A stretch of DNA of 64,000 nt from Hydrogenovibrio halophilus DSM 15072 (GTDB taxonomy: Bacteria; Pseudomonadota; Gammaproteobacteria; Thiomicrospirales; Thiomicrospiraceae), in NCBI RefSeq assembly GCF_000384235.1, contig NZ_KB913033.1, positions 1,557,164 through 1,621,163 of the forward strand, written 5' to 3'. Within the stretch, counting starts at the first letter, position 1, and the number at the start of each line of letters is the position of its first letter. Position numbers and translations under genes: made by a program. The notes under the pieces were generated by a model. The model did no database searches and was not told the origin of the DNA. It worked only from the letters and a program-made list of their open reading frames with translations. Below are positions 1-64,000 of the stretch, piece after piece.

Positions 1-189
1 CCACAGGCCGACTGGCTGTTGATTCAAGGTGGTCGGGATGAGGTGGTGGAGCCCAAAGAGGTTTTGGATTGGGCCCTGACGCGCGAAACGGTGCCGGATC
101 TACTCTGGCGGGCGCAGGCCGGTCATTTTTTTCATCGCCAGCTGGTGTGGCTCAAACAGATTCTGCTGGGGCACTATGGCCAGCCCTGA
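1..189 (+). CDS. alpha/beta hydrolase, C-terminal fragment
   Basis: The window opens inside this gene, and only the last 62 codons and the TGA at 187-189 are present. The readable end contains WLLIQGGRDEVVEP, which matches the strand-turn carrying the acidic member of the catalytic triad in alpha/beta hydrolases. A later HFFHRQL matches the usual site of the catalytic histidine. This pairing (GxxDEVV followed by HFFH near the C-terminus) is typical of the COG2945-type alpha/beta hydrolases. Substrate cannot be told. The nucleophile region lies upstream of the window. It is followed by about 165 bases before the efflux operon and probably belongs to a separate transcription unit. Confidence 0.7.
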   Translation, partial: PQADWLLIQGGRDEVVEPKEVLDWALTRETVPDLLWRAQAGHFFHRQLVWLKQILLGHYGQP

Positions 190-212
190 TTTTATATGGC
201 CAGTGACTGGTA

Positions 213-260
213 TATTAGAAAAAACTTATTTATAATTCCGCTCTATTAGAAAATGCTTAT
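213..260 (+). promoter_or_regulatory. two direct 17-bp repeats flanking a TATAAT box
   Basis: TATTAGAAAAAACTTAT (213-229) and TATTAGAAAATGCTTAT (244-260) match at 15 of 17 positions and are 31 bp apart, about three helical turns. A perfect TATAAT lies between them at 231-236. No convincing -35 is visible. The arrangement looks like a double operator over the promoter of the efflux operon that starts at 355, but no regulator gene lies next to it in the window. Confidence 0.4.
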
Positions 261-354
261 ATGCTAATGTGTTTGTCATTTCCGGATCGGATCAACTAAT
301 GTTTCTGTTATGTGTGATTGGAAATGTGGCGAACCAGGCAAAAAGGACAGGGTC

Positions 355-1791
355 ATGACAGCACCGATTGGATTACATCGATATATGCGCCGTTTGTCAC
401 CGCTGGCAATGGCGTTGGGATTGCTGGGCACACAGAGTATTGCCTCTGCCAGCGCGGTCACACTGGATTTCAAAGCTTGTGTGGAAACCGCACTGGGTCA
501 GAATCCGGAGATGACGGTCAGTGAACAGCGAATTGTCCAGGCCGAAGCCGCTCTGTCGGAAGCCGAAGCCAGCCGCATGCCCCAGATCACCGCGTCGCTG
601 ACCGGTACCCGTTCCAATGATGCGATGAATGTGTTTGGGATGAAACTGGGGCAGCGTCAGGCGACCTTTGGTGATTTTGGTTTTGCTGACATTGGTAAAA
701 CAGGCTTTGGTGATCCCAGCGCCACATCTACTAATTTTGGTGTTGAACCTCGTGATCTCAACCATCCCGGCGCGCATAATAATTTCAACAGCCGTCTGGA
801 AGTCAAGGTGCCGGTCTGGAACGGCGGTCGGATCGGCAGCTACGAAGATCAGGCTCAGGCGATGATTGCGGCGGCGCGTCAGGGCGATGAAGCCACTCAG
901 CAGTACCTGACTTTTAATGTGTATCAGGCTTATGAGGGCGTTCACACAGCGCGGGCGTTTATTGAGGTGGCGCAACAGGCGGTGGAAGCGGCTCAGGCTT
1001 ATGTCGAAACCACGGAAAACCTGGTGGCACAAGGCGTGGTGGTGCGTTCGGAACTGCTGAGTGCCAATGTGCATCTGTCGGAAGCGCAGACCCAATACGA
1101 GCAAGCCCTGATGGAAGAGCAGATCGCTTTGGACAACTTGAAAATGTTGATGGCCATGGACGAAGACGCCGAAATTGAAATCGGGGCGCGTCAGGACATT
1201 ACCCTGCCCGAACATACGGCGGCTTCAATGAGTCAGGAAGCCATCAGCGTCAATCCGCAACTGGAAGCGTTGCGTGCGCAGACCAAAGCCAAACAGGCCG
1301 CCATTGCAGCCAGTAAGGCCGACAAGTATCCCAGTTTCAATCTGATGGCTCGCGGCGATGCCAACGATGAAAATCTGGGCTTTGACAGCACCTCCTATAC
1401 CATTGCCGGAGTTTTTTCCTGGAAATTGACCGATTTTGGGGTCACCAATAATCGCATCAGTCGGGCACGGGCAGAAGCGTCCGAGGCCAAGGCATCGCTG
1501 CAGTCCAAAATGAACCAGACCCGTCTGGCGGTCAAAAAAGCCTGGCGTATGTTGCAGGTCGCAGAAAAGCGCGTGGTCTCCAATGAATTAGCCGTGGCCC
1601 AGGCCGAAGAAGCGCAACGACTGATCATGAAACGCTATAAGGGTGGCATTGCCACCATGACCGAGGTGCTGGCCAATCAGGCCCAGTTGGATAAGGCCCG
1701 TGCGGATCTGGTCAAATCCCAATACGAAAAAAACATTCAAAAGGCGACACTGCGATTGGAAACCGGGGCCATGACACTGGCCCGGATGTGA
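355..1791 (+). CDS. TolC-family outer-membrane efflux channel
   Basis: Outer-membrane channel of a tripartite efflux pump, 478 residues. The N-terminus has a signal peptide (basic start, hydrophobic LAMALGLLG, then a likely cut after SIASASA near residue 32). The mature protein shows two long helical OEP-type repeats rich in Ala, Gln and Glu, such as EAALSEAEASR and later QAEEAQRLIMKRYKGG. YKGGIATMTEVLANQ is typical of the second repeat in this family. The ATG at 355 is chosen over an in-frame ATG at 310 because AAGGA sits 7-8 bases before it and it gives a normal signal peptide. The adaptor and permease follow on the same strand. Confidence 0.88.
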   Translation: MTAPIGLHRYMRRLSPLAMALGLLGTQSIASASAVTLDFKACVETALGQNPEMTVSEQRIVQAEAALSEAEASRMPQITASLTGTRSNDAMNVFGMKLGQRQATFGDFGFADIGKTGFGDPSATSTNFGVEPRDLNHPGAHNNFNSRLEVKVPVWNGGRIGSYEDQAQAMIAAARQGDEATQQYLTFNVYQAYEGVHTARAFIEVAQQAVEAAQAYVETTENLVAQGVVVRSELLSANVHLSEAQTQYEQALMEEQIALDNLKMLMAMDEDAEIEIGARQDITLPEHTAASMSQEAISVNPQLEALRAQTKAKQAAIAASKADKYPSFNLMARGDANDENLGFDSTSYTIAGVFSWKLTDFGVTNNRISRARAEASEAKASLQSKMNQTRLAVKKAWRMLQVAEKRVVSNELAVAQAEEAQRLIMKRYKGGIATMTEVLANQAQLDKARADLVKSQYEKNIQKATLRLETGAMTLARM

Positions 1792-1845
1792 CATACCCCG
1801 CAGACCCAACCCCATTAATTTAACGGAACAAATCAGGTGAGTCGG

Positions 1846-2949
1846 ATGAAAACCCATGCTTATTCTTTGAAAACCCCTTTGCTGGTTGCATTATTGACAC
1901 TGGGACTGGCAGGTTGCGGCGGTGAATCAGCCTCTGAGACCGCAAACGAAACCGTTCAGACCATTCAGGCGCCCGTGGCCACGGTGAAACTGGGTTCGAT
2001 TCCTTTGCAGTCGGTGGTGCCTGGGTCGGTGGTGCCGGACCAGAAAGGTCGGATATCTTCCCGTTTGATGGGCTACATCAAGGATTTGGAAGTGAAGGTC
2101 GGAGATCGTGTTGATGCCGGGGATCTGTTGTTCTCGATTGATTCCAATGACGTGAGTGCACAGATTACTCAGGCCGAGTCCGGTTATCAGCAGGCTCAGG
2201 CCGCATTGGAAGACGCCAAACTGGATTACGACCGCTTCAAGAAACTGTATGCTCAGGATTCCGTGTCCAAGCAGCAGTTTGACAAAATCAGTCTGCAGTA
2301 TCGGGTGGCACAGGAAAATCTGGCTGCGGCCCGTTCGGCCTACAATCAGGCGCAATCTCAGTTGAATTACGTTAATGTCAAAGCTCCGTTTGATGGGGTT
2401 GTGGTTGAAAAAATGGCCGTGGCGGGAGATATGGCGGCTCCGGGCAACCCGGTGTTGGTGCTGGAAAACCTTCAGTCGCTGAGTGTGCAGACTCAGGTGT
2501 CGGAGGATATTTTTGCGGTTCTGAGACAGGGGGACAAGGCGGAAATCAAGCTGGATGGTAAGGTCTCGCCTTTTTACGGTGAAGTCTACACCCTGGTGAG
2601 TGCGGCCGACCCCAGAACGCGTACCCACACGGTGAAGTTGAGCCTGCCGAAGAACATCGGCACCGTCAACAGCGGCACCTTCGCCCGGGTCGGTTTCACC
2701 CACGGTGATCGTCAGGCGATTATGGTGCCCCAGACCGCAGTGGTCAATCGCTCCGGGATCGAAGGGGTGTTTGTGGTATCTGAAGGCAAGGCCCGTTTTC
2801 ACATGGTACGTCTCGGTGAAGAGATTGACGACAAGGTGGAAATCAAAGCCGGCCTGCAATTGGGCGATACCATCGTGGTGGACGACAATATGAGCATTCT
2901 CAATGGTGATCGCATTCAAACCGGTGCCGCACAAGGCGAGGGGGCGTAA
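1846..2949 (+). CDS. RND efflux periplasmic adaptor lipoprotein (HlyD/AcrA family)
   Basis: Membrane-fusion protein linking the inner-membrane permease to the TolC-type channel. The N-terminus is a lipoprotein signal with lipobox LAGC (Cys at about residue 24), so it should be anchored by lipid. It then shows a split lipoyl/barrel-sandwich domain (ISSRLMGYIKDLEVKVGDRV and VKAPFDGVVVEKMAVAGDM) around a coiled-coil hairpin (GYQQAQAALEDAKLDYDRF), followed by beta-barrel and membrane-proximal domains. About 367 residues is usual for the family. ATG 1846, preceded by AGGTGAG, is preferred over GTG 1837. The stop codon TAA directly precedes the permease ATG, so translation is probably coupled. Confidence 0.9.
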   Translation: MKTHAYSLKTPLLVALLTLGLAGCGGESASETANETVQTIQAPVATVKLGSIPLQSVVPGSVVPDQKGRISSRLMGYIKDLEVKVGDRVDAGDLLFSIDSNDVSAQITQAESGYQQAQAALEDAKLDYDRFKKLYAQDSVSKQQFDKISLQYRVAQENLAAARSAYNQAQSQLNYVNVKAPFDGVVVEKMAVAGDMAAPGNPVLVLENLQSLSVQTQVSEDIFAVLRQGDKAEIKLDGKVSPFYGEVYTLVSAADPRTRTHTVKLSLPKNIGTVNSGTFARVGFTHGDRQAIMVPQTAVVNRSGIEGVFVVSEGKARFHMVRLGEEIDDKVEIKAGLQLGDTIVVDDNMSILNGDRIQTGAAQGEGA

Positions 2950-5900
2950 ATGACGTCGGAAAAGCTTAATTCAGCCGGGAAACTGGCCAAAGCCTTTATT
3001 CATTCCAAAATCACCATGATGATCATGATCGCCGTGACGCTGGCCGGTGTGCTGGCGCTGATGGTGACCCCGCGCGAATACAATCCACAGATCGTGGTGC
3101 CAGCGGCCAATATTATGGTGCCCAAGGCGGGTGCCAGTCCGGAAGAAGTCCAGAACATGGTGGTCAAGCCTCTGGAAAGCATTATGAATTCCGTGTCCGG
3201 GGTCAAGCACACCTTTGGTTATGCCAGTAACGACTTTGGCGTGGTCACGGTTCAGTTTGATGTTGGCGAAAATCAGGAAGACAGCCTGGTCAAACTCTAC
3301 AACCAGCTGATGCAGAACATGGACCGGATGCCACCGGATACCCAGGATCCCATTGTCAAACCGGTGAATGTGGACGATGTGCCGATTATGACGCTGGCGC
3401 TGACTTCCACCGAACTGTCCGGGTTTGACCTGCGTGACGTGTCGCTCAAGGTGGTGGAAGAAATTCGAAAGGTACCGGGAGTCAGTTTTACCGAGGTGAC
3501 CGGAGGAAAGCAGCGTGCTGTCAATGTGTGGCTGGATGCGCGCAAAATTTCTTCCGTGGGTCTGTCGCTGCAAACCATCAGCGACATGCTCAAGGGGAAC
3601 AATGTCTCGTTGCCGGCTGGCAGCCTTGTGGAGCAAAACAAGCAGTATCCGGTGCGCTTGAACGGGTATCTTGGCAACGCCGAGGAAGTGGGTGAAATCA
3701 TCATTGCGACCAATCAGGGGCGGCCGATTTACCTGAAAGACATCGCCCGGATTGAAGACGGGCCGATGGAAGAAGATGTGAGCACTCGCATTGGCTTCGG
3801 CGCGGCCTCAGGCCAGAGCATTCGCGGTGAACAGCCAGCGGTGACCATTTCTCTGGCCAAAAAACCCGGAACCAATGCGGTGACCGTGGCCAATGCGGTG
3901 CTGGACAAGATGGAAGGGCTCAAAAAGAGCGTGATCCCGGCCGATGTGGACGTGGTGGTCACGCGCGATGACGGCAAAAAAGCCAACGCCGCAGTCAATG
4001 TGCTGATGGAGCATCTGGGCATCGCCGTGGGCTCGGTGATTGTGATTCTGGTACTGTTTCTGGGGTGGCGTGAAGCCGGCATTGTGACCGTCACGGTGCC
4101 GTTGATTCTGTTTGTGGTGCTGTTTGTGGGGTATCTGTCCGGACAGAGCATCAACCGGATCACGCTGTTTGCCCTGATTCTGTCACTGGGGTTGTTGGTG
4201 GATGCCGCGATTGTGGTGATAGAGAACATACACAGGCACATTCATGACGGCTTTGACCCCAAAAACTTTGATGAGGTGCTGATCAAGGCCACCAATGAAA
4301 TCGGCAATCCGACCAACGTGGCGACGTTTGCGGTCATTTTGGCGTTCATTCCGATGCTGTTTGTCACCGGGATGATGGGGCCGTTTATGGCTCCGATTCC
4401 GTTTAATGTGCCGGTGGCGATGATTGCCTCTCTGTTGATTGCGTACATTCTGGTGCCGTATCTGTCTTATCGTCTGCTGGGCAAAAAGGCGATCGCAGAA
4501 ATGCAGGAACGCGAAAGCCTGGAAACGCATCAGGTGACCAAGCCGGACTGGATGCAGAAGCTGTATGAAAAATCGATTGTTCCGATGCTGGAAAGCCGGA
4601 CCAAACGCAATGTGTTTCTGTTTGTGGTTTTGGTTGCGCTGTTTGCGGCGATGGTGCAACCGGCATTGCAGTTCATGCGCGACGATGGCATGAACAACCC
4701 GCTGCACCCGGCCGGGGTGGAAGTGAAGATGTTGCCGTATGACAACACCGGAAGCTTCCTGGTGCAGGTTGATATGCCGGAAGGCACGGCAATGGAAACC
4801 ACCGACATTGTGGTGCGTCGGGTCAATGAAGTCATTGCCGACCTGCCGCATGTGACCGATTACAGTGTCTTTCTGGGCAAACCGGCACCGATCGATTTTG
4901 CGGCATTGGTGCGGGGCGATTTGATCAAGGAAGGGGTGAATTTTGCCCAGATCCGGGTCAATCTGACCGACAAGCACGACCGGGATCTGTCGTCGCACGA
5001 ACTGGTGCAAATGCTGGACGAACGTCTGACGTCGGTGAAAAAGGTGTTCCCCGGGGCCAATGTCAAACTGTATGAAACCCCGCCGGGGCCGCCAGTGACC
5101 ACGCAGATTCTGGCCGAACTCTATGGGCCGGATTACGACAAGTTGCGTGAGGCGGCGTTGGAAATCACCGACAAGATGCACAATGTGTACGGGCTGACCA
5201 ACATTGATAACAGTGTCACCGCCGACAGTGTGAGTTATCAGATCAATATCGACCGGACCCAGGCCAACTTGCTGGGCGTGGTGCCGGCCGAAGTGGCCAA
5301 GATGTTGCGCGATTACATCAACGGCTATGAACTGGGCTACATGCACCTGGACAATGTGCGGGAACCGGTCAATATTGTGGTGCGTTTACCGCGTTCGGAA
5401 CGGACAGTGCCCGAGCAGCTGATGACGCTGAATGTGCAGTCACGTTCCGGGGCCTCGGTGCCGGTGGCGTCGTTTGCCGACATCAAGGAAGTCGCCAAGG
5501 CCAAGCCGATGATTGGGCGCGATCAGCACCAGATGGTGATGGTCGGCGGTGAGCTGTTGCGCTCCAGCCCGGTGTATGCGGTGTTGACGCTGGATGGCAT
5601 GCTCGACGGTGTGAAGCTGCCCGAATCCGAGGTGACCTTTCACACCGCCAACCTTGGCTTCGTCGAAGCCGAACCTCAGGACGTGATGGAATACTCACTG
5701 CTGTGGGGCGGCGAAATGCGCCTGACGCTGGACGTGTTCCGGGATATGGGCAGTGCGTTCATTGTCGCCATCATCTTTATCTATCTGGTGCTGGTGGGCT
5801 ATTACCGCTCCTTTATGATGCCGTTGATAGTGATGGGGGCGATTCCGCTGACCATGATCGGGGTCTTCCCCGGTCACTGGCTGATGGGGCAGGCCTTTAC

Positions 5901-6255
5901 TGCGACCTCCATGATCGGGGTGATTGCCTTGGCGGGGATCGTGGTGCGGAATTCCCTGTTGTTGATTGACTTTATTCTGGAGTACCGCGCTGAAGGCCGA
6001 ACACTGAAAGATTCCGTGATCGAGGCAGGCAAGGTCCGTTTCCGGCCGATCCTGCTGACGGCGCTAGCGATCATGTTCGGTTCCATGATCATGATCACCG
6101 ATCCGGTGTTCGGTGGCCTGGCCATTTCCCTGATCTTCGGGACTCTGTCGTCCACGGTGCTGACGTTGCTGGTGATTCCATTGCTCTACTTTATCTGGCA
6201 ATGGCACAGTGGGGTCAAATACACCGAAGGCGGGCAGAGCAAGCCGACTGCCTAG
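2950..6255 (+). CDS. RND efflux permease (AcrB/MexF superfamily)
   Basis: Inner-membrane proton-driven exporter of 1101 residues, slightly longer than AcrB. It has a first membrane helix near residues 22-40, a large periplasmic domain starting with GASPEEVQNMVVKPLE, a block of helices including GLLVDAAIVVIENIHRH (the conserved acidic proton-relay helix), a second periplasmic domain, and a final helix bundle with GIVVRNSLLLIDFI. It completes the three-gene operon. The substrate class cannot be read from sequence. The lack of the CusA-type Met triplets argues mildly against a Cu/Ag pump. A strong terminator follows at 6304-6338. Confidence 0.92.
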   Translation: MTSEKLNSAGKLAKAFIHSKITMMIMIAVTLAGVLALMVTPREYNPQIVVPAANIMVPKAGASPEEVQNMVVKPLESIMNSVSGVKHTFGYASNDFGVVTVQFDVGENQEDSLVKLYNQLMQNMDRMPPDTQDPIVKPVNVDDVPIMTLALTSTELSGFDLRDVSLKVVEEIRKVPGVSFTEVTGGKQRAVNVWLDARKISSVGLSLQTISDMLKGNNVSLPAGSLVEQNKQYPVRLNGYLGNAEEVGEIIIATNQGRPIYLKDIARIEDGPMEEDVSTRIGFGAASGQSIRGEQPAVTISLAKKPGTNAVTVANAVLDKMEGLKKSVIPADVDVVVTRDDGKKANAAVNVLMEHLGIAVGSVIVILVLFLGWREAGIVTVTVPLILFVVLFVGYLSGQSINRITLFALILSLGLLVDAAIVVIENIHRHIHDGFDPKNFDEVLIKATNEIGNPTNVATFAVILAFIPMLFVTGMMGPFMAPIPFNVPVAMIASLLIAYILVPYLSYRLLGKKAIAEMQERESLETHQVTKPDWMQKLYEKSIVPMLESRTKRNVFLFVVLVALFAAMVQPALQFMRDDGMNNPLHPAGVEVKMLPYDNTGSFLVQVDMPEGTAMETTDIVVRRVNEVIADLPHVTDYSVFLGKPAPIDFAALVRGDLIKEGVNFAQIRVNLTDKHDRDLSSHELVQMLDERLTSVKKVFPGANVKLYETPPGPPVTTQILAELYGPDYDKLREAALEITDKMHNVYGLTNIDNSVTADSVSYQINIDRTQANLLGVVPAEVAKMLRDYINGYELGYMHLDNVREPVNIVVRLPRSERTVPEQLMTLNVQSRSGASVPVASFADIKEVAKAKPMIGRDQHQMVMVGGELLRSSPVYAVLTLDGMLDGVKLPESEVTFHTANLGFVEAEPQDVMEYSLLWGGEMRLTLDVFRDMGSAFIVAIIFIYLVLVGYYRSFMMPLIVMGAIPLTMIGVFPGHWLMGQAFTATSMIGVIALAGIVVRNSLLLIDFILEYRAEGRTLKDSVIEAGKVRFRPILLTALAIMFGSMIMITDPVFGGLAISLIFGTLSSTVLTLLVIPLLYFIWQWHSGVKYTEGGQSKPTA

Positions 6256-6303
6256 GACAGTTTGGAAAGGGCTTGAAAAAAGCCTGTTCCATCCGAAATA
6301 GGA

Positions 6304-6338
6304 AAGCCATGCTGCGTGAACGCAGCATGGCTTTTTTT
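6304..6338 (+). terminator. rho-independent terminator after efflux operon
   Basis: A 13-bp perfect stem (6304-6316 with 6321-6333) closes a TGAA tetraloop and runs into seven T. Confidence 0.9.
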
Positions 6339-6370
6339 GTGTCCGAAAATACGGTTTTTCTAAAAAACAC

Positions 6371-6545
6371 TGTCACCCTGAGCGAAGTCAGATGAAAACA
6401 GGTTGTCATGCTGAGCGCAGCCGAAGCATCTTTGTAAGGTAGTGCGAATCTTTGAAGATCCCTCCGCTTCGGTCGGGATGACATGGGGATGGTCGGGATG
6501 ACAGGAACGTGGTAGGAATCACAGGGCGCAGGTTAGGATGACAAG
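6371..6545. repeat. REP-like interspersed repeat cluster A
   Basis: Forward half-units TGTCACCCTGAGCGAAGT (6371-6388) and TGTCATGCTGAGCGCAGCC (6404-6422) face reverse half-units such as CTTCGGTCGGGATGACA (6467-6483), GGTCGGGATGACA (6491-6503) and GTTAGGATGACA (6532-6543). Forward and reverse units are imperfect reverse complements and can fold as hairpins. The same family recurs at 14164-14360. The core resembles short repeats seen between genes in many bacteria. Confidence 0.75.
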
Positions 6546-6574
6546 GAGGATGGGCGTGGTGACAGCCATTTTTC

Positions 6575-6586
6575 ACCAGGCCTGGT
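6575..6586. repeat. ACCAGGCCTGGT palindrome, copy 1 (intergenic)
   Basis: Exact 12-bp palindrome flanked by TTTTTC and TAAAAC. Apart from one mismatched pair the symmetry continues into a T-run and an A-run. It lies just after repeat cluster A. Confidence 0.9.
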
Positions 6587-6661
6587 TAAAACAGGCGCGC
6601 GCGGCTTTATGACAGGTGTGTTACACTTTGCGCAAAAAAAGCATGAAAAGAGGAGTGCTGC

Positions 6662-7141
6662 ATGATGCGCCAATGTCAGCCCTGTACCGCCTGCTGCGAC
6701 GGTTGGGTACAAATTACGGTCAAAGGCTGTGAGGCTTATCCCGGTCATCCCTGTCCCCACAGTACGGGTCAGGGCTGTGATGATTATGAAAACCGACCGG
6801 TGAATCCCTGTCGCAATTTTGATTGCGCCTGGGTTCAGACCGGCAGTCGTCTGCCCGATGATTTTCGTCCGGATGAGTGCGGGGCGCTGGTGATTGACCA
6901 CATTTTGACCTGGGAAGGTTTGGTGGTGGATCTGGCTGTGCCAGTAGGCCGGGAAATTCCTGAGGCAACCCTGCAATGGCTGATGCAAGCGGCCGAAAAG
7001 CACATGCGCCCGTTGATTTATCAGATGCAGGACCCGGAAGCCAAAGAGCTGGAGAAAAATCCGCTGACGCTGGCTTATGGCCCCCCGGCGTTTCAGCAAT
7101 GGGTGATGCAGCAGCAGGCTGCTGGTCGCAAACTCTGGTAA
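6662..7141 (+). CDS. small Cys-rich protein, YkgJ-like cluster
   Basis: A 159-residue soluble protein whose N-terminus is CQPCTACCDGW, the CxxCxxCC pattern of the putative zinc- or iron-chelating YkgJ family. Further Cys residues follow in CEAYPGHPCPH, GCDDY and PCRNFDCAW, giving about ten Cys in the first 65 residues. The second half has no Cys and is ordinary. The biochemical role of the family is not established, and metal binding is inferred from Cys spacing. AGGAG at 6651-6655 sets ATG 6662 (ATG 6665 also possible). It stands alone and ends at a bidirectional terminator shared with the chemoreceptor gene. Confidence 0.7.
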   Translation: MMRQCQPCTACCDGWVQITVKGCEAYPGHPCPHSTGQGCDDYENRPVNPCRNFDCAWVQTGSRLPDDFRPDECGALVIDHILTWEGLVVDLAVPVGREIPEATLQWLMQAAEKHMRPLIYQMQDPEAKELEKNPLTLAYGPPAFQQWVMQQQAAGRKLW

Positions 7142-7196
7142 CAACCCTGCGCGGGGTAAAAACGCGGGGAAATAGGCCCTTGCGTCAAAGTTCAAT

Positions 7197-7236
7197 AAAA
7201 AAGCCCGCTGACTCAGTTTGAGTCAGCGGGCTTTTT
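7197..7236. terminator. bidirectional terminator
   Basis: A 13-bp stem (7203-7215 with 7219-7231) has a 3-base loop, an A-run on the left and a T-run on the right. It can serve both convergent genes (6662 on + and 7261 on -). Confidence 0.9.
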
Positions 7237-7260
7237 ATTGGTCAGAAGGGCTGGGTGGTA

Positions 7261-10200
7261 TCAGAATTCGCTCCACTCGTCCTCGTCTTTGGTGTGTGCC
7301 GGTTGCGGTGGCGGCGGCGTTTGGGTGCCGGCATCACGGGCAGGTGCGGCTCGGTGCGTCGTGGCCTTATGTGCCTGACCAGACTGTTGAGACGGGCTCT
7401 GGGATGAACGCTGTGGTGTCGAACGTTGTTGGTTCGACCCGGTCGAAGTCGCTCTGCCGCTCTGTTTTTGTTCGGCCGGCTTGGATGACAGGGCCTTGCG
7501 TTCTTCAGAGCGTTTGGCCTGTTGGCGTTCCTCGTTCTGGTGTTTGCGCGCCACGGCTTCTTCTGCCTGAGTCAGGCCGCTGATGACTTTTTCGCTGGCT
7601 TCGTCCAGCTTGTCAAACTCGCGCTTCACTGTCTCAATGTCTTCGTTTTCATGCGCTTCCAGAATGCGTTTGATGGTGGCATGAAGTTCGGTATGCCATT
7701 TTTCCACTTCCTGCATTTCCGGCATGCGCATGTATTCCTGGCCTTCTTCACCGTACATCCACTGACCCAGTGCGCACTTGGTGTGGTCGGTGGCTGTCTC
7801 GCGGTTAAACTCAGCATCAATGCCTTCAACATACGCCAGAACCAGGCCTTTCCACTGACGGTGAGCGCGACGGGCGTGGGCGAAGACAAACTTGCCGGTC
7901 TGCATCGCCGTTTCAAAGCCAATCTGTCTCAGATCGATTTTGAAGGTGCCGATGACTTTTTGCACTTCTTCGGCCAGACGGCTCATGTCCGCCGTACGGT
8001 CCGCGGTTTTTTCCACCAGTGCCGAGTTTTGCTGGGTGACCTGGTCAATGCTGCTGATGGCGGTATTGACCTGTTCCACGCCTTTGGCCTGCTCGGCCGT
8101 GGTATCGGAAATTTCCTTGACGTAATTGCCGATTTTTTCAATCGAGCCGTTGATCAGCTCCAGCGCCTTGCCGGATTCGTCGGCCAGCTTGGCCCCTTCC
8201 TGGACTTTTTCCACGGTGTTGTCAATCAGGCCGCGGATGTCCTTGGCGGCATCGCTGGATTTGCCGGCCAGAGAGCGTACTTCGCCGGCGACGACCGCAA
8301 AGCCGCGTCCGTGTTCACCCGCTCGGGCCGCTTCCACCGCCGCATTCAGAGCCAGCAGATTGGTCTGGAAGGCAATGCTGTCAATCAACGACGTGATCTC
8401 GGAAATCTTGGTGCTGGCTTCGTTGATTTCATTAATGGATTCGATGGTGCGGTGGACCACTTTGTTGGCATCCTGCGCCTCTTTCAGCGACAGGGTGGCC
8501 GCTTCATTGGCGTCACTGGCGTTGTTGGCGGTTTGTTGAATGGTGGAGGTAATCTGCTCCATGCTCGCGGCCGTTTCCTGTAGGGACGCCGCCTGCTGCT
8601 GAGTGCGGGATGACAGATCAATCACATCAGTGGATATGTCCATGGTGCCATTGGCCAGACGGTTGACGGAGTAGGTGGTTTGCGCCATCAGGCTGCTGAC
8701 ATTGCTGACTGAGTTGTTGATGCCTTCGCGCAGAACCGCCAGGGTCCCGTCCGTCTCCATGTTGATGCGTTGCTTCAGGTCGCCACTGCCCTGAGCCACC
8801 ATTACCTTGGTGGCATTCTCAATGATGGCTTCCAGCGAATCCAACGATTCGTTGATGTTGTCTTTCAGCACCTGCATTTCGCCTTCGGCTTTGGCGGTGA
8901 TGCGTTTGCCGAAGAAGCCCTGGGCCACCTGGCTCATCAGTTCGTTGACTTCGTAGAACACGCCTTTGAGCACCGACATGGAGGCCTGGGCGTCATGCAG
9001 TGCGTTCTTGAATTCGCCCAGAGCCGTGCCGGAGGTCTGGTAGCTGAAGTTACCGGCATGGATTTCCTGCAACACATGGCGGATTTCGTCAAAAGTGCCG
9101 GAAAGCTGCTCTGAGGCGGAGTTCAGGTTCCGCTTAAGCACTTCAAAATCCCCGGTCATCGGAATGACTGTCGAGGTTTTGAGGCGGCCTTCAGAAATGT
9201 CTTTCATCATTCGCCCGGCTTCACCCATCGCAACCTGGGTCATCTGCATCTGGCCGTTGTAGGCTTCGGCCAACATGCCCATTTCATTGGGGATGCGCGC
9301 ATCCGCCCGTTCGCTCAGGTTGCCGGTGTCACGCGCGTGATCCATGGTTCTGGCAATGCGCTTGATTGGTTTGACCATGTTGCTGCGGATGATCAGCAAA
9401 AAGATCAGAATCAGCAGAATCATGGACACTGCGACTTTGATCACGGTGTCGACCGCGGCATCAAAGCTGTGGGCATTGAGAGTGTTGAGTTTCTGCAGGT
9501 TTTCATCCAACAGGTGATAACCGATCAGATCGTTGTTGGTGTCGGTGATCGGCAGGGCAACGATGAAACGGTCCTCTGTCACCAGATACCCTTGGTCGAT
9601 CAAGCGATTGATGTCCACGTTTTGAATGCGGGACACGGTTTCCGGGTTGAACAGTTCGGTGCTCGACAGGGTGTAAGGTCCGACTTTGGGATTGCCTTGC
9701 GCTTTTTGCGCAATGTCGAGCGCGTCATCGGTCAGGATCGATGCATAATGAATGTCGCGGTCCTTGAAACGATTGCGGAGGTTGTCAATGCCGGTGACGA
9801 CCTCGACCGAGCCCACAACCTCACCGTTATCAGAATGGTAAACGGGCGCCACACTGCGGATGGCAATGCCGGCGCGGCCAAGTTCCATGCCGCCGACGGT
9901 CTGCTTCTGTTCACGCACCTGATTGACGGTATAGCGGAAAGTGGAAATGTCGTCACCGGTTTTGTCGGTCCAGGAACGATAGAAAGAGTGCCCTCTGGCA
10001 TCGTGGACATGCACTTTGGGCTTGATGCCATGCGCGCTTTCCACGGTCTGGATCTTCTGATCCACGGTCTGTTTGGCCAGGTAGCCGTAGTCGGATTCCA
10101 GTGCGGCCTGAATGTCAGGATGGTTGGCAAACCCAAGCGCCATGCTGATGTCTCCGGCTCTGACATTGGCCACCAGCGCGTCCATGCGCTCATTGATCTG

Positions 10201-10815
10201 GTCAAACCGTTCTTCACTGTTGGTTTCAACGACCTTTTGGTAATTCATTTGTGACAACAGTGCCGTGATCGCAATGCCGATGACGACCAGCGTGGTGCCA
10301 ATGGCCGCCAGTTTGGGCATGATTTTGAGGCGGTAAAACGGGTTGAGCCGGTTCCGTCTCTCTCTTCCCGGGGTGTCAATGTGCCCGTGGTGAATGATTT
10401 TTTTGCCGGCACTGATGTCTTTGTAGGCCTGTGCAGCGGCGGTTTTGTCGCTTTCTGGTGGCGGGGTGCGCACGGAAATGTAGCCAGTGACCTGACCGTT
10501 TTCCACTACGGGGGCGGCATTGGCAATCACCCAGTAATAGCGCCCGTCCTTGGCGCGGTTCTTGACAAGTTGGGTCCAGCCTTGACCCGCCTGCAAAGTG
10601 TCCCAGAAATCCTTGAACACGGCTTTGGGCACATCGGGGTGACGCAGAATGTTGTGCGGCTGGCCAATGATTTCATCGTGCTCATATCCACTCACTTCGA
10701 TGAATTCGGAGTTGGCTTCGAGTATGGTTCCCTTCAGATCCGTCCGGGAGATCAAACGATAATGATCGGGAACGCGGATTTCTTCATTGATTAACGGGCG
10801 GTCATTTGGGTTCAT
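7261..10815 (-). CDS. methyl-accepting chemotaxis protein: PAS, TM, HAMP repeats, MA, CZB, C-terminal pentapeptide
   Basis: Chemoreceptor of 1184 residues, more than twice the usual length. In order: an Aer-like PAS domain (about 15-120), TM1 (about 168-189), a periplasmic sensor domain of roughly 270 residues, TM2 (about 455-480), a HAMP, and further HAMP-like repeats such as [17 protein letters not shown] and [17 protein letters not shown]. Next comes a signalling domain with the hairpin tip [24 protein letters not shown] zinc-binding domain follows, with the conserved His-x3-Trp-Lys (HRQWK) and HTKCALGQW. Last is a Gln/Ser/Pro-rich tail ending in EWSEF, which fits the aromatic-x-x-aromatic CheR/CheB tethering pentapeptide. 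ATG 10815 (after AAAGG) is preferred to TTG 10845. It is monocistronic. The ligand is unknown; PAS plus CZB suggests redox or zinc/oxidant sensing. Confidence 0.93.
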
Positions 10816-11034
10816 AAGTCCGTGCCTTTTGATGATTTTTTGCAAGGGTCACTTCAGTTTGATTGCTAAAAATGTAACCCTGATACGCTTTTTTTTCAAC
10901 AAATCTTTGATGTCAAAGGGTTTTAATGCTTGAAATGTGACTCCTGTGTCACAAACTGGCGGCGTTTTTTGCCTGCTCGGTTCTGTCTGAGTGCTCATAA
11001 GCACAGACCGTGCCTGTTTTGTTGGTTTTAGGAT

Positions 11035-11562
11035 TCAGGCGTGATCGGTTTTTTTCAGGTCCTTGGGGCGAACATAATGCAGCAATCGGGCCGAAGCCTG
11101 AGGCGCTTGGAGAGCCTTTTCCGGCAATAACAAGTGCGCCAGTGTGGCGGTTGGAAAAGGTTTGTTGTGCCCCAAAGCCGCTGCGTCAGACCCGATCAGG
11201 CGGGCCAGAAACTGCTCAAAACCGGGGTTGTGCCCCACCCACAACAGGCGCTGTGTCTGGGCAGGAAAGTTGGCCAGCAGGCTTTCCAGCCTTTCGGTGT
11301 CAGCCAGATACAGCGCGTCCACCGTCTCAACCGGAATGGTTTTGGGCAGTTGCAGGCGTTTTAATGTCTGTTGCGCGCGTTTGGCTGACGACACCCAGAC
11401 CGCATCGGGCCATAATTGCTGCTGATCCAGCCAGGCCGCGATTTTGCAGACCGATTTTTTGCCCTTGTCGGAGATGGGTCTTTCCCGGTCCGGCAGTTCC
11501 GGGTCTTTCCAGTCCGATTTGGCATGACGCAGCAGTAGCAGTTCTTTGAACGGATCGGCCAT
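11035..11562 (-). CDS. sixA: SixA-type phosphohistidine phosphatase
   Basis: A 175-residue histidine phosphatase superfamily protein. LLLLRHAKSDW near the N-terminus carries the catalytic Arg-His, and WVGHNPGFEQF near residue 100 carries the second catalytic His. Length and the RHAKS(D/S)W signature match SixA, which removes phosphate from phosphohistidine in HPt domains or the nitrogen PTS. GGAGG lies just before ATG 11562. It lies 22 bases downstream of pyrE on the same strand, so the two are probably cotranscribed. No cognate histidine kinase is in the window, so its partner is unknown. Confidence 0.85.
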   Translation of the reverse strand: MADPFKELLLLRHAKSDWKDPELPDRERPISDKGKKSVCKIAAWLDQQQLWPDAVWVSSAKRAQQTLKRLQLPKTIPVETVDALYLADTERLESLLANFPAQTQRLLWVGHNPGFEQFLARLIGSDAAALGHNKPFPTATLAHLLLPEKALQAPQASARLLHYVRPKDLKKTDHA

Positions 11563-11584
11563 GGCGTTGAATCCTCCGTTGGTA

Positions 11585-12283
11585 TCAAATACCGTATTGG
11601 GCCTGATAAGTCTGCATGGCCTTGAGAATCGCGGTCTGATCCAGACCCAGTTCCGCAGGCAGCGTTTGTTCGGTCAGGTAATCGATCAGATCCTGCAGAC
11701 AGATCAGCCGGATCACCGGCAGATTGAAGGTGGTTTCCACTTCTTCGATGGCCGATTGTTCGCTTTGGCCTTTTTCCATGCGATCCAGAGCAATGACCAC
11801 GCCAGCCGGTTGGGCGTTCTGGGCCTGAATCAGGTCAATCGCTTCGCGAATGGCGGTGCCGGCGGTGATCACGTCATCAATGATCAGAACCCGCCCCTGC
11901 AGAGGGTGGCCCACAATGTTTCCGCCCTCACCATGATCCTTGGCTTCCTTGCGGTTGAAGGCGTAAGGCACATCCATGTCGTGGCGAGTGGCCAGCGCGG
12001 TACTGGTGGCCGCGGCCAGGGGGATGCCTTTGTAAGCGGGACCGAACAGGACATCGAAATCCAGTGCGCTTTTGGCAATCGCCTGGGCATAGATGTCAGA
12101 CAGTTTCGCCAACTGGCCACCGGTGTTGAACAGACCGGCATTGAAAAAGTAAGGGCTTTGGCGACCCGATTTGAGGGTGAATTGCCCCAGCTTGAGCACG
12201 CCCGTCTGCAGAACCAGTTCGATGAAGGCGGTTTTTTGTGAGGGGGTCAGCGGGCTTTTGTTGAGCGAAGTGTTGTCAGTCAT
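11585..12283 (-). CDS. pyrE: orotate phosphoribosyltransferase
   Basis: Converts orotate and PRPP to orotidine monophosphate in pyrimidine synthesis. The PRPP-binding signature [13 protein letters not shown] is intact. [14 protein letters not shown] near the N-terminus and [13 protein letters not shown] (the flexible catalytic loop) are typical of PyrE. The ATG at 12283 gives 232 residues, slightly longer than the E. coli enzyme; a more upstream ATG at 12322 would add an unusual extension. Followed by sixA with a short gap. Confidence 0.93.
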
Positions 12284-12435
12284 ACAATCTTGGTTTGTGA
12301 TCAAAGAAAACCATTTTACCATTTTCGGAATTTTATGGGGTGCGAATGGAGTTGGCACGCTTCTCGCGTTATGTTCGTCAAAGCAGGCACGACTGACAAT
12401 AAATTGACAGTATCAACATTTGCGAGGCACCCGTT

Positions 12436-12933
12436 ATGTCCATTGATTTACGCCAGGTAGAACCCTTGGGATCCAAAAGCCTTTTGCTGGAACAGGCCTT
12501 GCGCCGCCAGCGGAGTCGTCAGGAAATTGACTACGACGATTACGACATGTCCGACATGGTCGCGCCCGACTACGAATGGTTGAAAGAAGACAAAACCGCC
12601 ATTCAGGGGCTGGTCAAACAAATGGATGCGTCCATCGGTCAGTTGTCGAAACAAATGCACGAATTGGAAAACCGCACTGAGCGCAGCCGGTCCAAGTTGG
12701 AAAAAGAACAGCAGTTGCTCTATAAACAGATTCGTACTTTGAACGGTTTGATGAAACGTCAGGTGGACATTTTCAGTTCGGTGGAACACCAGGCCGAAGA
12801 GATCGAAATCAAAAACAACAATCTGATCCCGCAGGTGGGTATTGGTTTGATTGCCGGTCTGATGTCGGCGGTGACCATTCTGGTGACCGCGCCCTGGCTG
12901 ACGGTCCTGATTGATATGGTGCGTGCGGCCTGA
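12436..12933 (+). CDS. unrecognised coiled-coil protein with C-terminal membrane segment
   Basis: I do not recognise a family. The 165-residue protein has a charged N-terminus with an acidic Tyr-rich stretch (IDYDDYDMSDM, about 31-41) and a long coiled coil from about 55 to 125. It ends in a hydrophobic segment from about 133 to 160 (PQVGIGLIAGLMSAVTILV) that looks like a membrane anchor. It has no signal peptide, so the coiled coil should be cytoplasmic. GAGG precedes ATG 12436. It lies between pyrE (divergent) and the reductase gene. The layout recalls small membrane-tethered scaffold proteins, but no function can be assigned. Confidence 0.6.
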   Translation: MSIDLRQVEPLGSKSLLLEQALRRQRSRQEIDYDDYDMSDMVAPDYEWLKEDKTAIQGLVKQMDASIGQLSKQMHELENRTERSRSKLEKEQQLLYKQIRTLNGLMKRQVDIFSSVEHQAEEIEIKNNNLIPQVGIGLIAGLMSAVTILVTAPWLTVLIDMVRAA

Positions 12934-13009
12934 TCATCTGCTCAGAATGCTTTGGCAGACTCGATTTTCAGGCTTATAATTCTGGTTTGACCCGAATCAG
13001 GAGCCTGCG

Positions 13010-14155
13010 ATGCAAGCCGAAGTGGTGTTTAACCGACTGCTGACCCCCGAGGCCGACAAGGCCATTTACCATTTGCGTTTGTCTTTGCCATCGCCGCTGA
13101 ATTACCAGCCGGGCGACTGGCTGATGGTCACCCCTCATAACCCGCCCCAACTGGTGCAGGCCTGTCTGGAAGCACTGGGCTTGTCTGAACAGACCCTGAT
13201 TGCCTTGCCAAAACACGATGAGATGCCGTTGGGCCAGGCGCTGCATGCGCATCTGGAACTGACCCAGTTGCAGCCGGCGGTTCTTAACAAGCTGCAGCGC
13301 CGGTTTGGCTGGTCGCTCTGGCCCGATCGTCAGGCGATGATGGCCTTTGCCGAAAACCGGGATCTGCTGGATCTGATCGAATTTCTGAAAACGGCACACC
13401 CGGAACTGACGCAACCGGAAAAGGCGCTGGCTTTCTGTCAGTTACTGGCCCCTTTATCGCCCCGGTTTTATTCCATTGCTTCCGCCCCGGATGCGCTGGG
13501 GGAGACGCAGGTGGATTTGCTTTACCGGCAGGTGGTGTATGAGCGGGCGCGTCGAATGCGTTATGGGGCCGCCAGCAATGTGCTCAGCGGCAGTCAGCCG
13601 GGGGACTTGCTGGACGTAGACCATAACCCCAATCCGCATTTCAAGTTGCCCGAAGATCAACCCGATTCCGAGGCCGATGCGCGCGCACCGCTCATTTTGA
13701 TTGGTGCCGGAACCGGTTTGGCACCGTATTTCGGCTTTCTTCAGCGTCGTTTTGCCGAGCATGCAAGTCATCAGAACCACCAAAACAACCAGGCCTGGTT
13801 GTTTTTTGGGGAAGCCCATGCCGGGAAAACCGATTTGTTGCGTGCGGTCTTGCCGGAACCGATTTTAACGGCCTGGCAACAGCAGGGCTTGCAGGTCACC
13901 ACCGCGTTTTCGCGCGATCAGGCAGAAAAAATTTACGTGCAGCAACGGCTGTGGCAAGCCCGCTCCGAGGTCATGGCCTGGCTTGACCAGGGCGCGTACC
14001 TGTATCTGTGCGGCGATCAGGCGCAAATGGCCACCCAGGTGGCGCAATGTCTGATCGAGATTTTGCAGCAGGAAGGCGGCCAGACGCCGGATCAGGCTCA
14101 GGCTACCTGGAAGCATTGGCGTCAGATCAAGCGGGTGCAATACGACGTTTATTGA
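13010..14155 (+). CDS. CysJ/P450-reductase-like FAD-NADPH domain without FMN domain
   Basis: A 381-residue protein corresponding to the FAD- and NADPH-binding half of sulfite reductase flavoprotein CysJ. PRFYSIASAP (about 157-166) is the FAD-binding RxYS motif, AASNVLSG matches the FAD pyrophosphate loop, and GAGTGLAPYFGFLQRR the NADPH pyrophosphate loop. YLYLCGDQAQMA is the NADPH ribose/CGD motif, and the C-terminus QIKRVQYDVY matches the family's terminal (R)YxxDVY with its aromatic residue stacking on FAD. There is no flavodoxin-like domain before it: AGGAG precedes ATG 13010 and the protein begins directly in the FAD domain. It probably passes electrons from NADPH to a separate flavodoxin or other acceptor. 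It carries palindrome copy 2. Confidence 0.8.
   Translation: MQAEVVFNRLLTPEADKAIYHLRLSLPSPLNYQPGDWLMVTPHNPPQLVQACLEALGLSEQTLIALPKHDEMPLGQALHAHLELTQLQPAVLNKLQRRFGWSLWPDRQAMMAFAENRDLLDLIEFLKTAHPELTQPEKALAFCQLLAPLSPRFYSIASAPDALGETQVDLLYRQVVYERARRMRYGAASNVLSGSQPGDLLDVDHNPNPHFKLPEDQPDSEADARAPLILIGAGTGLAPYFGFLQRRFAEHASHQNHQNNQAWLFFGEAHAGKTDLLRAVLPEPILTAWQQQGLQVTTAFSRDQAEKIYVQQRLWQARSEVMAWLDQGAYLYLCGDQAQMATQVAQCLIEILQQEGGQTPDQAQATWKHWRQIKRVQYDVY
13788..13799. repeat. ACCAGGCCTGGT palindrome, copy 2 (inside reductase gene)
   Basis: Exact core. The perfect symmetry extends to 24 bp (13782-13805). It is read in frame as NNQAWLF on the + strand. Confidence 0.95.
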
Positions 14156-14401
14156 AGGCTCACTCTCATCCTGAGCGAAGCCAAACGGGCCTTTGAAGGG
14201 AGAGTGCAGGATCGGAAAAGATCCCTCCACTTCGGTCGGGATGACAGTCACTTTTCTGCTTGGCCTGTTTAAAACAGGAAGTATGTCACCCTGAGCGAAG
14301 CCGAAGGGTCTTTTGACGGTGTGCAGGGTTGAAAAGGTTTCTCTCCGGTCGGGATGACCGCCTTTTTGAGCAGGCCTGGTCAAAAAGGGAACTGTGACAT
14401 T
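14156..14401. repeat. REP-like interspersed repeat cluster B
   Basis: Intergenic stretch between two convergent genes. Forward half-units CATCCTGAGCGAAGCC (14167-14182) and TGTCACCCTGAGCGAAGCC (14284-14302) alternate with reverse half-units ACTTCGGTCGGGATGACA (14229-14246) and CCGGTCGGGATGACC (14345-14359). Each pair ends in a degenerate copy of the window's palindrome: GGCCTGTTTAAAACAGG (14262-14278) and AGCAGGCCTGGTCAAAAA (14369-14386). The last forms a 28-bp inverted repeat (14361-14388) with one mismatched pair and may terminate both genes. Confidence 0.8.
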
Positions 14402-17203
14402 TTAATGCGGTGGGTTTAAGGCACTGAGAAACACCTGTGCGGAATGCAAGGCGTTGCGCTGGGCGAAGTCGGCCATCTGGTGACGACAACTGGTGCCGGT
14501 GGCCACCACCCAGTCTTCGCTGTCAGCGCTTTCCAGCGCCGGAAGAATGGCCTGGTTGGCAATCTTGTGTGACACATCGTAGTGTTTGTAGCCAAACTCG
14601 CCTGACATGCCACAACAGCCGGATGCAATCACCTTCAGTTCCAGCTCGGGGATTAATGACAGCGCGGACTGAGCATCGGCGGCATCACTGATCGATTTCT
14701 GATGACAATGCACATGCAGCCAGACTTTGCGCGGCAAAGGTTGGAACGCAAACGGCCACTGCTGATGCAGATCCAGAACCAGCTCTTCAAACAATTGTAC
14801 CTGTGAAAACGACCAGGCCTGGTCATTTGCCGGGGCAATCAGGTCTTTGGCTTCGTCGCGCCAGACCAACGTATCCGAAGGTTCCAGTCCCACAATTCGG
14901 TCTTCTTTTCGCACATCGGCCAGCGCCTGGCAGGTGTCTTTCAAAGCGGTTTTGGCCGCCGGAATCAGCCCCTGGCTTAACAGTGCTCTGGGCGAGTGCT
15001 TTAAAAAGACGGGTTTGACCTGATAGCCGGATTGGCTCAGAAAGCTCAGTGCGGCCTGGCCGATGGCCGGTTCCTGATAATGGCTGTAGAGGTCCACCAG
15101 TACCCAGATTACGGGGCGGTCATCGGAGGCGGTGCTCGTTTTCCGAGCCTGTTTCTGCCACCAGCGTGAGAGCGGCTGAGCCTGCAGACGGGGCAGGGGA
15201 CGGCGTGTGTCCACACCCATCAGTTTTTTGACCAGAGAGCGATCCTGTACCCAGTTGTAAAGGCCCGGCAGCAACGCGCCCGCTTGCATCAACAAGCCGT
15301 AGTAACGGATCGACAGGCGGCTGAGGCTGAAAAGCCGGGTCTGATAGAGCATTTCGGATTTGAGTCGCGCCATGTCCACGCTGGCGGGGCATTCGGACTG
15401 ACAGGCTTTGCAGCCCAGACACAGTTCCAGCGCATCACGCAGTTCGGGCGCTTTCAATGCCTGAATCGGGTTGGGTTCGGTCAGAGCGCGGCGCAGCAGA
15501 TTGGCGCGGCCGCGGGTGGAATAATTTTCTTCGCGCGTGGCCTGATACGACGGACACATGGTGCCGCGCCCGGCGGATTTGCGACAGGCGCCCGCGCCAT
15601 TGCACTTTTCCACTGCGTCCATCAGGCTCAAATCGGCCTGCCAGTCATAACCGGGCGTGAGGTCCACGATCGGCTGTCGGTCGGCGCGCAGATTCGCTGT
15701 GATCGGGGCTTCGCCAATGATGACGCCGGGATTGAACAAGAAGTTGGGGTCAAATATGGCCTTCAGGTCGACCAGGTGCTGATACACCGCGTCGCCGAGC
15801 TGTTCACGGATAAAGGGCGCACGAATGCGGCCATCGCCGTGTTCGCCCGAAATCGCCCCGCGGTATTTCTTGACCAGCTGGCTGCTGCGTTCGGCCACGG
15901 TCTGAAAGTGTTTACGGCCTTCTTCGGTCGCCAGGTCCATTTCCGGGCGCACATGAATCAGGCCCACCGACGCGTGACCGTAATAGACGCAACCCAGTCC
16001 CAGATCCGACATAATCGCCTGGGTTTCGCGGTAAAAGTCGGGCAGGGACGCCACCGGCACCGCGGCGTCTTCGATCACGGCCACGGCTTTTTTGCGGGTG
16101 GGTTTGCCCATCAGTAATCCCAGCCCGGCTTTGCGCAGATTCCAGACTTTGGCGGTATCAGCGGTTTCGATGATCGGACAGGCGTAAGCGCCCTGTTCGC
16201 GCATCCAGTCGGCCCCGTCGTGTAAACGCTGGCGCAACCGCTCGGGGTTGTCATCAAACAGTTCCACCACCAGAACGGCCTCGGGATCGCCCTGCACCCA
16301 GAAACGGTTGCGGGTCTGGTCGCGGTTGTTGCGGGTGCCGTCCAGCGTGGGTTTGTCGATCAGCTCAATCGCCGCCGGGTTGCGTGGCAAAAAGTCGGGC
16401 ACCGAACGCATGGCGGTGTCCATGCAGTCGAAATGGGCGCAGAACACCTGGCTGTGCTGGGGCAGGTCCACCAGATTCAGGGTGGCCTGGGTGATGAATC
16501 CCAGTGTGCCCTCGCTGCCGCAGATCAGTGGGGTCAGGTTAAACGGTTTGCCATTGGGGTTGAAGGGCTGGTGATCACGGTAGAGCACGTCCAGCGCGTA
16601 GCCGGTGGTGCGGCGGATGATCGAGGCATCGGGAAAGGCATCGACAATGGCCGCGCCGTGTTGTGTCAGCAGCGCCAGCACCTCGCGGTAAATTTCGCCT
16701 TCAAGCGTGTCCAGCGCCTGTTTCTGCTGGAGTTCCTCGGCGGTCAGATCGCGAAAGGTGACCTCATGGCCATCGGCCAGAATCATGTTCACGCTTTTGA
16801 CGTGATCGCGGGTGGTGCCGTAATAAACCGAATAGGCCCCACAGGAGTTGTTGCCGATCATGCCACCGATCATGGCGCGGTTGGACGTGGAGGTGTCGGG
16901 GGCAAAACGCAGGCCAGCGGATCGGACGTAGTCGTTCAGATCGTCCTGAATCACGCCCGGTTCCACCACCACTTCCCTGTCTTCGGGACGAAAATCGAGA
17001 ATGCGGGTGAAGTGTTTGGAAATGTCCAGCAACAGGCCCGAACCAATGGCCTGACCACCCAGGGACGTACCGCCGGCGCGCGGGGTGATGGGTTGCTTTT
17101 CGCCCAGTGCCTGACGGACCCGGCTCAGCAAGTCGGCCTGGTTTTTGGGGTAGGTAAAGGCCGCTGGCTGGATTTCAAAAACGGACGCATCGGTGGTGAT
17201 CAT
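14402..17203 (-). CDS. fused FAD-binding and Fe-S 2-hydroxyacid dehydrogenase (D-lactate/YdiJ type)
   Basis: A 933-residue fusion of a GlcD-like flavoprotein and a GlcF-like iron-sulfur protein. The FAD domain begins at once (PRAGGTSLGGQAIGSG near residue 41) and continues through GSEGTLGFITQATL. Two Cys clusters follow: CNGAGACRK with TMCPS (about 532-550), and CLGCKACQSECP (about 593-604). A C-terminal CCG domain ends with SGCCGMSGEFGYKHYD (about 860). Family members oxidise D-lactate, D-2-hydroxyglutarate or glycolate and pass electrons to quinone or cytochrome c. The N-terminus is about 40 residues shorter than in many relatives, but AGAGGAAG sits before ATG 17203. It lies 34 bases downstream of serA, whose side reaction makes D-2-hydroxyglutarate, so that substrate is attractive but inferred. 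Confidence 0.88.
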   Translation of the reverse strand: MITTDASVFEIQPAAFTYPKNQADLLSRVRQALGEKQPITPRAGGTSLGGQAIGSGLLLDISKHFTRILDFRPEDREVVVEPGVIQDDLNDYVRSAGLRFAPDTSTSNRAMIGGMIGNNSCGAYSVYYGTTRDHVKSVNMILADGHEVTFRDLTAEELQQKQALDTLEGEIYREVLALLTQHGAAIVDAFPDASIIRRTTGYALDVLYRDHQPFNPNGKPFNLTPLICGSEGTLGFITQATLNLVDLPQHSQVFCAHFDCMDTAMRSVPDFLPRNPAAIELIDKPTLDGTRNNRDQTRNRFWVQGDPEAVLVVELFDDNPERLRQRLHDGADWMREQGAYACPIIETADTAKVWNLRKAGLGLLMGKPTRKKAVAVIEDAAVPVASLPDFYRETQAIMSDLGLGCVYYGHASVGLIHVRPEMDLATEEGRKHFQTVAERSSQLVKKYRGAISGEHGDGRIRAPFIREQLGDAVYQHLVDLKAIFDPNFLFNPGVIIGEAPITANLRADRQPIVDLTPGYDWQADLSLMDAVEKCNGAGACRKSAGRGTMCPSYQATREENYSTRGRANLLRRALTEPNPIQALKAPELRDALELCLGCKACQSECPASVDMARLKSEMLYQTRLFSLSRLSIRYYGLLMQAGALLPGLYNWVQDRSLVKKLMGVDTRRPLPRLQAQPLSRWWQKQARKTSTASDDRPVIWVLVDLYSHYQEPAIGQAALSFLSQSGYQVKPVFLKHSPRALLSQGLIPAAKTALKDTCQALADVRKEDRIVGLEPSDTLVWRDEAKDLIAPANDQAWSFSQVQLFEELVLDLHQQWPFAFQPLPRKVWLHVHCHQKSISDAADAQSALSLIPELELKVIASGCCGMSGEFGYKHYDVSHKIANQAILPALESADSEDWVVATGTSCRHQMADFAQRNALHSAQVFLSALNPPH
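14812..14823. repeat. ACCAGGCCTGGT palindrome, copy 3 (inside dehydrogenase gene)
   Basis: Exact core, 14-bp symmetry (14811-14824). Read on the minus strand as NDQAWSF. Confidence 0.95.
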
Positions 17204-17237
17204 GCCGGACTTCCTCTGTGTTTTGGGGCCGAAAGGA

Positions 17238-18464
<1,227 letters not shown>

Positions 18465-18565
18465 CAGGTCTCACTCGGGAACTCAATAAAAAGAAAACGA
18501 CCGGCCTCTCGGTGTTAACCGATGCAGACCGGTCTGAAAGCGGGCAAGGATGTGCCCTTGGGTGT

Positions 18566-18874
18566 TTACGACTGCGATTGTGCGGCGTAATATTCTGCCA
18601 GTGCCTTGATTTCCTCATCCGTCAGCCCTTTGGCAAAGGGTTCCATGGTGGCGTTTTTGCGGTGGCCATCACGAAAGTCCTTCAAGGATTGTTCCAGATA
18701 GGCGGCATGCTGGCCGGCCAGTTTGGGATAAGTCGGAACCAGACTGTTGCCATTGGGGCCATGGCAGCCAACACACGTCTGCGCCTTTGCGGGTTTGTCA
18801 GCCGCCAGCGTCAGGGGGGCAAAACTGAATGCGGTCATCAGGCCGACCACAGCCGAGGCAGTTCGAAGATTCAT
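18566..18874 (-). CDS. monoheme class I cytochrome c
   Basis: Small periplasmic cytochrome of 102 residues. It has a Sec signal (hydrophobic AVVGLMTAFSF, cut after TLA), one heme site CVGCH at about residue 33, and a distal Met in NATMEPFAKGLTDEEIKALAEYYA. The fold resembles one half of cytochrome c4 or a c553. AAGGGA precedes ATG 18874; an in-frame upstream start would spoil the signal peptide. It likely shuttles electrons between periplasmic dehydrogenases and terminal oxidases. A second monoheme cytochrome follows at 19119-19421, and both lie on the minus strand. Confidence 0.88.
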   Translation of the reverse strand: MNLRTASAVVGLMTAFSFAPLTLAADKPAKAQTCVGCHGPNGNSLVPTYPKLAGQHAAYLEQSLKDFRDGHRKNATMEPFAKGLTDEEIKALAEYYAAQSQS

Positions 18875-19052
18875 AAACACAGATCCCTTAGGGTTACACA
18901 AGGTGGTTACAGGCTCCAGAGTCCTTTTTGCTGATCAGAAGCGGTGCATTCTGGCCATTTGTCGCCATTTTTAAAATGTTTGCACAGGACTCACGAAATT
19001 GGAGTTAATATTTAAGCGGATTCGGGTCCCCGGGTCAAGCGACAACGGGCAT

Positions 19053-19080
19053 AAAAAAAGCCGCACTATGGCGGCTTTGA
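19053..19080 (-). terminator. terminator of cytochrome c gene
   Basis: An 8-bp stem (19057-19064 with 19071-19078, loop ACTATG) is followed on the minus strand by a run of T (A-run 19053-19059 on +). It ends the 19119-19421 gene. Confidence 0.75.
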
Positions 19081-19118
19081 TTTATTGCCTAGCTTAGCTC
19101 TAGAGCCAGCTGCAACGA

Positions 19119-19421
19119 TTACAGCGATGCTGTGTAAGCAGCAATGTTTTCAATGTCGGCGTCAGACAGGTTAGCAGCCATTGGCGCCATCATGGACGTC
19201 ATTGGACCAACTTGCTCACCGGCACGGTATTTTTTCAGCAGGTCAGCGATTTCCGCTGTGTCACGTCCGGCCAGAGCAGGACCGACTCCACCTTCACCGG
19301 CAGCACCGTGGCACCCAACACAGGTTGAATAAGCGGATTTGCCAGCTTCTGCGCTTGCTGCCTGTGCAGAACCCAGAGTCATCAAAGAAGTTGCTGTGAT
19401 AGCCAATAATAGTTTTTTCAT
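19119..19421 (-). CDS. monoheme class I cytochrome c
   Basis: A 100-residue periplasmic cytochrome. MKKLLLAITATSLMTLGSAQA is a clean signal peptide. The heme motif CVGCHGAAGEGG lies near residue 34, and a Met-rich stretch (GPMTSMMAPMAANLSD) contains the probable sixth ligand. The C-terminal helix DIENIAAYTASL is typical of class I cytochromes. It is related to the neighbouring cytochrome but differs clearly in the Met loop. It has its own terminator on one side and about 180 AT-rich bases on the other, so it is probably a single-gene unit. The redox partner is unknown. Confidence 0.9.
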   Translation of the reverse strand: MKKLLLAITATSLMTLGSAQAASAEAGKSAYSTCVGCHGAAGEGGVGPALAGRDTAEIADLLKKYRAGEQVGPMTSMMAPMAANLSDADIENIAAYTASL

Positions 19422-19601
19422 TTTTGTACTCTCCTAAGCACCATGTCACAATTCAGGTTTAAACCTGTGCTTATTACAATGCAAACGCCAGAATTAGTCA
19501 AGTTGGAACTTTGAAGGGAGTTTGACCAAAGTGTGACTCTGCCGTGTTCGCCCATGCGGGGAAGTGGAGTAGAATGGGCACAAACCGACAGGAGACGAGG
19601 C

Positions 19602-19778
19602 ATGCTCACGATTATCAAGTTCTGGTTGTTGATTCTGTTGCTCACCGCGGGCAGCTGGTATCTGTTGAAACTGGCCGGCCGCCCATTGCACATCGGCTGG
19701 GTGTTTTTGTTCTGGGTGGCAACGTTGCTGGCCGCGGCGGCCGTTCTGTATGGCCTGTCTTTGATTGTCACCGCCTGA
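19602..19778 (+). CDS. small two-helix membrane protein
   Basis: A 58-residue protein made almost entirely of two hydrophobic helices (about 3-22 and 32-55) with a short basic loop LKLAGRPLH between them. GGAGACGAGG directly precedes ATG 19602, a strong ribosome-binding site that supports expression. I recognise no family. It lies convergent to rsgA with 29 bases between the stop codons. It might be a stress-type or assembly-factor small membrane protein, but nothing in the sequence decides this. Confidence 0.5.
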   Translation: MLTIIKFWLLILLLTAGSWYLLKLAGRPLHIGWVFLFWVATLLAAAAVLYGLSLIVTA

Positions 19779-19807
19779 AAAAAGCGCTTGCCCTCGCACA
19801 AAGAACG

Positions 19808-20818
19808 CTATGAGAAGGACGCGAGCAGTCGCTGAAAGCTTTGGTAGCGGCTGAAAGCAATCTCGTCGTTTTCCACAGCGTCGCGAATGGCGCACTGAGG
19901 CTCGTGCTGGTGGGTGCAGTCATCAAATCGGCATTGGCCCAGAAATGGGAAGAAGTCCGGATAGGCCTGCTCCAGTTCGTGCAAAGGCATGGGTTCCGGG
20001 TCAAACTGGCGTACTCCGGGGGAGTCGATCAACTGACCGCTCTGGTCTGGCAGGTGGTAGAGCACGCTGTTGCTGGTGGTGTGTTTGCCCAGGCCAGTGG
20101 CATCGGAAAGGCTTTGAACGCGAATCGACAGGTCGGGAATCAGCGCCTTGATCAGCGAAGACTTGCCGGCGCCGGAAGGGCCGACAATGACGCTGGTGTG
20201 ACCCGCCAGGTCGTCACGCAGCGCTTCGAGACCGGTGTTGTCCTCGGTGGACGTAAAGTGGATGCCCAGCAACCCTTGGATGCGGTCATGTTGAATCAGC
20301 GGCGGGTAAGGCGCCAGGCGTTCCAGAATCAGTTCCTGAAGTTCGGGGCTGTCGACCAGGTCCATTTTGTTGATCACCAGCAGGCAGGGCAGCTTCTGCT
20401 GCGAAGCGGCCACCAGATAGCGGTCAATCGCGTCCGGGTGCACGCCGGGTTCGACGCCCAGAGTGATGATCAGGCGGTCAATGTTGGCGGCAATCATGCG
20501 GGTCTGTCCGCGAAATCCGGGGCGGGTCATCAGGCTGGTGCGAGGTTGCAGCGCCGTGACCACGCCCGTCCCCGACTCGATCTCAGCTTGCCAGCAAACC
20601 CGGTCTCCGGCCACCAGTTTGCCCAGGTTCTGGCGCACGGCGCAGAGGATCAATTGCTGCCGGGCATTTTCAATCAGGACGCTCCGGCCGTGATGGGTGA
20701 CCACCACGCCATTTTCTTCTTTCGCATCCGGATCGTCTTCCGGCCGGTTTTCAGACGTTTTGAGGCGTCGCTGGTCCAGACGCCGTTTCTGCTGTTTGCT
20801 GAGTTTGCGCTGGGTCAT
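19808..20818 (-). CDS. rsgA: ribosome small-subunit-dependent GTPase
   Basis: Late 30S ribosome assembly GTPase with circularly permuted motifs: G4 NKMDL comes before G1 GPSGAGKSSL and G3 DSPGVRQF. An N-terminal OB-fold precedes them, with a basic start KLSKQQKRRLDQRRLK. A C-terminal zinc knuckle has the CRFDDCTHQHEPQC pattern. The length of 336 residues is normal. The start ATG at 20818 lies just past the overlap with the stop codon of the upstream pterin dehydratase gene, which points to coupled translation. Confidence 0.95.
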   Translation of the reverse strand: MTQRKLSKQQKRRLDQRRLKTSENRPEDDPDAKEENGVVVTHHGRSVLIENARQQLILCAVRQNLGKLVAGDRVCWQAEIESGTGVVTALQPRTSLMTRPGFRGQTRMIAANIDRLIITLGVEPGVHPDAIDRYLVAASQQKLPCLLVINKMDLVDSPELQELILERLAPYPPLIQHDRIQGLLGIHFTSTEDNTGLEALRDDLAGHTSVIVGPSGAGKSSLIKALIPDLSIRVQSLSDATGLGKHTTSNSVLYHLPDQSGQLIDSPGVRQFDPEPMPLHELEQAYPDFFPFLGQCRFDDCTHQHEPQCAIRDAVENDEIAFSRYQSFQRLLASFS

Positions 20819-20819
20819 A

Positions 20820-21161
20820 TCAGTCGAACAACGCCTCGATTTTGGCGGCCAGAACAAAGTCATTCTGACTCAGACCTTTGATCGCATGGGTGCTCAATTC
20901 GATTTTGCAGGTGTTGTAGCCAAAGCACAGGGTGGGGTGATGGTCTTCCTTTTGCGCAATCCAGGTGACCGCATTGACGAAATGCACGGTCTGCAGGTAG
21001 TTTTTGAAGCGAAAGGTTTTGTGCAGGCTTTTGTAGTTCAAAGGCGCTTCCCAGCCATCCATTTGTGACAGGTAGCTTTCGACGGTGGGAATGATCACGC
21101 CCTTGGTCTCAGGGGTGACGGGTTCGCAGTGGCTTTGGGCCAAAGTTTGAAACGTGCTCAT
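20820..21161 (-). CDS. phhB: pterin-4a-carbinolamine dehydratase
   Basis: A 113-residue PCD/DCoH family protein. The active-site signature EDHHPTLCFGYNTCKIEL is present (His-His-Pro with the preceding acidic residues). It dehydrates 4a-hydroxytetrahydropterin made by aromatic amino acid hydroxylases. No hydroxylase gene is in the window. The gene sits in a tightly overlapping set between an M48 protease (4-base ATGA overlap) and rsgA. That neighbourhood does not explain the activity. A moonlighting or pterin-recycling role is possible. Confidence 0.85.
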   Translation of the reverse strand: MSTFQTLAQSHCEPVTPETKGVIIPTVESYLSQMDGWEAPLNYKSLHKTFRFKNYLQTVHFVNAVTWIAQKEDHHPTLCFGYNTCKIELSTHAIKGLSQNDFVLAAKIEALFD

Positions 21162-22462
21162 GCGTCAGGCTCCTTGTGGGATGGGTCCGTTGTGTCGGCG
21201 GATTGAAAACGTTTGAGGTGATCAATGCGGATTTTGGCCGGTGGGTGGCTGTCGTGCCAGGCCGAATAAGCCGGGTCCGGCGTCAGGCTGCTGGCATTGT
21301 CGCGATAGAGTTTGACCAGTGCCTGGATCAAGGCGTTGGGCCCGACCTGTTCGGCGGCAAAGGCATCGGCTTCGAATTCGTGCTGGCGGCTTTTGAGCGC
21401 GCTCAGAGGGCCCAGGAAAAAGAACAGTACCGGCATTACTGTCGCAAACAACAGCAATGCCGTGGCCGGGGTCTGGCTGGTCATGCCCAGTCCGTGATAA
21501 AAATCCGGGGTTTGTGCCAGCCAGCCCAGCAATGCCAGCCCGATCAGACTCAGTCCGAACGACCAGATCATGCGCTTTTTGATGTGTCCGCGCTTGTAAT
21601 GCCCCAGCTCGTGGGCCAGAACCGCTTCCACTTCCTCGGGCGTGAGTTTTTCCAGCAAGGTGTCAAAAAACACAATGCGTTTGTTTTTGCCGAAACCAGT
21701 GAAATAGGCGTTGCCGTGACCACTGCGCGAAGAGCCGTCCATGACAAAAATGCCGTTGGATTCAAAACCGGTGCGTTGCAACAGGGCTTCGATGCGTTGT
21801 TTCATTTCGCCGTCTTCCAGTGGTGAAAAGCGGTTGAAAAGCGGGGCGATCCACTTGGGATAGGCCCAGAGCAGAAACAGGTTGAATCCGATCCAGATCA
21901 GCCAGGTGTACAACCACCAGGCCTGGTCAAAATAGGCATGCATCACGCTGAGAATGGCCCAGAGTACCGGCAGGCCCAGGCCCAGGCCCAGCGCCCATTG
22001 TTTCAACAGGTCCGAAGCGAACTGGCCCAGGGTCATGCGGTTAAAGCCAAAGGCCTCTTCGATTTTGAAGGTGCGCAGATAGCTGAACGGCAGGTTGAGA
22101 AGCGACAGCAGCCAGAAGGTCGACAGCAAAAACCCGACCTCGCGCCAGATCATGGGCAGTTGCGTGCCTGCCCAGTAGTCGTAAAGTTGCTGAAATCCGC
22201 CACCCAGCGTCATGAACACCAGAATGGCCACATCGTAAAACAGCACATAGCGATTGAGTTGCAGTTTGGCGCGGGTGTAGTCCGCCGCCTTTTCATGGTC
22301 GGCCAGCGACACGGTCTGGGCAAAGTCGTCAGGTACAAGGTTGCGATGCTGACCGATGTGAAACTGGTTTTTGATGTTGAGCCAGACTTCGATCATCAGG
22401 TGCGCGGCCAGTGCCAGCAGAAACAAGGTGGTAAGCCAGTTGTGCAAATCCGGTTGAGCCAT
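21158..22462 (-). CDS. M48 family membrane zinc metalloprotease (Ste24/CAAX-protease type)
   Basis: A 434-residue integral membrane protease. The zinc-binding HELGH lies near residue 282 (VLAHELGHYKRGHIKKR), and the third ligand is in the later FEADAFAAEQ. Several hydrophobic segments surround the catalytic part, as in Ste24. In bacteria such enzymes act in membrane protein quality control, since CAAX prenylation is absent. Part of the fourth helix region contains an exact hexamer repeat giving GLGLGLP (about 21970-21990). It is the first gene of the overlapping protease-phhB-rsgA set. Carries palindrome copy 4. Confidence 0.88.
   Translation of the reverse strand: MAQPDLHNWLTTLFLLALAAHLMIEVWLNIKNQFHIGQHRNLVPDDFAQTVSLADHEKAADYTRAKLQLNRYVLFYDVAILVFMTLGGGFQQLYDYWAGTQLPMIWREVGFLLSTFWLLSLLNLPFSYLRTFKIEEAFGFNRMTLGQFASDLLKQWALGLGLGLPVLWAILSVMHAYFDQAWWLYTWLIWIGFNLFLLWAYPKWIAPLFNRFSPLEDGEMKQRIEALLQRTGFESNGIFVMDGSSRSGHGNAYFTGFGKNKRIVFFDTLLEKLTPEEVEAVLAHELGHYKRGHIKKRMIWSFGLSLIGLALLGWLAQTPDFYHGLGMTSQTPATALLLFATVMPVLFFFLGPLSALKSRQHEFEADAFAAEQVGPNALIQALVKLYRDNASSLTPDPAYSAWHDSHPPAKIRIDHLKRFQSADTTDPSHKEPDA
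21917..21928. repeat. ACCAGGCCTGGT palindrome, copy 4 (inside M48 protease gene)
   Basis: Exact core, flanked by CAAAAT on the right. Read on the minus strand as FDQAWWL. Confidence 0.95.
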
Positions 22463-22628
22463 GTGTTGCTTCCCTTGAGGTGGTTGAGGGTCGTGTGAGG
22501 GTCAGAGTCCTTTGTGTCATTCAAAGGACTCATGGAACCACACGATTTTACGTGGGCGCTGGCGCAAACGCAATTGCTGGCCGTTAGTCGGCGCTGAAGT
22601 CTGTCAACGGCTGCCGGCCCCGTCCTGT

Positions 22629-22657
22629 TTGAGCCGTTTGCCGTATGCGGGTAAGAT
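22629..22657 (+). promoter_or_regulatory. putative promoter of orn
   Basis: TTGAGC and TAAGAT are separated by exactly 17 bases, ending 36 bases before the orn start codon. Confidence 0.45.
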
Positions 22658-22693
22658 ACCCCGAATATCATTTATGACAATCAGAGGAATGGC

Positions 22694-23275
22694 ATGGATC
22701 AATCGTTGGCAGGGCGGGCGTTTAAGCCACTGGCGAAGTCGGACAATCATTTGATTTGGCTGGATTTGGAGATGACCGGGTTGGATCATCGGGCGGATCG
22801 GATCATTGAAATTGCGTCGGTGGTGACGGACGCTGACCTGACGGTACTGGCCGAAGGCCCGGTGCTGGCGATCCAGACGCCCAAAGCCGCGTTGGATGCG
22901 ATGGGCGACTGGTGTACCCGTCATCACGGGGCTTCGGGCCTGACCCAACGCGTGCTTGACAGTGAGGTCACCCTGGCACAGGCCGAGCAGGCCACCCTGG
23001 CTTTTTTGCGCGATTGGGTGCCCAAAGGCAAGTCGCCGATGTGTGGCAACAGCATTTGTCAGGACCGGCGCTTTATGATTGAACAGATGCCGGCGCTGGA
23101 AGCGTTTTTTCATTATCGCAATCTGGATGTGTCCTCGCTCAAGGAACTGGCCAGGCGCTGGCAGCCTTCGGTGTATCAGTCGTTTGAAAAGAAGGGCGCC
23201 CATCTGGCGCTGGAAGACATTTACGAATCCATTGCCGAGCTCCGGCATTACCGTACCCATCTGTTCAAGCTTTGA
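22694..23275 (+). CDS. orn: oligoribonuclease
   Basis: DEDDh 3'-5' exoribonuclease that degrades dinucleotides, including pGpG from cyclic-di-GMP turnover. [10 protein letters not shown] carries the first Asp-Glu pair, [11 protein letters not shown] the next Asp, and [11 protein letters not shown] the final His-Asp. The length of 193 residues fits (E. coli Orn is 181). AGAGGAA lies before ATG 22694. It diverges from the M48-phhB-rsgA unit. Confidence 0.95.
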
Positions 23276-23340
23276 ACTTGCGTTTTCGACGCAAATTCCC
23301 TAGTATTTCACTCAGGAATTGCCGCAAGTCATGCGGTGGG

Positions 23341-23369
23341 TTCCCTGCGCGGCGTTATTTGGTTATAAT
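23341..23369 (+). promoter_or_regulatory. putative ilvI promoter
   Basis: A perfect TATAAT (23364-23369) is preceded at 17 bases by TTCCCT, a weak -35. The transcript leader would be about 110 bases and contains a 6-bp GC hairpin (23398-23412) followed by CTTTTTG, which might act as a weak attenuator. Confidence 0.4.
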
Positions 23370-23485
23370 TTCGCCTTTACGCTCAATATCTTGGGTTTGC
23401 CCGAAGCGGGCAGGCCTCTTTTTGTGGTCAAATCCAGCGATCAATTCATGGGTTTGATCGGTACACGATGACGGAGGACGTTGGT

Positions 23486-25189
23486 GTGGAATTAACCGGT
23501 GCCCAGATTCTGGTCCATTTTCTGGAAGACGAGGGCGTTGAGCTGGTCTGGGGTTATCCCGGCGGGGCGGCCCTGCCGATTTACGATGCTCTGGATACCG
23601 ACGCCAAAAAACTCAAACACACCCTGGTTCGCCATGAGCAGGCGGCGGTGCATGCCGCCGACGGCTACGCCCGTGCGACCGGTCGGCCGGGTGTGTCCAT
23701 GGTGACCTCCGGTCCGGGTGCAACCAATACGGTGACCGGGATTGCGACGGCCTATATGGATTCGATTCCTCTGGTGGTGATCACCGGTCAGGTGGCGTCA
23801 AACATGATCGGTCTGGACGCGTTTCAGGAAATCGATACGGTGGGCATCACCCGTCCGATCGTGAAGCACAATTTTCTGGTCAAGGACGTCAAGGATCTGA
23901 CGATGACGCTGAAAAAGGCGTTTTACATTGCCACCACAGGGCGTCCCGGTCCGGTGGTGGTGGACATCCCAAAAGACATTCAGAATGCCAAAGCCGATTA
24001 CCAGTACCCGGAGTCGGTCAGTTTGCGTTCCTATGAGCCGATTACCAAGGGCCACACCGGTCAGATCAAAAAAGCCATTGACATGATGGTGTCGGCCAAA
24101 CGTCCGATTATTTATACCGGTGGCGGTGTGGTGCTGGGCGGTGCGTCCGAGGCCCTGACCGAGCTGGCACGCCTGCTGGGCTATCCGGTCACCAATACCC
24201 TGATGGGATTGGGTGGTTATCCGGCCGAAGACAAACAGTTTGTGGGCATGCTCGGCATGCATGGCACCTATGAAGCCAATCTGAGCATGCACAATTCGGA
24301 TCTGATCATTGCCATCGGCGCGCGTTTTGATGACCGGGTGACCGGCAATCTGGAAAAGTTCTGTCCGGATGCGCAAGTGGTGCATGTGGACATCGATCCG
24401 GCCTCCATTTCCAAAAATGTGGTGGTGGACATTCCGATTGTCGGACCGGTCAAGCAGGTGCTGGAAAAAATGCTGTCGTTGCTGAAAAAGCACAAGATGA
24501 CGCCGGACGCGGACGCTTTGGCCGATTGGTGGAAACAGATCGAAGACTGGCGCTCGACCAACTGCCTGCGCTATGAACAGATTGGGCACAAAATCAAGCC
24601 TCAGACGGCGATGGAAGCGGTCTGGCGCATCACCGAAGGCGATGCGTACGTGACCTCTGACGTGGGCCAGCATCAGATGTTCGCCGCTCAGTATTACAAG
24701 TTCAACAAGCCGCGGCGCTGGATCAATTCCGGTGGTCTGGGCACCATGGGCTTCGGTCTTCCGGCCGCCATGGGGGTTCAGGCGGCGTTTCCCGATGCGA
24801 CGGTGGTGTGTGTGACCGGGGAAGGCTCAATCCAGATGAACATTCAGGAGCTTTCCACCTGTTTGCAGTATGGGCTGCCGATCAAGGTGCTGTGTCTGAA
24901 TAACGGCTTTTTGGGCATGGTGCGTCAATGGCAGGAGTTTTTCTATGATCGCCGCTACTCCATGTCTTACATGGATTCATTGCCGGACTTTACCAAACTG
25001 GTCGAAGCTTATGGGCATGTGGGGATTCGCATTGACGACCCGGAAACCATGCAGGCACAGCTGGAAGAGGCGTTTTCAGACAAATACAAAGACCGTTTTG
25101 TGTTTATTGATGTGATCACCGATCAACAGGAAAACGTCTACCCGATGATTCCGGCGGGTGCCGGTATGGACGAAATGATTCTGGTCTGA
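23486..25189 (+). CDS. ilvI: acetolactate synthase large (catalytic) subunit
   Basis: Thiamine-diphosphate enzyme that starts isoleucine, valine and leucine synthesis. It shows [14 protein letters not shown], the activating Glu in [28 protein letters not shown], and the ThDP/Mg motif [19 protein letters not shown] ending in LNNG. Its 567 residues match IlvI/IlvB. The GTG at 23486 is chosen because GGAGG lies 8 bases upstream and the protein then begins VELTGAQI as in relatives; the in-frame ATG at 23468 would overlap that ribosome-binding site. It is cotranscribed with ilvH and ilvC. Confidence 0.96.
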
Positions 25190-25238
25190 GCGGATGGAAG
25201 CGCGCGAATCACGATCAAATGACTAAAGCAGGTAACTC

Positions 25239-25730
25239 ATGCGACACATAATTTCCATGTTGATTGAAAATGAGTCTGGGGCTCTGTCCCGTGTCTCCGG
25301 TCTCTTTTCTGCCAGAGGCTACAACATTCATGCCCTGACCGTTGCCCCCACCGATGACGGCAGCATTTCGCGGTTGACGCTGGTGACCAGCGGCAACGAG
25401 CAGCAGGTTGAGCAGATCGTGAAACATCTGAACCGGCTGATTGATGTGATCAAGGTGGTGGACATCACCGAAGGCGACCACATTGAGCGTGAATTGATGA
25501 TGGTCAAGTTGCGCGCCACCGGTGCCATGCGTGAAGAAATCAAGCGTTTGAGCGATATTTTCCGTGGCACGATTGTGGACGTCACCCAACAGGTCTATAC
25601 CGTGCAGCTGGCGGGCGAAAGCCAGAAGTTGGACGCCTTTATCGAGGCCGTGGACAAGGGTCAGATTATTGAGATTGTCCGTTCCGGTGCCGTGGGCCTG
25701 ATGCGTGGGGAAAAATCCCTGCATTTGTGA
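25239..25730 (+). CDS. ilvH: acetolactate synthase small (regulatory) subunit
   Basis: A 163-residue regulatory partner of IlvI. The N-terminal ACT domain begins MRHIISMLIENESGALSRV and includes FSARGYNIHALTV, which forms the valine-binding interface in this family. The C-terminal domain starts near residue 80. AGCAGGTAACTC precedes the ATG. It lies 49 bases after ilvI and 77 bases before ilvC. Valine feedback is expected from family knowledge. Confidence 0.96.
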   Translation: MRHIISMLIENESGALSRVSGLFSARGYNIHALTVAPTDDGSISRLTLVTSGNEQQVEQIVKHLNRLIDVIKVVDITEGDHIERELMMVKLRATGAMREEIKRLSDIFRGTIVDVTQQVYTVQLAGESQKLDAFIEAVDKGQIIEIVRSGAVGLMRGEKSLHL

Positions 25731-25774
25731 TCCCATCGATTCACCAAACGGATGTCACTGTTTTTCAAAAATGA

Positions 25775-26824
<1,050 letters not shown>

Positions 26825-26850
26825 TCCGCGTCTGTCAGAGATGCCATCAA

Positions 26851-26878
26851 AAAACCTGCCTTGTGCAGGTTTTTTTTT
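26851..26878 (+). terminator. terminator of ilvI-ilvH-ilvC operon
   Basis: A 9-bp stem (26851-26859 with 26865-26873, loop CTTGT) is followed by a long T-run. Confidence 0.9.
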
Positions 26879-26898
26879 GTCAAAAAAAAGCCTTTTTT

Positions 26899-26910
26899 AC
26901 CAGGCCTGGT
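26899..26910. repeat. ACCAGGCCTGGT palindrome, copy 5 (intergenic)
   Basis: Exact core, 20 bases after the ilvC terminator T-run, flanked by T-runs on both sides. Confidence 0.95.
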
Positions 26911-27016
26911 GGTTTTCCCTGTTTCAGATCAAGTTTTGAGATGAGTTTACGGAATTTTACAGGTAGAATGACAAAAATCGATTAAATCGTGATTGACACG
27001 TATATCAGGATGGGCA

Positions 27017-28771
27017 ATGTATTTATCGCATTTTGGCTTGCACAAATGGCCTTTTAAGTTAACGCCGGATTTGAGTTTCTTTTTCCGTCAGGCCTCTCGT
27101 GAGGCGGTGGTGGAAGCGGTGCAATACGCCATTGCCCGCGGCGATGCCGTGGTCAAGGTTTCCGGTGCCGTGGGCGTGGGCAAAACCATGCTGTTGCGTC
27201 TGCTGACTCAGCGTTTGTCGGGCGATTACCAGATTGTCTATCTGTCGGCACCGAACCTGAGCCCCATCGATATTTTGCGGGTGATCTGTGCGGAACTTTC
27301 CGTGAATCTGATGGGCCAGGAAAACAAGGCCGACCTGTTGAGCCGGATTCAGAAAGCTCTGATTGAACGCTATCAGGACGGTCAGCGCGTGGTGATGTTG
27401 GTGGACGAAGCTCAGGCGCTGACTCCGGATGCCCTGGAAGAAATCCGCCTGTTGGGCAATCTGGAAACCGAATGGGACAAGTTGCTGCAAGTGGTGCTCT
27501 TCGGGCAGCCAGAGCTGGATAAAACACTGGAAGACCCTCGCATCCGGCCGCTTAAGGACCGATTGGCCTGCAACGTGACCTTGTCACCATTTACCCCCAA
27601 AGAAGTCAAAGAGTATCTGAATTACCGGATGCGCATTGCCGGGTATCTGGAGACGGATTTTTTCAGTGACCAGGCCGCAAGGAAAATTCACCGGGTTACG
27701 GGGGGGTTGCCCCGGTCGATTAATATTCTTGCAGACAAACTGTTGATGGCAGCGAGCGCCAATGGTGATAAGCGTCTGAAAAACAAACATTTCCGTCAGG
27801 CGGGAGCGCCGGTCAAACAGGGCGCAAAAGTCCTGGCGATCAGTTTGCTGGCCGGGCTGGGGGTGATGGCTTCTGCCTATTTTGTGACCACCGTTCCGGT
27901 GGCCGACTTACTGTACGGACAACAGGAGGAGGCCCCAGAGAAGGTTGCGGAAAGACCTTCTGAGATCACGGACACAGCGTCACCAGCCCACACACCGTCG
28001 TCGGTTTCAGACAAACCGGAAACGACCGGATCGCCCGTTTCTTCCCCCGCATCCACAGACAGAACCGAAACCGATGTGGCTGGCACAGGTGTGCCATCCC
28101 GTGGTGAAGAGCCGTCAGGCAATAAAGAGACGGAGGTGGCCGATGCCGGGAGTCGAGTCACTAACGCAACAGAATCCCCGGTTTCAGGGGTAGAGCCTGA
28201 ACCGGAACTTCAGACTGAGGCGGAAGCCGAACTTGGGGCTGAAGCTGAAACGCCAAAACCGGCCGCCGAAAGGCAGGCGCGTGCCACAGAACGAACCGGT
28301 TCAGACACAGAAAAATCATCGGACTCCGATGCTTCAGGCGCTCCAGAGCCGTCCCTGTCGCCCAGCAATATGGGCGAAAACTACCAGGCCTGGTCAAAAA
28401 CACTGGGCATCGAATCGTCAAAATTGCTGACCCTGTTGACGTTGCATGAGCGATTGCGCAATCACATTTCAATCGCGTCGGCTCAGACCCCGTTGATTTT
28501 GATTGCACCTGCGCCAGTGGCCGATTTTCCGGGGGTTTATGCGCGCATGATGGACCGCCTGAGCTGGGAGAACCGGGAGCATGTGTATGCTCTGATGAAA
28601 ACGGACGACACGGATGGGACCGATGTGACCTACCAGTTGGTTTATGACCCCCGCACGAGCGGGAAGGCATCACTTCAACGCAAAGCCGCTCAGATAAAAG
28701 CGTTGAGCAATGCCCCTCAAGCGCAAACCGTTACGGTGCAAAGCTTGCGTGCTATAATCTCAGAAAAATAA
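27017..28771 (+). CDS. mshM: MshM/ExeA-type AAA ATPase with membrane anchor
   Basis: First gene of the MSHA-like cluster, 584 residues. The AAA domain has Walker A GAVGVGKTMLL (about 52-62) and Walker B VVMLVDEAQ (about 125-133). One membrane segment follows at about 271-294. A Pro/Glu/Thr/Ser-rich linker of about 150 residues leads to a globular C-terminal domain from about 450. ExeA-family ATPases help place or assemble secretins through the cell wall. ATG 27017 has AGGA about 6 bases before it. The periplasmic linker and C-terminal domain are longer than in plain MshM. Carries palindrome copy 6 at the start of its C-terminal domain. Confidence 0.82.
   Translation: MYLSHFGLHKWPFKLTPDLSFFFRQASREAVVEAVQYAIARGDAVVKVSGAVGVGKTMLLRLLTQRLSGDYQIVYLSAPNLSPIDILRVICAELSVNLMGQENKADLLSRIQKALIERYQDGQRVVMLVDEAQALTPDALEEIRLLGNLETEWDKLLQVVLFGQPELDKTLEDPRIRPLKDRLACNVTLSPFTPKEVKEYLNYRMRIAGYLETDFFSDQAARKIHRVTGGLPRSINILADKLLMAASANGDKRLKNKHFRQAGAPVKQGAKVLAISLLAGLGVMASAYFVTTVPVADLLYGQQEEAPEKVAERPSEITDTASPAHTPSSVSDKPETTGSPVSSPASTDRTETDVAGTGVPSRGEEPSGNKETEVADAGSRVTNATESPVSGVEPEPELQTEAEAELGAEAETPKPAAERQARATERTGSDTEKSSDSDASGAPEPSLSPSNMGENYQAWSKTLGIESSKLLTLLTLHERLRNHISIASAQTPLILIAPAPVADFPGVYARMMDRLSWENREHVYALMKTDDTDGTDVTYQLVYDPRTSGKASLQRKAAQIKALSNAPQAQTVTVQSLRAIISEK
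28383..28394. repeat. ACCAGGCCTGGT palindrome, copy 6 (inside mshM)
   Basis: Exact core followed by CAAAAA. Read in frame as NYQAWSK. Confidence 0.95.
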
Positions 28772-28966
28772 CATCTGCAGTCATACAAAACGGACTCGGG
28801 TAATGGCAGAGCGTGTCAAATATGGCTCTTCTGCCTGGCTTGAATGTTGCTTGAATCCATCGACATAAAGTCAGCGCCGGCTGGTTTTTGGACTGCACAC
28901 AGCACTCTGTTTCAATGAGTTCTTCGTTTCGTGCAAAGGACTCTCAATCAATAAAAGACGCATTTT

Positions 28967-30700
28967 ATGTTTCAACGCATGTTTCCGGCACTGGTGATCA
29001 GTGTTTTGTTAGGCTTTCAGGTTGGCTGTCAGAGCACAGCCGAGCGACCGAGTGACTCAGAAAAAGCCGAGCGTTTTCAGCCCAGTGGCCATTTGGAAAA
29101 AGCGCCGAAGTTGCCTGAAGCACCGTCTGCTCCGATCCCGTCCCTCTCCGATTTTGACCCCGTGAATCCGACCCCGGAAGCATTGGCCGTGAGCGATCGC
29201 TACAGTGTGTCGGCACTGAATGTGCCCGTTGACGAGCTTCTATTACAACTGGCGGAAGACGCAGGCAAAGAGTTTGACATTCACGAGGCCGTCGCGGGCA
29301 AGGTCAGTATCAATGCGATTGAGCAGCCACTGGATCGCATTTTGAAGCGGATCGTCTCACAGGTGGATGCGGTATATACCCTGCAGAACAACGCCATTGT
29401 GATTCGGCCCGACAAGCCCTACTGGCACAGTTATGATGTGGATTATGTCAATATCGTCAAAAACATTCGGGATACCACCGTCATGAATATGTCGGTGGGG
29501 AATGTGGCCGACAATGGCGGCGGTGGTGAGCAGAGCGGCAACAGCGAATTTCGTATGGAAACCTCGGCCAATCATGGCTTTTGGGAAAGCCTGGAGGCCA
29601 GTGTCCGTGCGATGGTGGCGCCGGAAGAGGCGGTGAGGCAAGCTCCTTCCCCGCCGTCGGATACCGATTCGGATGCCGGTCGGGAAAGCACTGGATCAAA
29701 CGCTCAATCAGACAACTCTACTCAGGCATCCGCCCGGCAGCGGGTGGTGGTACACAAGGAAAGCGGCTTGATTAGTGCCTACGCAACGAACAAATCGCAT
29801 CAGCAGGTGGCGGGGTTCCTGACCAACCTAGCGGAACGCACCAATCGTCAGGTATTGATTGAGGCCACGGTGGTTGAGGTTGAACTGAGCGATGAGTATC
29901 AGGCCGGGGTGGATTGGTCCGTGTTCAATGAGTCGTCCAATACCTCCTCTCTTGTCGGCAATTCGATTGTGGGCAATAACAATAGCGTGGATCCCAATCT
30001 GAATCTGAATTTCATGCGTTTCAACTGGGATTTTGATTTGGGAGTCCGGTTTCTGCAACGTTTTGGCGACGCCAAAGTACTCTCCAGCCCCAAAATCATG
30101 GCCATGAACAATCAAACCGCCTTGCTGAAAGTGGTGAAAAACGAGGTGTATTTCACCCTGGAAGTCAATCGCGAGGCGGCCACCACCAACAGTGCCGGGG
30201 TCACCACCTTTGAAACCAACCTGCACAGTGTGCCCGTGGGCTTTATGATGCACGTCACCCCGTTTGTGAATGAAGACCGGGTGACATTGAATGTGCGTCC
30301 AACGCTGACCAGCATCATTGACTTCAAGGATGATCCCAATCCCGAACTGGCCAATGCCGGGGTGGAAAGCAAAGTACCGATTATCCGAGAACGGGAAATG
30401 GATTCGGTTTTGCGTTTGTTGAATCAGCAGACAGCGGTGATCGGCGGTTTGATTCAGGACTCCATGAACGATGTCGATTCGGGGGTGCCGGGCCTGAAGG
30501 ATTTGCCGTTTATCGGCCCGGCGTTTGATTATCAGGAAAAAGTGCAAAAGAAAACCGAGCTGATCATTTTTATCCGCCCCACCATTGTCAAAAACCCGGA
30601 CATTGAAAACGGCGATTTGCAGGCTTTTCGTCCAATGATGCGCACGAATTCCGTTCGTGAAGCCAAACCCGAGGCTGCGGACAAGGAGTCAAGCCAATGA
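28967..30700 (+). CDS. mshL: MshL-type outer-membrane secretin
   Basis: A 577-residue secretin. The N-terminus looks like a lipoprotein signal (hydrophobic segment then FQVGC, Cys 21), although the -3 position is not a classical lipobox residue. An STN-like N0 domain (YSVSALNVPVDELLLQLAED) follows, then a secretin N domain split by a Ser/Gly-rich insertion (about 180-250). The C-terminal secretin domain (about 290-555) has VLIEATVVEVELSDEYQAGV and the signature VPGLKDLPFIGPAF preceded by VIGGLIQD. It forms the outer-membrane exit ring. It is followed by mshN with a 4-base ATGA overlap. Confidence 0.9.
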   Translation: MFQRMFPALVISVLLGFQVGCQSTAERPSDSEKAERFQPSGHLEKAPKLPEAPSAPIPSLSDFDPVNPTPEALAVSDRYSVSALNVPVDELLLQLAEDAGKEFDIHEAVAGKVSINAIEQPLDRILKRIVSQVDAVYTLQNNAIVIRPDKPYWHSYDVDYVNIVKNIRDTTVMNMSVGNVADNGGGGEQSGNSEFRMETSANHGFWESLEASVRAMVAPEEAVRQAPSPPSDTDSDAGRESTGSNAQSDNSTQASARQRVVVHKESGLISAYATNKSHQQVAGFLTNLAERTNRQVLIEATVVEVELSDEYQAGVDWSVFNESSNTSSLVGNSIVGNNNSVDPNLNLNFMRFNWDFDLGVRFLQRFGDAKVLSSPKIMAMNNQTALLKVVKNEVYFTLEVNREAATTNSAGVTTFETNLHSVPVGFMMHVTPFVNEDRVTLNVRPTLTSIIDFKDDPNPELANAGVESKVPIIREREMDSVLRLLNQQTAVIGGLIQDSMNDVDSGVPGLKDLPFIGPAFDYQEKVQKKTELIIFIRPTIVKNPDIENGDLQAFRPMMRTNSVREAKPEAADKESSQ

Positions 30701-32856
30701 GTGTGCTGTTGGAAGCGCTCAAAAAAGCCGCCAACGAAAAAAAGCGAACCGATCCTGCCGTTTCGCAACATGAGCCTGAGGAAGCCCATACGTCCCGTCC
30801 GAGCCGTGAGGCCATGAATCAGACTCTTGCCAGGGATCGCAAACCGCCCAGAGTCCAGCCATCTTCCCGAAACCCAACTGAGAAACCATCAAACGAAGGG
30901 ACCGTCAGTCAAAGCGAGGTTTCCGCCTCCGCATTGGACTCCGCTCCGGCTGAGTTGCTGGACGAAACCCCAGCGGAAGCCACGTCTGACCCTGAGCTAG
31001 CTTCTCCCCCAGAGCCTGAATCAGAATCTGGACCAGAACCGGCCGTTTCCCCGGGCGCCACTGAAGGAGCGTTGACCCTGCGTACCGAAGACGCAGCCCC
31101 GGAATCCCCATTGTCGGAGCCGTCCGGCGCAGACGAACCGGACGTGTCACAAGATTCACATCAACAGGCGGCTCTTGCCGCGACGGAAGACGAAGCGTCT
31201 GTGAAAAGCGCGCCTGCTGCGTCTGAAGAAACCGGTTTTACATTACGGGAGCAGAATGATTCGGCCTCACCGGGCGATGGGAGCTCGCAGGCGCTTGACC
31301 TGGAAACCCGGCTGGCCCTGGCCAGTGATGATGCGTCTTCCTTTGAAGCGGAGAGAGGCGCGTTTTCCGAGACAGGCGAGTCTGAATCTGAACCAGATTC
31401 CGGATCAGATCAGACACCGGAACCGGAGTCGTCTTCTGCGTTTTCCGACGAAACGGTGGAAGAAACCGGGGCCCAGAGGTCCGACAACCCACTTCCGGCG
31501 CAAGGGTCGGAAACCACGGAGGTTGACGAAGCGGACAAAGTCGACATGGCGACGGCGGATTCTTCGCAATCACGTGCGTCTGAGCCGGTTGAGAAAGCCG
31601 CGGATTCCGATGCCCAGAATGAGTGGAGCCTGTCCAAGATTCCCGGTTACGCCAATAACGAGGCGCCCAGAAAACCGGTCTCCGAGAAAAAAAGTCGGCA
31701 ATGGCTGCAGGTGATGCAATCGGGGCAGCGCCAGCCGAGCCGACGTTATCGCTGGGTTTTGGGTCTGTTGATCGCCCTGCTGGTCGCCACAGGGTTGTTG
31801 GTTTTTGGCTTTCTCTATTTTTATCAATCTCAGTCGCAACTGGATCAGTCGCTGGCGCGTTACCAATTGCCACTGCCAGAAAATTCCAATCAAGCCGATC
31901 AACCGACTTCCGTCACTCTGCCGGAGGAGGTAGTGGATGCTTCACCGGACTCGGCGACCGATTCTGCAGAGCAAGCCAGGGAGGCGCGCCAGGAACCGGC
32001 GGCTGAGCCATCGACAGAACGATTGTCAGAGCGAACATCAGAGGCTTCGGAAGCAAACGGTGTCAGCGAAACAGCGGAGCAGAAGCAGACATCCGCTCCG
32101 ACGGCGACAGAGGCCAAACCCTCGGCATCGCAAGAGATGGATGCCCCTTCAGAATCGACCGCTGAACCGCCTTCTCAAGCACCTGACTCGTCTTCCGAGC
32201 GCCCGTCCCGCACCGAGGAGACTCAAGATGCCGCCCGGCCGTCTCAACGCTTAAGCATTCGTTCGGACGGTGCGTCACAAACCCTGAAATCGGCCTATGC
32301 GGCCTATCAGCGAGGGCAGTGGCAAGAGGCCAAATCGCATTATCAGACGTTGTTGCGTCAAGAGCCGGAAAATCTGGCGGCGATGATGGGAATCGCTGCC
32401 GTTCATGTGAAAGAGCAGGCCTACTCCAAAGCCATGCAAAGCTATCAGAAAATTCTGCGGTTGCACCCTGGTAATGAAAACGCGCTGGCCGCACAAGCCG
32501 CTTTGGCAGGGGTGTTTGCTCAGAACCCGGACAATATCCGGCAACTGAAAAACTGGGCACAAAAATGGCCGGACCAGCCTCAGCTTCAGGCCGCTCTGGG
32601 ACGATACTATGCGCAGAATCGGGACTGGCTTCAGGCCCAATCGCATTTTTTCAAGGCGTTTGAGTTGGTGCCGAAAAAAGCCGATTATGCGCATAATCTG
32701 GCGGTAAGCCTGGATCAGCTGGGGAAATACCGCCTCGCCAGAGACTATTACCGCAAGGCGTTGACGCTTTCCGAATCGGCGCTTTCAGCCCCCCAGCAGG
32801 CAAGCATTCGGGCACGGATCGACGTTCTGAATCAATTCTTGTCAGAGGAGTCCTGA
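30697..32856 (+). CDS. mshN: MshN-like TPR protein with acidic low-complexity N-terminus
   Basis: A 719-residue bitopic membrane protein. It starts with SVLLEALKKAANEKKRTD, a motif shared by MshN and GspB-type partners of secretion ATPases. About 300 residues of Glu/Ser/Pro/Ala-rich sequence follow, then one membrane helix (about 351-374), a second disordered stretch, and TPR-like repeats (about 530-700: AYQRGQWQEAKSHYQTLL, AYSKAMQSYQKILRLHPGNENAL). The disordered region is much longer than expected for MshN. Its start overlaps the mshL stop, and mshE begins directly after its stop. Confidence 0.78.
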   Translation: MSVLLEALKKAANEKKRTDPAVSQHEPEEAHTSRPSREAMNQTLARDRKPPRVQPSSRNPTEKPSNEGTVSQSEVSASALDSAPAELLDETPAEATSDPELASPPEPESESGPEPAVSPGATEGALTLRTEDAAPESPLSEPSGADEPDVSQDSHQQAALAATEDEASVKSAPAASEETGFTLREQNDSASPGDGSSQALDLETRLALASDDASSFEAERGAFSETGESESEPDSGSDQTPEPESSSAFSDETVEETGAQRSDNPLPAQGSETTEVDEADKVDMATADSSQSRASEPVEKAADSDAQNEWSLSKIPGYANNEAPRKPVSEKKSRQWLQVMQSGQRQPSRRYRWVLGLLIALLVATGLLVFGFLYFYQSQSQLDQSLARYQLPLPENSNQADQPTSVTLPEEVVDASPDSATDSAEQAREARQEPAAEPSTERLSERTSEASEANGVSETAEQKQTSAPTATEAKPSASQEMDAPSESTAEPPSQAPDSSSERPSRTEETQDAARPSQRLSIRSDGASQTLKSAYAAYQRGQWQEAKSHYQTLLRQEPENLAAMMGIAAVHVKEQAYSKAMQSYQKILRLHPGNENALAAQAALAGVFAQNPDNIRQLKNWAQKWPDQPQLQAALGRYYAQNRDWLQAQSHFFKAFELVPKKADYAHNLAVSLDQLGKYRLARDYYRKALTLSESALSAPQQASIRARIDVLNQFLSEES

Positions 32857-34542
32857 GTGGCACAACCGGTTCGACTTGGCGACAAACTGGTCAATGAAGG
32901 CTACATCACGCCCGATCAACTGCGCATTGCGCTGACCGAACAGAAACTCTCCGGCAAAAAGCTGGGCGAGGTGCTGGTGCGTCTGGGTTTCCTGTCGGAA
33001 AATGCCTCGCGGGAAATGGTGGGCGATGCGGTCGGCTATACCTCCATGAGTCTGGAAGGCGTGGTCCCCGATTCGGAAGCCCTGAATCTGCTGACAGAGC
33101 CTTTTGCCCGCGCCAACATGGTCATGCCAGTCAGTTTGAGCGGCAAACGTCTGCAGGTGGCCATGGCCAATCCGGACGACATTCTGCTGCTCGACAAGAT
33201 CAAACGCCACATCCGCGAAGAAGAGGTTCAACTGGAACCGGTTCTGGTTGTGGAAAACGAAATTCAGAGCGCCATTGATCACTTTTACGGTTACGAATTG
33301 TCCATCGACGGCATCATTCGTGAGCTGGAGACCGGTCAGGCTGATTTGACTTCGCTGGCCGAGGACGATGAATACTCTCAGCCCATGGTGCGCCTGATCG
33401 ACAACATTCTGACCGATGCGGTCAAGAAAGAGGCTTCGGACATTCACTTTGAACCCGAAGCGTTTTTTATTCGCATCCGTTACCGCCTGGACGGGGTATT
33501 GCAACAGGTTCGCCTGTTACACAAAAGTTTCTGGTCGGCCATGGTGGTGCGACTGAAGGTCATGGCCGATCTGGATCTGACCGATCAGCGCTTGCCTCAG
33601 GATGGGCACATGGATCTGGTGGTGCACGGTCGTCAGATCGACTTTCGTGTCTCTTCCCTGCCGGGCACGCACGGCGAAAACTTTGTGTTGCGGATTCTGG
33701 ATCGCCACCGTGGCATCATCCCTCTGGACGAGCTGGGGCTGGATCCGGACAGTTATCAGGAACTCAGAATCATGATGTCGCGCCCAACCGGTATTCTGCT
33801 GGTGACGGGGCCGACCGGTTCCGGGAAAACCACCACCCTGTATTCGGTGTTGCGGGAAATGGATCAGGAAGGGGTCAACATTATGACGCTGGAAGACCCG
33901 GTGGAATACCCGATGCAGCGGATTCGCCAGACCCAGGTCAATGAAGAAATCGGCATGACGTTCGCCGCCGGGATCCGTGCGCTGATGCGACAGGACCCTG
34001 ACATCATTCTGGTAGGTGAGATCCGTGACGGTGAAACCGCCGAAATGGCCTTGCGTGCTTCCATGACCGGGCATCAGGTGTACGCCACCTTGCACACCAA
34101 CTCGGCCATTGGCGCGATTCCGCGTCTTCTGGACATTGGCATGTCCCGTTCCATTCTTTCGGGCAATCTGATCGGGGTCGTGGCGCAACGTCTGGCCAGA
34201 CGTCTGTGCTCTGAATGCAAAGAAGCCTATGAGCCGGAACCCTTTGAAAAAGAGGTGCTGGGATTCAAGCCCGAGGAGGAAATTATCCAGTATCGTGCAG
34301 TCGGTTGCGAAGCCTGCAATCATACCGGTTATCGAGGACGACTGGCGATTCTGGAAACCTTGCGATTCACCGATGAAATGGATGCGCTGCTGCTGGAGGG
34401 CGGATCGCAATATCAGATATTGCAGAAGGCGGTGGAGCAAGGGTTCTCGCCGATGCTGAACAACGCATTGAAGTGGGTGCGTCAGGGCGAAACCACGCTG
34501 GATGAAATCAGCCGGATTGTCGATCTGACGGAGCTGGTGTAG
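32857..34542 (+). CDS. mshE: MshE-type assembly ATPase (GspE/PilB family)
   Basis: Hexameric ATPase that powers pilin polymerisation, 561 residues. The N-terminal domain LGDKLVNEGYITPDQLRIALTEQK matches the MshEN-type domain that binds cyclic-di-GMP in MshE. It has Walker A GPTGSGKTTTL (about 317-327), an Asp box LEDPVEYPM, Walker B IILVGEIRDGETAEMAL, and a His box GHQVYATLHTNSA. A zinc tetra-Cys motif CSECKE (about 450) and CEACNHTGYRGR (about 484) is present. It starts with GTG 32857, directly after the mshN TGA, with GAGGAG upstream. Confidence 0.93.
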   Translation: MAQPVRLGDKLVNEGYITPDQLRIALTEQKLSGKKLGEVLVRLGFLSENASREMVGDAVGYTSMSLEGVVPDSEALNLLTEPFARANMVMPVSLSGKRLQVAMANPDDILLLDKIKRHIREEEVQLEPVLVVENEIQSAIDHFYGYELSIDGIIRELETGQADLTSLAEDDEYSQPMVRLIDNILTDAVKKEASDIHFEPEAFFIRIRYRLDGVLQQVRLLHKSFWSAMVVRLKVMADLDLTDQRLPQDGHMDLVVHGRQIDFRVSSLPGTHGENFVLRILDRHRGIIPLDELGLDPDSYQELRIMMSRPTGILLVTGPTGSGKTTTLYSVLREMDQEGVNIMTLEDPVEYPMQRIRQTQVNEEIGMTFAAGIRALMRQDPDIILVGEIRDGETAEMALRASMTGHQVYATLHTNSAIGAIPRLLDIGMSRSILSGNLIGVVAQRLARRLCSECKEAYEPEPFEKEVLGFKPEEEIIQYRAVGCEACNHTGYRGRLAILETLRFTDEMDALLLEGGSQYQILQKAVEQGFSPMLNNALKWVRQGETTLDEISRIVDLTELV

Positions 34543-34547
34543 GCCTT

Positions 34548-35753
34548 ATGCAGACTTATCGTTTTCAGGGGATTAACCGCTTTGGCAAACGCGTTCGTGG
34601 CGAAATGCTGGCCAGTAATGAAAAAGATCTGGAGCGACGTCTTCGTGATACACACATCGAGTTACTGACGGCCAAGGTCAAAACCAACGCTTGGTGGCAG
34701 TCACTGAGCCGCAGCCGTGTCACCCGCCGCGATGTGATTGTGATGACCAATCAGTTTCGTCAACTGCTCAAAGCCGGGGTGTCGCTGATGGAGATCATCG
34801 ATGACCTCAGGCGAACCTATGAAAATGACCAGGTACGCGAAATGCTGACCGTGATTTACGAATCCATGGAAGGGGGCGAGACCTTCTCCAGTGCATTGCG
34901 GCCTTATGAGAGCACATTCGGACGGGTGTATCTGAGTCTGGTGGCGGTGGGTGAGCGGACCGGCCAGCTGGAGAACGTGCTTGAAAAGTTGGAATCGGCC
35001 CTGCAGTGGGAAGAATCCCTGGCCTCAAAAGCCAAAAAAGTGATGATTTACCCGAGCATTGTGGGGTTGGTGGTGTTGTCTGTGGTGATGCTGATGATGC
35101 TGTTTGTGGTGCCGGAATTGTTGACCTTTATTCAGCAGATGGGGGGAGAACTCGGGTTTGCCACCGCGTCCCTGATTGCGACCTCGGAATTCATCCAAAA
35201 CAATATTTTGATTCTGATGGCGCTGCCGTTTGTGATCACCGCCTTGGTCAAGGCCTGGTTGAAGCGTTCGCAACAGTTTCGGCTCTGGTATGATCGCCAT
35301 CTGTTCAAACTGCCCTTGATTGGCGGGGTGTTGTATAAGATCAAAGTCGCACGCCTCGCGGGAACCCTGGCGGTCATGTACGCCTCGGGGGTGAATTTTC
35401 GTGACAGTCTGGCGTTGTCGGGCGAAGTCACCAGCAATGCTTACATGGAACAGACGGTGCGCAATGCCATTCGCCTGATTGAAGAAGGGGAAATGATTTA
35501 CCGGGCCTTTGAAGAATCGGACATTTTTCCGCCGATGGCGATTCGAATGGTTCGCATTGGCGAGCAAAGCGGTAATATGGACGATGCGTTGCATCACGTC
35601 AGCGAATATTATGACAACGCCGCCAAGGAAATGATTGAAAAAATCGAGCCGGCGGTCGAACCCATTCTGACTGTGGTGATGGCGGTGATCGTGGGCTGGG
35701 TGATGATGGCCGTGCTTGGACCGGTGTATGACACCATTTCTCAGGTGCAGTAG
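34548..35753 (+). CDS. mshG: MshG-type inner-membrane platform protein (GspF/PilC family)
   Basis: A 401-residue polytopic platform protein with two GspF domains (about 65-190 and 270-395). Each has the pattern of a helical bundle followed by membrane helices; MIYPSIVGLVVLSVVMLMMLFVVPEL is the first helix pair and AVMAVIVGWVMMAVLGPVYDTI the last. MTNQFRQLLKAGVSLMEI is typical of the first domain. It starts 5 bases after mshE. Its stop codon lies inside a 21-bp tandem duplication shared with the next gene. Confidence 0.92.
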   Translation: MQTYRFQGINRFGKRVRGEMLASNEKDLERRLRDTHIELLTAKVKTNAWWQSLSRSRVTRRDVIVMTNQFRQLLKAGVSLMEIIDDLRRTYENDQVREMLTVIYESMEGGETFSSALRPYESTFGRVYLSLVAVGERTGQLENVLEKLESALQWEESLASKAKKVMIYPSIVGLVVLSVVMLMMLFVVPELLTFIQQMGGELGFATASLIATSEFIQNNILILMALPFVITALVKAWLKRSQQFRLWYDRHLFKLPLIGGVLYKIKVARLAGTLAVMYASGVNFRDSLALSGEVTSNAYMEQTVRNAIRLIEEGEMIYRAFEESDIFPPMAIRMVRIGEQSGNMDDALHHVSEYYDNAAKEMIEKIEPAVEPILTVVMAVIVGWVMMAVLGPVYDTISQVQ

Positions 35754-35789
35754 GAGTCGGGATGGACGCAGTAGGAGTCGGGATGGACG
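35748..35789 (+). repeat. 21-bp perfect tandem duplication over a stop, RBS and start codon
   Basis: Two identical 21-bp units (35748-35768 and 35769-35789) each contain TAGGAG and GGATGGACG. The duplication gives the next gene two equally spaced AGGAG-ATG pairs (ATG 35762 and ATG 35783), adding seven in-frame codons. Confidence 0.95.
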
Positions 35790-37348
35790 CAGTTTTATAT
35801 CTCAGAGACAAAGCCATTACCGTGATCGAAACGACGGGCAAGCAGGGCTTTTTCGAGCAAAACATTGAGTGGGACGACACCGCTGCTCTGGATGAGGTAC
35901 TGAAGCGTCTTGCCGGTGCGTCTGAAGTGGCACTGGTCATCGACTTTATTGATGAAACCCTGCATTTCGAGTGGGTGCCCAAATTACTGCCCTGGGAAAA
36001 ACCGGGCTTGCAGAAACGTTTGACCGACAAGGCCAAGGGCGAAGGCGGTCTCTATGTGCATTTCAGCTGGTTGCCACTGACCCGAAAGACGGCGCAGGGA
36101 CTGACCCAGCAATTGACCATGGTGGCCAGCATTCTGCAGTCGCCCATGCTGGAAACCTTTTTCAAACAGTTGCATGCGGCGCATTTGCCGCTCACGCATG
36201 TTTACTCCTTTGCGTTTCTGATTGAGACCCTGTTTTTTCAGAGGCTGGCCCGTCGGTTGCGTTTGTCGCGCAAACAGACCAAACAGCCTTTTATGCTGGT
36301 GTTTCGGGAAACCGAACACCAGTTTCGTCAGATTTTTTTTCAGCACGGTCATTTGCGGATTGCCCGGCAGGTGGATCTGGATCCGGAGCTGGAAGAGGAT
36401 GCGATCAATCATGCCTTGATCGAGGAAACCCGGCGCGCGGTCAAATACGTTTACAATCAAAAACTGTTGGACCTCAACAGCGAAGTCGGGTTTGTGTATG
36501 TGAATGTGGCCCATCACGACGAAAGCGACATCGTGCAGCTTTACCAGGAAAATGTGGTCCAACGGAATTGGGATGCGTCCAAAACCTTTATGGTCGGGGG
36601 CGAGCTGGGGGAGTTGTTGAAGATTCCGACCAGACAAACCCAGGCCTCGACAGCCATTTTGGCTCTGTCACGTTTTATTGCTCAGGCCAAGCCGAAAACC
36701 TTTTATCAAAACCAGTACGTTCAGGCAGTGAAAGGGTATTGGCGGGGGCGCAAGGCCGCCTGGGCTCTGGGACTGATCCTTGCCATTGGTGGTCTGGTGC
36801 TGGGGCTGCAAGGGGCCATCGACGCTTGGCACCTAAACGCCCAAATCAAGGAAATGGCCCATCAGGAAACACGGTTGCAAGAGCAAAAGCAGACACTACA
36901 GTCGCGTCTGGACTTGCCTTATGACGCTCGTGACATTCAGACGACCGTCGAATTTGCCAAGGCGGTGGTCGGGCATCGGATGCAAGGCTCGTTTGAGCGT
37001 TTGTGGCAATCGTTGGGTCAGGTATTGAATCGGCATCGGCACATTGCGTTGCAGCGGCTGCGCTGGGATCAGGCTCTGCCGGTGAACCCCGATACACTCG
37101 AACTGACCATTGAGGGATGGGTTTACCCGTTTGCCCAGTCGTTTTCGCCGCCTACCGAATGGGTAAACGCGTTCACAGAAGATTTGGGCAAACGACCGGA
37201 GGTCAAAACGGTGACGCTGACTCAGCCGCCGTTGGCGGCTTCTCCGGAACAGGCTTTGAACTTGAATCAATCGGCTTTGCAAACTCAGGCGGCCCTGCCT
37301 TTTCAAATGCGAGTGGTGTTTGTTCTGACGCCTGAGGAGGGGACATGA
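35762..37348 (+). CDS. mshI: MshI-like protein (PilM/PilN or GspL architecture)
   Basis: A 528-residue protein with a cytoplasmic domain of about 325 residues, one membrane helix (about 331-352, AWALGLILAIGGLVLGL), a short coiled coil, and a periplasmic ferredoxin-like domain. In type IV pili this is PilM plus PilN; in type II secretion it is GspL. The match is by architecture and gene order, since sequence motifs are weak. Two starts, ATG 35762 and ATG 35783, are both usable because of the tandem duplication. Its stop overlaps the next start by ATGA. Confidence 0.7.
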   Translation: MDAVGVGMDAVLYLRDKAITVIETTGKQGFFEQNIEWDDTAALDEVLKRLAGASEVALVIDFIDETLHFEWVPKLLPWEKPGLQKRLTDKAKGEGGLYVHFSWLPLTRKTAQGLTQQLTMVASILQSPMLETFFKQLHAAHLPLTHVYSFAFLIETLFFQRLARRLRLSRKQTKQPFMLVFRETEHQFRQIFFQHGHLRIARQVDLDPELEEDAINHALIEETRRAVKYVYNQKLLDLNSEVGFVYVNVAHHDESDIVQLYQENVVQRNWDASKTFMVGGELGELLKIPTRQTQASTAILALSRFIAQAKPKTFYQNQYVQAVKGYWRGRKAAWALGLILAIGGLVLGLQGAIDAWHLNAQIKEMAHQETRLQEQKQTLQSRLDLPYDARDIQTTVEFAKAVVGHRMQGSFERLWQSLGQVLNRHRHIALQRLRWDQALPVNPDTLELTIEGWVYPFAQSFSPPTEWVNAFTEDLGKRPEVKTVTLTQPPLAASPEQALNLNQSALQTQAALPFQMRVVFVLTPEEGT

Positions 37349-38031
37349 AGCCATCGGTTTATCGGGGCCACTTGACCTCACAGGACCACAAAGCCTTCGC
37401 CAGACGGATGTTGTTGGTGCCGGGGCTGTTGCTGAGCGGGGTGCTGATACTGGTGCTGCTTGGCTGGCAAGCCGGTGGTGCCTGGTTGAGCGACGCTGAA
37501 CAGACGGTGAAGACTCAGGAGCGGCAACTGACGGACGTGTTGAAATCGGTGCGTTTTCTGCAGGAACAGCAGCGTTTGGTTCAGCGGTATGGCCCCGCTT
37601 ATCAGCAGTTGCTCAATGAGGGGCTGGTTCAGCGCCAGGACCGGGTGAATTGGACCGATGATCTGTTGCAGGTGCAAAAACGCTGGCAATTATCGCCTTT
37701 TGTGGTCCAGTATGAGCCGCGTCAGGCTCTGACAAAATCGTTGGCCGGGCCGTTTCCCTGGGAGAAGGATCTGTTTCGCTTTACCCGTGTGCACATTGAG
37801 GCTGGCGTGCACACTGAATCGGATTTGCAGGCCCTTTTTGATCAGGTGGCCAGCGCCTTGACCCCTTTGTTTCTGGTGGAAGGCTGCAACCTGTCTCAAC
37901 GGGTATCGAAAGTTCTGACACCGGAACAGCCGGTTCGCTTTTCTCCCAACCGATCGGCTCTGATTGCGCAATGCACGCTGTTGCTTTTTGAAGCGGAATT
38001 GCCGCCTTTTGAAACAGGAGCGCTCAAATGA
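37345..38031 (+). CDS. mshJ: MshJ/PilO/GspM-like inner-membrane protein
   Basis: A 228-residue bitopic protein: a short cytoplasmic start, one membrane helix (about 22-45), a coiled coil (SDAEQTVKTQERQLTDVLKSVRFLQEQQRLV) and a periplasmic domain. That layout is typical of PilO and GspM, which pair with PilN/GspL. Two Cys in the C-terminal part (EGCNLSQ and IAQCTLLL) could form a disulfide. It overlaps its neighbours by ATGA on both sides. The name rests on position and architecture. Confidence 0.65.
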   Translation: MKPSVYRGHLTSQDHKAFARRMLLVPGLLLSGVLILVLLGWQAGGAWLSDAEQTVKTQERQLTDVLKSVRFLQEQQRLVQRYGPAYQQLLNEGLVQRQDRVNWTDDLLQVQKRWQLSPFVVQYEPRQALTKSLAGPFPWEKDLFRFTRVHIEAGVHTESDLQALFDQVASALTPLFLVEGCNLSQRVSKVLTPEQPVRFSPNRSALIAQCTLLLFEAELPPFETGALK

Positions 38032-38567
38032 TTCGACGCTGGCTGGCAGGCTGCATTGGCGGGATAGGGCTGTGTGTGATCCAACCGGTTTGGGCCGAGG
38101 CCCCGCGTCTGTTTTTGTCGCCCGAGCAGCGCGACAGCATTGAGCGGGGGCGTCAGACGGTGGATACGACGCCGGAAGCCGCCTCAACAGAGACAACCGA
38201 TTCGGACGCCCCTTCGGCCCGGTCCAGGGCGGAGCCGGTGCGCATCAGCGCCATCATTATTACCCCGGATGGGCGTAAATGGGCACGTCGCAATGACACT
38301 TACCAACTGATGGATTCAAACGGTCAGTCAAAACGGCCCATGCAGGTAGAGCTGGCCCCGAATGTCCGTCTGAGAGTCGGCGAGGCTTATGACCCGGAAT
38401 CGGGCCAAGTGGTCCCCTTGCACCGTCTTGCAGAGGAGGCGGCACAGATGGAAGGCACAGCCACGACGGATGAGGTGGATTTAACCCGGCAGATTCAGAC
38501 CCAGCTTCCGGGGGCCAGCGATCTTTTGTTGCCAAAGGGCGCGCGAAAAACCGAGGAGACAGACTGA
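38028..38567 (+). CDS. mshK: MshK/PilP/GspB-like periplasmic protein
   Basis: A 179-residue exported protein with a signal peptide (MIRRWLAGCIGGIGLCVIQPVWA). It has a disordered Thr/Ser/Glu stretch (about 45-70), then a small domain around VRISAIIITPDGRKWARRNDTY. The pattern of an isoleucine-rich strand followed by a short turn and WA(R)xN is seen in MshK- and GspB-like proteins that contact the secretin. The C-terminus is acidic. This is a suggestion from order and layout. It is the last gene of the ATGA-linked chain; rmuC starts three bases after its stop codon. Confidence 0.55.
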   Translation: MIRRWLAGCIGGIGLCVIQPVWAEAPRLFLSPEQRDSIERGRQTVDTTPEAASTETTDSDAPSARSRAEPVRISAIIITPDGRKWARRNDTYQLMDSNGQSKRPMQVELAPNVRLRVGEAYDPESGQVVPLHRLAEEAAQMEGTATTDEVDLTRQIQTQLPGASDLLLPKGARKTEETD

Positions 38568-38570
38568 GCG

Positions 38571-40004
38571 ATGATGAGTGATTGGTGGCAGACACCGCTG
38601 GCGAGCGGTTGGGCCTTTCTGGCCCTGTTGGGGGTGCTTCTGGCGCTGGTTTGGGGTTGGCGTTTGCAGCAGCGATTGACCCGGGTATTGCAAAATCCAC
38701 CAGGCCTGGTGGATTTGCAGGCCGAAAACGCACGTTTGCAACAACAGCAGAGCGCCTGGCACCGACTGCAGGGGGAGCATGAGGCCCAGACTCGGCAGGT
38801 GGCACAGCTGGAAGCGGATTTGGCTCAGGCCCGTTCCGAATTGCACCGCATCACGGAGCAGTACCAGGCTGAGGCCACGCAAAAGGCCACACTTGAAACC
38901 AGAATGAAAAGCCAGGAGCAGGCCTACGAAGAAAAAATGGTTTTGCTGGAAGAAGCCAAACAGCGTATGACCGAGGCGTTTGAAGCCCTGTCGAACGACA
39001 TTCTCAAGCGAAAGCAATCCGAGCTGGAAGCACAAAGTCAGAAAAGTCTGCGCCATCTTATGGAGCCGATGCATGCTTCGATGGAGCAATTCAAGGCGCG
39101 CATGGAGACGGTGCACAAGGAAAACCTGGAAGGTCGGGCCTCACTCAAAACCCAGTTGGAGCAATTGCAGTCGCTGAACCAGCAGATCAGCGAGGAAGCC
39201 CACAATCTGACCCATGCGCTCAAGGGCGATCAGAAGCTTCAGGGCAATTGGGGCGAACAGATTCTCAAGCGCTTGCTTGAACGGAGTGGATTGCGCGAAG
39301 GCCAGGAATTTGAATCGGAAAAAAGCTTTACTCAGGAGGATGGCTCACGCCTGCGACCGGATGTGATCGTCAATCTGCCGGATCGCAAGCATGTGATCAT
39401 TGACGCCAAGGTGTCACTGCTGGAGTACGAAAAAGCCTTGAACGCGCCCACGCCCGCTGAAAGAGAACAGGCGATCAAGGCGCATCTGGGCAGTCTGAGA
39501 AAGCACATTCATGCCTTGTCGAAAAAACGCTATGACCACATTGAACGCTTGCACCCACCCGACTTTGTGCTGATGTTTGTGCCCATTGAAGGAGCGTACC
39601 TTCTGGCGGTTGAAAAGGATCCGGCGCTGTTTGAAGCCGCGTTTGAACAGAAAGTGGCCGTGGTCACCCCGACCACGCTCTTTACCACTTTGAAAACGAT
39701 CGAACAGTTGTGGCGATACGAGCGTCAGTCCGAACACACCATGAAGCTGATCAAGCGCGCGGCGGATGTGCACGACAAGTTTGTCGGGTTTGTGACCCAT
39801 TTTGAAAAAATCGGCAAGCAGCTGAATACGCTCAACAGCAGTTACGACACGGCCCGACGGCAGATGATGGCCGGACAGGGCAATCTGGTGCGTCAGGCAG
39901 AAATGCTCAAGGAACTGGCGGGCAAAACCCGCAAAGAAATGCCCGAACATTTGCTGGAGGAAGCGGAAGGCAGGGCTATATTAAATGAACCGAATCCTCG
40001 GTGA
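38571..40004 (+). CDS. rmuC: RmuC family DNA recombination protein
   Basis: A 477-residue protein with an N-terminal membrane helix (about 12-29), a long coiled coil (about 45-220) and a C-terminal PD-(D/E)xK-like nuclease-fold domain. The latter shows GNWGEQILKRLLERSGL, RLRPDVIVNLPDRKHVIIDAKVSL (Asp and Asp-Ala-Lys) and RHxxxL-type helices typical of RmuC. RmuC limits inversions between short inverted repeats; its molecular activity is unsettled. It starts three bases after mshK and may be read through from that cluster. Its last 29 bases overlap the end of a convergent gene. Palindrome copy 7 lies at the start of the coiled coil. Confidence 0.92.
   Translation: MMSDWWQTPLASGWAFLALLGVLLALVWGWRLQQRLTRVLQNPPGLVDLQAENARLQQQQSAWHRLQGEHEAQTRQVAQLEADLAQARSELHRITEQYQAEATQKATLETRMKSQEQAYEEKMVLLEEAKQRMTEAFEALSNDILKRKQSELEAQSQKSLRHLMEPMHASMEQFKARMETVHKENLEGRASLKTQLEQLQSLNQQISEEAHNLTHALKGDQKLQGNWGEQILKRLLERSGLREGQEFESEKSFTQEDGSRLRPDVIVNLPDRKHVIIDAKVSLLEYEKALNAPTPAEREQAIKAHLGSLRKHIHALSKKRYDHIERLHPPDFVLMFVPIEGAYLLAVEKDPALFEAAFEQKVAVVTPTTLFTTLKTIEQLWRYERQSEHTMKLIKRAADVHDKFVGFVTHFEKIGKQLNTLNSSYDTARRQMMAGQGNLVRQAEMLKELAGKTRKEMPEHLLEEAEGRAILNEPNPR
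38699..38710. repeat. ACCAGGCCTGGT palindrome, copy 7 (inside rmuC)
   Basis: Exact core; the perfect symmetry extends to 24 bp (38693-38716). It is the only intragenic copy read in another frame, as PPGLVD. Confidence 0.95.
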
Positions 40005-40398
40005 TCAATTCCGGGTGTTCGGCTTTGAGGGTGGTTTGTGCGACTTTGATCAGGCTCTGTGGCTGAAAAGGTTTGTGCATCCAGCCGGTGACGTTCAGGC
40101 GTCTGGCCTGTTGCTTCAGGTCGTCTCCATTGTCCGCACTGAGCATGATGATCGGCAGGGTCGGTGAAGCCGGCGGCTGCAGTTGTTCGATCAGTTCCAG
40201 TCCGGTGGCGTCCGGCATATTGAAATCCACAATCAGCAGATCATAGTGTGCCTGCGTCCATTTTTCCTGAGCGCGGCCGGGCGATTCGGCTGTGTCCACC
40301 TGCCAGTGATCCTGCGACTCCAGTGTCATCTTGACCAGCTTCAGGATCATGGGCGAATCGTCCACGGCCAGCACGCGTATGGTTGCGTTGTCAGTCAT
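39976..40398 (-). CDS. CheY-like single-domain response regulator
   Basis: A 140-residue receiver with no output domain. The acidic pair is in VLAVDDSPM, the phospho-acceptor Asp in LLIVDFNMPDATG (about 57), Ser in IIMLSADNG and Lys in GWMHKPFQP. These are the full set for phosphorylation. It may work in chemotaxis or with the neighbouring pilus cluster, but no kinase lies nearby. Its 3' end overlaps that of convergent rmuC by 29 bases, and no terminator lies between them. Confidence 0.9.
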   Translation of the reverse strand: MTDNATIRVLAVDDSPMILKLVKMTLESQDHWQVDTAESPGRAQEKWTQAHYDLLIVDFNMPDATGLELIEQLQPPASPTLPIIMLSADNGDDLKQQARRLNVTGWMHKPFQPQSLIKVAQTTLKAEHPELITEDSVHLI

Positions 40399-40707
40399 AT
40401 AAATTATTCATCAGTGCAATTGAAAGAGTCATTACAGTATAGTGGTTTTTGCGACCACCACCAAGCCCCAACTGGGCGGGGAAAGCAGGGAAAGGTCATG
40501 GCTGTGCTAAGTCACTGAAAGTGTTTGAAAAGCCCTGCGCGTTCGCGTATAATCTCATTTTTCTCAATGGTGGCCGTCGTCGCACAGTCGTGGTGCCCAC
40601 CGGTTGCAGAGCAAAAACAAGTCCCAAAGGCCAGATGGCCGGACTTAGTAGAAGACATTGTTAGCAGGCTTGCCTGTTATCGCCGATCAAGACAAGGAGT
40701 ATATCTA
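40399..40707 (+). other. leader region of the rpsP operon
   Basis: This 309-base stretch contains the divergent 5' region of the response regulator, a near-ideal promoter (40525-40553) and a transcript leader of about 150 bases before rpsP. Inverted pairs such as AAAGGCCAGATGGCCGG (about 40626-40642) could fold. No protein-coding frame here has family features. Confidence 0.5.
40525..40553 (+). promoter_or_regulatory. sigma-70 promoter of rpsP-rimM-trmD-rplS
   Basis: TTGAAA (40525-40530) and TATAAT (40548-40553) are separated by exactly 17 bases. Confidence 0.8.
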
Positions 40708-40959
40708 ATGGTCGTAATTCGTCTTGCCCGTGGTGGCGCCAAAAAGAATCCGTTTTATCGTGTGGTTGTGGCCGATCAGCGCCAGGCACCCCGTGGACGC
40801 TTTATTGAACAGTTGGGCTTTTACAACCCGACGGCTCGTGGTCAGGAAGAAACCCTTCGTCTTGATTCGGCGCGTGTCGAACACTGGGTCAACAAGGGCG
40901 CACAAATGAGCCCTCGCGTGAAAAAATTGATGCAAACGGCTGAAGCCCCTTCAGCCTGA
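40708..40959 (+). CDS. rpsP: 30S ribosomal protein S16
   Basis: An 83-residue S16 beginning [22 protein letters not shown], the family signature, and continuing with [18 protein letters not shown] lies 8 bases before ATG 40708. It is first in the classical four-gene operon for S16, RimM, TrmD and L19. Confidence 0.98.
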
Positions 40960-40964
40960 TTGCC

Positions 40965-41531
40965 ATGACTCAGGCCCAATCGGCGACGCAAACCGCGACC
41001 CAGGCGACGCCATTGGTGGTCGGTCGCATCCATGGTATCTATGGGGTCAAAGGCTGGGTCAAGGTGTTTTCACATACCGATCCACGGGAAAACATCCTGA
41101 GCTATACGCCCTGGCTGGTCCGGATAGAAGGACAATGGCGGGCCTGGACGGTTCAGGACCAGAAGGTGCTCGGTGGCGGTAAGTCGCTGGTGGCGCATCT
41201 GGAAGGCATCGACGATCGGGATCAGGCCCGTACCTTAATGGGCGCTGAGATTGCGGTGTACCCGCATCAACTGCCTGATCTGGAAAAAGGCTATTACTGG
41301 TGCGATCTGCTCGATTCGGTCGTGGTGGATCAGACGGGCACCGAGCTTGGACAGCTGGCGGAAATGATTGAAACCGGAGCGCATGATGTGATGCGCGTGG
41401 TGGATGCCAAAAAACAGACCGTGGCTCTGATTCCTTTTGTGGAAGGCCGGTTTGTCACCGAGGTGAATCCCGAAGCCGGGCGCATTGAGGTCAATTGGAC
41501 GCAGGACGACGAAACCACCGATGCGCTTTGA
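40965..41531 (+). CDS. rimM: 16S rRNA processing protein RimM
   Basis: 30S maturation factor of 188 residues with an N-terminal RimM barrel ([19 protein letters not shown]) and a C-terminal PRC barrel ([16 protein letters not shown], then [15 protein letters not shown]). It has a Thr/Ala/Gln-rich start ([14 protein letters not shown]) before the barrel, an extension with no evident role. It begins 5 bases after rpsP, and its end overlaps trmD by 11 bases. Confidence 0.96.
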
Positions 41532-42261
41532 TGTGGTCTCGCTGTTTCCGGAGATGTTCCGGGCGTTGACCGAATCCGGCGTTTCCGGTCGGGCGTTTGA
41601 TCGAGCGCTTTGCGCCTTGCATCACTGGAACCCTCGGACATATACCCAGGATCGCCACCGGACTGTCGATGATCGACCCTATGGTGGCGGACCGGGCATG
41701 GTGATGATGTATCCGCCACTCAAGGCCGCGTTTGAGGCCATTGCCGAGGCGCAACCCGAGAGCGGGGCAACGCCTTACACGGTGTATTTGTCGCCTCAGG
41801 GGCAGCCACTGACTCAGGCACGGTTGCAGGCTCTGGCCGAACGCCCTCAGTTGACATTGCTGTGCGGTCGTTACGAAGGCGTGGATGAGCGGGTATTGGA
41901 AGAATATGTGGATGAGGAAATCGCCATTGGCGATTTCGTTGTCAGCGGTGGGGAACTGCCGGCCATGATGCTGATGGATGGGTTGATACGGTTGTTGCCC
42001 GGTGCTCTGGGGCACAATCAGTCGGCCGAACAGGATTCATTCAGCGATGGGTTGCTGGACTGCCCACATTACACCCGACCTGCGGAAGTGGATGGGCAGA
42101 CCGTGCCCCCGGTTTTGCAAAGCGGGGATCATGCCCGGATTGCGCAGTGGCGCCAACAACAAAAACTTGTCAGGACGCAGCAAAAGCGACCTGATTTATA
42201 TGCGCGCTACCAGGCCGACCTGAAAGCGCGTGACAATTTGGATTCAACCTCTGGCAGTTAG
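41521..42261 (+). CDS. trmD: tRNA (guanine-37-N1) methyltransferase
   Basis: SPOUT-fold methyltransferase that makes m1G37, 246 residues. [12 protein letters not shown] begins the protein, [13 protein letters not shown] and [13 protein letters not shown] form the knot and SAM pocket, and [14 protein letters not shown] holds catalytic residues. ATG 41521, inside the last codons of rimM, gives the usual N-terminus; an upstream in-frame ATG at 41485 would add an extension unlike the family. Confidence 0.97.
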
Positions 42262-42323
42262 TTTTGCGAATGTTGGGTAAAATTCATTTCAGTGACACAC
42301 TGAAAACGATGGAGTGCTGAACG

Positions 42324-42671
42324 ATGAGCGAAATCATCAAGCAGATTGAAGCAGAACAGATGACCAAGGAAATTCCGGAATTTGGTCCCGGTGACACAGT
42401 GGTGGTGCAGGTGCGCGTCAAGGAAGGATCTTCCGAGCGTCTGCAGGCCTTTGAAGGTGTGGTGATTGCCAAGCGCAATCGCGGTTTGAACAGCTCCTTT
42501 ATTGTGCGCAAGGTTTCGCACGGTGTGGGCGTTGAGCGGACCTTCCAGTTGTACAGTCCGCTGGTCGATTCGATCGAAGTCAAGCGCCGCGGTGATGTAC
42601 GCCGAGCCAAACTTTATTACTTGCGTGACCGTTCCGGCAAATCGGCCCGGATCAAAGAAAAGGTCAAGTAA
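42324..42671 (+). CDS. rplS: 50S ribosomal protein L19
   Basis: A 115-residue L19. [37 protein letters not shown] and [13 protein letters not shown] are conserved. GGAG lies about 10 bases before ATG 42324. Last gene of the operon, followed by a strong terminator. Confidence 0.98.
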
Positions 42672-42680
42672 GCTTTTTAA

Positions 42681-42704
42681 AAACGCCCCACCGGGGCGTT
42701 TTTT
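42681..42704 (+). terminator. terminator after rplS
   Basis: A 9-bp stem (42681-42689 with 42693-42701, loop ACC) is followed by a T-run. Confidence 0.92.
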
Positions 42705-42734
42705 GTTTCTGGCTCTTATGATTGTTTTGTTCTC

Positions 42735-43649
42735 ATGACCGATCCCGCCGCTCGCTTGCCTCAGGATTCGCCTGACACGGATCTGATCCGCCAGTTTCTG
42801 GACCGCCTTCGGTTTGAGGAAGGTTTGTCTGCGCACACCGTTTCGGCCTATCAACGCGATTTGATCAAGGTGGCACAAGCGCTTAGGCCAACGTCGTTGC
42901 AGCACGCCGGTGCCGATGATCTGGACGAAGTATTGCTGCGCCTTTCCTCTGTTTTGGGTGCCAGGTCGCTGGCCCGGTTGATTTCGGCGCTCAAGCGCTT
43001 TTACCGTTTCGCCTGTCTTGAAAAGAGGGTGCAGGAAAACCCCAGCCTGAGATTGGTGTCGCCAGTGTCCGCCCGCAGCTTGCCATCGATTCTGTCGGAA
43101 GCCCAGGTCACTCGGTTGCTGAATGCGCCGGACCTTCAGACCCCATTGGGCAAACGGGATGCGGCCATGCTGGAATTGATGTACGCCACCGGACTGCGTG
43201 TCAGTGAGATGGTGGCGTTGAATTTCATGCAGATCAATCTGAGTGCCGGATGGGTGCAGGTCGTGGGCAAAGGGCGCAAGGAACGACTGGTGCCGATGGG
43301 CGAGTGGGCCCAGGCCGCGCTGCAGAGGTATCTGGATCAGGCGCGCTCGGCGCTGGTGGGACAGAAACAGGTCGAGACGGTGTTTGTGTCCCGTTTGGGG
43401 CGGCCGATGACCCGGCAGACACTCTGGCACCGGATCAAGAATCTGGCCGCTCAGGCGGGGTTGCCCGGCAAATTGTCCCCCCACAGTCTGCGCCATGCCT
43501 TTGCCACTCATCTGATCAATCATGGCGCGGACCTGCGTTCGGTGCAGGCGTTTCTGGGACACTCGGATCTGTCAACCACGCAAATTTACACGCATGTGGC
43601 CCAGGCGCGTTTGCAGAATTTGCATCGCCAGCATCACCCGCGTGGCTGA
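42735..43649 (+). CDS. xerD: tyrosine recombinase XerD
   Basis: Chromosome-dimer resolution recombinase acting at dif with XerC, 304 residues. The N-terminal SAM-like domain (FLDRLRFEEGLSAHTVSAYQRDL) precedes the catalytic domain. That domain has Arg in ATGLRVSE (about 154), the beta-hairpin Lys in VVGKGRKER, His-x2-Arg in HSLRHAFATHL (about 250), His in LGHSDLSTTQ and the nucleophile Tyr in IYTHV (about 284). Gene order xerD-dsbC is the same as in E. coli. Confidence 0.95.
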   Translation: MTDPAARLPQDSPDTDLIRQFLDRLRFEEGLSAHTVSAYQRDLIKVAQALRPTSLQHAGADDLDEVLLRLSSVLGARSLARLISALKRFYRFACLEKRVQENPSLRLVSPVSARSLPSILSEAQVTRLLNAPDLQTPLGKRDAAMLELMYATGLRVSEMVALNFMQINLSAGWVQVVGKGRKERLVPMGEWAQAALQRYLDQARSALVGQKQVETVFVSRLGRPMTRQTLWHRIKNLAAQAGLPGKLSPHSLRHAFATHLINHGADLRSVQAFLGHSDLSTTQIYTHVAQARLQNLHRQHHPRG

Positions 43650-43747
43650 AACTTTGGCTGAAAGGGCTGTCTGCGCCACCTGGCTGCAAATCCGGGTCAC
43701 AATCGTGGATAATAAACCGATTTATGAACGTGAACAAAGGAATGAAA

Positions 43748-44518
43748 ATGACGATGACTCCCTCTTTTTTTGGTCGCCGCTCACTGTCAATTTTGGGGCT
43801 GTGTCTGGGATTGGCTCTGCAGCCAGTCTCGGCTGAGACCGAGGCCGACACCAAGCAACGCATTCAACAGACTCTGGAGAAAATGGTCCCGGATGCGCCT
43901 CAGGCGGAGATTACGTCTACCCCGGTTGACGGGGTCTGGCAGGTGCTGATCGGTTCGCAGATCATTTATATGAGTGCGGACGCAGAGTATTTTTTTAATG
44001 GCAATCTGATTTCATTGGCGACCCGCGAAAATCTGACCGAAAAGGCATTGAATGCTCAACGCAAACAGGCGCTGACCCAGTTGGACGAAGCCTCCATGAT
44101 TGTGTATCCGGCCGAAGGCGAATCCCAACAGACGGTCACGGTGTTTACCGATGTGGATTGCCCTTATTGCCGCAAACTGCATCGTGAAATTCCCGAGTTG
44201 AATGAGGCCGGTGTGACCGTGCGTTATCTGGCTTATGCCCGTGAAGGGGTTCAGTCCAAGGCGTTTGCCAAATCCGAAAAGATCTGGTGCGCCCAATCTT
44301 CTGCTGAGGTCATGGATCAGGCCATGAGCGGGGAAAGTCTGGAAAATGTGACCGCCAAGCCGGGTTGCCAGTCGCCTGTGCGCCAGCACATGCAGCAATC
44401 TCAGTCGTTTGGGGTGCAGGGCACACCGACGATCATTCTTGAAGACGGCCGTCGCCTTCCTGGCTATGTGCCCGCCGGGGAACTGTTGCCAATGCTGGGA
44501 TTGTCCGCTTCGGAATAA
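43748..44518 (+). CDS. dsbC: thiol:disulfide interchange protein DsbC
   Basis: Periplasmic disulfide isomerase of 256 residues. It has a signal peptide (RRSLSILGLCLGLALQPVSA), an N-terminal dimerisation domain, and a thioredoxin domain with active site CPYC (DVDCPYCRKLH, about 137-140). A second Cys pair in KIWCAQSS and KPGCQSP corresponds to the structural disulfide of DsbC. The cis-Pro is in GTPTIIL. ATG 43748 lies 6 bases after AAAGGA; ATGs at 43742 and 43754 are alternatives. Confidence 0.93.
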   Translation: MTMTPSFFGRRSLSILGLCLGLALQPVSAETEADTKQRIQQTLEKMVPDAPQAEITSTPVDGVWQVLIGSQIIYMSADAEYFFNGNLISLATRENLTEKALNAQRKQALTQLDEASMIVYPAEGESQQTVTVFTDVDCPYCRKLHREIPELNEAGVTVRYLAYAREGVQSKAFAKSEKIWCAQSSAEVMDQAMSGESLENVTAKPGCQSPVRQHMQQSQSFGVQGTPTIILEDGRRLPGYVPAGELLPMLGLSASE

Positions 44519-44548
44519 ACGGATTCAGCGCCTGGAAAGGTACTTTTG

Positions 44549-44560
44549 ACCAGGCCTGGT
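44549..44560. repeat. ACCAGGCCTGGT palindrome, copy 8 (intergenic)
   Basis: Exact core between convergent dsbC and the 44563 gene, preceded by ACTTTTG. It lies 3 bases from the stop codon of the latter and is the only candidate terminator structure between them. Confidence 0.95.
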
Positions 44561-44562
44561 GA

Positions 44563-45930
44563 TTATTCTGACTGCCGATCCGGTGCGCTGTAGCGGTAAG
44601 GATCGGGTTTGGCGGCCAGTTTCTGGGTCAGGGCATCGAGTTTTTCCACTTTCTGTTCGATTTGCGACTGCTGCGTTTGCAGGGCATCCACGCTCTGACC
44701 CAGAGCGTCCAGCTGGTGGGTGATTTTGTTCAGTGCCGGTCCGGTTGTGGTATCGGGTGCCGAGGCGGACGGCGAGGCCGAAAGCTGCTGCATCAGCTCC
44801 TTCAGACTGGCTTCGATGTTTTTGAGCATTTTGCGCTCCTGGAACGCCGACCAGGCAATCGCCTTCAGGCGTTCGGCCTGCTCGTCCGTCAGGCTGGAAG
44901 CGGTGCTTGCGTCTGACTGTTCTGTGTTTTGACTGTCGTTGTTCGACGCTTGTGCGCTGGACTGTGACTGAGCTTTGTTGACCTTGGCCAGTTCGGCCAG
45001 GGTTTTGGCTTCCAGTTGTGACTGAAGGGTCAGAATTCGCCCGAGTTTTTCCTGAATCTGGGTCAGCGCTTGCTGTTGCTGATCGTTCTGACCGTCCAGC
45101 GACGCCAAGGCGTCCTGCAGAGGCGTCAGGTCCATTGCGGTGTTTGAGGCCGGTTGTGACGGAGTCATGTCAGTGGTTTCCGCCGATTCCGTTTCGGGCG
45201 CGGTCTTGGCTGGTTTGCTTGGTTCGGTGGATTCAGTGGAATTTGACGATTGGTCAAGACTCTCTTCTTCTGCCGGCGCTTCCTGTTCAGGCGCAGTCTG
45301 AGGGTTTGGGGCTTCCTGACCGTCGGCTGGTGCTGAACCCCCATTGGCGTCGGTCACAGGTTCGGCGGCATTGCTTTTTGTCAGGCGCTGGATGTCGGCG
45401 GACATGGATTCGATCAGGCTGGCCAGTTGGTCCACCTTCAGCGTCATGTCCTTTTGAAAGAGTCGGGTTTCGGTGGTCAGAATGTCGGCCACTTCGTTTT
45501 CAAAGGCTTCCTGTTGCTGGTTTTGGTGATACAGCATCCAACCGATGGCGCCGGCGGCCGATAGACTGACGGTGACTGAGACCCCCATCATAATCGAGAC
45601 GGCGTTTTTGGAAGATTTCAGGTCACGCGAAGCGGTACGGAGCGCCTGGCGCCAGGCCACATTGGCATCGCCCAGCTCCATTAATTGCGCTTTCTGCTCA
45701 TGCGACATCTTGACCGCCGCTTCCGCCGCTTTCTGACTTTGTTCGGCGGCCATTTGTGCGGTTTTGGAAGATTCCAGAGACAAGGCAGCGGCATCAAGCT
45801 CGCTGACGGTTTCCGCCGTCTTGAGTTCGTCTCGCTTGTCTTTGGCCTGTTGCACGTCGTCGGCCATCTTTTCAGAGGCGTGCTCCAGCTGTTCCAGTTC
45901 GTCCAATAGATCGTCTGCGTTATCGCTCAT
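44563..45930 (-). CDS. unrecognised membrane protein with coiled coils and disordered linker
   Basis: No family recognised. The 455-residue protein has an Ala/Glu/Lys/Gln-rich helical region (about 1-100: ASEKMADDVQQAKDKRDELK), one membrane helix (about 112-134, VSIMMGVSVTVSLSAAGAIGWML) and a coiled coil. A Glu/Ala/Ser/Pro disordered stretch (about 195-270) and further Gln-rich coiled coils (about 270-440) follow. With no signal peptide, the first 110 residues should be cytoplasmic and the rest periplasmic. It begins 23 bases after the end of the acidic-protein gene upstream, so they are probably one operon with the RluA-type gene. It may be a scaffold or envelope-spanning protein. Confidence 0.55.
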   Translation of the reverse strand: MSDNADDLLDELEQLEHASEKMADDVQQAKDKRDELKTAETVSELDAAALSLESSKTAQMAAEQSQKAAEAAVKMSHEQKAQLMELGDANVAWRQALRTASRDLKSSKNAVSIMMGVSVTVSLSAAGAIGWMLYHQNQQQEAFENEVADILTTETRLFQKDMTLKVDQLASLIESMSADIQRLTKSNAAEPVTDANGGSAPADGQEAPNPQTAPEQEAPAEEESLDQSSNSTESTEPSKPAKTAPETESAETTDMTPSQPASNTAMDLTPLQDALASLDGQNDQQQQALTQIQEKLGRILTLQSQLEAKTLAELAKVNKAQSQSSAQASNNDSQNTEQSDASTASSLTDEQAERLKAIAWSAFQERKMLKNIEASLKELMQQLSASPSASAPDTTTGPALNKITHQLDALGQSVDALQTQQSQIEQKVEKLDALTQKLAAKPDPYRYSAPDRQSE

Positions 45931-45953
45931 GGCGGACCCTTCGTCTTTCTCGG

Positions 45954-47057
45954 CTAGTCGGTGGATTGGCTCATTTGGGCTATTTTGTTTTTCAAAGCGT
46001 CGTTGGCGGCTTTGAGCTGCTGGTTCTTTTCACGAATTCGATCCAGTTCGGCACGCATTTCAGCGGGCTCCCGGGCGGCACTCAGTTCATGCGGTTCGAT
46101 GTCGTAGCCGGCTTCCTTGGCCGCGGCAAATGCCCGCTCGGTGGCCTCAAAGGTGGATTCAATCGCTTTTTGTGCGGCATCGGTGGCGTCCTGCGCTTTC
46201 TGCGAAATGCTCAGTGCCAGGCGCGTGGCTTCGCGTGCGGTGTCGCCGACTTCTTCGTTCATCGCATCCGTATCCTGACTGGTGCGAATCGCGTTCTGCA
46301 TTTCATCAATGGCCTCGCCTGCCAGCGCAACGACATTGTCGCCATCCGCCGTCGGTTCCGGCGCGGATTCGGCAGCCGGTTCCGCTTCGGAAGGCGCTTC
46401 CTGCTCTTCGGCTTCAGAGGCTTCTGTGTCCTCTGCAGGGGCGTCCTGTTCGGGCGCAGCTTCGGCTTCGGTTGCATCCAGCTCATCGGTGTCTTCGACC
46501 GATGGCGTTTCCTCGGCTGGCGTCTCAGCTGACTCGGAGGCCGTTTCCGCTTCCATTTCCGCTTCCTGGGGCAAGTCGTCACTGGCTTCGGTCGTAACCG
46601 TTTCCGCCGCTTCTTCCGGTTCTTCCTTGTCCACTGCCTCTTCGGAATCCTGATCGGCGTCGGCGGCAGCCTCGGTCTGTTCAGGTTCGTCTTCGACGTT
46701 TGTGGCTTCGTCGTTCTCGGCTGGGCTGTCTTCGAGTTCAACCGCCTCGTCAGCGCCGCTGCTTGTTTCGTCTTCCGACGCTGCTTCTGCGTCCTGATCC
46801 TGCGGCTCGGCGTCAGGCATGTCTGCCGGTTCGTCCGCTTGCGCTGGGTCCTCGGTCGATACGGTCTGATCGGTTTCGGCCGTGGTTTCAGGTTCGTCCG
46901 TTTCCACTTCGTCCAGCGCATCGAGCAGTTCGTCGGCCTGAGTGCTGCCGGTGCTTTCCGCGTCGGAATCGGTCGAGGTTTCGTTTTCGGCGTCTTCGCC
47001 CAGCATTTTCATCATTTCCTGGGTGGCTTGATCGTCTTTTTCGGCATCAATGGTCAT
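45954..47057 (-). CDS. unrecognised highly acidic low-complexity protein
   Basis: No family recognised. A 367-residue protein whose first 250 residues are extremely rich in Glu, Asp, Ala and Thr (for example ADEPADMPDAEPQDQDAEA) and likely disordered. The last 120 residues form a helical domain with an Ala-rich heptad-like stretch (AREATRLALSISQKAQDAT) and a final coiled coil (ELDRIREKNQQLKAAN). ATG 47057 has AGGGGA about 8 bases upstream. It has no signal peptide or membrane helix. The helical part resembles phasin- or LEA-like amphipathic helices in composition only. It sits between the RluA-type gene and the coiled-coil membrane protein. Confidence 0.55.
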   Translation of the reverse strand: MTIDAEKDDQATQEMMKMLGEDAENETSTDSDAESTGSTQADELLDALDEVETDEPETTAETDQTVSTEDPAQADEPADMPDAEPQDQDAEAASEDETSSGADEAVELEDSPAENDEATNVEDEPEQTEAAADADQDSEEAVDKEEPEEAAETVTTEASDDLPQEAEMEAETASESAETPAEETPSVEDTDELDATEAEAAPEQDAPAEDTEASEAEEQEAPSEAEPAAESAPEPTADGDNVVALAGEAIDEMQNAIRTSQDTDAMNEEVGDTAREATRLALSISQKAQDATDAAQKAIESTFEATERAFAAAKEAGYDIEPHELSAAREPAEMRAELDRIREKNQQLKAANDALKNKIAQMSQSTD

Positions 47058-47077
47058 CTTGGCGTCCCCTGTCGGTT

Positions 47078-47749
47078 TCAAGAACGGTCATGGTTATTGC
47101 GCTCACCCAAGCAGGTTTTGTGCCAGTCCGTGAGGGTCAAATCAAACTGCATGGACTGGCCGCTGTGCGGGTGGACAAATCCCAGGTAACGGGCATGCAG
47201 CATCAGTCGGGTGCTGAGGCCTTGAATCATGGCCGGGGCATAGAGGTTGTCGCCCAGTATCGGGTGTCCCAGAGAGGCCATTTGCAGGCGCAGTTGATGC
47301 GAGCGCCCGGTGATGGGGTTCAGGTCAACCTGAAACGCCTGATGGCGGGGGGAGAGGGGCGTTGGCTCTGTGGTTAGTTGCCACTGGGTCCGGGTCGGTT
47401 TGCCATGGCGCATGTCAATTTTCTGGCGGGGCCGATTGGGCCAGTCACAGATCTGGGGCAGGCACAGTGTGCCCTGTGACTGGCTGGGACGGCCAAAACA
47501 CCAGGCTTGGTAGGTTTTATCCACATGACGCTGCTCAAAGGCCCGGCTGAGCTGGCGATGGGTGTCGGCATCCCTGGCCAGTACCATTAGTCCAGAGGTG
47601 TCCATGTCCAGTCGGTGAACAATGCGCGCACTTGGCCAGTGTCGCTGAACCTGTCCGATCAGGCTGTGTTCCGCCGGACGTTGACGTCCCGGTACCGACA
47701 GCAGCCCGGATGGTTTGTTGACCACCAGCAGCCAGGGATCGTCATGCAC
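47078..47749 (-). CDS. rluA: RluA-family pseudouridine synthase
   Basis: RNA pseudouridine synthase of at least 223 residues without an S4 domain. LLVVNKPSGLLSVPG opens the fold, the catalytic Asp is in VHRLDMDTSGLMVLA, and NPITGRSHQLRLQMASLGHPILGD is the later core motif. Absence of S4 and LLSVPGR point to RluA (23S 746 / tRNA 32) rather than RluC/D. The listed start is GTG 47749, which lacks a ribosome-binding site. The same frame stays open upstream and reads HHYAPDWLVHDDP, as expected for RluA N-termini, with no ATG, GTG or TTG before a stop near 47839. Translation may therefore begin at ATC 47812 or ATT 47809, just after GAGG. Confidence 0.88.
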   Translation of the reverse strand: MHDDPWLLVVNKPSGLLSVPGRQRPAEHSLIGQVQRHWPSARIVHRLDMDTSGLMVLARDADTHRQLSRAFEQRHVDKTYQAWCFGRPSQSQGTLCLPQICDWPNRPRQKIDMRHGKPTRTQWQLTTEPTPLSPRHQAFQVDLNPITGRSHQLRLQMASLGHPILGDNLYAPAMIQGLSTRLMLHARYLGFVHPHSGQSMQFDLTLTDWHKTCLGERNNHDRS

Positions 47750-48056
47750 CAGCCAGTCAGGCGCGTAATGGTGCTGCGGGGGCAGCTGTGTGGACTGGAT
47801 GGATGGAATGATGGCCTCGTGCCTCTTGTTTGCGCGAATTTGTTAGCCCGAATATTTCACAAATTTGCACCGACCTTGCTTGCCCCTTGATTCCACAAGA
47901 AATATTTCCTCAGTCGACCGTAATCCCTGATACGGTACTTCTTCGGAAATTTCCTTGTGAAAACAATGTGCGGCGCAATCTCAGCACAAATTCATGAAAC
48001 ATTCGGGTTAGAATATGCTCATTATTCTAAAGCAAACTTATTCCAAGGAAAAAAAG

Positions 48057-48542
48057 ATGTCACACACCGTTTCCGTGATTTTTGTCTGTTTGGGCAATAT
48101 TTGCCGTTCGCCCACGGCGCATGCCGTGTTTCGCAAGAAGGTCGCCGACCGCGGATGGCAAGACCGTGTCCGCATTGATTCGGCCGGCACCGGCGGCTGG
48201 CATGTGGGCAAACCGGCGGATCAGCGTGCCAGTGCCGTCGCCCATGATCGAGGCATTCCCATGGCCGATTTGCGGGCGCGTCAGGTGGATCTGGGCGATC
48301 TGATCGAGTTTGATTATGTGTTGGCCATGGATGACGCCAATTATCACGATTTGCTGGCCATGGCCTTGCCGGAACACCGGGAAAAGATTCACCGTTTTCT
48401 GGACTTTGCCCCGGAATTTGATGAAACCGAGGTGCCAGATCCCTATTACGGTGGCCCGGACGGTTTTGATCACGTGTTTGAACTGGTGGATGCGGCATCG
48501 GAAGGGCTGCTGAAGGATCTGGCGGCCCGATGGCAAAAATGA
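48057..48542 (+). CDS. low-molecular-weight protein tyrosine phosphatase
   Basis: A 161-residue LMW-PTP/arsenate-reductase-fold phosphatase. The P-loop CLGNICRSP lies near residue 11, and the general acid is in VPDPYYGGPDGFDHVFEL. These are the exact LMW-PTP signatures. AAGGA lies about 9 bases before ATG 48057; an upstream ATG at 48015 would add an unusual leader. It may be a stand-alone regulator; no tyrosine kinase or capsule locus is in the window. Its stop codon overlaps palindrome copy 9. Confidence 0.93.
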   Translation: MSHTVSVIFVCLGNICRSPTAHAVFRKKVADRGWQDRVRIDSAGTGGWHVGKPADQRASAVAHDRGIPMADLRARQVDLGDLIEFDYVLAMDDANYHDLLAMALPEHREKIHRFLDFAPEFDETEVPDPYYGGPDGFDHVFELVDAASEGLLKDLAARWQK

Positions 48543-48553
48543 CCAGGCCTGGT
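48542..48553. repeat. ACCAGGCCTGGT palindrome, copy 9 (at a gene end)
   Basis: Exact core overlapping the phosphatase stop codon. The perfect palindrome extends to 24 bp (48536-48559) and ends in TTTT, so it could also act as a weak terminator. Confidence 0.95.
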
Positions 48554-48596
48554 CATTTTATGATTGGAAACCGCGACATGATAAGCCACGCTCAAT

Positions 48597-48636
48597 AAAA
48601 AAGGCCCGGTCTGAATATCTCAGGCCGGGCCTTTTT
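48597..48636. terminator. bidirectional terminator between phosphatase gene and rne
   Basis: A 14-bp stem with one wobble pair (48601-48614 with 48620-48633, loop ATATC) is flanked by an A-run on the left and a T-run on the right. Confidence 0.9.
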
Positions 48637-48670
48637 CATGCGTCAGCGTGTGGCTGAAGACGTGCGCGGT

Positions 48671-51154
48671 TTAACGATCCGCGCTTTTCTGTTCCGCCTC
48701 GGTATTGGCATGGGTCTCGGAATCCGTATTCGGCGCCTGTTCACGCTGATCCGGTTTCGGAGTGGCCTGCTCGGACGTGGTTTCAGCCTGAGGGGCGGCG
48801 TCGTTTTTCACCGGGTTGTCGGCGTTTGGACGCGTCTCTGCGTTGGCTGAAGCCGGCTTTGACGCAGGCTTGGAAGCCGTCGGCTGAGCCGTTGTTGACT
48901 CCGGGGCGTTGTCCGGGTTGACGGTGACCCCCGCCGTGTCCTGTGGAGGTACGGCATGGATCGACATGGTTTCCGCCCCAGCCGGTTTGCGTCGACGGCT
49001 GTTGTAGCTGCGACTGTTGTAGCGGCTGCGTCGACGCGGCGGTTTGTTCTGATCGTTTTTGTCTCCGCCTTTCTCCCCTCTGGGAGCCGGTTTGTCAGAC
49101 GTTGAGGCTTTGGAGGCCGGCTTTTCAGACGCATTGGTCTGATTGGCGTTTTCCGCCTGAGGCGTTTGGTTGGCTTCCTTGTTCTGACGCGGGCTGCGAC
49201 GGCGTTTGTTGCCGCCGTTGCTGTTTGGTCTGGACTCCGGGTTGCCTTCCTTGCCCTGGGCATCGGTCGTGGGTTTCTTGCCCGAAGCCTTTTTCTGAGG
49301 GGCCGAGTCCTTGGCCTTGCCTTCGTTTTTACCAGGTTTTTCCGACTTTTCTGAGCGTTTGCGGCCATTGTTGCCGTTTTGATTGCGCCCGCGCGGGTTT
49401 CTGTTGCCGCCATTGCGATTCTGGCGACCGGACTCAGAAGCCGTTTTGCGCGGTTTGTCTGTGGTTTCTGCCCGGTCTTCGTCGTCGGCGAACAGGGTTT
49501 GCCACAAGCGTTTGAACAGTCCCGGTTTTCTGGGTTGTTCCGGCGCTTTGGGGGTCGGAGCCGGAGTACCGGGCTGCATGTTTTTAATGGCCGGTTCTTC
49601 CTTGACCACCTTGGGCAGTGCGCGCTGCTCCGGGTTGTCTTTGTTCACCGTCTCTTTGATTTTGTAGCTGGAGTCACTGGGCACTTCTTCGCCGTGGCGG
49701 GTGCGCTCGATCAGGAAATCGGGCGTGTCCAGATGCTCATTGGGGATGATCATCAGGTGCAGTTTGTAGCGATCCTCGAGGTGCGAGATCTGGTGACGCT
49801 TTTCATTCAGCAGGAAGGTGGCCACATCCACCGGCAATTGCACCATCACCCGACGGGTGTTTTCCTTCATGGCTTCTTCTTCCAGCAGGCGCAGCGTGGA
49901 CAGAGCCAGCGACTGAACCCCGCGGATCACGCCGACGCCTTTGCAGCGCGGGCAGACCATTTGCGTGGATTCTTCGATGGACGGGCGTAGGCGCTGGCGT
50001 GACATTTCCAGCAGGCCGAAACGGGAGATTCGTCCGATCTGAACTCTGGCCCGATCGGACTTGACCGCTTCGCGCATTTTGTTTTCCACGTCGCGCTGGT
50101 GGCGATTGGAGTGCATGTCGATGAAGTCGATCACGACCAGACCGCCAATGTCACGCAGTCTCAGCTGACGGGCAATTTCGTAGGCGGCTTCCAGGTTGGT
50201 GTGATAGGCCGTTTCTTCGATGTCGCCGCCTTTGGTGGAGCGGCTGGAGTTGATGTCGATGGACGTCAGTGCTTCGGTGTTGTCAATCACAATCGCGCCG
50301 CCGGAAGGCAGAATGACTTCGCGGCTGTAGGCGGTTTCGATTTGGGATTCGACTTGGAAGCGGGTAAACAGCGGCACTTTGTCCTGATAAGGTTTGACCT
50401 TGTAGACCTGGTGCGGCATGACGTGCTGAATGAAATCGCGTGCCTTGTGAAAGGTTTCCATGTCGTCAATGATGATTTCACCGATGTCCTGGCGCAGGTA
50501 GTCGCGAATGGCCAGGATGACAATGTCGGATTCCTGATGGATCAGGAAAGGTGCCTGCTTTGAGGTGGACGCTTCCTTGATCGCTTCCCAGAGCTGAACC
50601 AGGTAGTTGACGCCCCATTGCAGTTCTTCGGTGGATTTGCCCACTCCTGCGGTGCGGATGATCATGCCCATGCCTTCGGGCATGTCCAGATCCTGCAGAG
50701 CGGTGCGCGTTTCAGAACGGTCGTCGCCTTCGATGCGACGGGAAATGCCGCCCGCTTTGGGGTTGTTGGGCATCATGACCACGTAGGGACCGGCGAGGGT
50801 GATCTGAGTGGTCAGGGCCGCGCCTTTGTTGCCGCGTTCTTCTTTTTGGACCTGGACAATGATTTCCTGGCCTTCTTTGAGCACATCCTTGATCGAAAGG
50901 CGTCCGTCCTGTTTGTCCGGGTAGTATTCTTCGGCGACTTCCTTGAACGGCAAAAAGCCGTGACGCTCGGAGCCGTAGTCGACAAACGCCGCTTCCAGGC
51001 TGGGTTCGATACGGGTGACCGTGCCTTTGTAGATGTTGGCTTTTTTCTTCTGGTGATGGGGGGTTTCGACGTCAAGATCGTACAGTTTCTGCCCGTCGAC
51101 CAGGGCGATGCGCACCTCTTCGGATTGGATGGCATTAATCAGCATTCGTTTCAT
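48671..51154 (-). CDS. rne: ribonuclease E
   Basis: Main endoribonuclease of mRNA decay and rRNA/tRNA processing, 827 residues. It starts [21 protein letters not shown] and contains the S1 domain ([27 protein letters not shown]). The catalytic core has IDINSSR and [10 protein letters not shown] (the two catalytic Asp), and the zinc-link motif is VCPRCKG (about 399-405). After about residue 510 the protein becomes a long disordered tail rich in Arg, Asn, Lys, Gly, Gln and Pro (arginine-rich RNA-binding and degradosome scaffold region). Shorter than E. coli RNase E (1061) because of this tail. It has a long 5' region, which fits autoregulation. Confidence 0.96.
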
Positions 51155-51711
51155 GCGATTCTCTTTCGTTTTTCTGGGGCCGGGGATGGCTCAGTCAAAG
51201 AGAATAAGGCGAGAAGGCGTCTTTAAGACAGTCAGACGGTGTGTGCGTTCGTGTGATTCATCCGTTCGAACTGAAATCGATTCAGTTCGGCTTCCCTGTT
51301 TTGCAGGCAAAGACGTTGGGCACCGCTTCGAGTGGTTGTGACTGTAATGTTTTTGTCGAGCTTGGTGTTTTTGTGCAGTCCAAGCTCTTAGCCAATCAGA
51401 TGTTCGCGTCAGTCTATAGGGCGGTAATCTAATTTATTTGTTTCACCAGGGTCGGTGAGGTCTCGTACCACGCCGCCAGCGTCTTATGTTCATCGCCTTT
51501 CGGGCCGTTGCGCTGCGGGGTGTTTATTCTCTTCCACTGGTCATTCGGCCAGGGTTAAAATTCATGCGTTCCACCCTGTCAGAATGCCTGACAAGATGAG
51601 ATAAATGTTCTTTCTTAGAGCTGTATCAATATAGCACGCTGTTTGCGACCATGCAATTGAAATTCGTTGATTGGTCCACATTGGCGTTGCGATTTCAGTA
51701 AAATGCGCGCA
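51155..51711. other. long divergent intergenic region between rne and rluC
   Basis: This 557-base stretch holds the presumed 5' untranslated region of rne on the minus strand, as expected from RNase E autoregulation in E. coli. It contains a 9-bp hairpin (51267-51275 with 51281-51289) in that leader. Near 51711 lies the rluC promoter. I see no small gene with a ribosome-binding site and no family feature, and I cannot place the rne promoter with confidence. Confidence 0.5.
51675..51704 (+). promoter_or_regulatory. putative rluC promoter
   Basis: TCCACA (51675-51680) and TAAAAT (51699-51704) are separated by 18 bases. The expected start site is at about 51710-51712, where the rluC ATG lies. 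Confidence 0.35.
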
Positions 51712-52698
51712 ATGAATGCAAAAACAACCACATCCGACAAAGTGCCCCAGCCTGGTTCCGGCACCCAGGTTCGCTGGATCGAAGTCAGTGCCGACGACGC
51801 CGGTCAGCGCCTGGACAATTTTCTGATGCGCTGTTACCGCAAGGTGCCCAAGACCCTGATTTACCGCGTGATTCGCAAAGGCGAGGTGCGGGTGGACAAA
51901 GGCCGGGTCAAGCCGCATCGCAAGCTGCAGGCCGGTGAGGTGGTGCGGGTGCCGCCGATCCGTCAGCCGGATTCGCCGGAGGCGGCTGTGATTGCCCAGG
52001 CTCAGCTGGACCGGATCGAACGCAGCATTGTGTATGAGGACGCCGATCTGCTGGTGCTCAACAAACCTTCCGGGGTGGCTGTGCATGGCGGCAGCGGACT
52101 GAGCTGGGGCGTGGTGGAAGTGCTGCGTCGCCTGCGACCCTATGCCAAGCGTATGGAGCTTGCGCACCGGCTGGACCGTGACACGTCCGGCTGTCTGCTG
52201 GTGGCCAAAAAAGCTTCCGTGCTGAAAGCGCTGCATGCGCAGATACGAGAAGATCAATTGCTGAAACAGTATTGGGCGTTGGTGGCGCCACACTGGCCGA
52301 AATCGGTGTCGCGCGTGGATTTGCCGTTGTTGAAAAACACGCTGCAATCGGGTGAGCGACTGGTCAAGGTGTCGGCCGAGGGCAAGCCTTCGGTCAGTGA
52401 TTTCCGGTGTCTGGAAACGTTTGAAGATGCGGATTTGGTTGAAGTGACGCTCCGCACCGGTCGTACCCATCAGATCCGCGTACACGCCCAGGCAAGCGGG
52501 GCACCGGTGGTGGGCGATGAGAAGTACGGTGATCAGGCCGTGAATCAGCGTTTTCGAAAACAGGGTATGAAGCGCTTGGCGCTGCATGCACGACGATTGG
52601 GGTTTACCCATCCGGTGACCGGGCAGTGGTGCGAATTGGAAGCGCCATTGCATGACGATTTTTCCGCGTTGTTGGTGCGAATGCGAGGTGAACATTGA
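51712..52698 (+). CDS. rluC: 23S rRNA pseudouridine synthase RluC
   Basis: A 328-residue enzyme with an N-terminal S4 domain (AGQRLDNFLMRCYRKVPKTLIYRVIRKGEVRVDKGRVKP) and the catalytic Asp in AHRLDRDTSGCLLVAKK. KKxSVLKALH and TGRTHQIRVHAQASGAPVVGDEKYG complete the core. RluC modifies U955, U2504 and U2580 of 23S rRNA in E. coli. ATG 51712 is chosen; 51703 is also in frame, and neither has a clear ribosome-binding site. Divergent from rne, the same arrangement as in E. coli. Confidence 0.93.
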   Translation: MNAKTTTSDKVPQPGSGTQVRWIEVSADDAGQRLDNFLMRCYRKVPKTLIYRVIRKGEVRVDKGRVKPHRKLQAGEVVRVPPIRQPDSPEAAVIAQAQLDRIERSIVYEDADLLVLNKPSGVAVHGGSGLSWGVVEVLRRLRPYAKRMELAHRLDRDTSGCLLVAKKASVLKALHAQIREDQLLKQYWALVAPHWPKSVSRVDLPLLKNTLQSGERLVKVSAEGKPSVSDFRCLETFEDADLVEVTLRTGRTHQIRVHAQASGAPVVGDEKYGDQAVNQRFRKQGMKRLALHARRLGFTHPVTGQWCELEAPLHDDFSALLVRMRGEH

Positions 52699-53363
52699 AA
52701 CAGTATCAATGTGTGATTTTTGACTGGGACGGCACGCTGATGAATTCCGAGGCTCGGATTGTGCACGCGATTCAGGTGGCGGCCGAGCGGGCCGGCTTCC
52801 CAGTGTTGCCGGCCGAGGAAAGCAAGCAGATCATTGGCTTGAGTCTGGCCAATGCGGTCCAGACACTGTACCCGCAAGCGGATCAGGCCGGGATTGATGC
52901 GATTTCCCACGGCTATACCGAATGTTTTCTGAACGAATCGGATGTGCCGATGTTGCCGTTTGATGGGTTGGAACCGTTGCTTTCCGGGATTCGTCAGCAG
53001 GGAGCGAAAACCGTGATTGCCACCGGGAAAAGTCGTCGGGGGTTGGATCAGGTGCTGGCAGAAACCGGCCTGGGGCGGCATTTTGACTGGACCCGTACCC
53101 CGGTGGAATCGGCGTCGAAGCCCGATCCGATGATGCTGGAGCAAATTCTGGAAAAATACGCGTTGTCGCCGGATGAGGCGGTGATGGTGGGAGACACCGA
53201 GTTTGACATGCAGATGGCGCATGCACTGGGGATGGATCGGATCGCCATGAGTCATGGCGTGCATGAACTGGAAAGGTTGCTGGCCTATGAGCCGGTGGCC
53301 CATCATGATGATTTGCCATCCTTGCAGGCCTGGTTAAAAGACCGTCTCCGAGTGCACGCTTGA
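52695..53363 (+). CDS. HAD-superfamily phosphatase (Gph-like)
   Basis: A 222-residue subfamily IA hydrolase. Motif I FDWDGTLMNS carries the nucleophile Asp, motif II is VIATGKS, motif III Lys is in SKPDPMML and motif IV is VGDTEFDMQMA. A helical cap lies between motifs I and II. It resembles phosphoglycolate phosphatases and the HAD gene often found beside rluC; the substrate is uncertain. It starts with TTG 52695, supported by GAGGTG five bases upstream; the TTG overlaps the rluC TGA. A near-copy of the window's palindrome (GCAGGCCTGGT) lies at 53324-53334, read as LQAWLKD. Confidence 0.88.
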   Translation: MKQYQCVIFDWDGTLMNSEARIVHAIQVAAERAGFPVLPAEESKQIIGLSLANAVQTLYPQADQAGIDAISHGYTECFLNESDVPMLPFDGLEPLLSGIRQQGAKTVIATGKSRRGLDQVLAETGLGRHFDWTRTPVESASKPDPMMLEQILEKYALSPDEAVMVGDTEFDMQMAHALGMDRIAMSHGVHELERLLAYEPVAHHDDLPSLQAWLKDRLRVHA

Positions 53364-53387
53364 TCGTTTTTGGTCTGTGACCAAGCT

Positions 53388-54005
53388 TTAGTCCGGATCA
53401 AGCGGCAGGGCGAGTCCGGCCTCTCTCAAAAAGCCGGTCAGCTGGATCAGCGGCAGGCCGATCAGGGCGTTCGGGTCGCTGGTCTGAATCGATTCAAACA
53501 GGGTAATGCCCAATCCCTCCGATTTGAAGCTGCCGGCACAGTCATAAGGTTCTTCCGATAACAGATAGGCACGCAGACTGCGATCATCCAGATGGCGAAA
53601 CCGGACCTGAGTCTGGTCCAGTCCTTCCCAGCGGCCCTGAGGTGTGATCAGGGTCAGGGCGGTGAAAAACGTGACCGTTTGCCCGCTGAAGTGGCGCAAC
53701 TGTTCCAGTGCCCGATCGTAGGTGTGCGGTTTGCCCAGGGGGGTACCCTGAAAGCTGGCGCTTTGATCGGAGCCGATGACCCAGGTCTGAGGGTGGCTCA
53801 GAGCGATGGCCTCAGCCTTTTGTGTGGCCAGGCGTCGGGTCATGGCTTCGACCGATTCGTCGGTCTGTGGGGTTTCATCGATGTCCGGGCTTTGGCAGGT
53901 AAAAGGCAGGCGCAGTTTTTGCAAGCACTCCCGTCGATAAGGTGAGCCGGAGGCCAGAATCAGTTGAGGCCGTTCCGGGCCTTGCGAATAGTGGGTGTGA
54001 GTCAT
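53388..54005 (-). CDS. maf: Maf-family nucleotide pyrophosphatase (YceF type)
   Basis: A 205-residue house-cleaning NTP pyrophosphatase. LILASGSPYRRECLQKL is the nucleotide-binding start, and VIGSDQSASF the Ser-Asp-Gln motif. GKPHTYDRALEQL and YDCAGSFKSEGLGI place it in the YceF (m7GTP) branch rather than the YhdE (dTTP/UTP) branch. It is divergent from yceD with 81 bases between start codons, the same neighbourhood as in E. coli. Confidence 0.92.
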   Translation of the reverse strand: MTHTHYSQGPERPQLILASGSPYRRECLQKLRLPFTCQSPDIDETPQTDESVEAMTRRLATQKAEAIALSHPQTWVIGSDQSASFQGTPLGKPHTYDRALEQLRHFSGQTVTFFTALTLITPQGRWEGLDQTQVRFRHLDDRSLRAYLLSEEPYDCAGSFKSEGLGITLFESIQTSDPNALIGLPLIQLTGFLREAGLALPLDPD

Positions 54006-54049
54006 GCTAGCCTCTTGTTTTCACTGGTTTTCGTCGGTCGGATTTGTTT

Positions 54050-54078
54050 TTGACATTGTCGGGGTTTGCGGTTATTAT
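54050..54078 (+). promoter_or_regulatory. strong promoter of yceD-rpmF-fab operon
   Basis: A perfect TTGACA (54050-54055) and TATTAT (54073-54078) are separated by exactly 17 bases. The start site would fall at about 54084-54086, one to three bases before the yceD ATG. Confidence 0.8.
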
Positions 54079-54086
54079 GCCCCGCT

Positions 54087-54620
54087 ATGTCAGAAAAGCT
54101 ACCCGAGTTGATTGATCCGGTTTATTGCGCGCAACATCATAAAGCGTATGCGGCCCAAGTCAAACAGACGTGTTACCCACGATTGACGGATCAATTGGTT
54201 CAGGCCGATGAATGGGTCAAAGTTTCAATCAAATTTTACCCTTATCCGGGTCTGGCGGCGTATGCGTTTGATCTGCATTTGCAAACCTGTTTGCGGTTGA
54301 CGTGTCAGCGGTCATTACAGCCCTTTGGCTACCCCGTGGACGTTGAGCTGTCGGGCGCGTACGTCGAAAGTCTGGCGTTGGCCGACGATTTGCCGGAAGA
54401 CATGGCGGTGTTTGAGCTGCCTGCTGAAAAAGTGTCTCTGAGTGCGCTGATCGAAGACGAATTGCTGTTGCAGGTGCCGTTGTCGCCGATGGACCCGGCG
54501 GCCTCGTTGCCGGACTACGAACCGGCCGTGCCGGAATGGGATCTGGCGCAGCAGCAAGCAGACAGCGATGGGGAAACCAACCCGTTTGCGGCCCTGAAAA
54601 CACTGAAACCGAAACATTGA
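54087..54620 (+). CDS. yceD: YceD (DUF177) family protein
   Basis: A 177-residue protein of the YceD family, linked in E. coli and plants to 23S rRNA accumulation. It starts MSEKLPELIDPVYCA and includes LQTCLRLTCQRSLQPF (the conserved Cys-x-Arg region) and an acidic centre (EDELLLQVPLSPMDP). There is no ribosome-binding site, and ATG 54087 lies almost at the predicted transcription start, so the message may be leaderless. It is first in the rpmF-plsX-fab operon, as in other gammaproteobacteria. Confidence 0.9.
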   Translation: MSEKLPELIDPVYCAQHHKAYAAQVKQTCYPRLTDQLVQADEWVKVSIKFYPYPGLAAYAFDLHLQTCLRLTCQRSLQPFGYPVDVELSGAYVESLALADDLPEDMAVFELPAEKVSLSALIEDELLLQVPLSPMDPAASLPDYEPAVPEWDLAQQQADSDGETNPFAALKTLKPKH

Positions 54621-54656
54621 AACCGAAGAATCACTAAACCGCCAGACTGGTTTTTG

Positions 54657-54668
54657 ACCAGGCCTGGT
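54657..54668. repeat. ACCAGGCCTGGT palindrome, copy 10 (intergenic)
   Basis: Exact core between yceD and rpmF, preceded by TTTTTG. Confidence 0.95.
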
Positions 54669-54726
54669 TGTCACGATGACCCGAGAGGGTCATGAATTTG
54701 CCACCACTGAATTCAGGAGATTGATT

Positions 54727-54900
54727 ATGGCTGTTCAGAAAAGTAGAAAAACCCCTTCCCGTCGTGGTATGCGTCGTTCTCACGATGCGTTGACGCCAGC
54801 CGCCATCACTGTGGACGAAACCACTGGTGAACTGCACCGTCGTCATCATGTCACCGCCGACGGTTATTACAAAGGCAAAAAGGTGATTCAGGACAAGTAA
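54727..54900 (+). CDS. rpmF: 50S ribosomal protein L32
   Basis: A 57-residue L32 with [21 protein letters not shown] at its start and [18 protein letters not shown] near its end. It has no zinc-binding Cys pairs, as in E. coli. AGGAG lies 4 bases before ATG 54727. Confidence 0.97.
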
Positions 54901-54921
54901 TTGTTCAGGAACCCTGCTCTC

Positions 54922-54949
54922 ACGCCTGCACTTTTGCAGGCGTTTTTTG
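54922..54949 (+). terminator. intra-operon terminator between rpmF and plsX
   Basis: A 9-bp perfect stem (54922-54930 with 54935-54943, loop CTTT) is followed by six T. It should stop part of the transcripts before the lipid genes. Confidence 0.85.
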
Positions 54950-54999
54950 TGCTGAGCGCGCTTTTCTTTTTTCCGATTTAATGGAACAGGATCCTTGTT

Positions 55000-56025
55000 T
55001 TGAGTATGCGAATTGCAATTGATGCGATGGGTGGCGATTACGGCCTAGCGGTTACAGTGCCGGCCGCGCTCAAAGCGCTGAAAGCATTTGATGACATTTC
55101 GATCGTTCTGGTCGGTCGCCCGGATGAGATTGAGCAAGCCCTGGCAGGGACAGATTATGACCCTGAACGCTTGAGCATCGAACCGGCCGAACAGGTTGTG
55201 ACCATGGACGACCTGCCTTCCAAGGCCTTGCGTCAGAAAAAACAGTCGTCCATGCGGCTGGCCCTGAATCTGGTCAAGGACGACCAGGCTCAGGCCTGTG
55301 TCAGTGCCGGCAACACCGGGGCCTTGATGGCGGTGTCCAAGTTTGTGCTCAAAACCCTGCCCGGTGTGGACCGACCGGCGATTTGCACCTCCATGCCCAG
55401 CATGACCGGGCATGTGCATGTGCTGGATCTGGGGGCCAACATCAATGCCGATGGCAACAGTCTGGCTCAGTTTGCGGTAATGGGCTCGGTGTTGGCCAGA
55501 GCTGTGGACAATAACCCCAAACCCAAAGTGGGGCTGCTCAATATTGGCGAAGAAGAAATCAAAGGGCATCAGCGGATCAAAGATGCCAATGAAATTCTGA
55601 AGCGCACCCAGATCAATTACATCGGATACGTCGAAGGCGATGAAATATACCAGGGCAACGTCGATGTGGTTTCTTGCGACGGCTTTGATGGCAATGTGGC
55701 CCTCAAATCCAGCGAAGGCGTGGCCAAAATGATTGCGTTTTACCTGCGTGAGGCATTCAATAAAAACTGGCTGACCCGTCTGGCCGGTCTGGTGGCCTGG
55801 CCGGTGTTGAAAGCGTTCAAGGCAAAAGTCGATCCGCGTCAATACAACGGTGCGTCCTTCCTCGGTTTGCGCAAAATCGTCATCAAAAGCCACGGTGGTG
55901 CGGACGTGTTTTCGTTTTATCACGCCATTGCCGAGGCCCGTCTGGAAGTGCAGAAAAACGTGCCCGATCTGATCGCGGAAGAAGTGCACCACCTGCTGGG
56001 CGCGACCAGCGACCAAGACGCCTGA
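55000..56025 (+). CDS. plsX: phosphate acyltransferase PlsX
   Basis: Makes acyl-phosphate from acyl-ACP for phospholipid synthesis, 341 residues. RIAIDAMGGDYG at the start, VSAGNTGALMAVSKFVLKTLPGV, and GHVHVLDLGANIN are family signatures. The start is probably TTG 55000, with AGGA 8 bases upstream. ATG 55006 is an alternative two codons later. It is followed by fabH and sits after the rpmF terminator. Confidence 0.96.
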   Translation: MSMRIAIDAMGGDYGLAVTVPAALKALKAFDDISIVLVGRPDEIEQALAGTDYDPERLSIEPAEQVVTMDDLPSKALRQKKQSSMRLALNLVKDDQAQACVSAGNTGALMAVSKFVLKTLPGVDRPAICTSMPSMTGHVHVLDLGANINADGNSLAQFAVMGSVLARAVDNNPKPKVGLLNIGEEEIKGHQRIKDANEILKRTQINYIGYVEGDEIYQGNVDVVSCDGFDGNVALKSSEGVAKMIAFYLREAFNKNWLTRLAGLVAWPVLKAFKAKVDPRQYNGASFLGLRKIVIKSHGGADVFSFYHAIAEARLEVQKNVPDLIAEEVHHLLGATSDQDA

Positions 56026-56074
56026 ATACATTCTGCCGACCTGAGTCGGCAACACAGTGACCAAAGAAGGTTTC

Positions 56075-57052
56075 ATGACAGACGCACCTTACAGTCGAAT
56101 TACCGGCACGGGCGGTTACCTGCCCGAGCGCATTATGACCAATGCCGAGCTTGAGGCCGTGGTCGACACCTCGGATGCCTGGATTCGTGAGCGCACCGGC
56201 ATTGAACAGCGGCGCATTGCCGCAGACGGTGAAACCACGTGTGATCTGGCCGAGGTCGCCTCACGTCAGGCGATGGACGCGGCAGGCGTGACGCCCCAGG
56301 AGTTGGATCTGATACTGGTGGCCACCACCACGCCGGACAAAATCTTTCCCAGTACGGCCACATTGCTTCAGGCTCGCCTGGGCAACCACGGCGCACCGGC
56401 CTTTGATCTGCAAGCGGTCTGCACTGGCTTTGTCTATGCTTTGAGCGTGGCCGACCAGTTTATCAAAACCGGCATGGCCAAAACTGTGCTGGTCGTGGGA
56501 GCGGAAACACTGTCGCGGATCACCAACTGGGAAGATCGCAATACCTGTGTGCTGTTTGGTGACGGGGCCGGAGCGGTGGTGCTTCAGGCCAGTGAGTCCC
56601 CGGGCATTCTCTCAACCCGCATTCACGCCGACGGCCAGTATGAAACCCTTCTGCACGTGCCCTCCGGGCCATCCAGACTGCCTGCCACAGACGATGTGGC
56701 GGAGCGCACCATGTGTATGAAAGGCAATGAAGTGTTTAAGGTGGCCGTCAATACGCTCAGTCAGATTGCCGCCGACATTCTCAGTGACAACCGGATTTCA
56801 CCCGATCAGTTGGACTGGCTGGTACCACACCAGGCCAATCTGCGCATCATCAATGCCACCGCACGCAAATTGAAACTGTCGCCCGATCAGACAGTGGTGA
56901 CCGTGGATCGTCATGCCAATACCTCCAGTGCGTCGATTCCACTGGCTCTGAATGAAGCCGTGCGAGACGGGCGCATTCAGAAAGGCGAGTTGATTTTGCT
57001 GGAAGCCTTTGGTGGCGGGTTTACCTGGGGCGCGGCGCTGTTGCGTTTCTAG
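56075..57052 (+). CDS. fabH: beta-ketoacyl-ACP synthase III
   Basis: Starts fatty acid synthesis by condensing acetyl-CoA with malonyl-ACP, 325 residues. The triad is visible: Cys in LQAVCTGFVYAL (about 115), His in VPHQANLRI and Asn in HANTSSASIPLAL. RTGIEQRRIA is typical. ATG 56075 with GAAGG upstream is preferred to GTG 56057. Confidence 0.97.
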   Translation: MTDAPYSRITGTGGYLPERIMTNAELEAVVDTSDAWIRERTGIEQRRIAADGETTCDLAEVASRQAMDAAGVTPQELDLILVATTTPDKIFPSTATLLQARLGNHGAPAFDLQAVCTGFVYALSVADQFIKTGMAKTVLVVGAETLSRITNWEDRNTCVLFGDGAGAVVLQASESPGILSTRIHADGQYETLLHVPSGPSRLPATDDVAERTMCMKGNEVFKVAVNTLSQIAADILSDNRISPDQLDWLVPHQANLRIINATARKLKLSPDQTVVTVDRHANTSSASIPLALNEAVRDGRIQKGELILLEAFGGGFTWGAALLRF

Positions 57053-57100
57053 CTCGAGGTCAGTCGGAACAGACCCATCGATGAAAAAAGGAATTTGATC

Positions 57101-58024
57101 ATGTCTTATGCTTTTGTCTTTCCCGGTCAGGGCTCTCAATCAGTCGGCATGCTGGCCGAACTGGCGGAAACGGCCCCCGTGATCGGCCAAACGTTCGACC
57201 AAGCCTCTGAAACGTTGGGCTACGATCTCTGGGCGCTGACCCAGGAAGGCCCGGAGGCCAGACTCAATCAAACCGAAGTGACGCAGCCCGCCATGCTGAC
57301 GGCTGGCGTGGCCGTCTACCGGGCACTGGTCGAAGCCACTTCGCCCAGTCCGGCCTATATGGCCGGCCATTCTCTGGGTGAGTATACGGCGCTGGTCGCA
57401 TCTGGTGCCTTGTCGCTGGCGCAGGGCGTCGAGTTGGTGGAAGCCCGCGGGCGTCTGATGCAGGACGCGGTCCCGGCCGGGACCGGCGCCATGGCCGCCG
57501 TGCTGGGGCTGGAAGACGAACAGATCACAGCGCTGTGTGCCGAGGCGGACGGCGTGCTGGAAGCGGTGAATTTCAATGCGCCGGGCCAGGTGGTCATTGC
57601 GGGCGAAAAAACCGCGGTGGATCAGGCTTTGCCAGCGTTTGAAGCGGCGGGTGCCAAGCGTGTGGTGCCGTTGCCGGTCAGTGTGCCATCCCATTGTGTG
57701 TTGATGAAACCGGCCGCCGAAGCGCTGGCGGAAAAGCTGGCGGGCATGTCTCTGCAGACGCCAACGGTACCCGTGGTCCACAATGCGTCGGTACAGACGT
57801 TTGCCGACCCGGATGCGATCAAGTCGGCACTGGTGGAACAACTCTACCGCCCGGTTCAGTGGGTCAGAACGATCGAATACCTGAAAGCCCAGGGCGTGAG
57901 CCAGTTGTATGAGCTGGGACCGGGCAAGGTATTGATGGGATTGAACCGTCGCATCGACCGGAAAATGGGGATGCAAGCCGTTTATGATTCGGCTACACTT
58001 AGCAAAGCATTGGAAACACTCTGA
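57101..58024 (+). CDS. fabD: malonyl-CoA:ACP transacylase
   Basis: Loads malonyl onto ACP, 307 residues. FVFPGQGSQSVGML begins the protein, the nucleophile Ser is in AGHSLGEYTALVASG and the catalytic His in VPSHCVLMKPAAE. AAAAGGA lies before ATG 57101; TTG 57095 is an in-frame alternative. Eight bases separate it from fabG. Confidence 0.97.
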   Translation: MSYAFVFPGQGSQSVGMLAELAETAPVIGQTFDQASETLGYDLWALTQEGPEARLNQTEVTQPAMLTAGVAVYRALVEATSPSPAYMAGHSLGEYTALVASGALSLAQGVELVEARGRLMQDAVPAGTGAMAAVLGLEDEQITALCAEADGVLEAVNFNAPGQVVIAGEKTAVDQALPAFEAAGAKRVVPLPVSVPSHCVLMKPAAEALAEKLAGMSLQTPTVPVVHNASVQTFADPDAIKSALVEQLYRPVQWVRTIEYLKAQGVSQLYELGPGKVLMGLNRRIDRKMGMQAVYDSATLSKALETL

Positions 58025-58032
58025 GGAACACT

Positions 58033-58776
58033 ATGATGTTAGCGGGAAAAATTGCCCTGGTCACCGGTGCCAGTCGTGGAATCGGTCAGGCCATTGCTCT
58101 GGATCTGGCCAGGCAAGGTGCCATAGTCATCGGCACAGCCACCTCCGAAAAAGGGGCTCAGGCGATCACGGATTATCTGCAGGCGGCCGGCGTCAAAGGC
58201 GAAGGGATGTGTCTGAATGTGACCGACTCGGACCAGGTGTCCGAGGTGATCGCCCAGATCGGTCAGTCGCATGGCGCGCCCACCATTGTGGTGAACAATG
58301 CCGGCATTACCCGAGACAGTTTGTTGATGCGCATGAAAGACGAGCAATGGGACGACATCCTCGACACCAATCTGACGTCGGTGTATCGGGTCTCCAAAGC
58401 CTGCTTGCGCGGCATGATGAAAGCCAAATCCGGTGCCATCATCAACATTGCCTCCGTGGTGGGGGTGATGGGCAATGCCGGTCAGACCAATTATGCGGCC
58501 GCCAAAGCCGGTATGATCGGGTTTACCAAATCCCTGGCTCGTGAAGTCGGCACCAAAAACGTGACGGTGAACACGGTGGCGCCGGGCTTCATTGACACCG
58601 ACATGACCCAGGCATTGCCGGATGCTCAGCGCGAAGCCTTGCTGGATCAGATTCCACTCAAACGGCTGGGTGCGCCGGAAGACATCGCCCGGGCTGTGAC
58701 GTTTTTGGCCTCTGAAGGTGGGCAGTACATCACCGGTCAGACCCTGAATGTCAACGGTGGGATGGTAATGGTGTAA
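58033..58776 (+). CDS. fabG: 3-oxoacyl-ACP reductase
   Basis: NADPH-dependent short-chain dehydrogenase, 247 residues. The cofactor motif is LVTGASRGIGQAIA, NNAGITRDSLLMRM is the FabG signature, and the catalytic Ser-Tyr-Lys are in INIASVVG and YAAAKAGMIGF. GAGGA precedes ATG 58033 (ATG 58036 is equally in frame). A 122-base gap with AT-rich sequence separates it from acpP and may hold an extra promoter. Confidence 0.97.
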   Translation: MMLAGKIALVTGASRGIGQAIALDLARQGAIVIGTATSEKGAQAITDYLQAAGVKGEGMCLNVTDSDQVSEVIAQIGQSHGAPTIVVNNAGITRDSLLMRMKDEQWDDILDTNLTSVYRVSKACLRGMMKAKSGAIINIASVVGVMGNAGQTNYAAAKAGMIGFTKSLAREVGTKNVTVNTVAPGFIDTDMTQALPDAQREALLDQIPLKRLGAPEDIARAVTFLASEGGQYITGQTLNVNGGMVMV

Positions 58777-58898
58777 AAATGGCTTGAAAATTCGTCTGAA
58801 TAGGGCGAAAATGGGCGAAATTTTACATTGATCTGGGTGGCCCTGTCTTTTGGCAAAAAACCTGTTTTTTATTTGTTAACGAAATTGGAGATTGTTCC

Positions 58899-59135
58899 AT
58901 GAGCAGTATCGAAGAACGCGTCAAAAAAATTGTGGTAGAGCAATTGGGTGTGGAAGAAGATCAGGTCACACCTGATGCGTCTTTTATTGATGATTTGGGT
59001 GCCGATTCACTGGACACAGTGGAACTGGTAATGGCACTGGAAGAAGAATTCGACTGCGAAATTCCGGACGAAGAAGCCGAGAAAATCGCGACTTTGGCCC
59101 AGGCCACTGCTTACGTTGAAAACAATCTGGAATAA
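58899..59135 (+). CDS. acpP: acyl carrier protein
   Basis: A 78-residue ACP with the phosphopantetheine Ser in [18 protein letters not shown] (Ser about 37) and a strongly acidic composition. GGAG lies before ATG 58899. It is followed by its own terminator, which explains how ACP can be made in excess of the enzymes around it. Confidence 0.98.
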
Positions 59136-59165
59136 TCGGTCCAACCGACGTTTCTGAATTGCTGA

Positions 59166-59192
59166 AAAAGCCGTGATCTCACGGCTTTTTTT
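59166..59192 (+). terminator. terminator after acpP
   Basis: A 10-bp stem (59166-59175 with 59180-59189, loop ATCT) runs into a T-rich stretch. The fabF ATG follows 50 bases later. Confidence 0.85.
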
Positions 59193-59242
59193 GTTTTTGG
59201 CCGGGGCCGGAAAAGGCCGCGCAGCTTCTGATCGAGACATGT

Positions 59243-60481
59243 ATGAAAACAAAACGAGTGGTTATTACGGGGGTGGGGTGTGTGACACCTCTGGGCAATT
59301 CGGTAGACACAACCTGGCAGGCACTGCTTGCGGGTGAGTCTGGCATTGCCCCCTTGCAGGGGTTCGATACCGACGCCTTTTCGGTGCGTTTCGGCGGCCA
59401 GATCAAAAACCTGGCGCTGAACGACTGGCTGTCGCCCAAAGAGGCCAGAAAAATGGATCCGTTTATCCATTATGGCATCATCGCCGGTTCCCAGGCGTTG
59501 TTGGATTCGGGACTTGAGGTCACCGAGGCCAACGCCGAACGGGTGGGGGTTTCCATCGGTTCCGGCATCGGCGGCATTCAAACCATTGAAACCCAGCATC
59601 AGACCCTTCAGGAAAAGGGGCCCAGACGGGTGTCTCCGTTTTTTGTGCCGGGATCGATCATCAATATGATTTCCGGTAATCTATCGATCATGCACGGCCT
59701 GAAGGGGCCGAACATGGCGATTGGCACGGCCTGTGCCAGCGGTACCCACAGCATTGGCGATGCCTATCGGATGATATTGCACGGCGATGCCGATGTGATG
59801 GTGGCCGGTGGGGCCGAGCATGCGACCACGCCATTGGGTGTGGCCGGGTTTGCGGCCGCCAAGGCTCTGTCGACCCGCAATGACGATCCACAGGCCGCTT
59901 CCCGTCCCTGGGATCAGGGTCGAGATGGCTTTGTGCTCAGTGACGGTGCCGGTGCGGTGGTCTTGGAGGATTACGATCTGGCGAAGGCGCGTGGTGCGAC
60001 CATTTACTGCGAGGTGATTGGGTTCGGCATGAGCGGCGACGCTTACCACATGACCAAACCCGCCGAAGGGGGCGAGGGCGGAGCCCGCTGTCTCAAGCAG
60101 GCATTGAAAAACGCCGGTCTGAACCCGGATCAGGTGGACTACATCAATGCCCACGGCACCTCGACTCCGGCAGGCGATGTCTGCGAAGCCCAGGCGATCA
60201 AAACCGCTCTGGGGTCGGCGGCCTACGACACCCTGGTCAGTTCCACCAAGTCCATGACCGGGCATTCGCTGGGCGCGGCCGGAGCCATGGAAGCGGTCTT
60301 TACCGCCAAAATCATGCAGCAGCAAGTGGTCCCGCCGACCATCAATCTGGATCAACCGGCCGAAGGCTGTGATCTGGATTTTGTGCCGCATACGGCGCGC
60401 GATGTCAAGGTTCGTTATGCTTTGTCGAATTCACTCGGGTTTGGCGGCACCAATGCCTCCCTGGTGTTTGCCCGTGTTTGA
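59243..60481 (+). CDS. fabF: beta-ketoacyl-ACP synthase II
   Basis: Elongating condensing enzyme, 412 residues. [15 protein letters not shown] begins the protein, the catalytic Cys is in [15 protein letters not shown], His in [12 protein letters not shown] and the second His in [18 protein letters not shown]. The terminal [14 protein letters not shown] is conserved. The start has only a weak ribosome-binding site. Confidence 0.97.
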
Positions 60482-60515
60482 CCTTGCGTTTCTCTGATGA
60501 AGTCACGATCCGTTT

Positions 60516-61997
60516 ATGACGCCACACTTACCTGACGCCATGCCTGCGCCCCAATGGGTGGCGCAGCCGGTGCCGGTCTGGGTCAGCGAGCTGCCTGACG
60601 TTCGCGACCTGAATCTGCTTGCTTTGTGCGAGCGTTGGCCGGAACGCTATCCGTTTCTGCTGGAAAGCGTGGCCTCGGGACAAAAACAGCCGGGTGTGGG
60701 GTTGGATGGTCAGCCTGTGGGCACGACGGCGGAATCGCTGGGCCGTTTTGATATTCTGATGGCGTTTCCTCAAACGTCCGATGCCTGCCTGACGCCCGAA
60801 GCGGGTCAGGATTTTGTGCGTGGCTTTGAGCAATCCCTGGTTGAAAACGGGTTGACGCCTTCCGACTCTGCATTGGCGGATGACACGGGGGTGGCGGAAA
60901 CAAAAACCCTGTCTTTGCCTTTTACCGGCGGCTGGTTTGTGTATTTCGGTTACGAATTCGCGCAGGTGCTGGAACCCAGTTTGTCCTTGCCGGCATCCAA
61001 CCTGCCCCTGGCTAAATGGGTACGGATTCCGTCCGCGATTCTGATCGACCATCAGACCGGGCACGGTTATCTGGTCGCTGAGCCGGGGTTTGAACACCGT
61101 TTGCACACCCTCTATCAGGATTTGCAGCAAGTTGGCCGCGTTGAGACGTCTGTCCCGGAAATCGCGGTGGCAGAGATTCACCAAGATCCGCCGCAGCGGT
61201 TTACCCAGGGCGTGGACCGGATCAAGGACTACATTCTGGCGGGGGATGTGTTTCAGGTGAACCTGTCGCGTCAGTGGGAAGTGGATGTGAAAAACGCCTC
61301 GGCCCCGAATGTCTATCGTGCACTCAGACAGGCCAATCCGGCGCCGTTTGCGGCCTACGCCGACTTCGGTGACTGGCAGGTGCTGAGTTCGTCCCCCGAG
61401 CGACTGGTGACTTCGGATGGGGAACATGTGGCCACCCGGCCCATCGCCGGGACCCGCCGACGCAGCTCGGACACGGAAAAGGATCTGGCGCTGATTCGGG
61501 AGCTGCAGGCGCACCCCAAGGAAGTGGCCGAACACATTATGCTGATCGATCTGGAGCGTAATGATCTGGGCCGTTTGTCCCAGCCCGGCAGCGTTGCGGT
61601 GGATGAACTGATGGCGATTGAGACCTATCAGTATGTGCATCACATTGTGTCCAATATTCAGGGACGCTTGCAGCCGGGCACGTCGCCTTTGGACATTTTT
61701 GCGGCCACCTTTCCGGGCGGGACCATCACCGGCTGCCCCAAAATCCGCTGCATGGAAATCATTGCCGAATTGGAACAAACGCCCAGAGAAGCCTATACCG
61801 GGTCTCTGGGCTACATCAATCGCGATGGCCGTCTGGACAGCAACATTCTGATTCGAACCTTTGTTCAGCAGGGTGAACGCCTGAGATTTCGTGCCGGGGC
61901 CGGGATTGTGGCGGACTCCGACCCGGAAAAGGAACTGGCCGAAACCCGGCACAAAGCCAAAGGCCTGTTGAAAGCCCTGCGTCGGGAAATGCGATGA
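60516..61997 (+). CDS. pabB: aminodeoxychorismate synthase component I
   Basis: Chorismate-binding enzyme of p-aminobenzoate and folate synthesis, 493 residues. VFQVNLSRQWEV, SSSPERLV, LIDLERNDLGRL and TFPGGTITGCPKIRCMEI are the chorismate-binding core. The motif at about 308-313 reads RPIAGT, with Ala where E. coli PabB has Lys (PIKGT); this form is also found in anthranilate synthase. The directly following pabC (ATGA overlap) and absence of trp genes nearby favour PabB. It has no amidotransferase domain, so a PabA/TrpG partner must be elsewhere. Confidence 0.88.
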   Translation: MTPHLPDAMPAPQWVAQPVPVWVSELPDVRDLNLLALCERWPERYPFLLESVASGQKQPGVGLDGQPVGTTAESLGRFDILMAFPQTSDACLTPEAGQDFVRGFEQSLVENGLTPSDSALADDTGVAETKTLSLPFTGGWFVYFGYEFAQVLEPSLSLPASNLPLAKWVRIPSAILIDHQTGHGYLVAEPGFEHRLHTLYQDLQQVGRVETSVPEIAVAEIHQDPPQRFTQGVDRIKDYILAGDVFQVNLSRQWEVDVKNASAPNVYRALRQANPAPFAAYADFGDWQVLSSSPERLVTSDGEHVATRPIAGTRRRSSDTEKDLALIRELQAHPKEVAEHIMLIDLERNDLGRLSQPGSVAVDELMAIETYQYVHHIVSNIQGRLQPGTSPLDIFAATFPGGTITGCPKIRCMEIIAELEQTPREAYTGSLGYINRDGRLDSNILIRTFVQQGERLRFRAGAGIVADSDPEKELAETRHKAKGLLKALRREMR

Positions 61998-62977
61998 CGG
62001 CGGGGTCATTGCCTTACGTATGGTCATCGACCGAAGCGACGCAGGCATGGGAAGCCTGTTATTTCGACCGCGGCGGGTTGTATGGCGACGGGTTTTTTAC
62101 CACTCTGCTGGTCTGGCAGGGCAAGGTGCTGAACTGGCCGGCGCATTGGCAGCGTCTGGCCGAGAGCGCCCGGCGTCTGGGTTTTCCGGCCCTGGATGAA
62201 GCCACGTTGCGCCGGGATCTGGTCCGCTGTTATCAGGCAGGCCCGTTGCCTCAAACGCGTGAAGTGGTGAAGATCGTGATCACGCGCGGTCAGGGCGGGC
62301 GCGGCTATGCGCCACCATCCGAGCCGACACCTTTCAGGCGGATTTACCGTTTGCCGTATCCAGAAGCGGTTTCCGGAGAATTTTCCGGGGAGGTGGACGC
62401 GCCCAGATGGGATTTGAGTTTGTCTGCCAGTCCGGTGCAATGGGGACGGCAGCCCTTGCTGGCCGGACTCAAACACCTGAATCGACTGGAGAATGTGCTG
62501 GCGCAACAGCACGTGTCCCAGCAGATGACGGCACGGCCGGGCACGCTGGCCGATGCGGTCATGACCGATGACCGGGAACAGGTGATTTCGACCACCCAGG
62601 CCAATCTGGTGCTGGTGAAGGGCGATCAGTTGCTGACCCCGAAACTGGATCACTGCGGCGTGGCCGGCACCTGTCTGAGTCAACTGCCTCAGGCGTTGGC
62701 CGCTGACCCGGTTACTGCCCATTTTGCCCTGAGCGCGACCCGACTGAGCTGGAACGATATGATCGAAGCCGAAGCGGTTTTTGCCACCAACGCCGTGCGC
62801 GGAGTGATGCCGGTACGCTTTGTGCGCACATCGGCGGCGGAGCACAAAAAAAGCCCGGCACCGGTCTTGCCGATTCACCAGGCCTGGTTAAAATGGCAGG
62901 CGGACACGGCGCTTTCGTTCGTCGAATTCGAAAACCCACATATTGAACACCCAAACATCGAGACCCCAAACGCATGA
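61994..62977 (+). CDS. pabC: aminodeoxychorismate lyase
   Basis: PLP enzyme that releases p-aminobenzoate from aminodeoxychorismate, 327 residues, longer than E. coli PabC (269). The start of the fold-type IV protein is FDRGGLYGDGFFTTLLVWQG, the PLP Lys is in AGLKHLNRLENVLA and the phosphate-binding turn is in ISTTQANLVLV. The C-terminal 50 residues are extra and end in a His/Asn/Pro-rich tail (PHIEHPNIETPNA). It overlaps pabB and mltG by ATGA. Contains palindrome copy 11 near its end. Confidence 0.92.
   Translation: MTAGSLPYVWSSTEATQAWEACYFDRGGLYGDGFFTTLLVWQGKVLNWPAHWQRLAESARRLGFPALDEATLRRDLVRCYQAGPLPQTREVVKIVITRGQGGRGYAPPSEPTPFRRIYRLPYPEAVSGEFSGEVDAPRWDLSLSASPVQWGRQPLLAGLKHLNRLENVLAQQHVSQQMTARPGTLADAVMTDDREQVISTTQANLVLVKGDQLLTPKLDHCGVAGTCLSQLPQALAADPVTAHFALSATRLSWNDMIEAEAVFATNAVRGVMPVRFVRTSAAEHKKSPAPVLPIHQAWLKWQADTALSFVEFENPHIEHPNIETPNA
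62877..62888. repeat. ACCAGGCCTGGT palindrome, copy 11 (inside pabC)
   Basis: Exact core followed by TAAAAT. Read in frame as IHQAWLKW, in the nonconserved C-terminal extension. Confidence 0.95.
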
Positions 62978-63990
62978 ATACAAGCAAATGGAAACTGTTG
63001 ACCCTGACGTTGGTTTCGAGCGGCCTGGTGATCTGGCTCTCGGTCGAAGGCTGGGCCTTTCGCCAGTTTCTGACCCAACCGATTTCATCGCTGTCCGAAC
63101 CCAAAGTGGTCAGCATCCCTCAGGGCACCACCACCCGTCAGGCCGCCCAAAGACTGCATCAGGCGCAATTGCTGCGTCATCCCGAATGGTTTGTCTGGGT
63201 GATGAAATGGCAGGGGCTGGACGGACAGATCAAAGCCGGTGAAATGGAAATCCAGCCGCAATGGGACCTGACGACGCTGATGGATGCGCTGGTGCAGGGC
63301 AAAACCGTGACTTATCCCTTTACCCTGATTGCGGGCGAAACCCTGGCACAGGCGCTCGAGCGCGTCCAGAAACTGGACAAGGTCAGGCAAACGCTGACCC
63401 CGCTCAACGAGCAGACGCTGGCCGACGCGTTGGGTCAGGAACCCCCACTGGAAGGACAGTTTTTGCCTGAAACCTATTTTTATGCCGCCGAAGAGGCCGA
63501 TGTGACCTTACTGAAACGGGCCTATCAAGCGCTGCAACGTCGACTTGACCAGGCCTGGTCACAGCGAGATGATAATCTGCCCTATCAGACGCCTTATGAG
63601 GCCTTGATTCTGGCTTCGATTGTGGAAAAAGAAAGCGGTTATGCGGCCGAACGCAGCAAAATCGCCGGGGTGTTTGTCAATCGGTTGCGTCTGGGCATGC
63701 GCCTGCAATCGGACCCGACCGTGATTTATGGGATGCAAGAACGGTACGATGGCAACATCCGCAAAAAAGACCTGCAGACCAAAACCCCCTGGAATACCTA
63801 CCGGATCAACGGCCTGCCACCGACACCGATTGCGTTGCCCAGTGCCGATGCGATTGATGCGGTGATGCAACCGGAAGAAACCGAGGCGCTGTATTTCGTG
63901 TCCAAAGGCAATGGCGAGCATTATTTTTCCAAAACACTGGCCGAACACAACCGCGCAGTGCGAAAATACATTCTCAATATCGTACCCTGA
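62974..63990 (+). CDS. mltG: endolytic murein transglycosylase MltG
   Basis: Membrane-anchored transglycosylase that ends glycan strands, 338 residues, complete (stop at 63988-63990). One N-terminal membrane helix (about 7-24), a LysM-like region (VVSIPQGTTTRQAAQRLHQ), then the YceG domain. The catalytic Glu is in LASIVEKESGY, with RLRLGMRLQSDPTVIYGM and NTYRINGLPPTPI downstream. Same order as pabC-mltG in E. coli; tmk and holB are expected beyond the window. Carries palindrome copy 12. Confidence 0.95.
   Translation: MNTSKWKLLTLTLVSSGLVIWLSVEGWAFRQFLTQPISSLSEPKVVSIPQGTTTRQAAQRLHQAQLLRHPEWFVWVMKWQGLDGQIKAGEMEIQPQWDLTTLMDALVQGKTVTYPFTLIAGETLAQALERVQKLDKVRQTLTPLNEQTLADALGQEPPLEGQFLPETYFYAAEEADVTLLKRAYQALQRRLDQAWSQRDDNLPYQTPYEALILASIVEKESGYAAERSKIAGVFVNRLRLGMRLQSDPTVIYGMQERYDGNIRKKDLQTKTPWNTYRINGLPPTPIALPSADAIDAVMQPEETEALYFVSKGNGEHYFSKTLAEHNRAVRKYILNIVP
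63548..63559. repeat. ACCAGGCCTGGT palindrome, copy 12 (inside mltG)
   Basis: Exact core with 16-bp symmetry (63546-63561). Read in frame as LDQAWSQ. Confidence 0.95.
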
Positions 63991-64000
63991 ATCCCGTGAG

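Follow-up and report, generated by a model that had tools for sequence, protein, structure and literature searches.

The msh-type gene cluster

The window, a 64-kb stretch of DNA (1557-1621 kb of a 2.36-Mb genome) from an organism within the Hydrogenovibrio/Thiomicrospira group, contains at positions 27017-38567 eight genes in the order mshM-L-N-E-G-I-J-K, all on the (+) strand and followed by rmuC, with the frames already given by the first-pass annotation. The ATGA overlaps it had noticed at three junctions were also found, and are those of mshL/mshN, mshI/mshJ and mshJ/mshK. The features are:

27017-28771, (+): mshM-like, 584 aa; ExeA/MshM-type AAA ATPase with a long C-terminal extension
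28967-30700, (+): mshL-like; outer-membrane secretin
30697-32856, (+): mshN-like, 719 aa; acidic low-complexity N-terminal part and C-terminal TPR repeats
32857-34542, (+): mshE-like; assembly ATPase with an MshEN domain
34548-35753, (+): mshG-like; inner-membrane platform with two T2SSF domains
35762-37348, (+): mshI-like; predicted actin-like PilM/GspL-type cytoplasmic domain, long helix and ferredoxin-like periplasmic domain
37345-38031, (+): mshJ-like; putative PilO/GspM position
38028-38567, (+): mshK-like; putative PilP/GspB position
38571-40004, (+): rmuC; flanking gene outside the pilus set (PF02646, E 8.9e-99)

The start of mshM was set at the ATG at 27017, a TTG at 26993 being a possible alternative. 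Its product contains AAA_22 (Pfam, E 3.8e-27) and scores 207.1 bits against TIGR03015 (XrtA/PEP-CTERM ATPase), under the cut-off of 324.5; it is presumably MshM, a name taken from gene order and recall. MshL belongs to the secretin family PF00263 (E 1.2e-38) and lies at the cut-off of TIGR02519 (MshL, 250.2 bits), scoring 248.3 bits on the protein and 250.5 on the genome. In MshN, TPR families were found above their cut-offs (Pfam/NCBIfam), while its acidic stretch was read by eye; both this acidic part and the extension of MshM are unusual to the eye. MshE carries T2SSE (422 bits) and MshEN (68.7 bits) domains (Pfam), and MshI, MshJ and MshK gave no Pfam or NCBIfam family at E 0.001. In the case of MshI, a predicted model (mean pLDDT 65.9) resembled PilM over residues 6-315 (Z 12.3; Foldseek E 6.8e-9) and the periplasmic domain of XcpY over residues 410-519 (Z 9.6), and the fold is accordingly predicted as PilM/GspL-like.

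Pilins and other pilus components in the genome

As had been noted from the letters, the window has no prepilin detectable by a motif scan, and the genome search proposed at that time located both the prepilins and their peptidase. The seven PF07963 matches of the genome all lie at 136-147 kb, ~0.9 Mb from the msh cluster on the same chromosome, and represent seven prepilin N-termini, one of them in a truncated gene. The motif scan is conservative: of the 7 PF07963 matches in locus L009 it recovered 6, and certain homologues of the 454-aa pilin escaped it (e.g. in L097). The pilin locus encodes major-type pilins of 185, 197 and 191 aa, together with larger ones of 283, 454 and 598 aa, possibly minor or tip pilins, as well as two proteins of 312 and 207 aa without Glu5, which are probably pilin-like. 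The 598-aa pilin showed no Pfam match besides N_methyl, and a search for an adhesin domain in its C-terminal half returned one weak PDB match (E 0.0014).

The first-pass statement that the cluster encodes everything from the secretin to the motor had to be withdrawn, since the retraction ATPases and the peptidase are encoded elsewhere. Three T2SSE ATPases occur in the genome, namely MshE and two proteins above the PilT-family cut-off, at 166-168 kb, whereas the peptidase is the single PF01478 match (C1:2026652-2026978, 2027 kb), a stand-alone gene. The one secretin match (PF00263) is mshL, and the two T2SSF domain matches fall inside the mshG frame, representing one platform protein. Family profile searches of the genome detected no second secretin, platform or assembly ATPase, and thus only one type IV filament machine; ComEC is also encoded. 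In all, prepilins, peptidase, extension ATPase, platform, secretin and retraction ATPase make up the full gene set of a retractable type IV pilus. No regulatory site shared by the msh cluster and the pilin locus was found: when the regions upstream of mshM, mshL and seven genes of the pilin locus were scanned for sigma-54-like sites, between 61 and 200 of 200 shuffled sequences did equally well.

Machine and pilin loci in other genomes

The M-L-N-E-G machine was present in 17 of the 20 stretches fetched from the Hydrogenovibrio/Thiomicrospira family, 17 related loci which amount to approximately one event. Behind the machine rmuC was found in 14 of them, and before it ilvC in 10; a homologue of mshJ occupied the same place in 15, and mshK was recognised in 8 (tblastn). 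None of the 17 showed a prepilin by motif, 16 of them reaching 9 kb or more downstream of mshE, and a separate pilin locus recurs in the family, the split between machine and pilins being common to the family. The split is not total in L091 (genome G015), since a homologue of the 312-aa pilin-like gene directly precedes mshM. Moreover, in genomes G014 and G021 a divergent L-E-G machine shares its stretch with a pilin resembling the 185-aa one. G021 carries homologues of the 312-, 283- and 454-aa genes as well, with no M-L-N-E-G machine in the stretch fetched; the pilin locus is therefore not strictly tied to that machine. At least 6 of 10 genus relatives keep a second platform followed by pilins, a T2SS-like arrangement (read from the layout, a platform and then about four prepilins, without family search), and so the genome studied has probably lost a machine. 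The relatives with such a locus carry the separate pilin locus too.

Outside the family the arrangement is different. An M-L-N-E-G-type MshE was counted by hand in at least 75 genomes among the matches listed, omitting three partial matches (48-49% over approximately residues 166-555, in G274, G347 and G287). Of the 71 genomes among them lying outside the family, 45, from the same class, were examined (45 loci: L182-L221, L138, L150, L151, L169 and L170), while 26 were omitted, partly because their mshE was situated too close to the end of a contig. Where 9 kb or more of sequence was available downstream of mshE (39 loci), a same-strand prepilin follows the machine within ~11 kb of that gene in 38, L213 being the one without a nearby prepilin. 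For comparison, 60 loci with MshL matches over the cut-off were fetched, skipping minus-strand matches less than 10 kb from the contig start and the lowest-ranked ones. The 55 that are not M-L-N-E-G are referred to as the L-M-E-G (MSHA) type, although in several of them L and M alone are visible, a number are divergent, and mshN went unrecognised in this set; in 41 the MshE-like match was of sufficient length for motif comparison.

A probable pilus with dispersed genes

The cluster shares with the MSHA system of V. cholerae a secretin, an MshEN-type extension ATPase, a platform and other proteins with Msh names, but differs in its order, M-L-N-E-G-I-J-K, in having its pilins ~0.9 Mb off, and in an MshE which is apparently not orthologous and whose second c-di-GMP half-motif is degenerate. 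The detailed gene order of the Vibrio msh operons is taken here as general background. With the linked M-L-N-E-G systems it shares the MshE clade, the gene order (where recognisable) and similar pilins, these systems being unlike it in having a prepilin behind the machine. Type IVa pili (T4aP) with dispersed genes are comparable in that machine, pilins, PilT/PilU and peptidase stand in separate places, but the machine here is MSH-like in content and no second one was detected in the genome. Type II secretion systems (T2SS) have a homologous secretin, ATPase, platform and GspL-like protein; unlike them, this genome encodes two PilT-family ATPases, its prepilins match those of the linked M-L-N-E-G loci and none from the family's T2SS-like loci, and in place of a T2SS platform with its own pseudopilin set the sole platform detected is MshG.

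According to the available sections of PMC4624765, the Vibrio MSHA genes form one 16.7-kb region, where in V. cholerae the machine operon, mshI-mshF, adjoins a second operon, mshB-mshQ, containing the pilins, and the system uses PilT. The earlier remark that the Vibrio pilin genes follow mshG needs correcting in that they belong to a separate, adjacent operon. In the available sections of PMC6668835, the MSH model has mshE, mshG, mshL, mshM and mshA as mandatory genes, of which mshA may be a loner, and MSH loci contain no prepilin peptidase; two tendencies, not requirements of the model, are also reported, MSH systems being almost exclusively single-locus and always seen beside a T2SS, T4aP or Tad, while T4aP are usually multi-locus. 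In our case mshE, mshG, mshL and mshM are present (Pfam/NCBIfam, with MshL at the cut-off and MshM by order), three unlinked major-type pilins similar to the linked pilins are candidates for mshA, and the peptidase lies outside the msh locus, as the model expects (single PF01478 match). Neither tendency is followed: the pilins are distant, and one platform, one secretin and one assembly ATPase were detected.

An ordinary MSHA pilus, orthologous to that of V. cholerae and supplied by unlinked mshA loner genes, would be in keeping with the mandatory gene content, with the loner allowed by the model (available sections of PMC6668835) and with an MshL scoring at the MshL cut-off; the term MSHA-like used in the first-pass annotation is indeed apt for the gene content. 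Nevertheless, orthology to the Vibrio system apparently does not hold, and we regard this explanation as unlikely. With the crystallised N-terminal domain of V. cholerae MshE (5htl), two L-M-E-G-type MshE proteins scored 114.3 and 102.6 bits, whereas a linked M-L-N-E-G MshE and that of the window reached 57.6 and 56.2 bits. In an 88-row MshE tree, which contains no full-length Vibrio protein, Vibrio MshE being placed by the 5htl N-terminal domain scores, the 63 M-L-N-E-G rows clustered together (97% SH-aLRT, quick method); the remaining rows, 14 L-M-E-G-type, 8 T2SS-like and 3 others, fell outside this cluster. Furthermore, both types of machine occur together in at least 18 genomes. The window MshE has an intact c-di-GMP half-motif I and a degenerate half-motif II, with K35, S51, V55 and A58 in place of V. 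cholerae Arg38, Leu54, Leu58 and Gln61, despite scoring 66.9 against NCBIfam NF053729 (cut-off 38). The glutamine at the Gln61 position is kept in 38 of 41 L-M-E-G-type rows as opposed to 1 of 63 M-L-N-E-G rows. A Vibrio-type MSHA by orthology was rejected on the N-terminal scores and the tree (no full-length Vibrio protein included), and the window machine falls in a distinct clade whose gene order differs.

Another explanation is that a different machine, a T2SS or T4aP since lost, left behind the pilins at 136-147 kb, the msh cluster being an orphan, as the second platform and pilins of T2SS-like layout in genus relatives could suggest. It is made very improbable by the pilins themselves and by the separate pilin locus found in the relatives that keep the T2SS-like one. 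Without its N-terminal 26 residues, the 197-aa pilin matched 22 of 63 linked pilins (best E 4e-29) and 2 of 139 pilins from other loci; with the N-terminus removed, the 283-, 598-, 454- and 185-aa pilins matched 39, 39, 43 and 26 of the 63, compared with 5, 5, 7 and 3 of the 139, and the 191-aa pilin showed a weak match to 19 of the 63 (best 7e-8) and to 4 of the 139. None of the six matched any of the 47 prepilins of the family T2SS-like loci at E up to 1. The distant pilins thus resemble the linked M-L-N-E-G pilins beyond the shared N-terminus. The first-pass annotation had offered two options, pilins elsewhere or a machine repurposed for secretion or attachment and no longer polymerising pilins. 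The former was borne out by the seven prepilin N-termini. The latter, which agrees with the lack of a pilin gene close by and with the look, by eye, of the acidic MshN and the extended MshM, found no support and is extremely improbable, since prepilins, peptidase and two PilT-family ATPases have been kept, no other machine was detected and the same kind of pilins is linked to the same machine type in other genomes; a repurposed secretion system was rejected on this genome content.

The cluster therefore very probably encodes the part of a retractable, MSHA-like type IV pilus that spans the envelope, together with its extension motor, the pilins being unlinked at 136-147 kb. In fact, because pilin genes exist ~0.9 Mb away in the same genome, it looks like a pilus with a split parts list and not like a repurposed machine. 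In such a pilus, the stand-alone peptidase would cleave the prepilins, MshE would drive MshG to polymerise them, MshI-J-K and MshM/N would link the base with the MshL secretin, and retraction of the fibre would be the task of PilT/PilU. Surface attachment is its likely role and DNA uptake perhaps another, since the genome encodes ComEC and showed no second machine for type IV filaments. A wider proposal, which we put forward tentatively and hold to be rather doubtful as a whole, is that M-L-N-E-G represents a separate type IV filament type, distinct from MSHA and T2SS, whose one-sided MshEN would answer c-di-GMP differently or not at all; its pilins would have broken away in Hydrogenovibrio/Thiomicrospira, and here it would be the cell's single all-purpose filament, with three alternative major pilins for attachment, retraction and DNA uptake. 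No description of the M-L-N-E-G type was found among the papers listed in PMC searches on Hydrogenovibrio/Thiomicrospira pilins and MSHA-like pili, nor in the available sections of PMC6668835, PMC4624765, PMC5013675, PMC11656802 and PMC4624772, and the type is not claimed to be undescribed.

What seemed a machine without pilins thus becomes a dispersed but complete pilus gene set, an exception to two published generalisations on MSH systems, the single locus and the company of another type IV filament system (available sections of PMC6668835). Moreover, the near clade-wide absence of the glutamine in the second half-motif leads to a direct prediction on c-di-GMP binding. A genome with this as its sole type IV filament machine offers a clean case for establishing which peptidase, retraction motor and pilins are needed, and is also suited to the question of whether a single machine can suffice for attachment as well as DNA uptake.

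Pilus parts of the genome

The genome of H. halophilus is represented by one contig of 2,356,686 bp with a completeness rating of 100%, in which one secretin and one platform protein were detected, together with three T2SSE ATPases, namely MshE and the products of two adjoining genes at 166.5-168.4 kb, whose scores (504.3 and 442.6 bits) both exceed the PilT/PilU cut-off of 319.1. The first-pass annotation had proposed that the pilins of the MSHA-like cluster might lie elsewhere, to be sought genome-wide along with a peptidase; this search returned a single prepilin peptidase match (2026.65 kb) and seven prepilin N-termini, all at 136.0-146.7 kb and thus outside the window (bases 1557164-1621163), while within the window neither the PF07963 genome search nor a prepilin motif scan found any, as had been noted. 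If the contig forms a circle, the shorter path from pilin locus to cluster measures about 0.9 Mb. Since the machine parts are single and the prepilins are all found in that interval, a single type IV filament machine and a single prepilin set are detected, with parts in four places. A ComEC homologue is encoded at 1750.5 kb.

Re-reading of the frames bore out the positions (window 27017-38567) and order (M-L-N-E-G-I-J-K) of the eight genes, the ATGA overlaps of 4 bases at three junctions (L/N, I/J and J/K) and the presence of rmuC directly downstream, in agreement with its RmuC family match; the upstream neighbours, from our reading of the frames, we take to be ilvI-ilvH-ilvC. Family searches (Pfam/NCBIfam) assigned AAA_22 to M, secretin to L, TPR to N, MshEN and T2SSE to E and two T2SSF domains to G, and gave no match for I, J and K. 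The predicted model of MshI, built on six sequences with a mean pLDDT of 65.9, comprises a first part, actin-like by structure matching, that leads through a long helix to a terminal alpha-beta part; PilM structures were the best matches to residues 6-315 (Z 12.3, rmsd 5.1, 273 aligned) and residues 410-519 resembled the XcpY periplasmic domain (Z 9.6, rmsd 2.7, 78 aligned), so that the modelled architecture is that expected of MshI/GspL. MshM has a long C-terminal extension (window 27800-28500), and the part of MshN upstream of the TPR repeats (window 30800-32200) is, by eye, mostly acidic and of low complexity, and is overlapped by long out-of-frame ORFs.

The distant pilins and the machine

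The pilin locus (L009, about 136-147 kb) holds the following genes:
Pilins of 283, 598, 454, 185, 197 and 191 aa, plus one truncated
Two pilin-like genes (312 and 207 aa), lacking the Glu5 motif and any family match, which we read as PilX/MshP/GspK-like

These pilins were compared, after removal of 26 N-terminal residues, with 63 pilins linked to (lying beside) machines of the M-L-N-E-G type to which the cluster belongs, with 139 of other loci and with 47 family prepilins from loci of T2SS-like layout.

Table. Matches of five pilins of H. halophilus
Pilin; linked (of 63); best E, linked; other loci (of 139); T2SS-like (of 47)
197 aa; 22; 4e-29; 2 (one of them a linked gene counted again through overlapping stretches); 0
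283 aa; 39; 4e-11; 5; 0
598 aa; 39; 1e-12; 5; 0
454 aa; 43; 1e-19; 7; 0
185 aa; 26; 9e-13; 3; 0

The 191-aa pilin was the weakest (19/63 linked, best E 7e-8; 4/139 of other loci). Counting against a strict pairing of pilins and machine, however, are the homologues found with an L-E-G machine: a 185-aa-like pilin lies inside the machine stretch of both G014 and G021, and in G021 the 312-, 283- and 454-aa genes have homologues too. Instead of the M-L-N-E-G cluster, these two family members (loci L090 and L096) have the divergent L-E-G machine, which falls on a long branch.

Between the three major-type pilin genes (L009:9349-15520; 141.3-147.5 kb) lie short-repeat arrays, for example 212 nt x3 at >=72% and 33 nt x11 at >=70%, as well as a 356-aa gene weakly similar to REP-associated/Y1 transposases (NF047646, E 2.8e-9, below cut-off). 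A fourth major-type pilin gene (L009:11136-11280) is truncated after about 30 residues on entering an 89-nt repeat, three copies of which lie near this transposase-like gene. The arrays and the transposase-like gene may drive pilin duplication.

Distribution of the split

The named relatives identified through MshI were three Hydrogenovibrio genomes, Thiomicrospira sp. WB1 and one Piscirickettsiaceae MAG. Of 20 family machine stretches fetched, 17 carry MshE of at least 53% identity and three another machine (MshE 37-45%). Of the 17, 14 have rmuC behind the machine and 10 have ilvC ahead of it; none contains a prepilin by motif, with at least 9 kb beyond mshE covered in 16, while the other three stretches hold 1, 5 and 1. 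One of the 17, L091 in G015, has a homologue of the 312-aa gene directly upstream of mshM. Homologues of the 283-aa, 454-aa and 312-aa genes and some major-type pilin were each found in 14 of the 15 family pilin stretches fetched, and machine and pilins are about 144 kb to 1.3 Mb apart in eight relatives with both on one contig, among the matches listed.

Also among the matches listed, 36 of 38 genomes searched gave a T2SSF match; H. halophilus, G007 and G015 have a single platform, of the M-L-N-E-G type, a second platform with pilins behind it, in T2SS-like layout, occurs in six of ten genus relatives, and three others have a pair of ~320-aa T2SSF proteins instead. Since the nearest relative, G005, has two platforms, H. 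halophilus has probably lost one recently.

In 370 genomes of the class, MshE of at least 48% identity was found in at least 75, three of them partial, the next full-length matches listed being at 43% or less. From at least 71 M-L-N-E-G-type genomes outside the family, 45 were examined (40 fetched for the purpose, five from an MshL survey), and a same-strand prepilin lies behind mshE in 38 of the 39 loci with at least 9 kb there. The prepilin of L218 is 10.9 kb from mshE and runs past the stretch end; the exception, L213 (G272), is an M-L-N-E-G-clade mshE alone, with no recognisable neighbours or pilins. In an 88-row MshE tree built by a quick method, split and linked rows require one change of state, or two for the split rows when counted with the outgroup because the placement of L091 is ambiguous. 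As the split rows are related, the separation amounts to about one event rather than 17; and since pilins are also downstream of G in most outgroup loci, among the matches listed, the linked state looks ancestral.

Relation to MSHA and predicted use

The designation MSHA-like held for gene content, in which the cluster is close to MSHA, but apparently not for descent, judging from MshE scores and the tree. The crystallised N-terminal domain of V. cholerae MshE scored 114.3 and 102.6 bits against two proteins of the L-M-E-G type (shorthand for the 55 of 60 surveyed MshL loci that are not of the M-L-N-E-G type), versus 57.6 against a linked M-L-N-E-G protein and 56.2 against that of the window. 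On the tree, which took in 14 of 41 L-M-E-G-type rows and has long branches flagged elsewhere, all 63 M-L-N-E-G rows group together (97% SH-aLRT). Both types occur together in at least 18 genomes; in G090 (L148, L150) they stand in tandem on one contig, with secretin genes about 13 kb apart and the M-L-N-E-G pilins between them.

In the MshEN domain of the window protein (window 32872-33030) the first 24-residue half-motif is intact, while the second is degenerate, with K35, S51, V55 and A58 versus Arg38, Leu54, Leu58 and Gln61 of V. cholerae; yet the NCBIfam c-di-GMP domain profile scores 66.9 against a cut-off of 38, so residue reading and profile disagree. The Gln of the second half-motif is present in 38/41 L-M-E-G-type versus 1/63 M-L-N-E-G rows (five more of the 63 have Gln within one column). 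The L-M-E-G-type rows are themselves imperfect, only 9/41 retaining the half-motif I glycine.

In V. cholerae, according to PMC4624765, the machine operon mshI-F and the adjoining pilin operon mshB-Q form one 16.7-kb region. The MSH model, as given in PMC6668835, allows mshA as a loner, and therefore unlinked pilins are already anticipated; the same paper reports MSH systems as almost exclusively single-locus and found alongside T2SS, T4aP or Tad. The family-wide split runs counter to the former tendency, and H. halophilus, with this machine as the only one detected, to the latter.

The mechanism proposed builds on what was observed, namely the parts, their single copies, their conservation and the similarity of the pilins. 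The stand-alone peptidase would cleave the prepilins, which MshE and MshG would polymerise, MshI-J-K and MshM/N would guide the fibre through the MshL secretin, and PilT/PilU would retract it, with the two large pilins (598 and 454 aa) perhaps at the tip. For such a pilus, attachment is the likely use, and DNA uptake a possible one.
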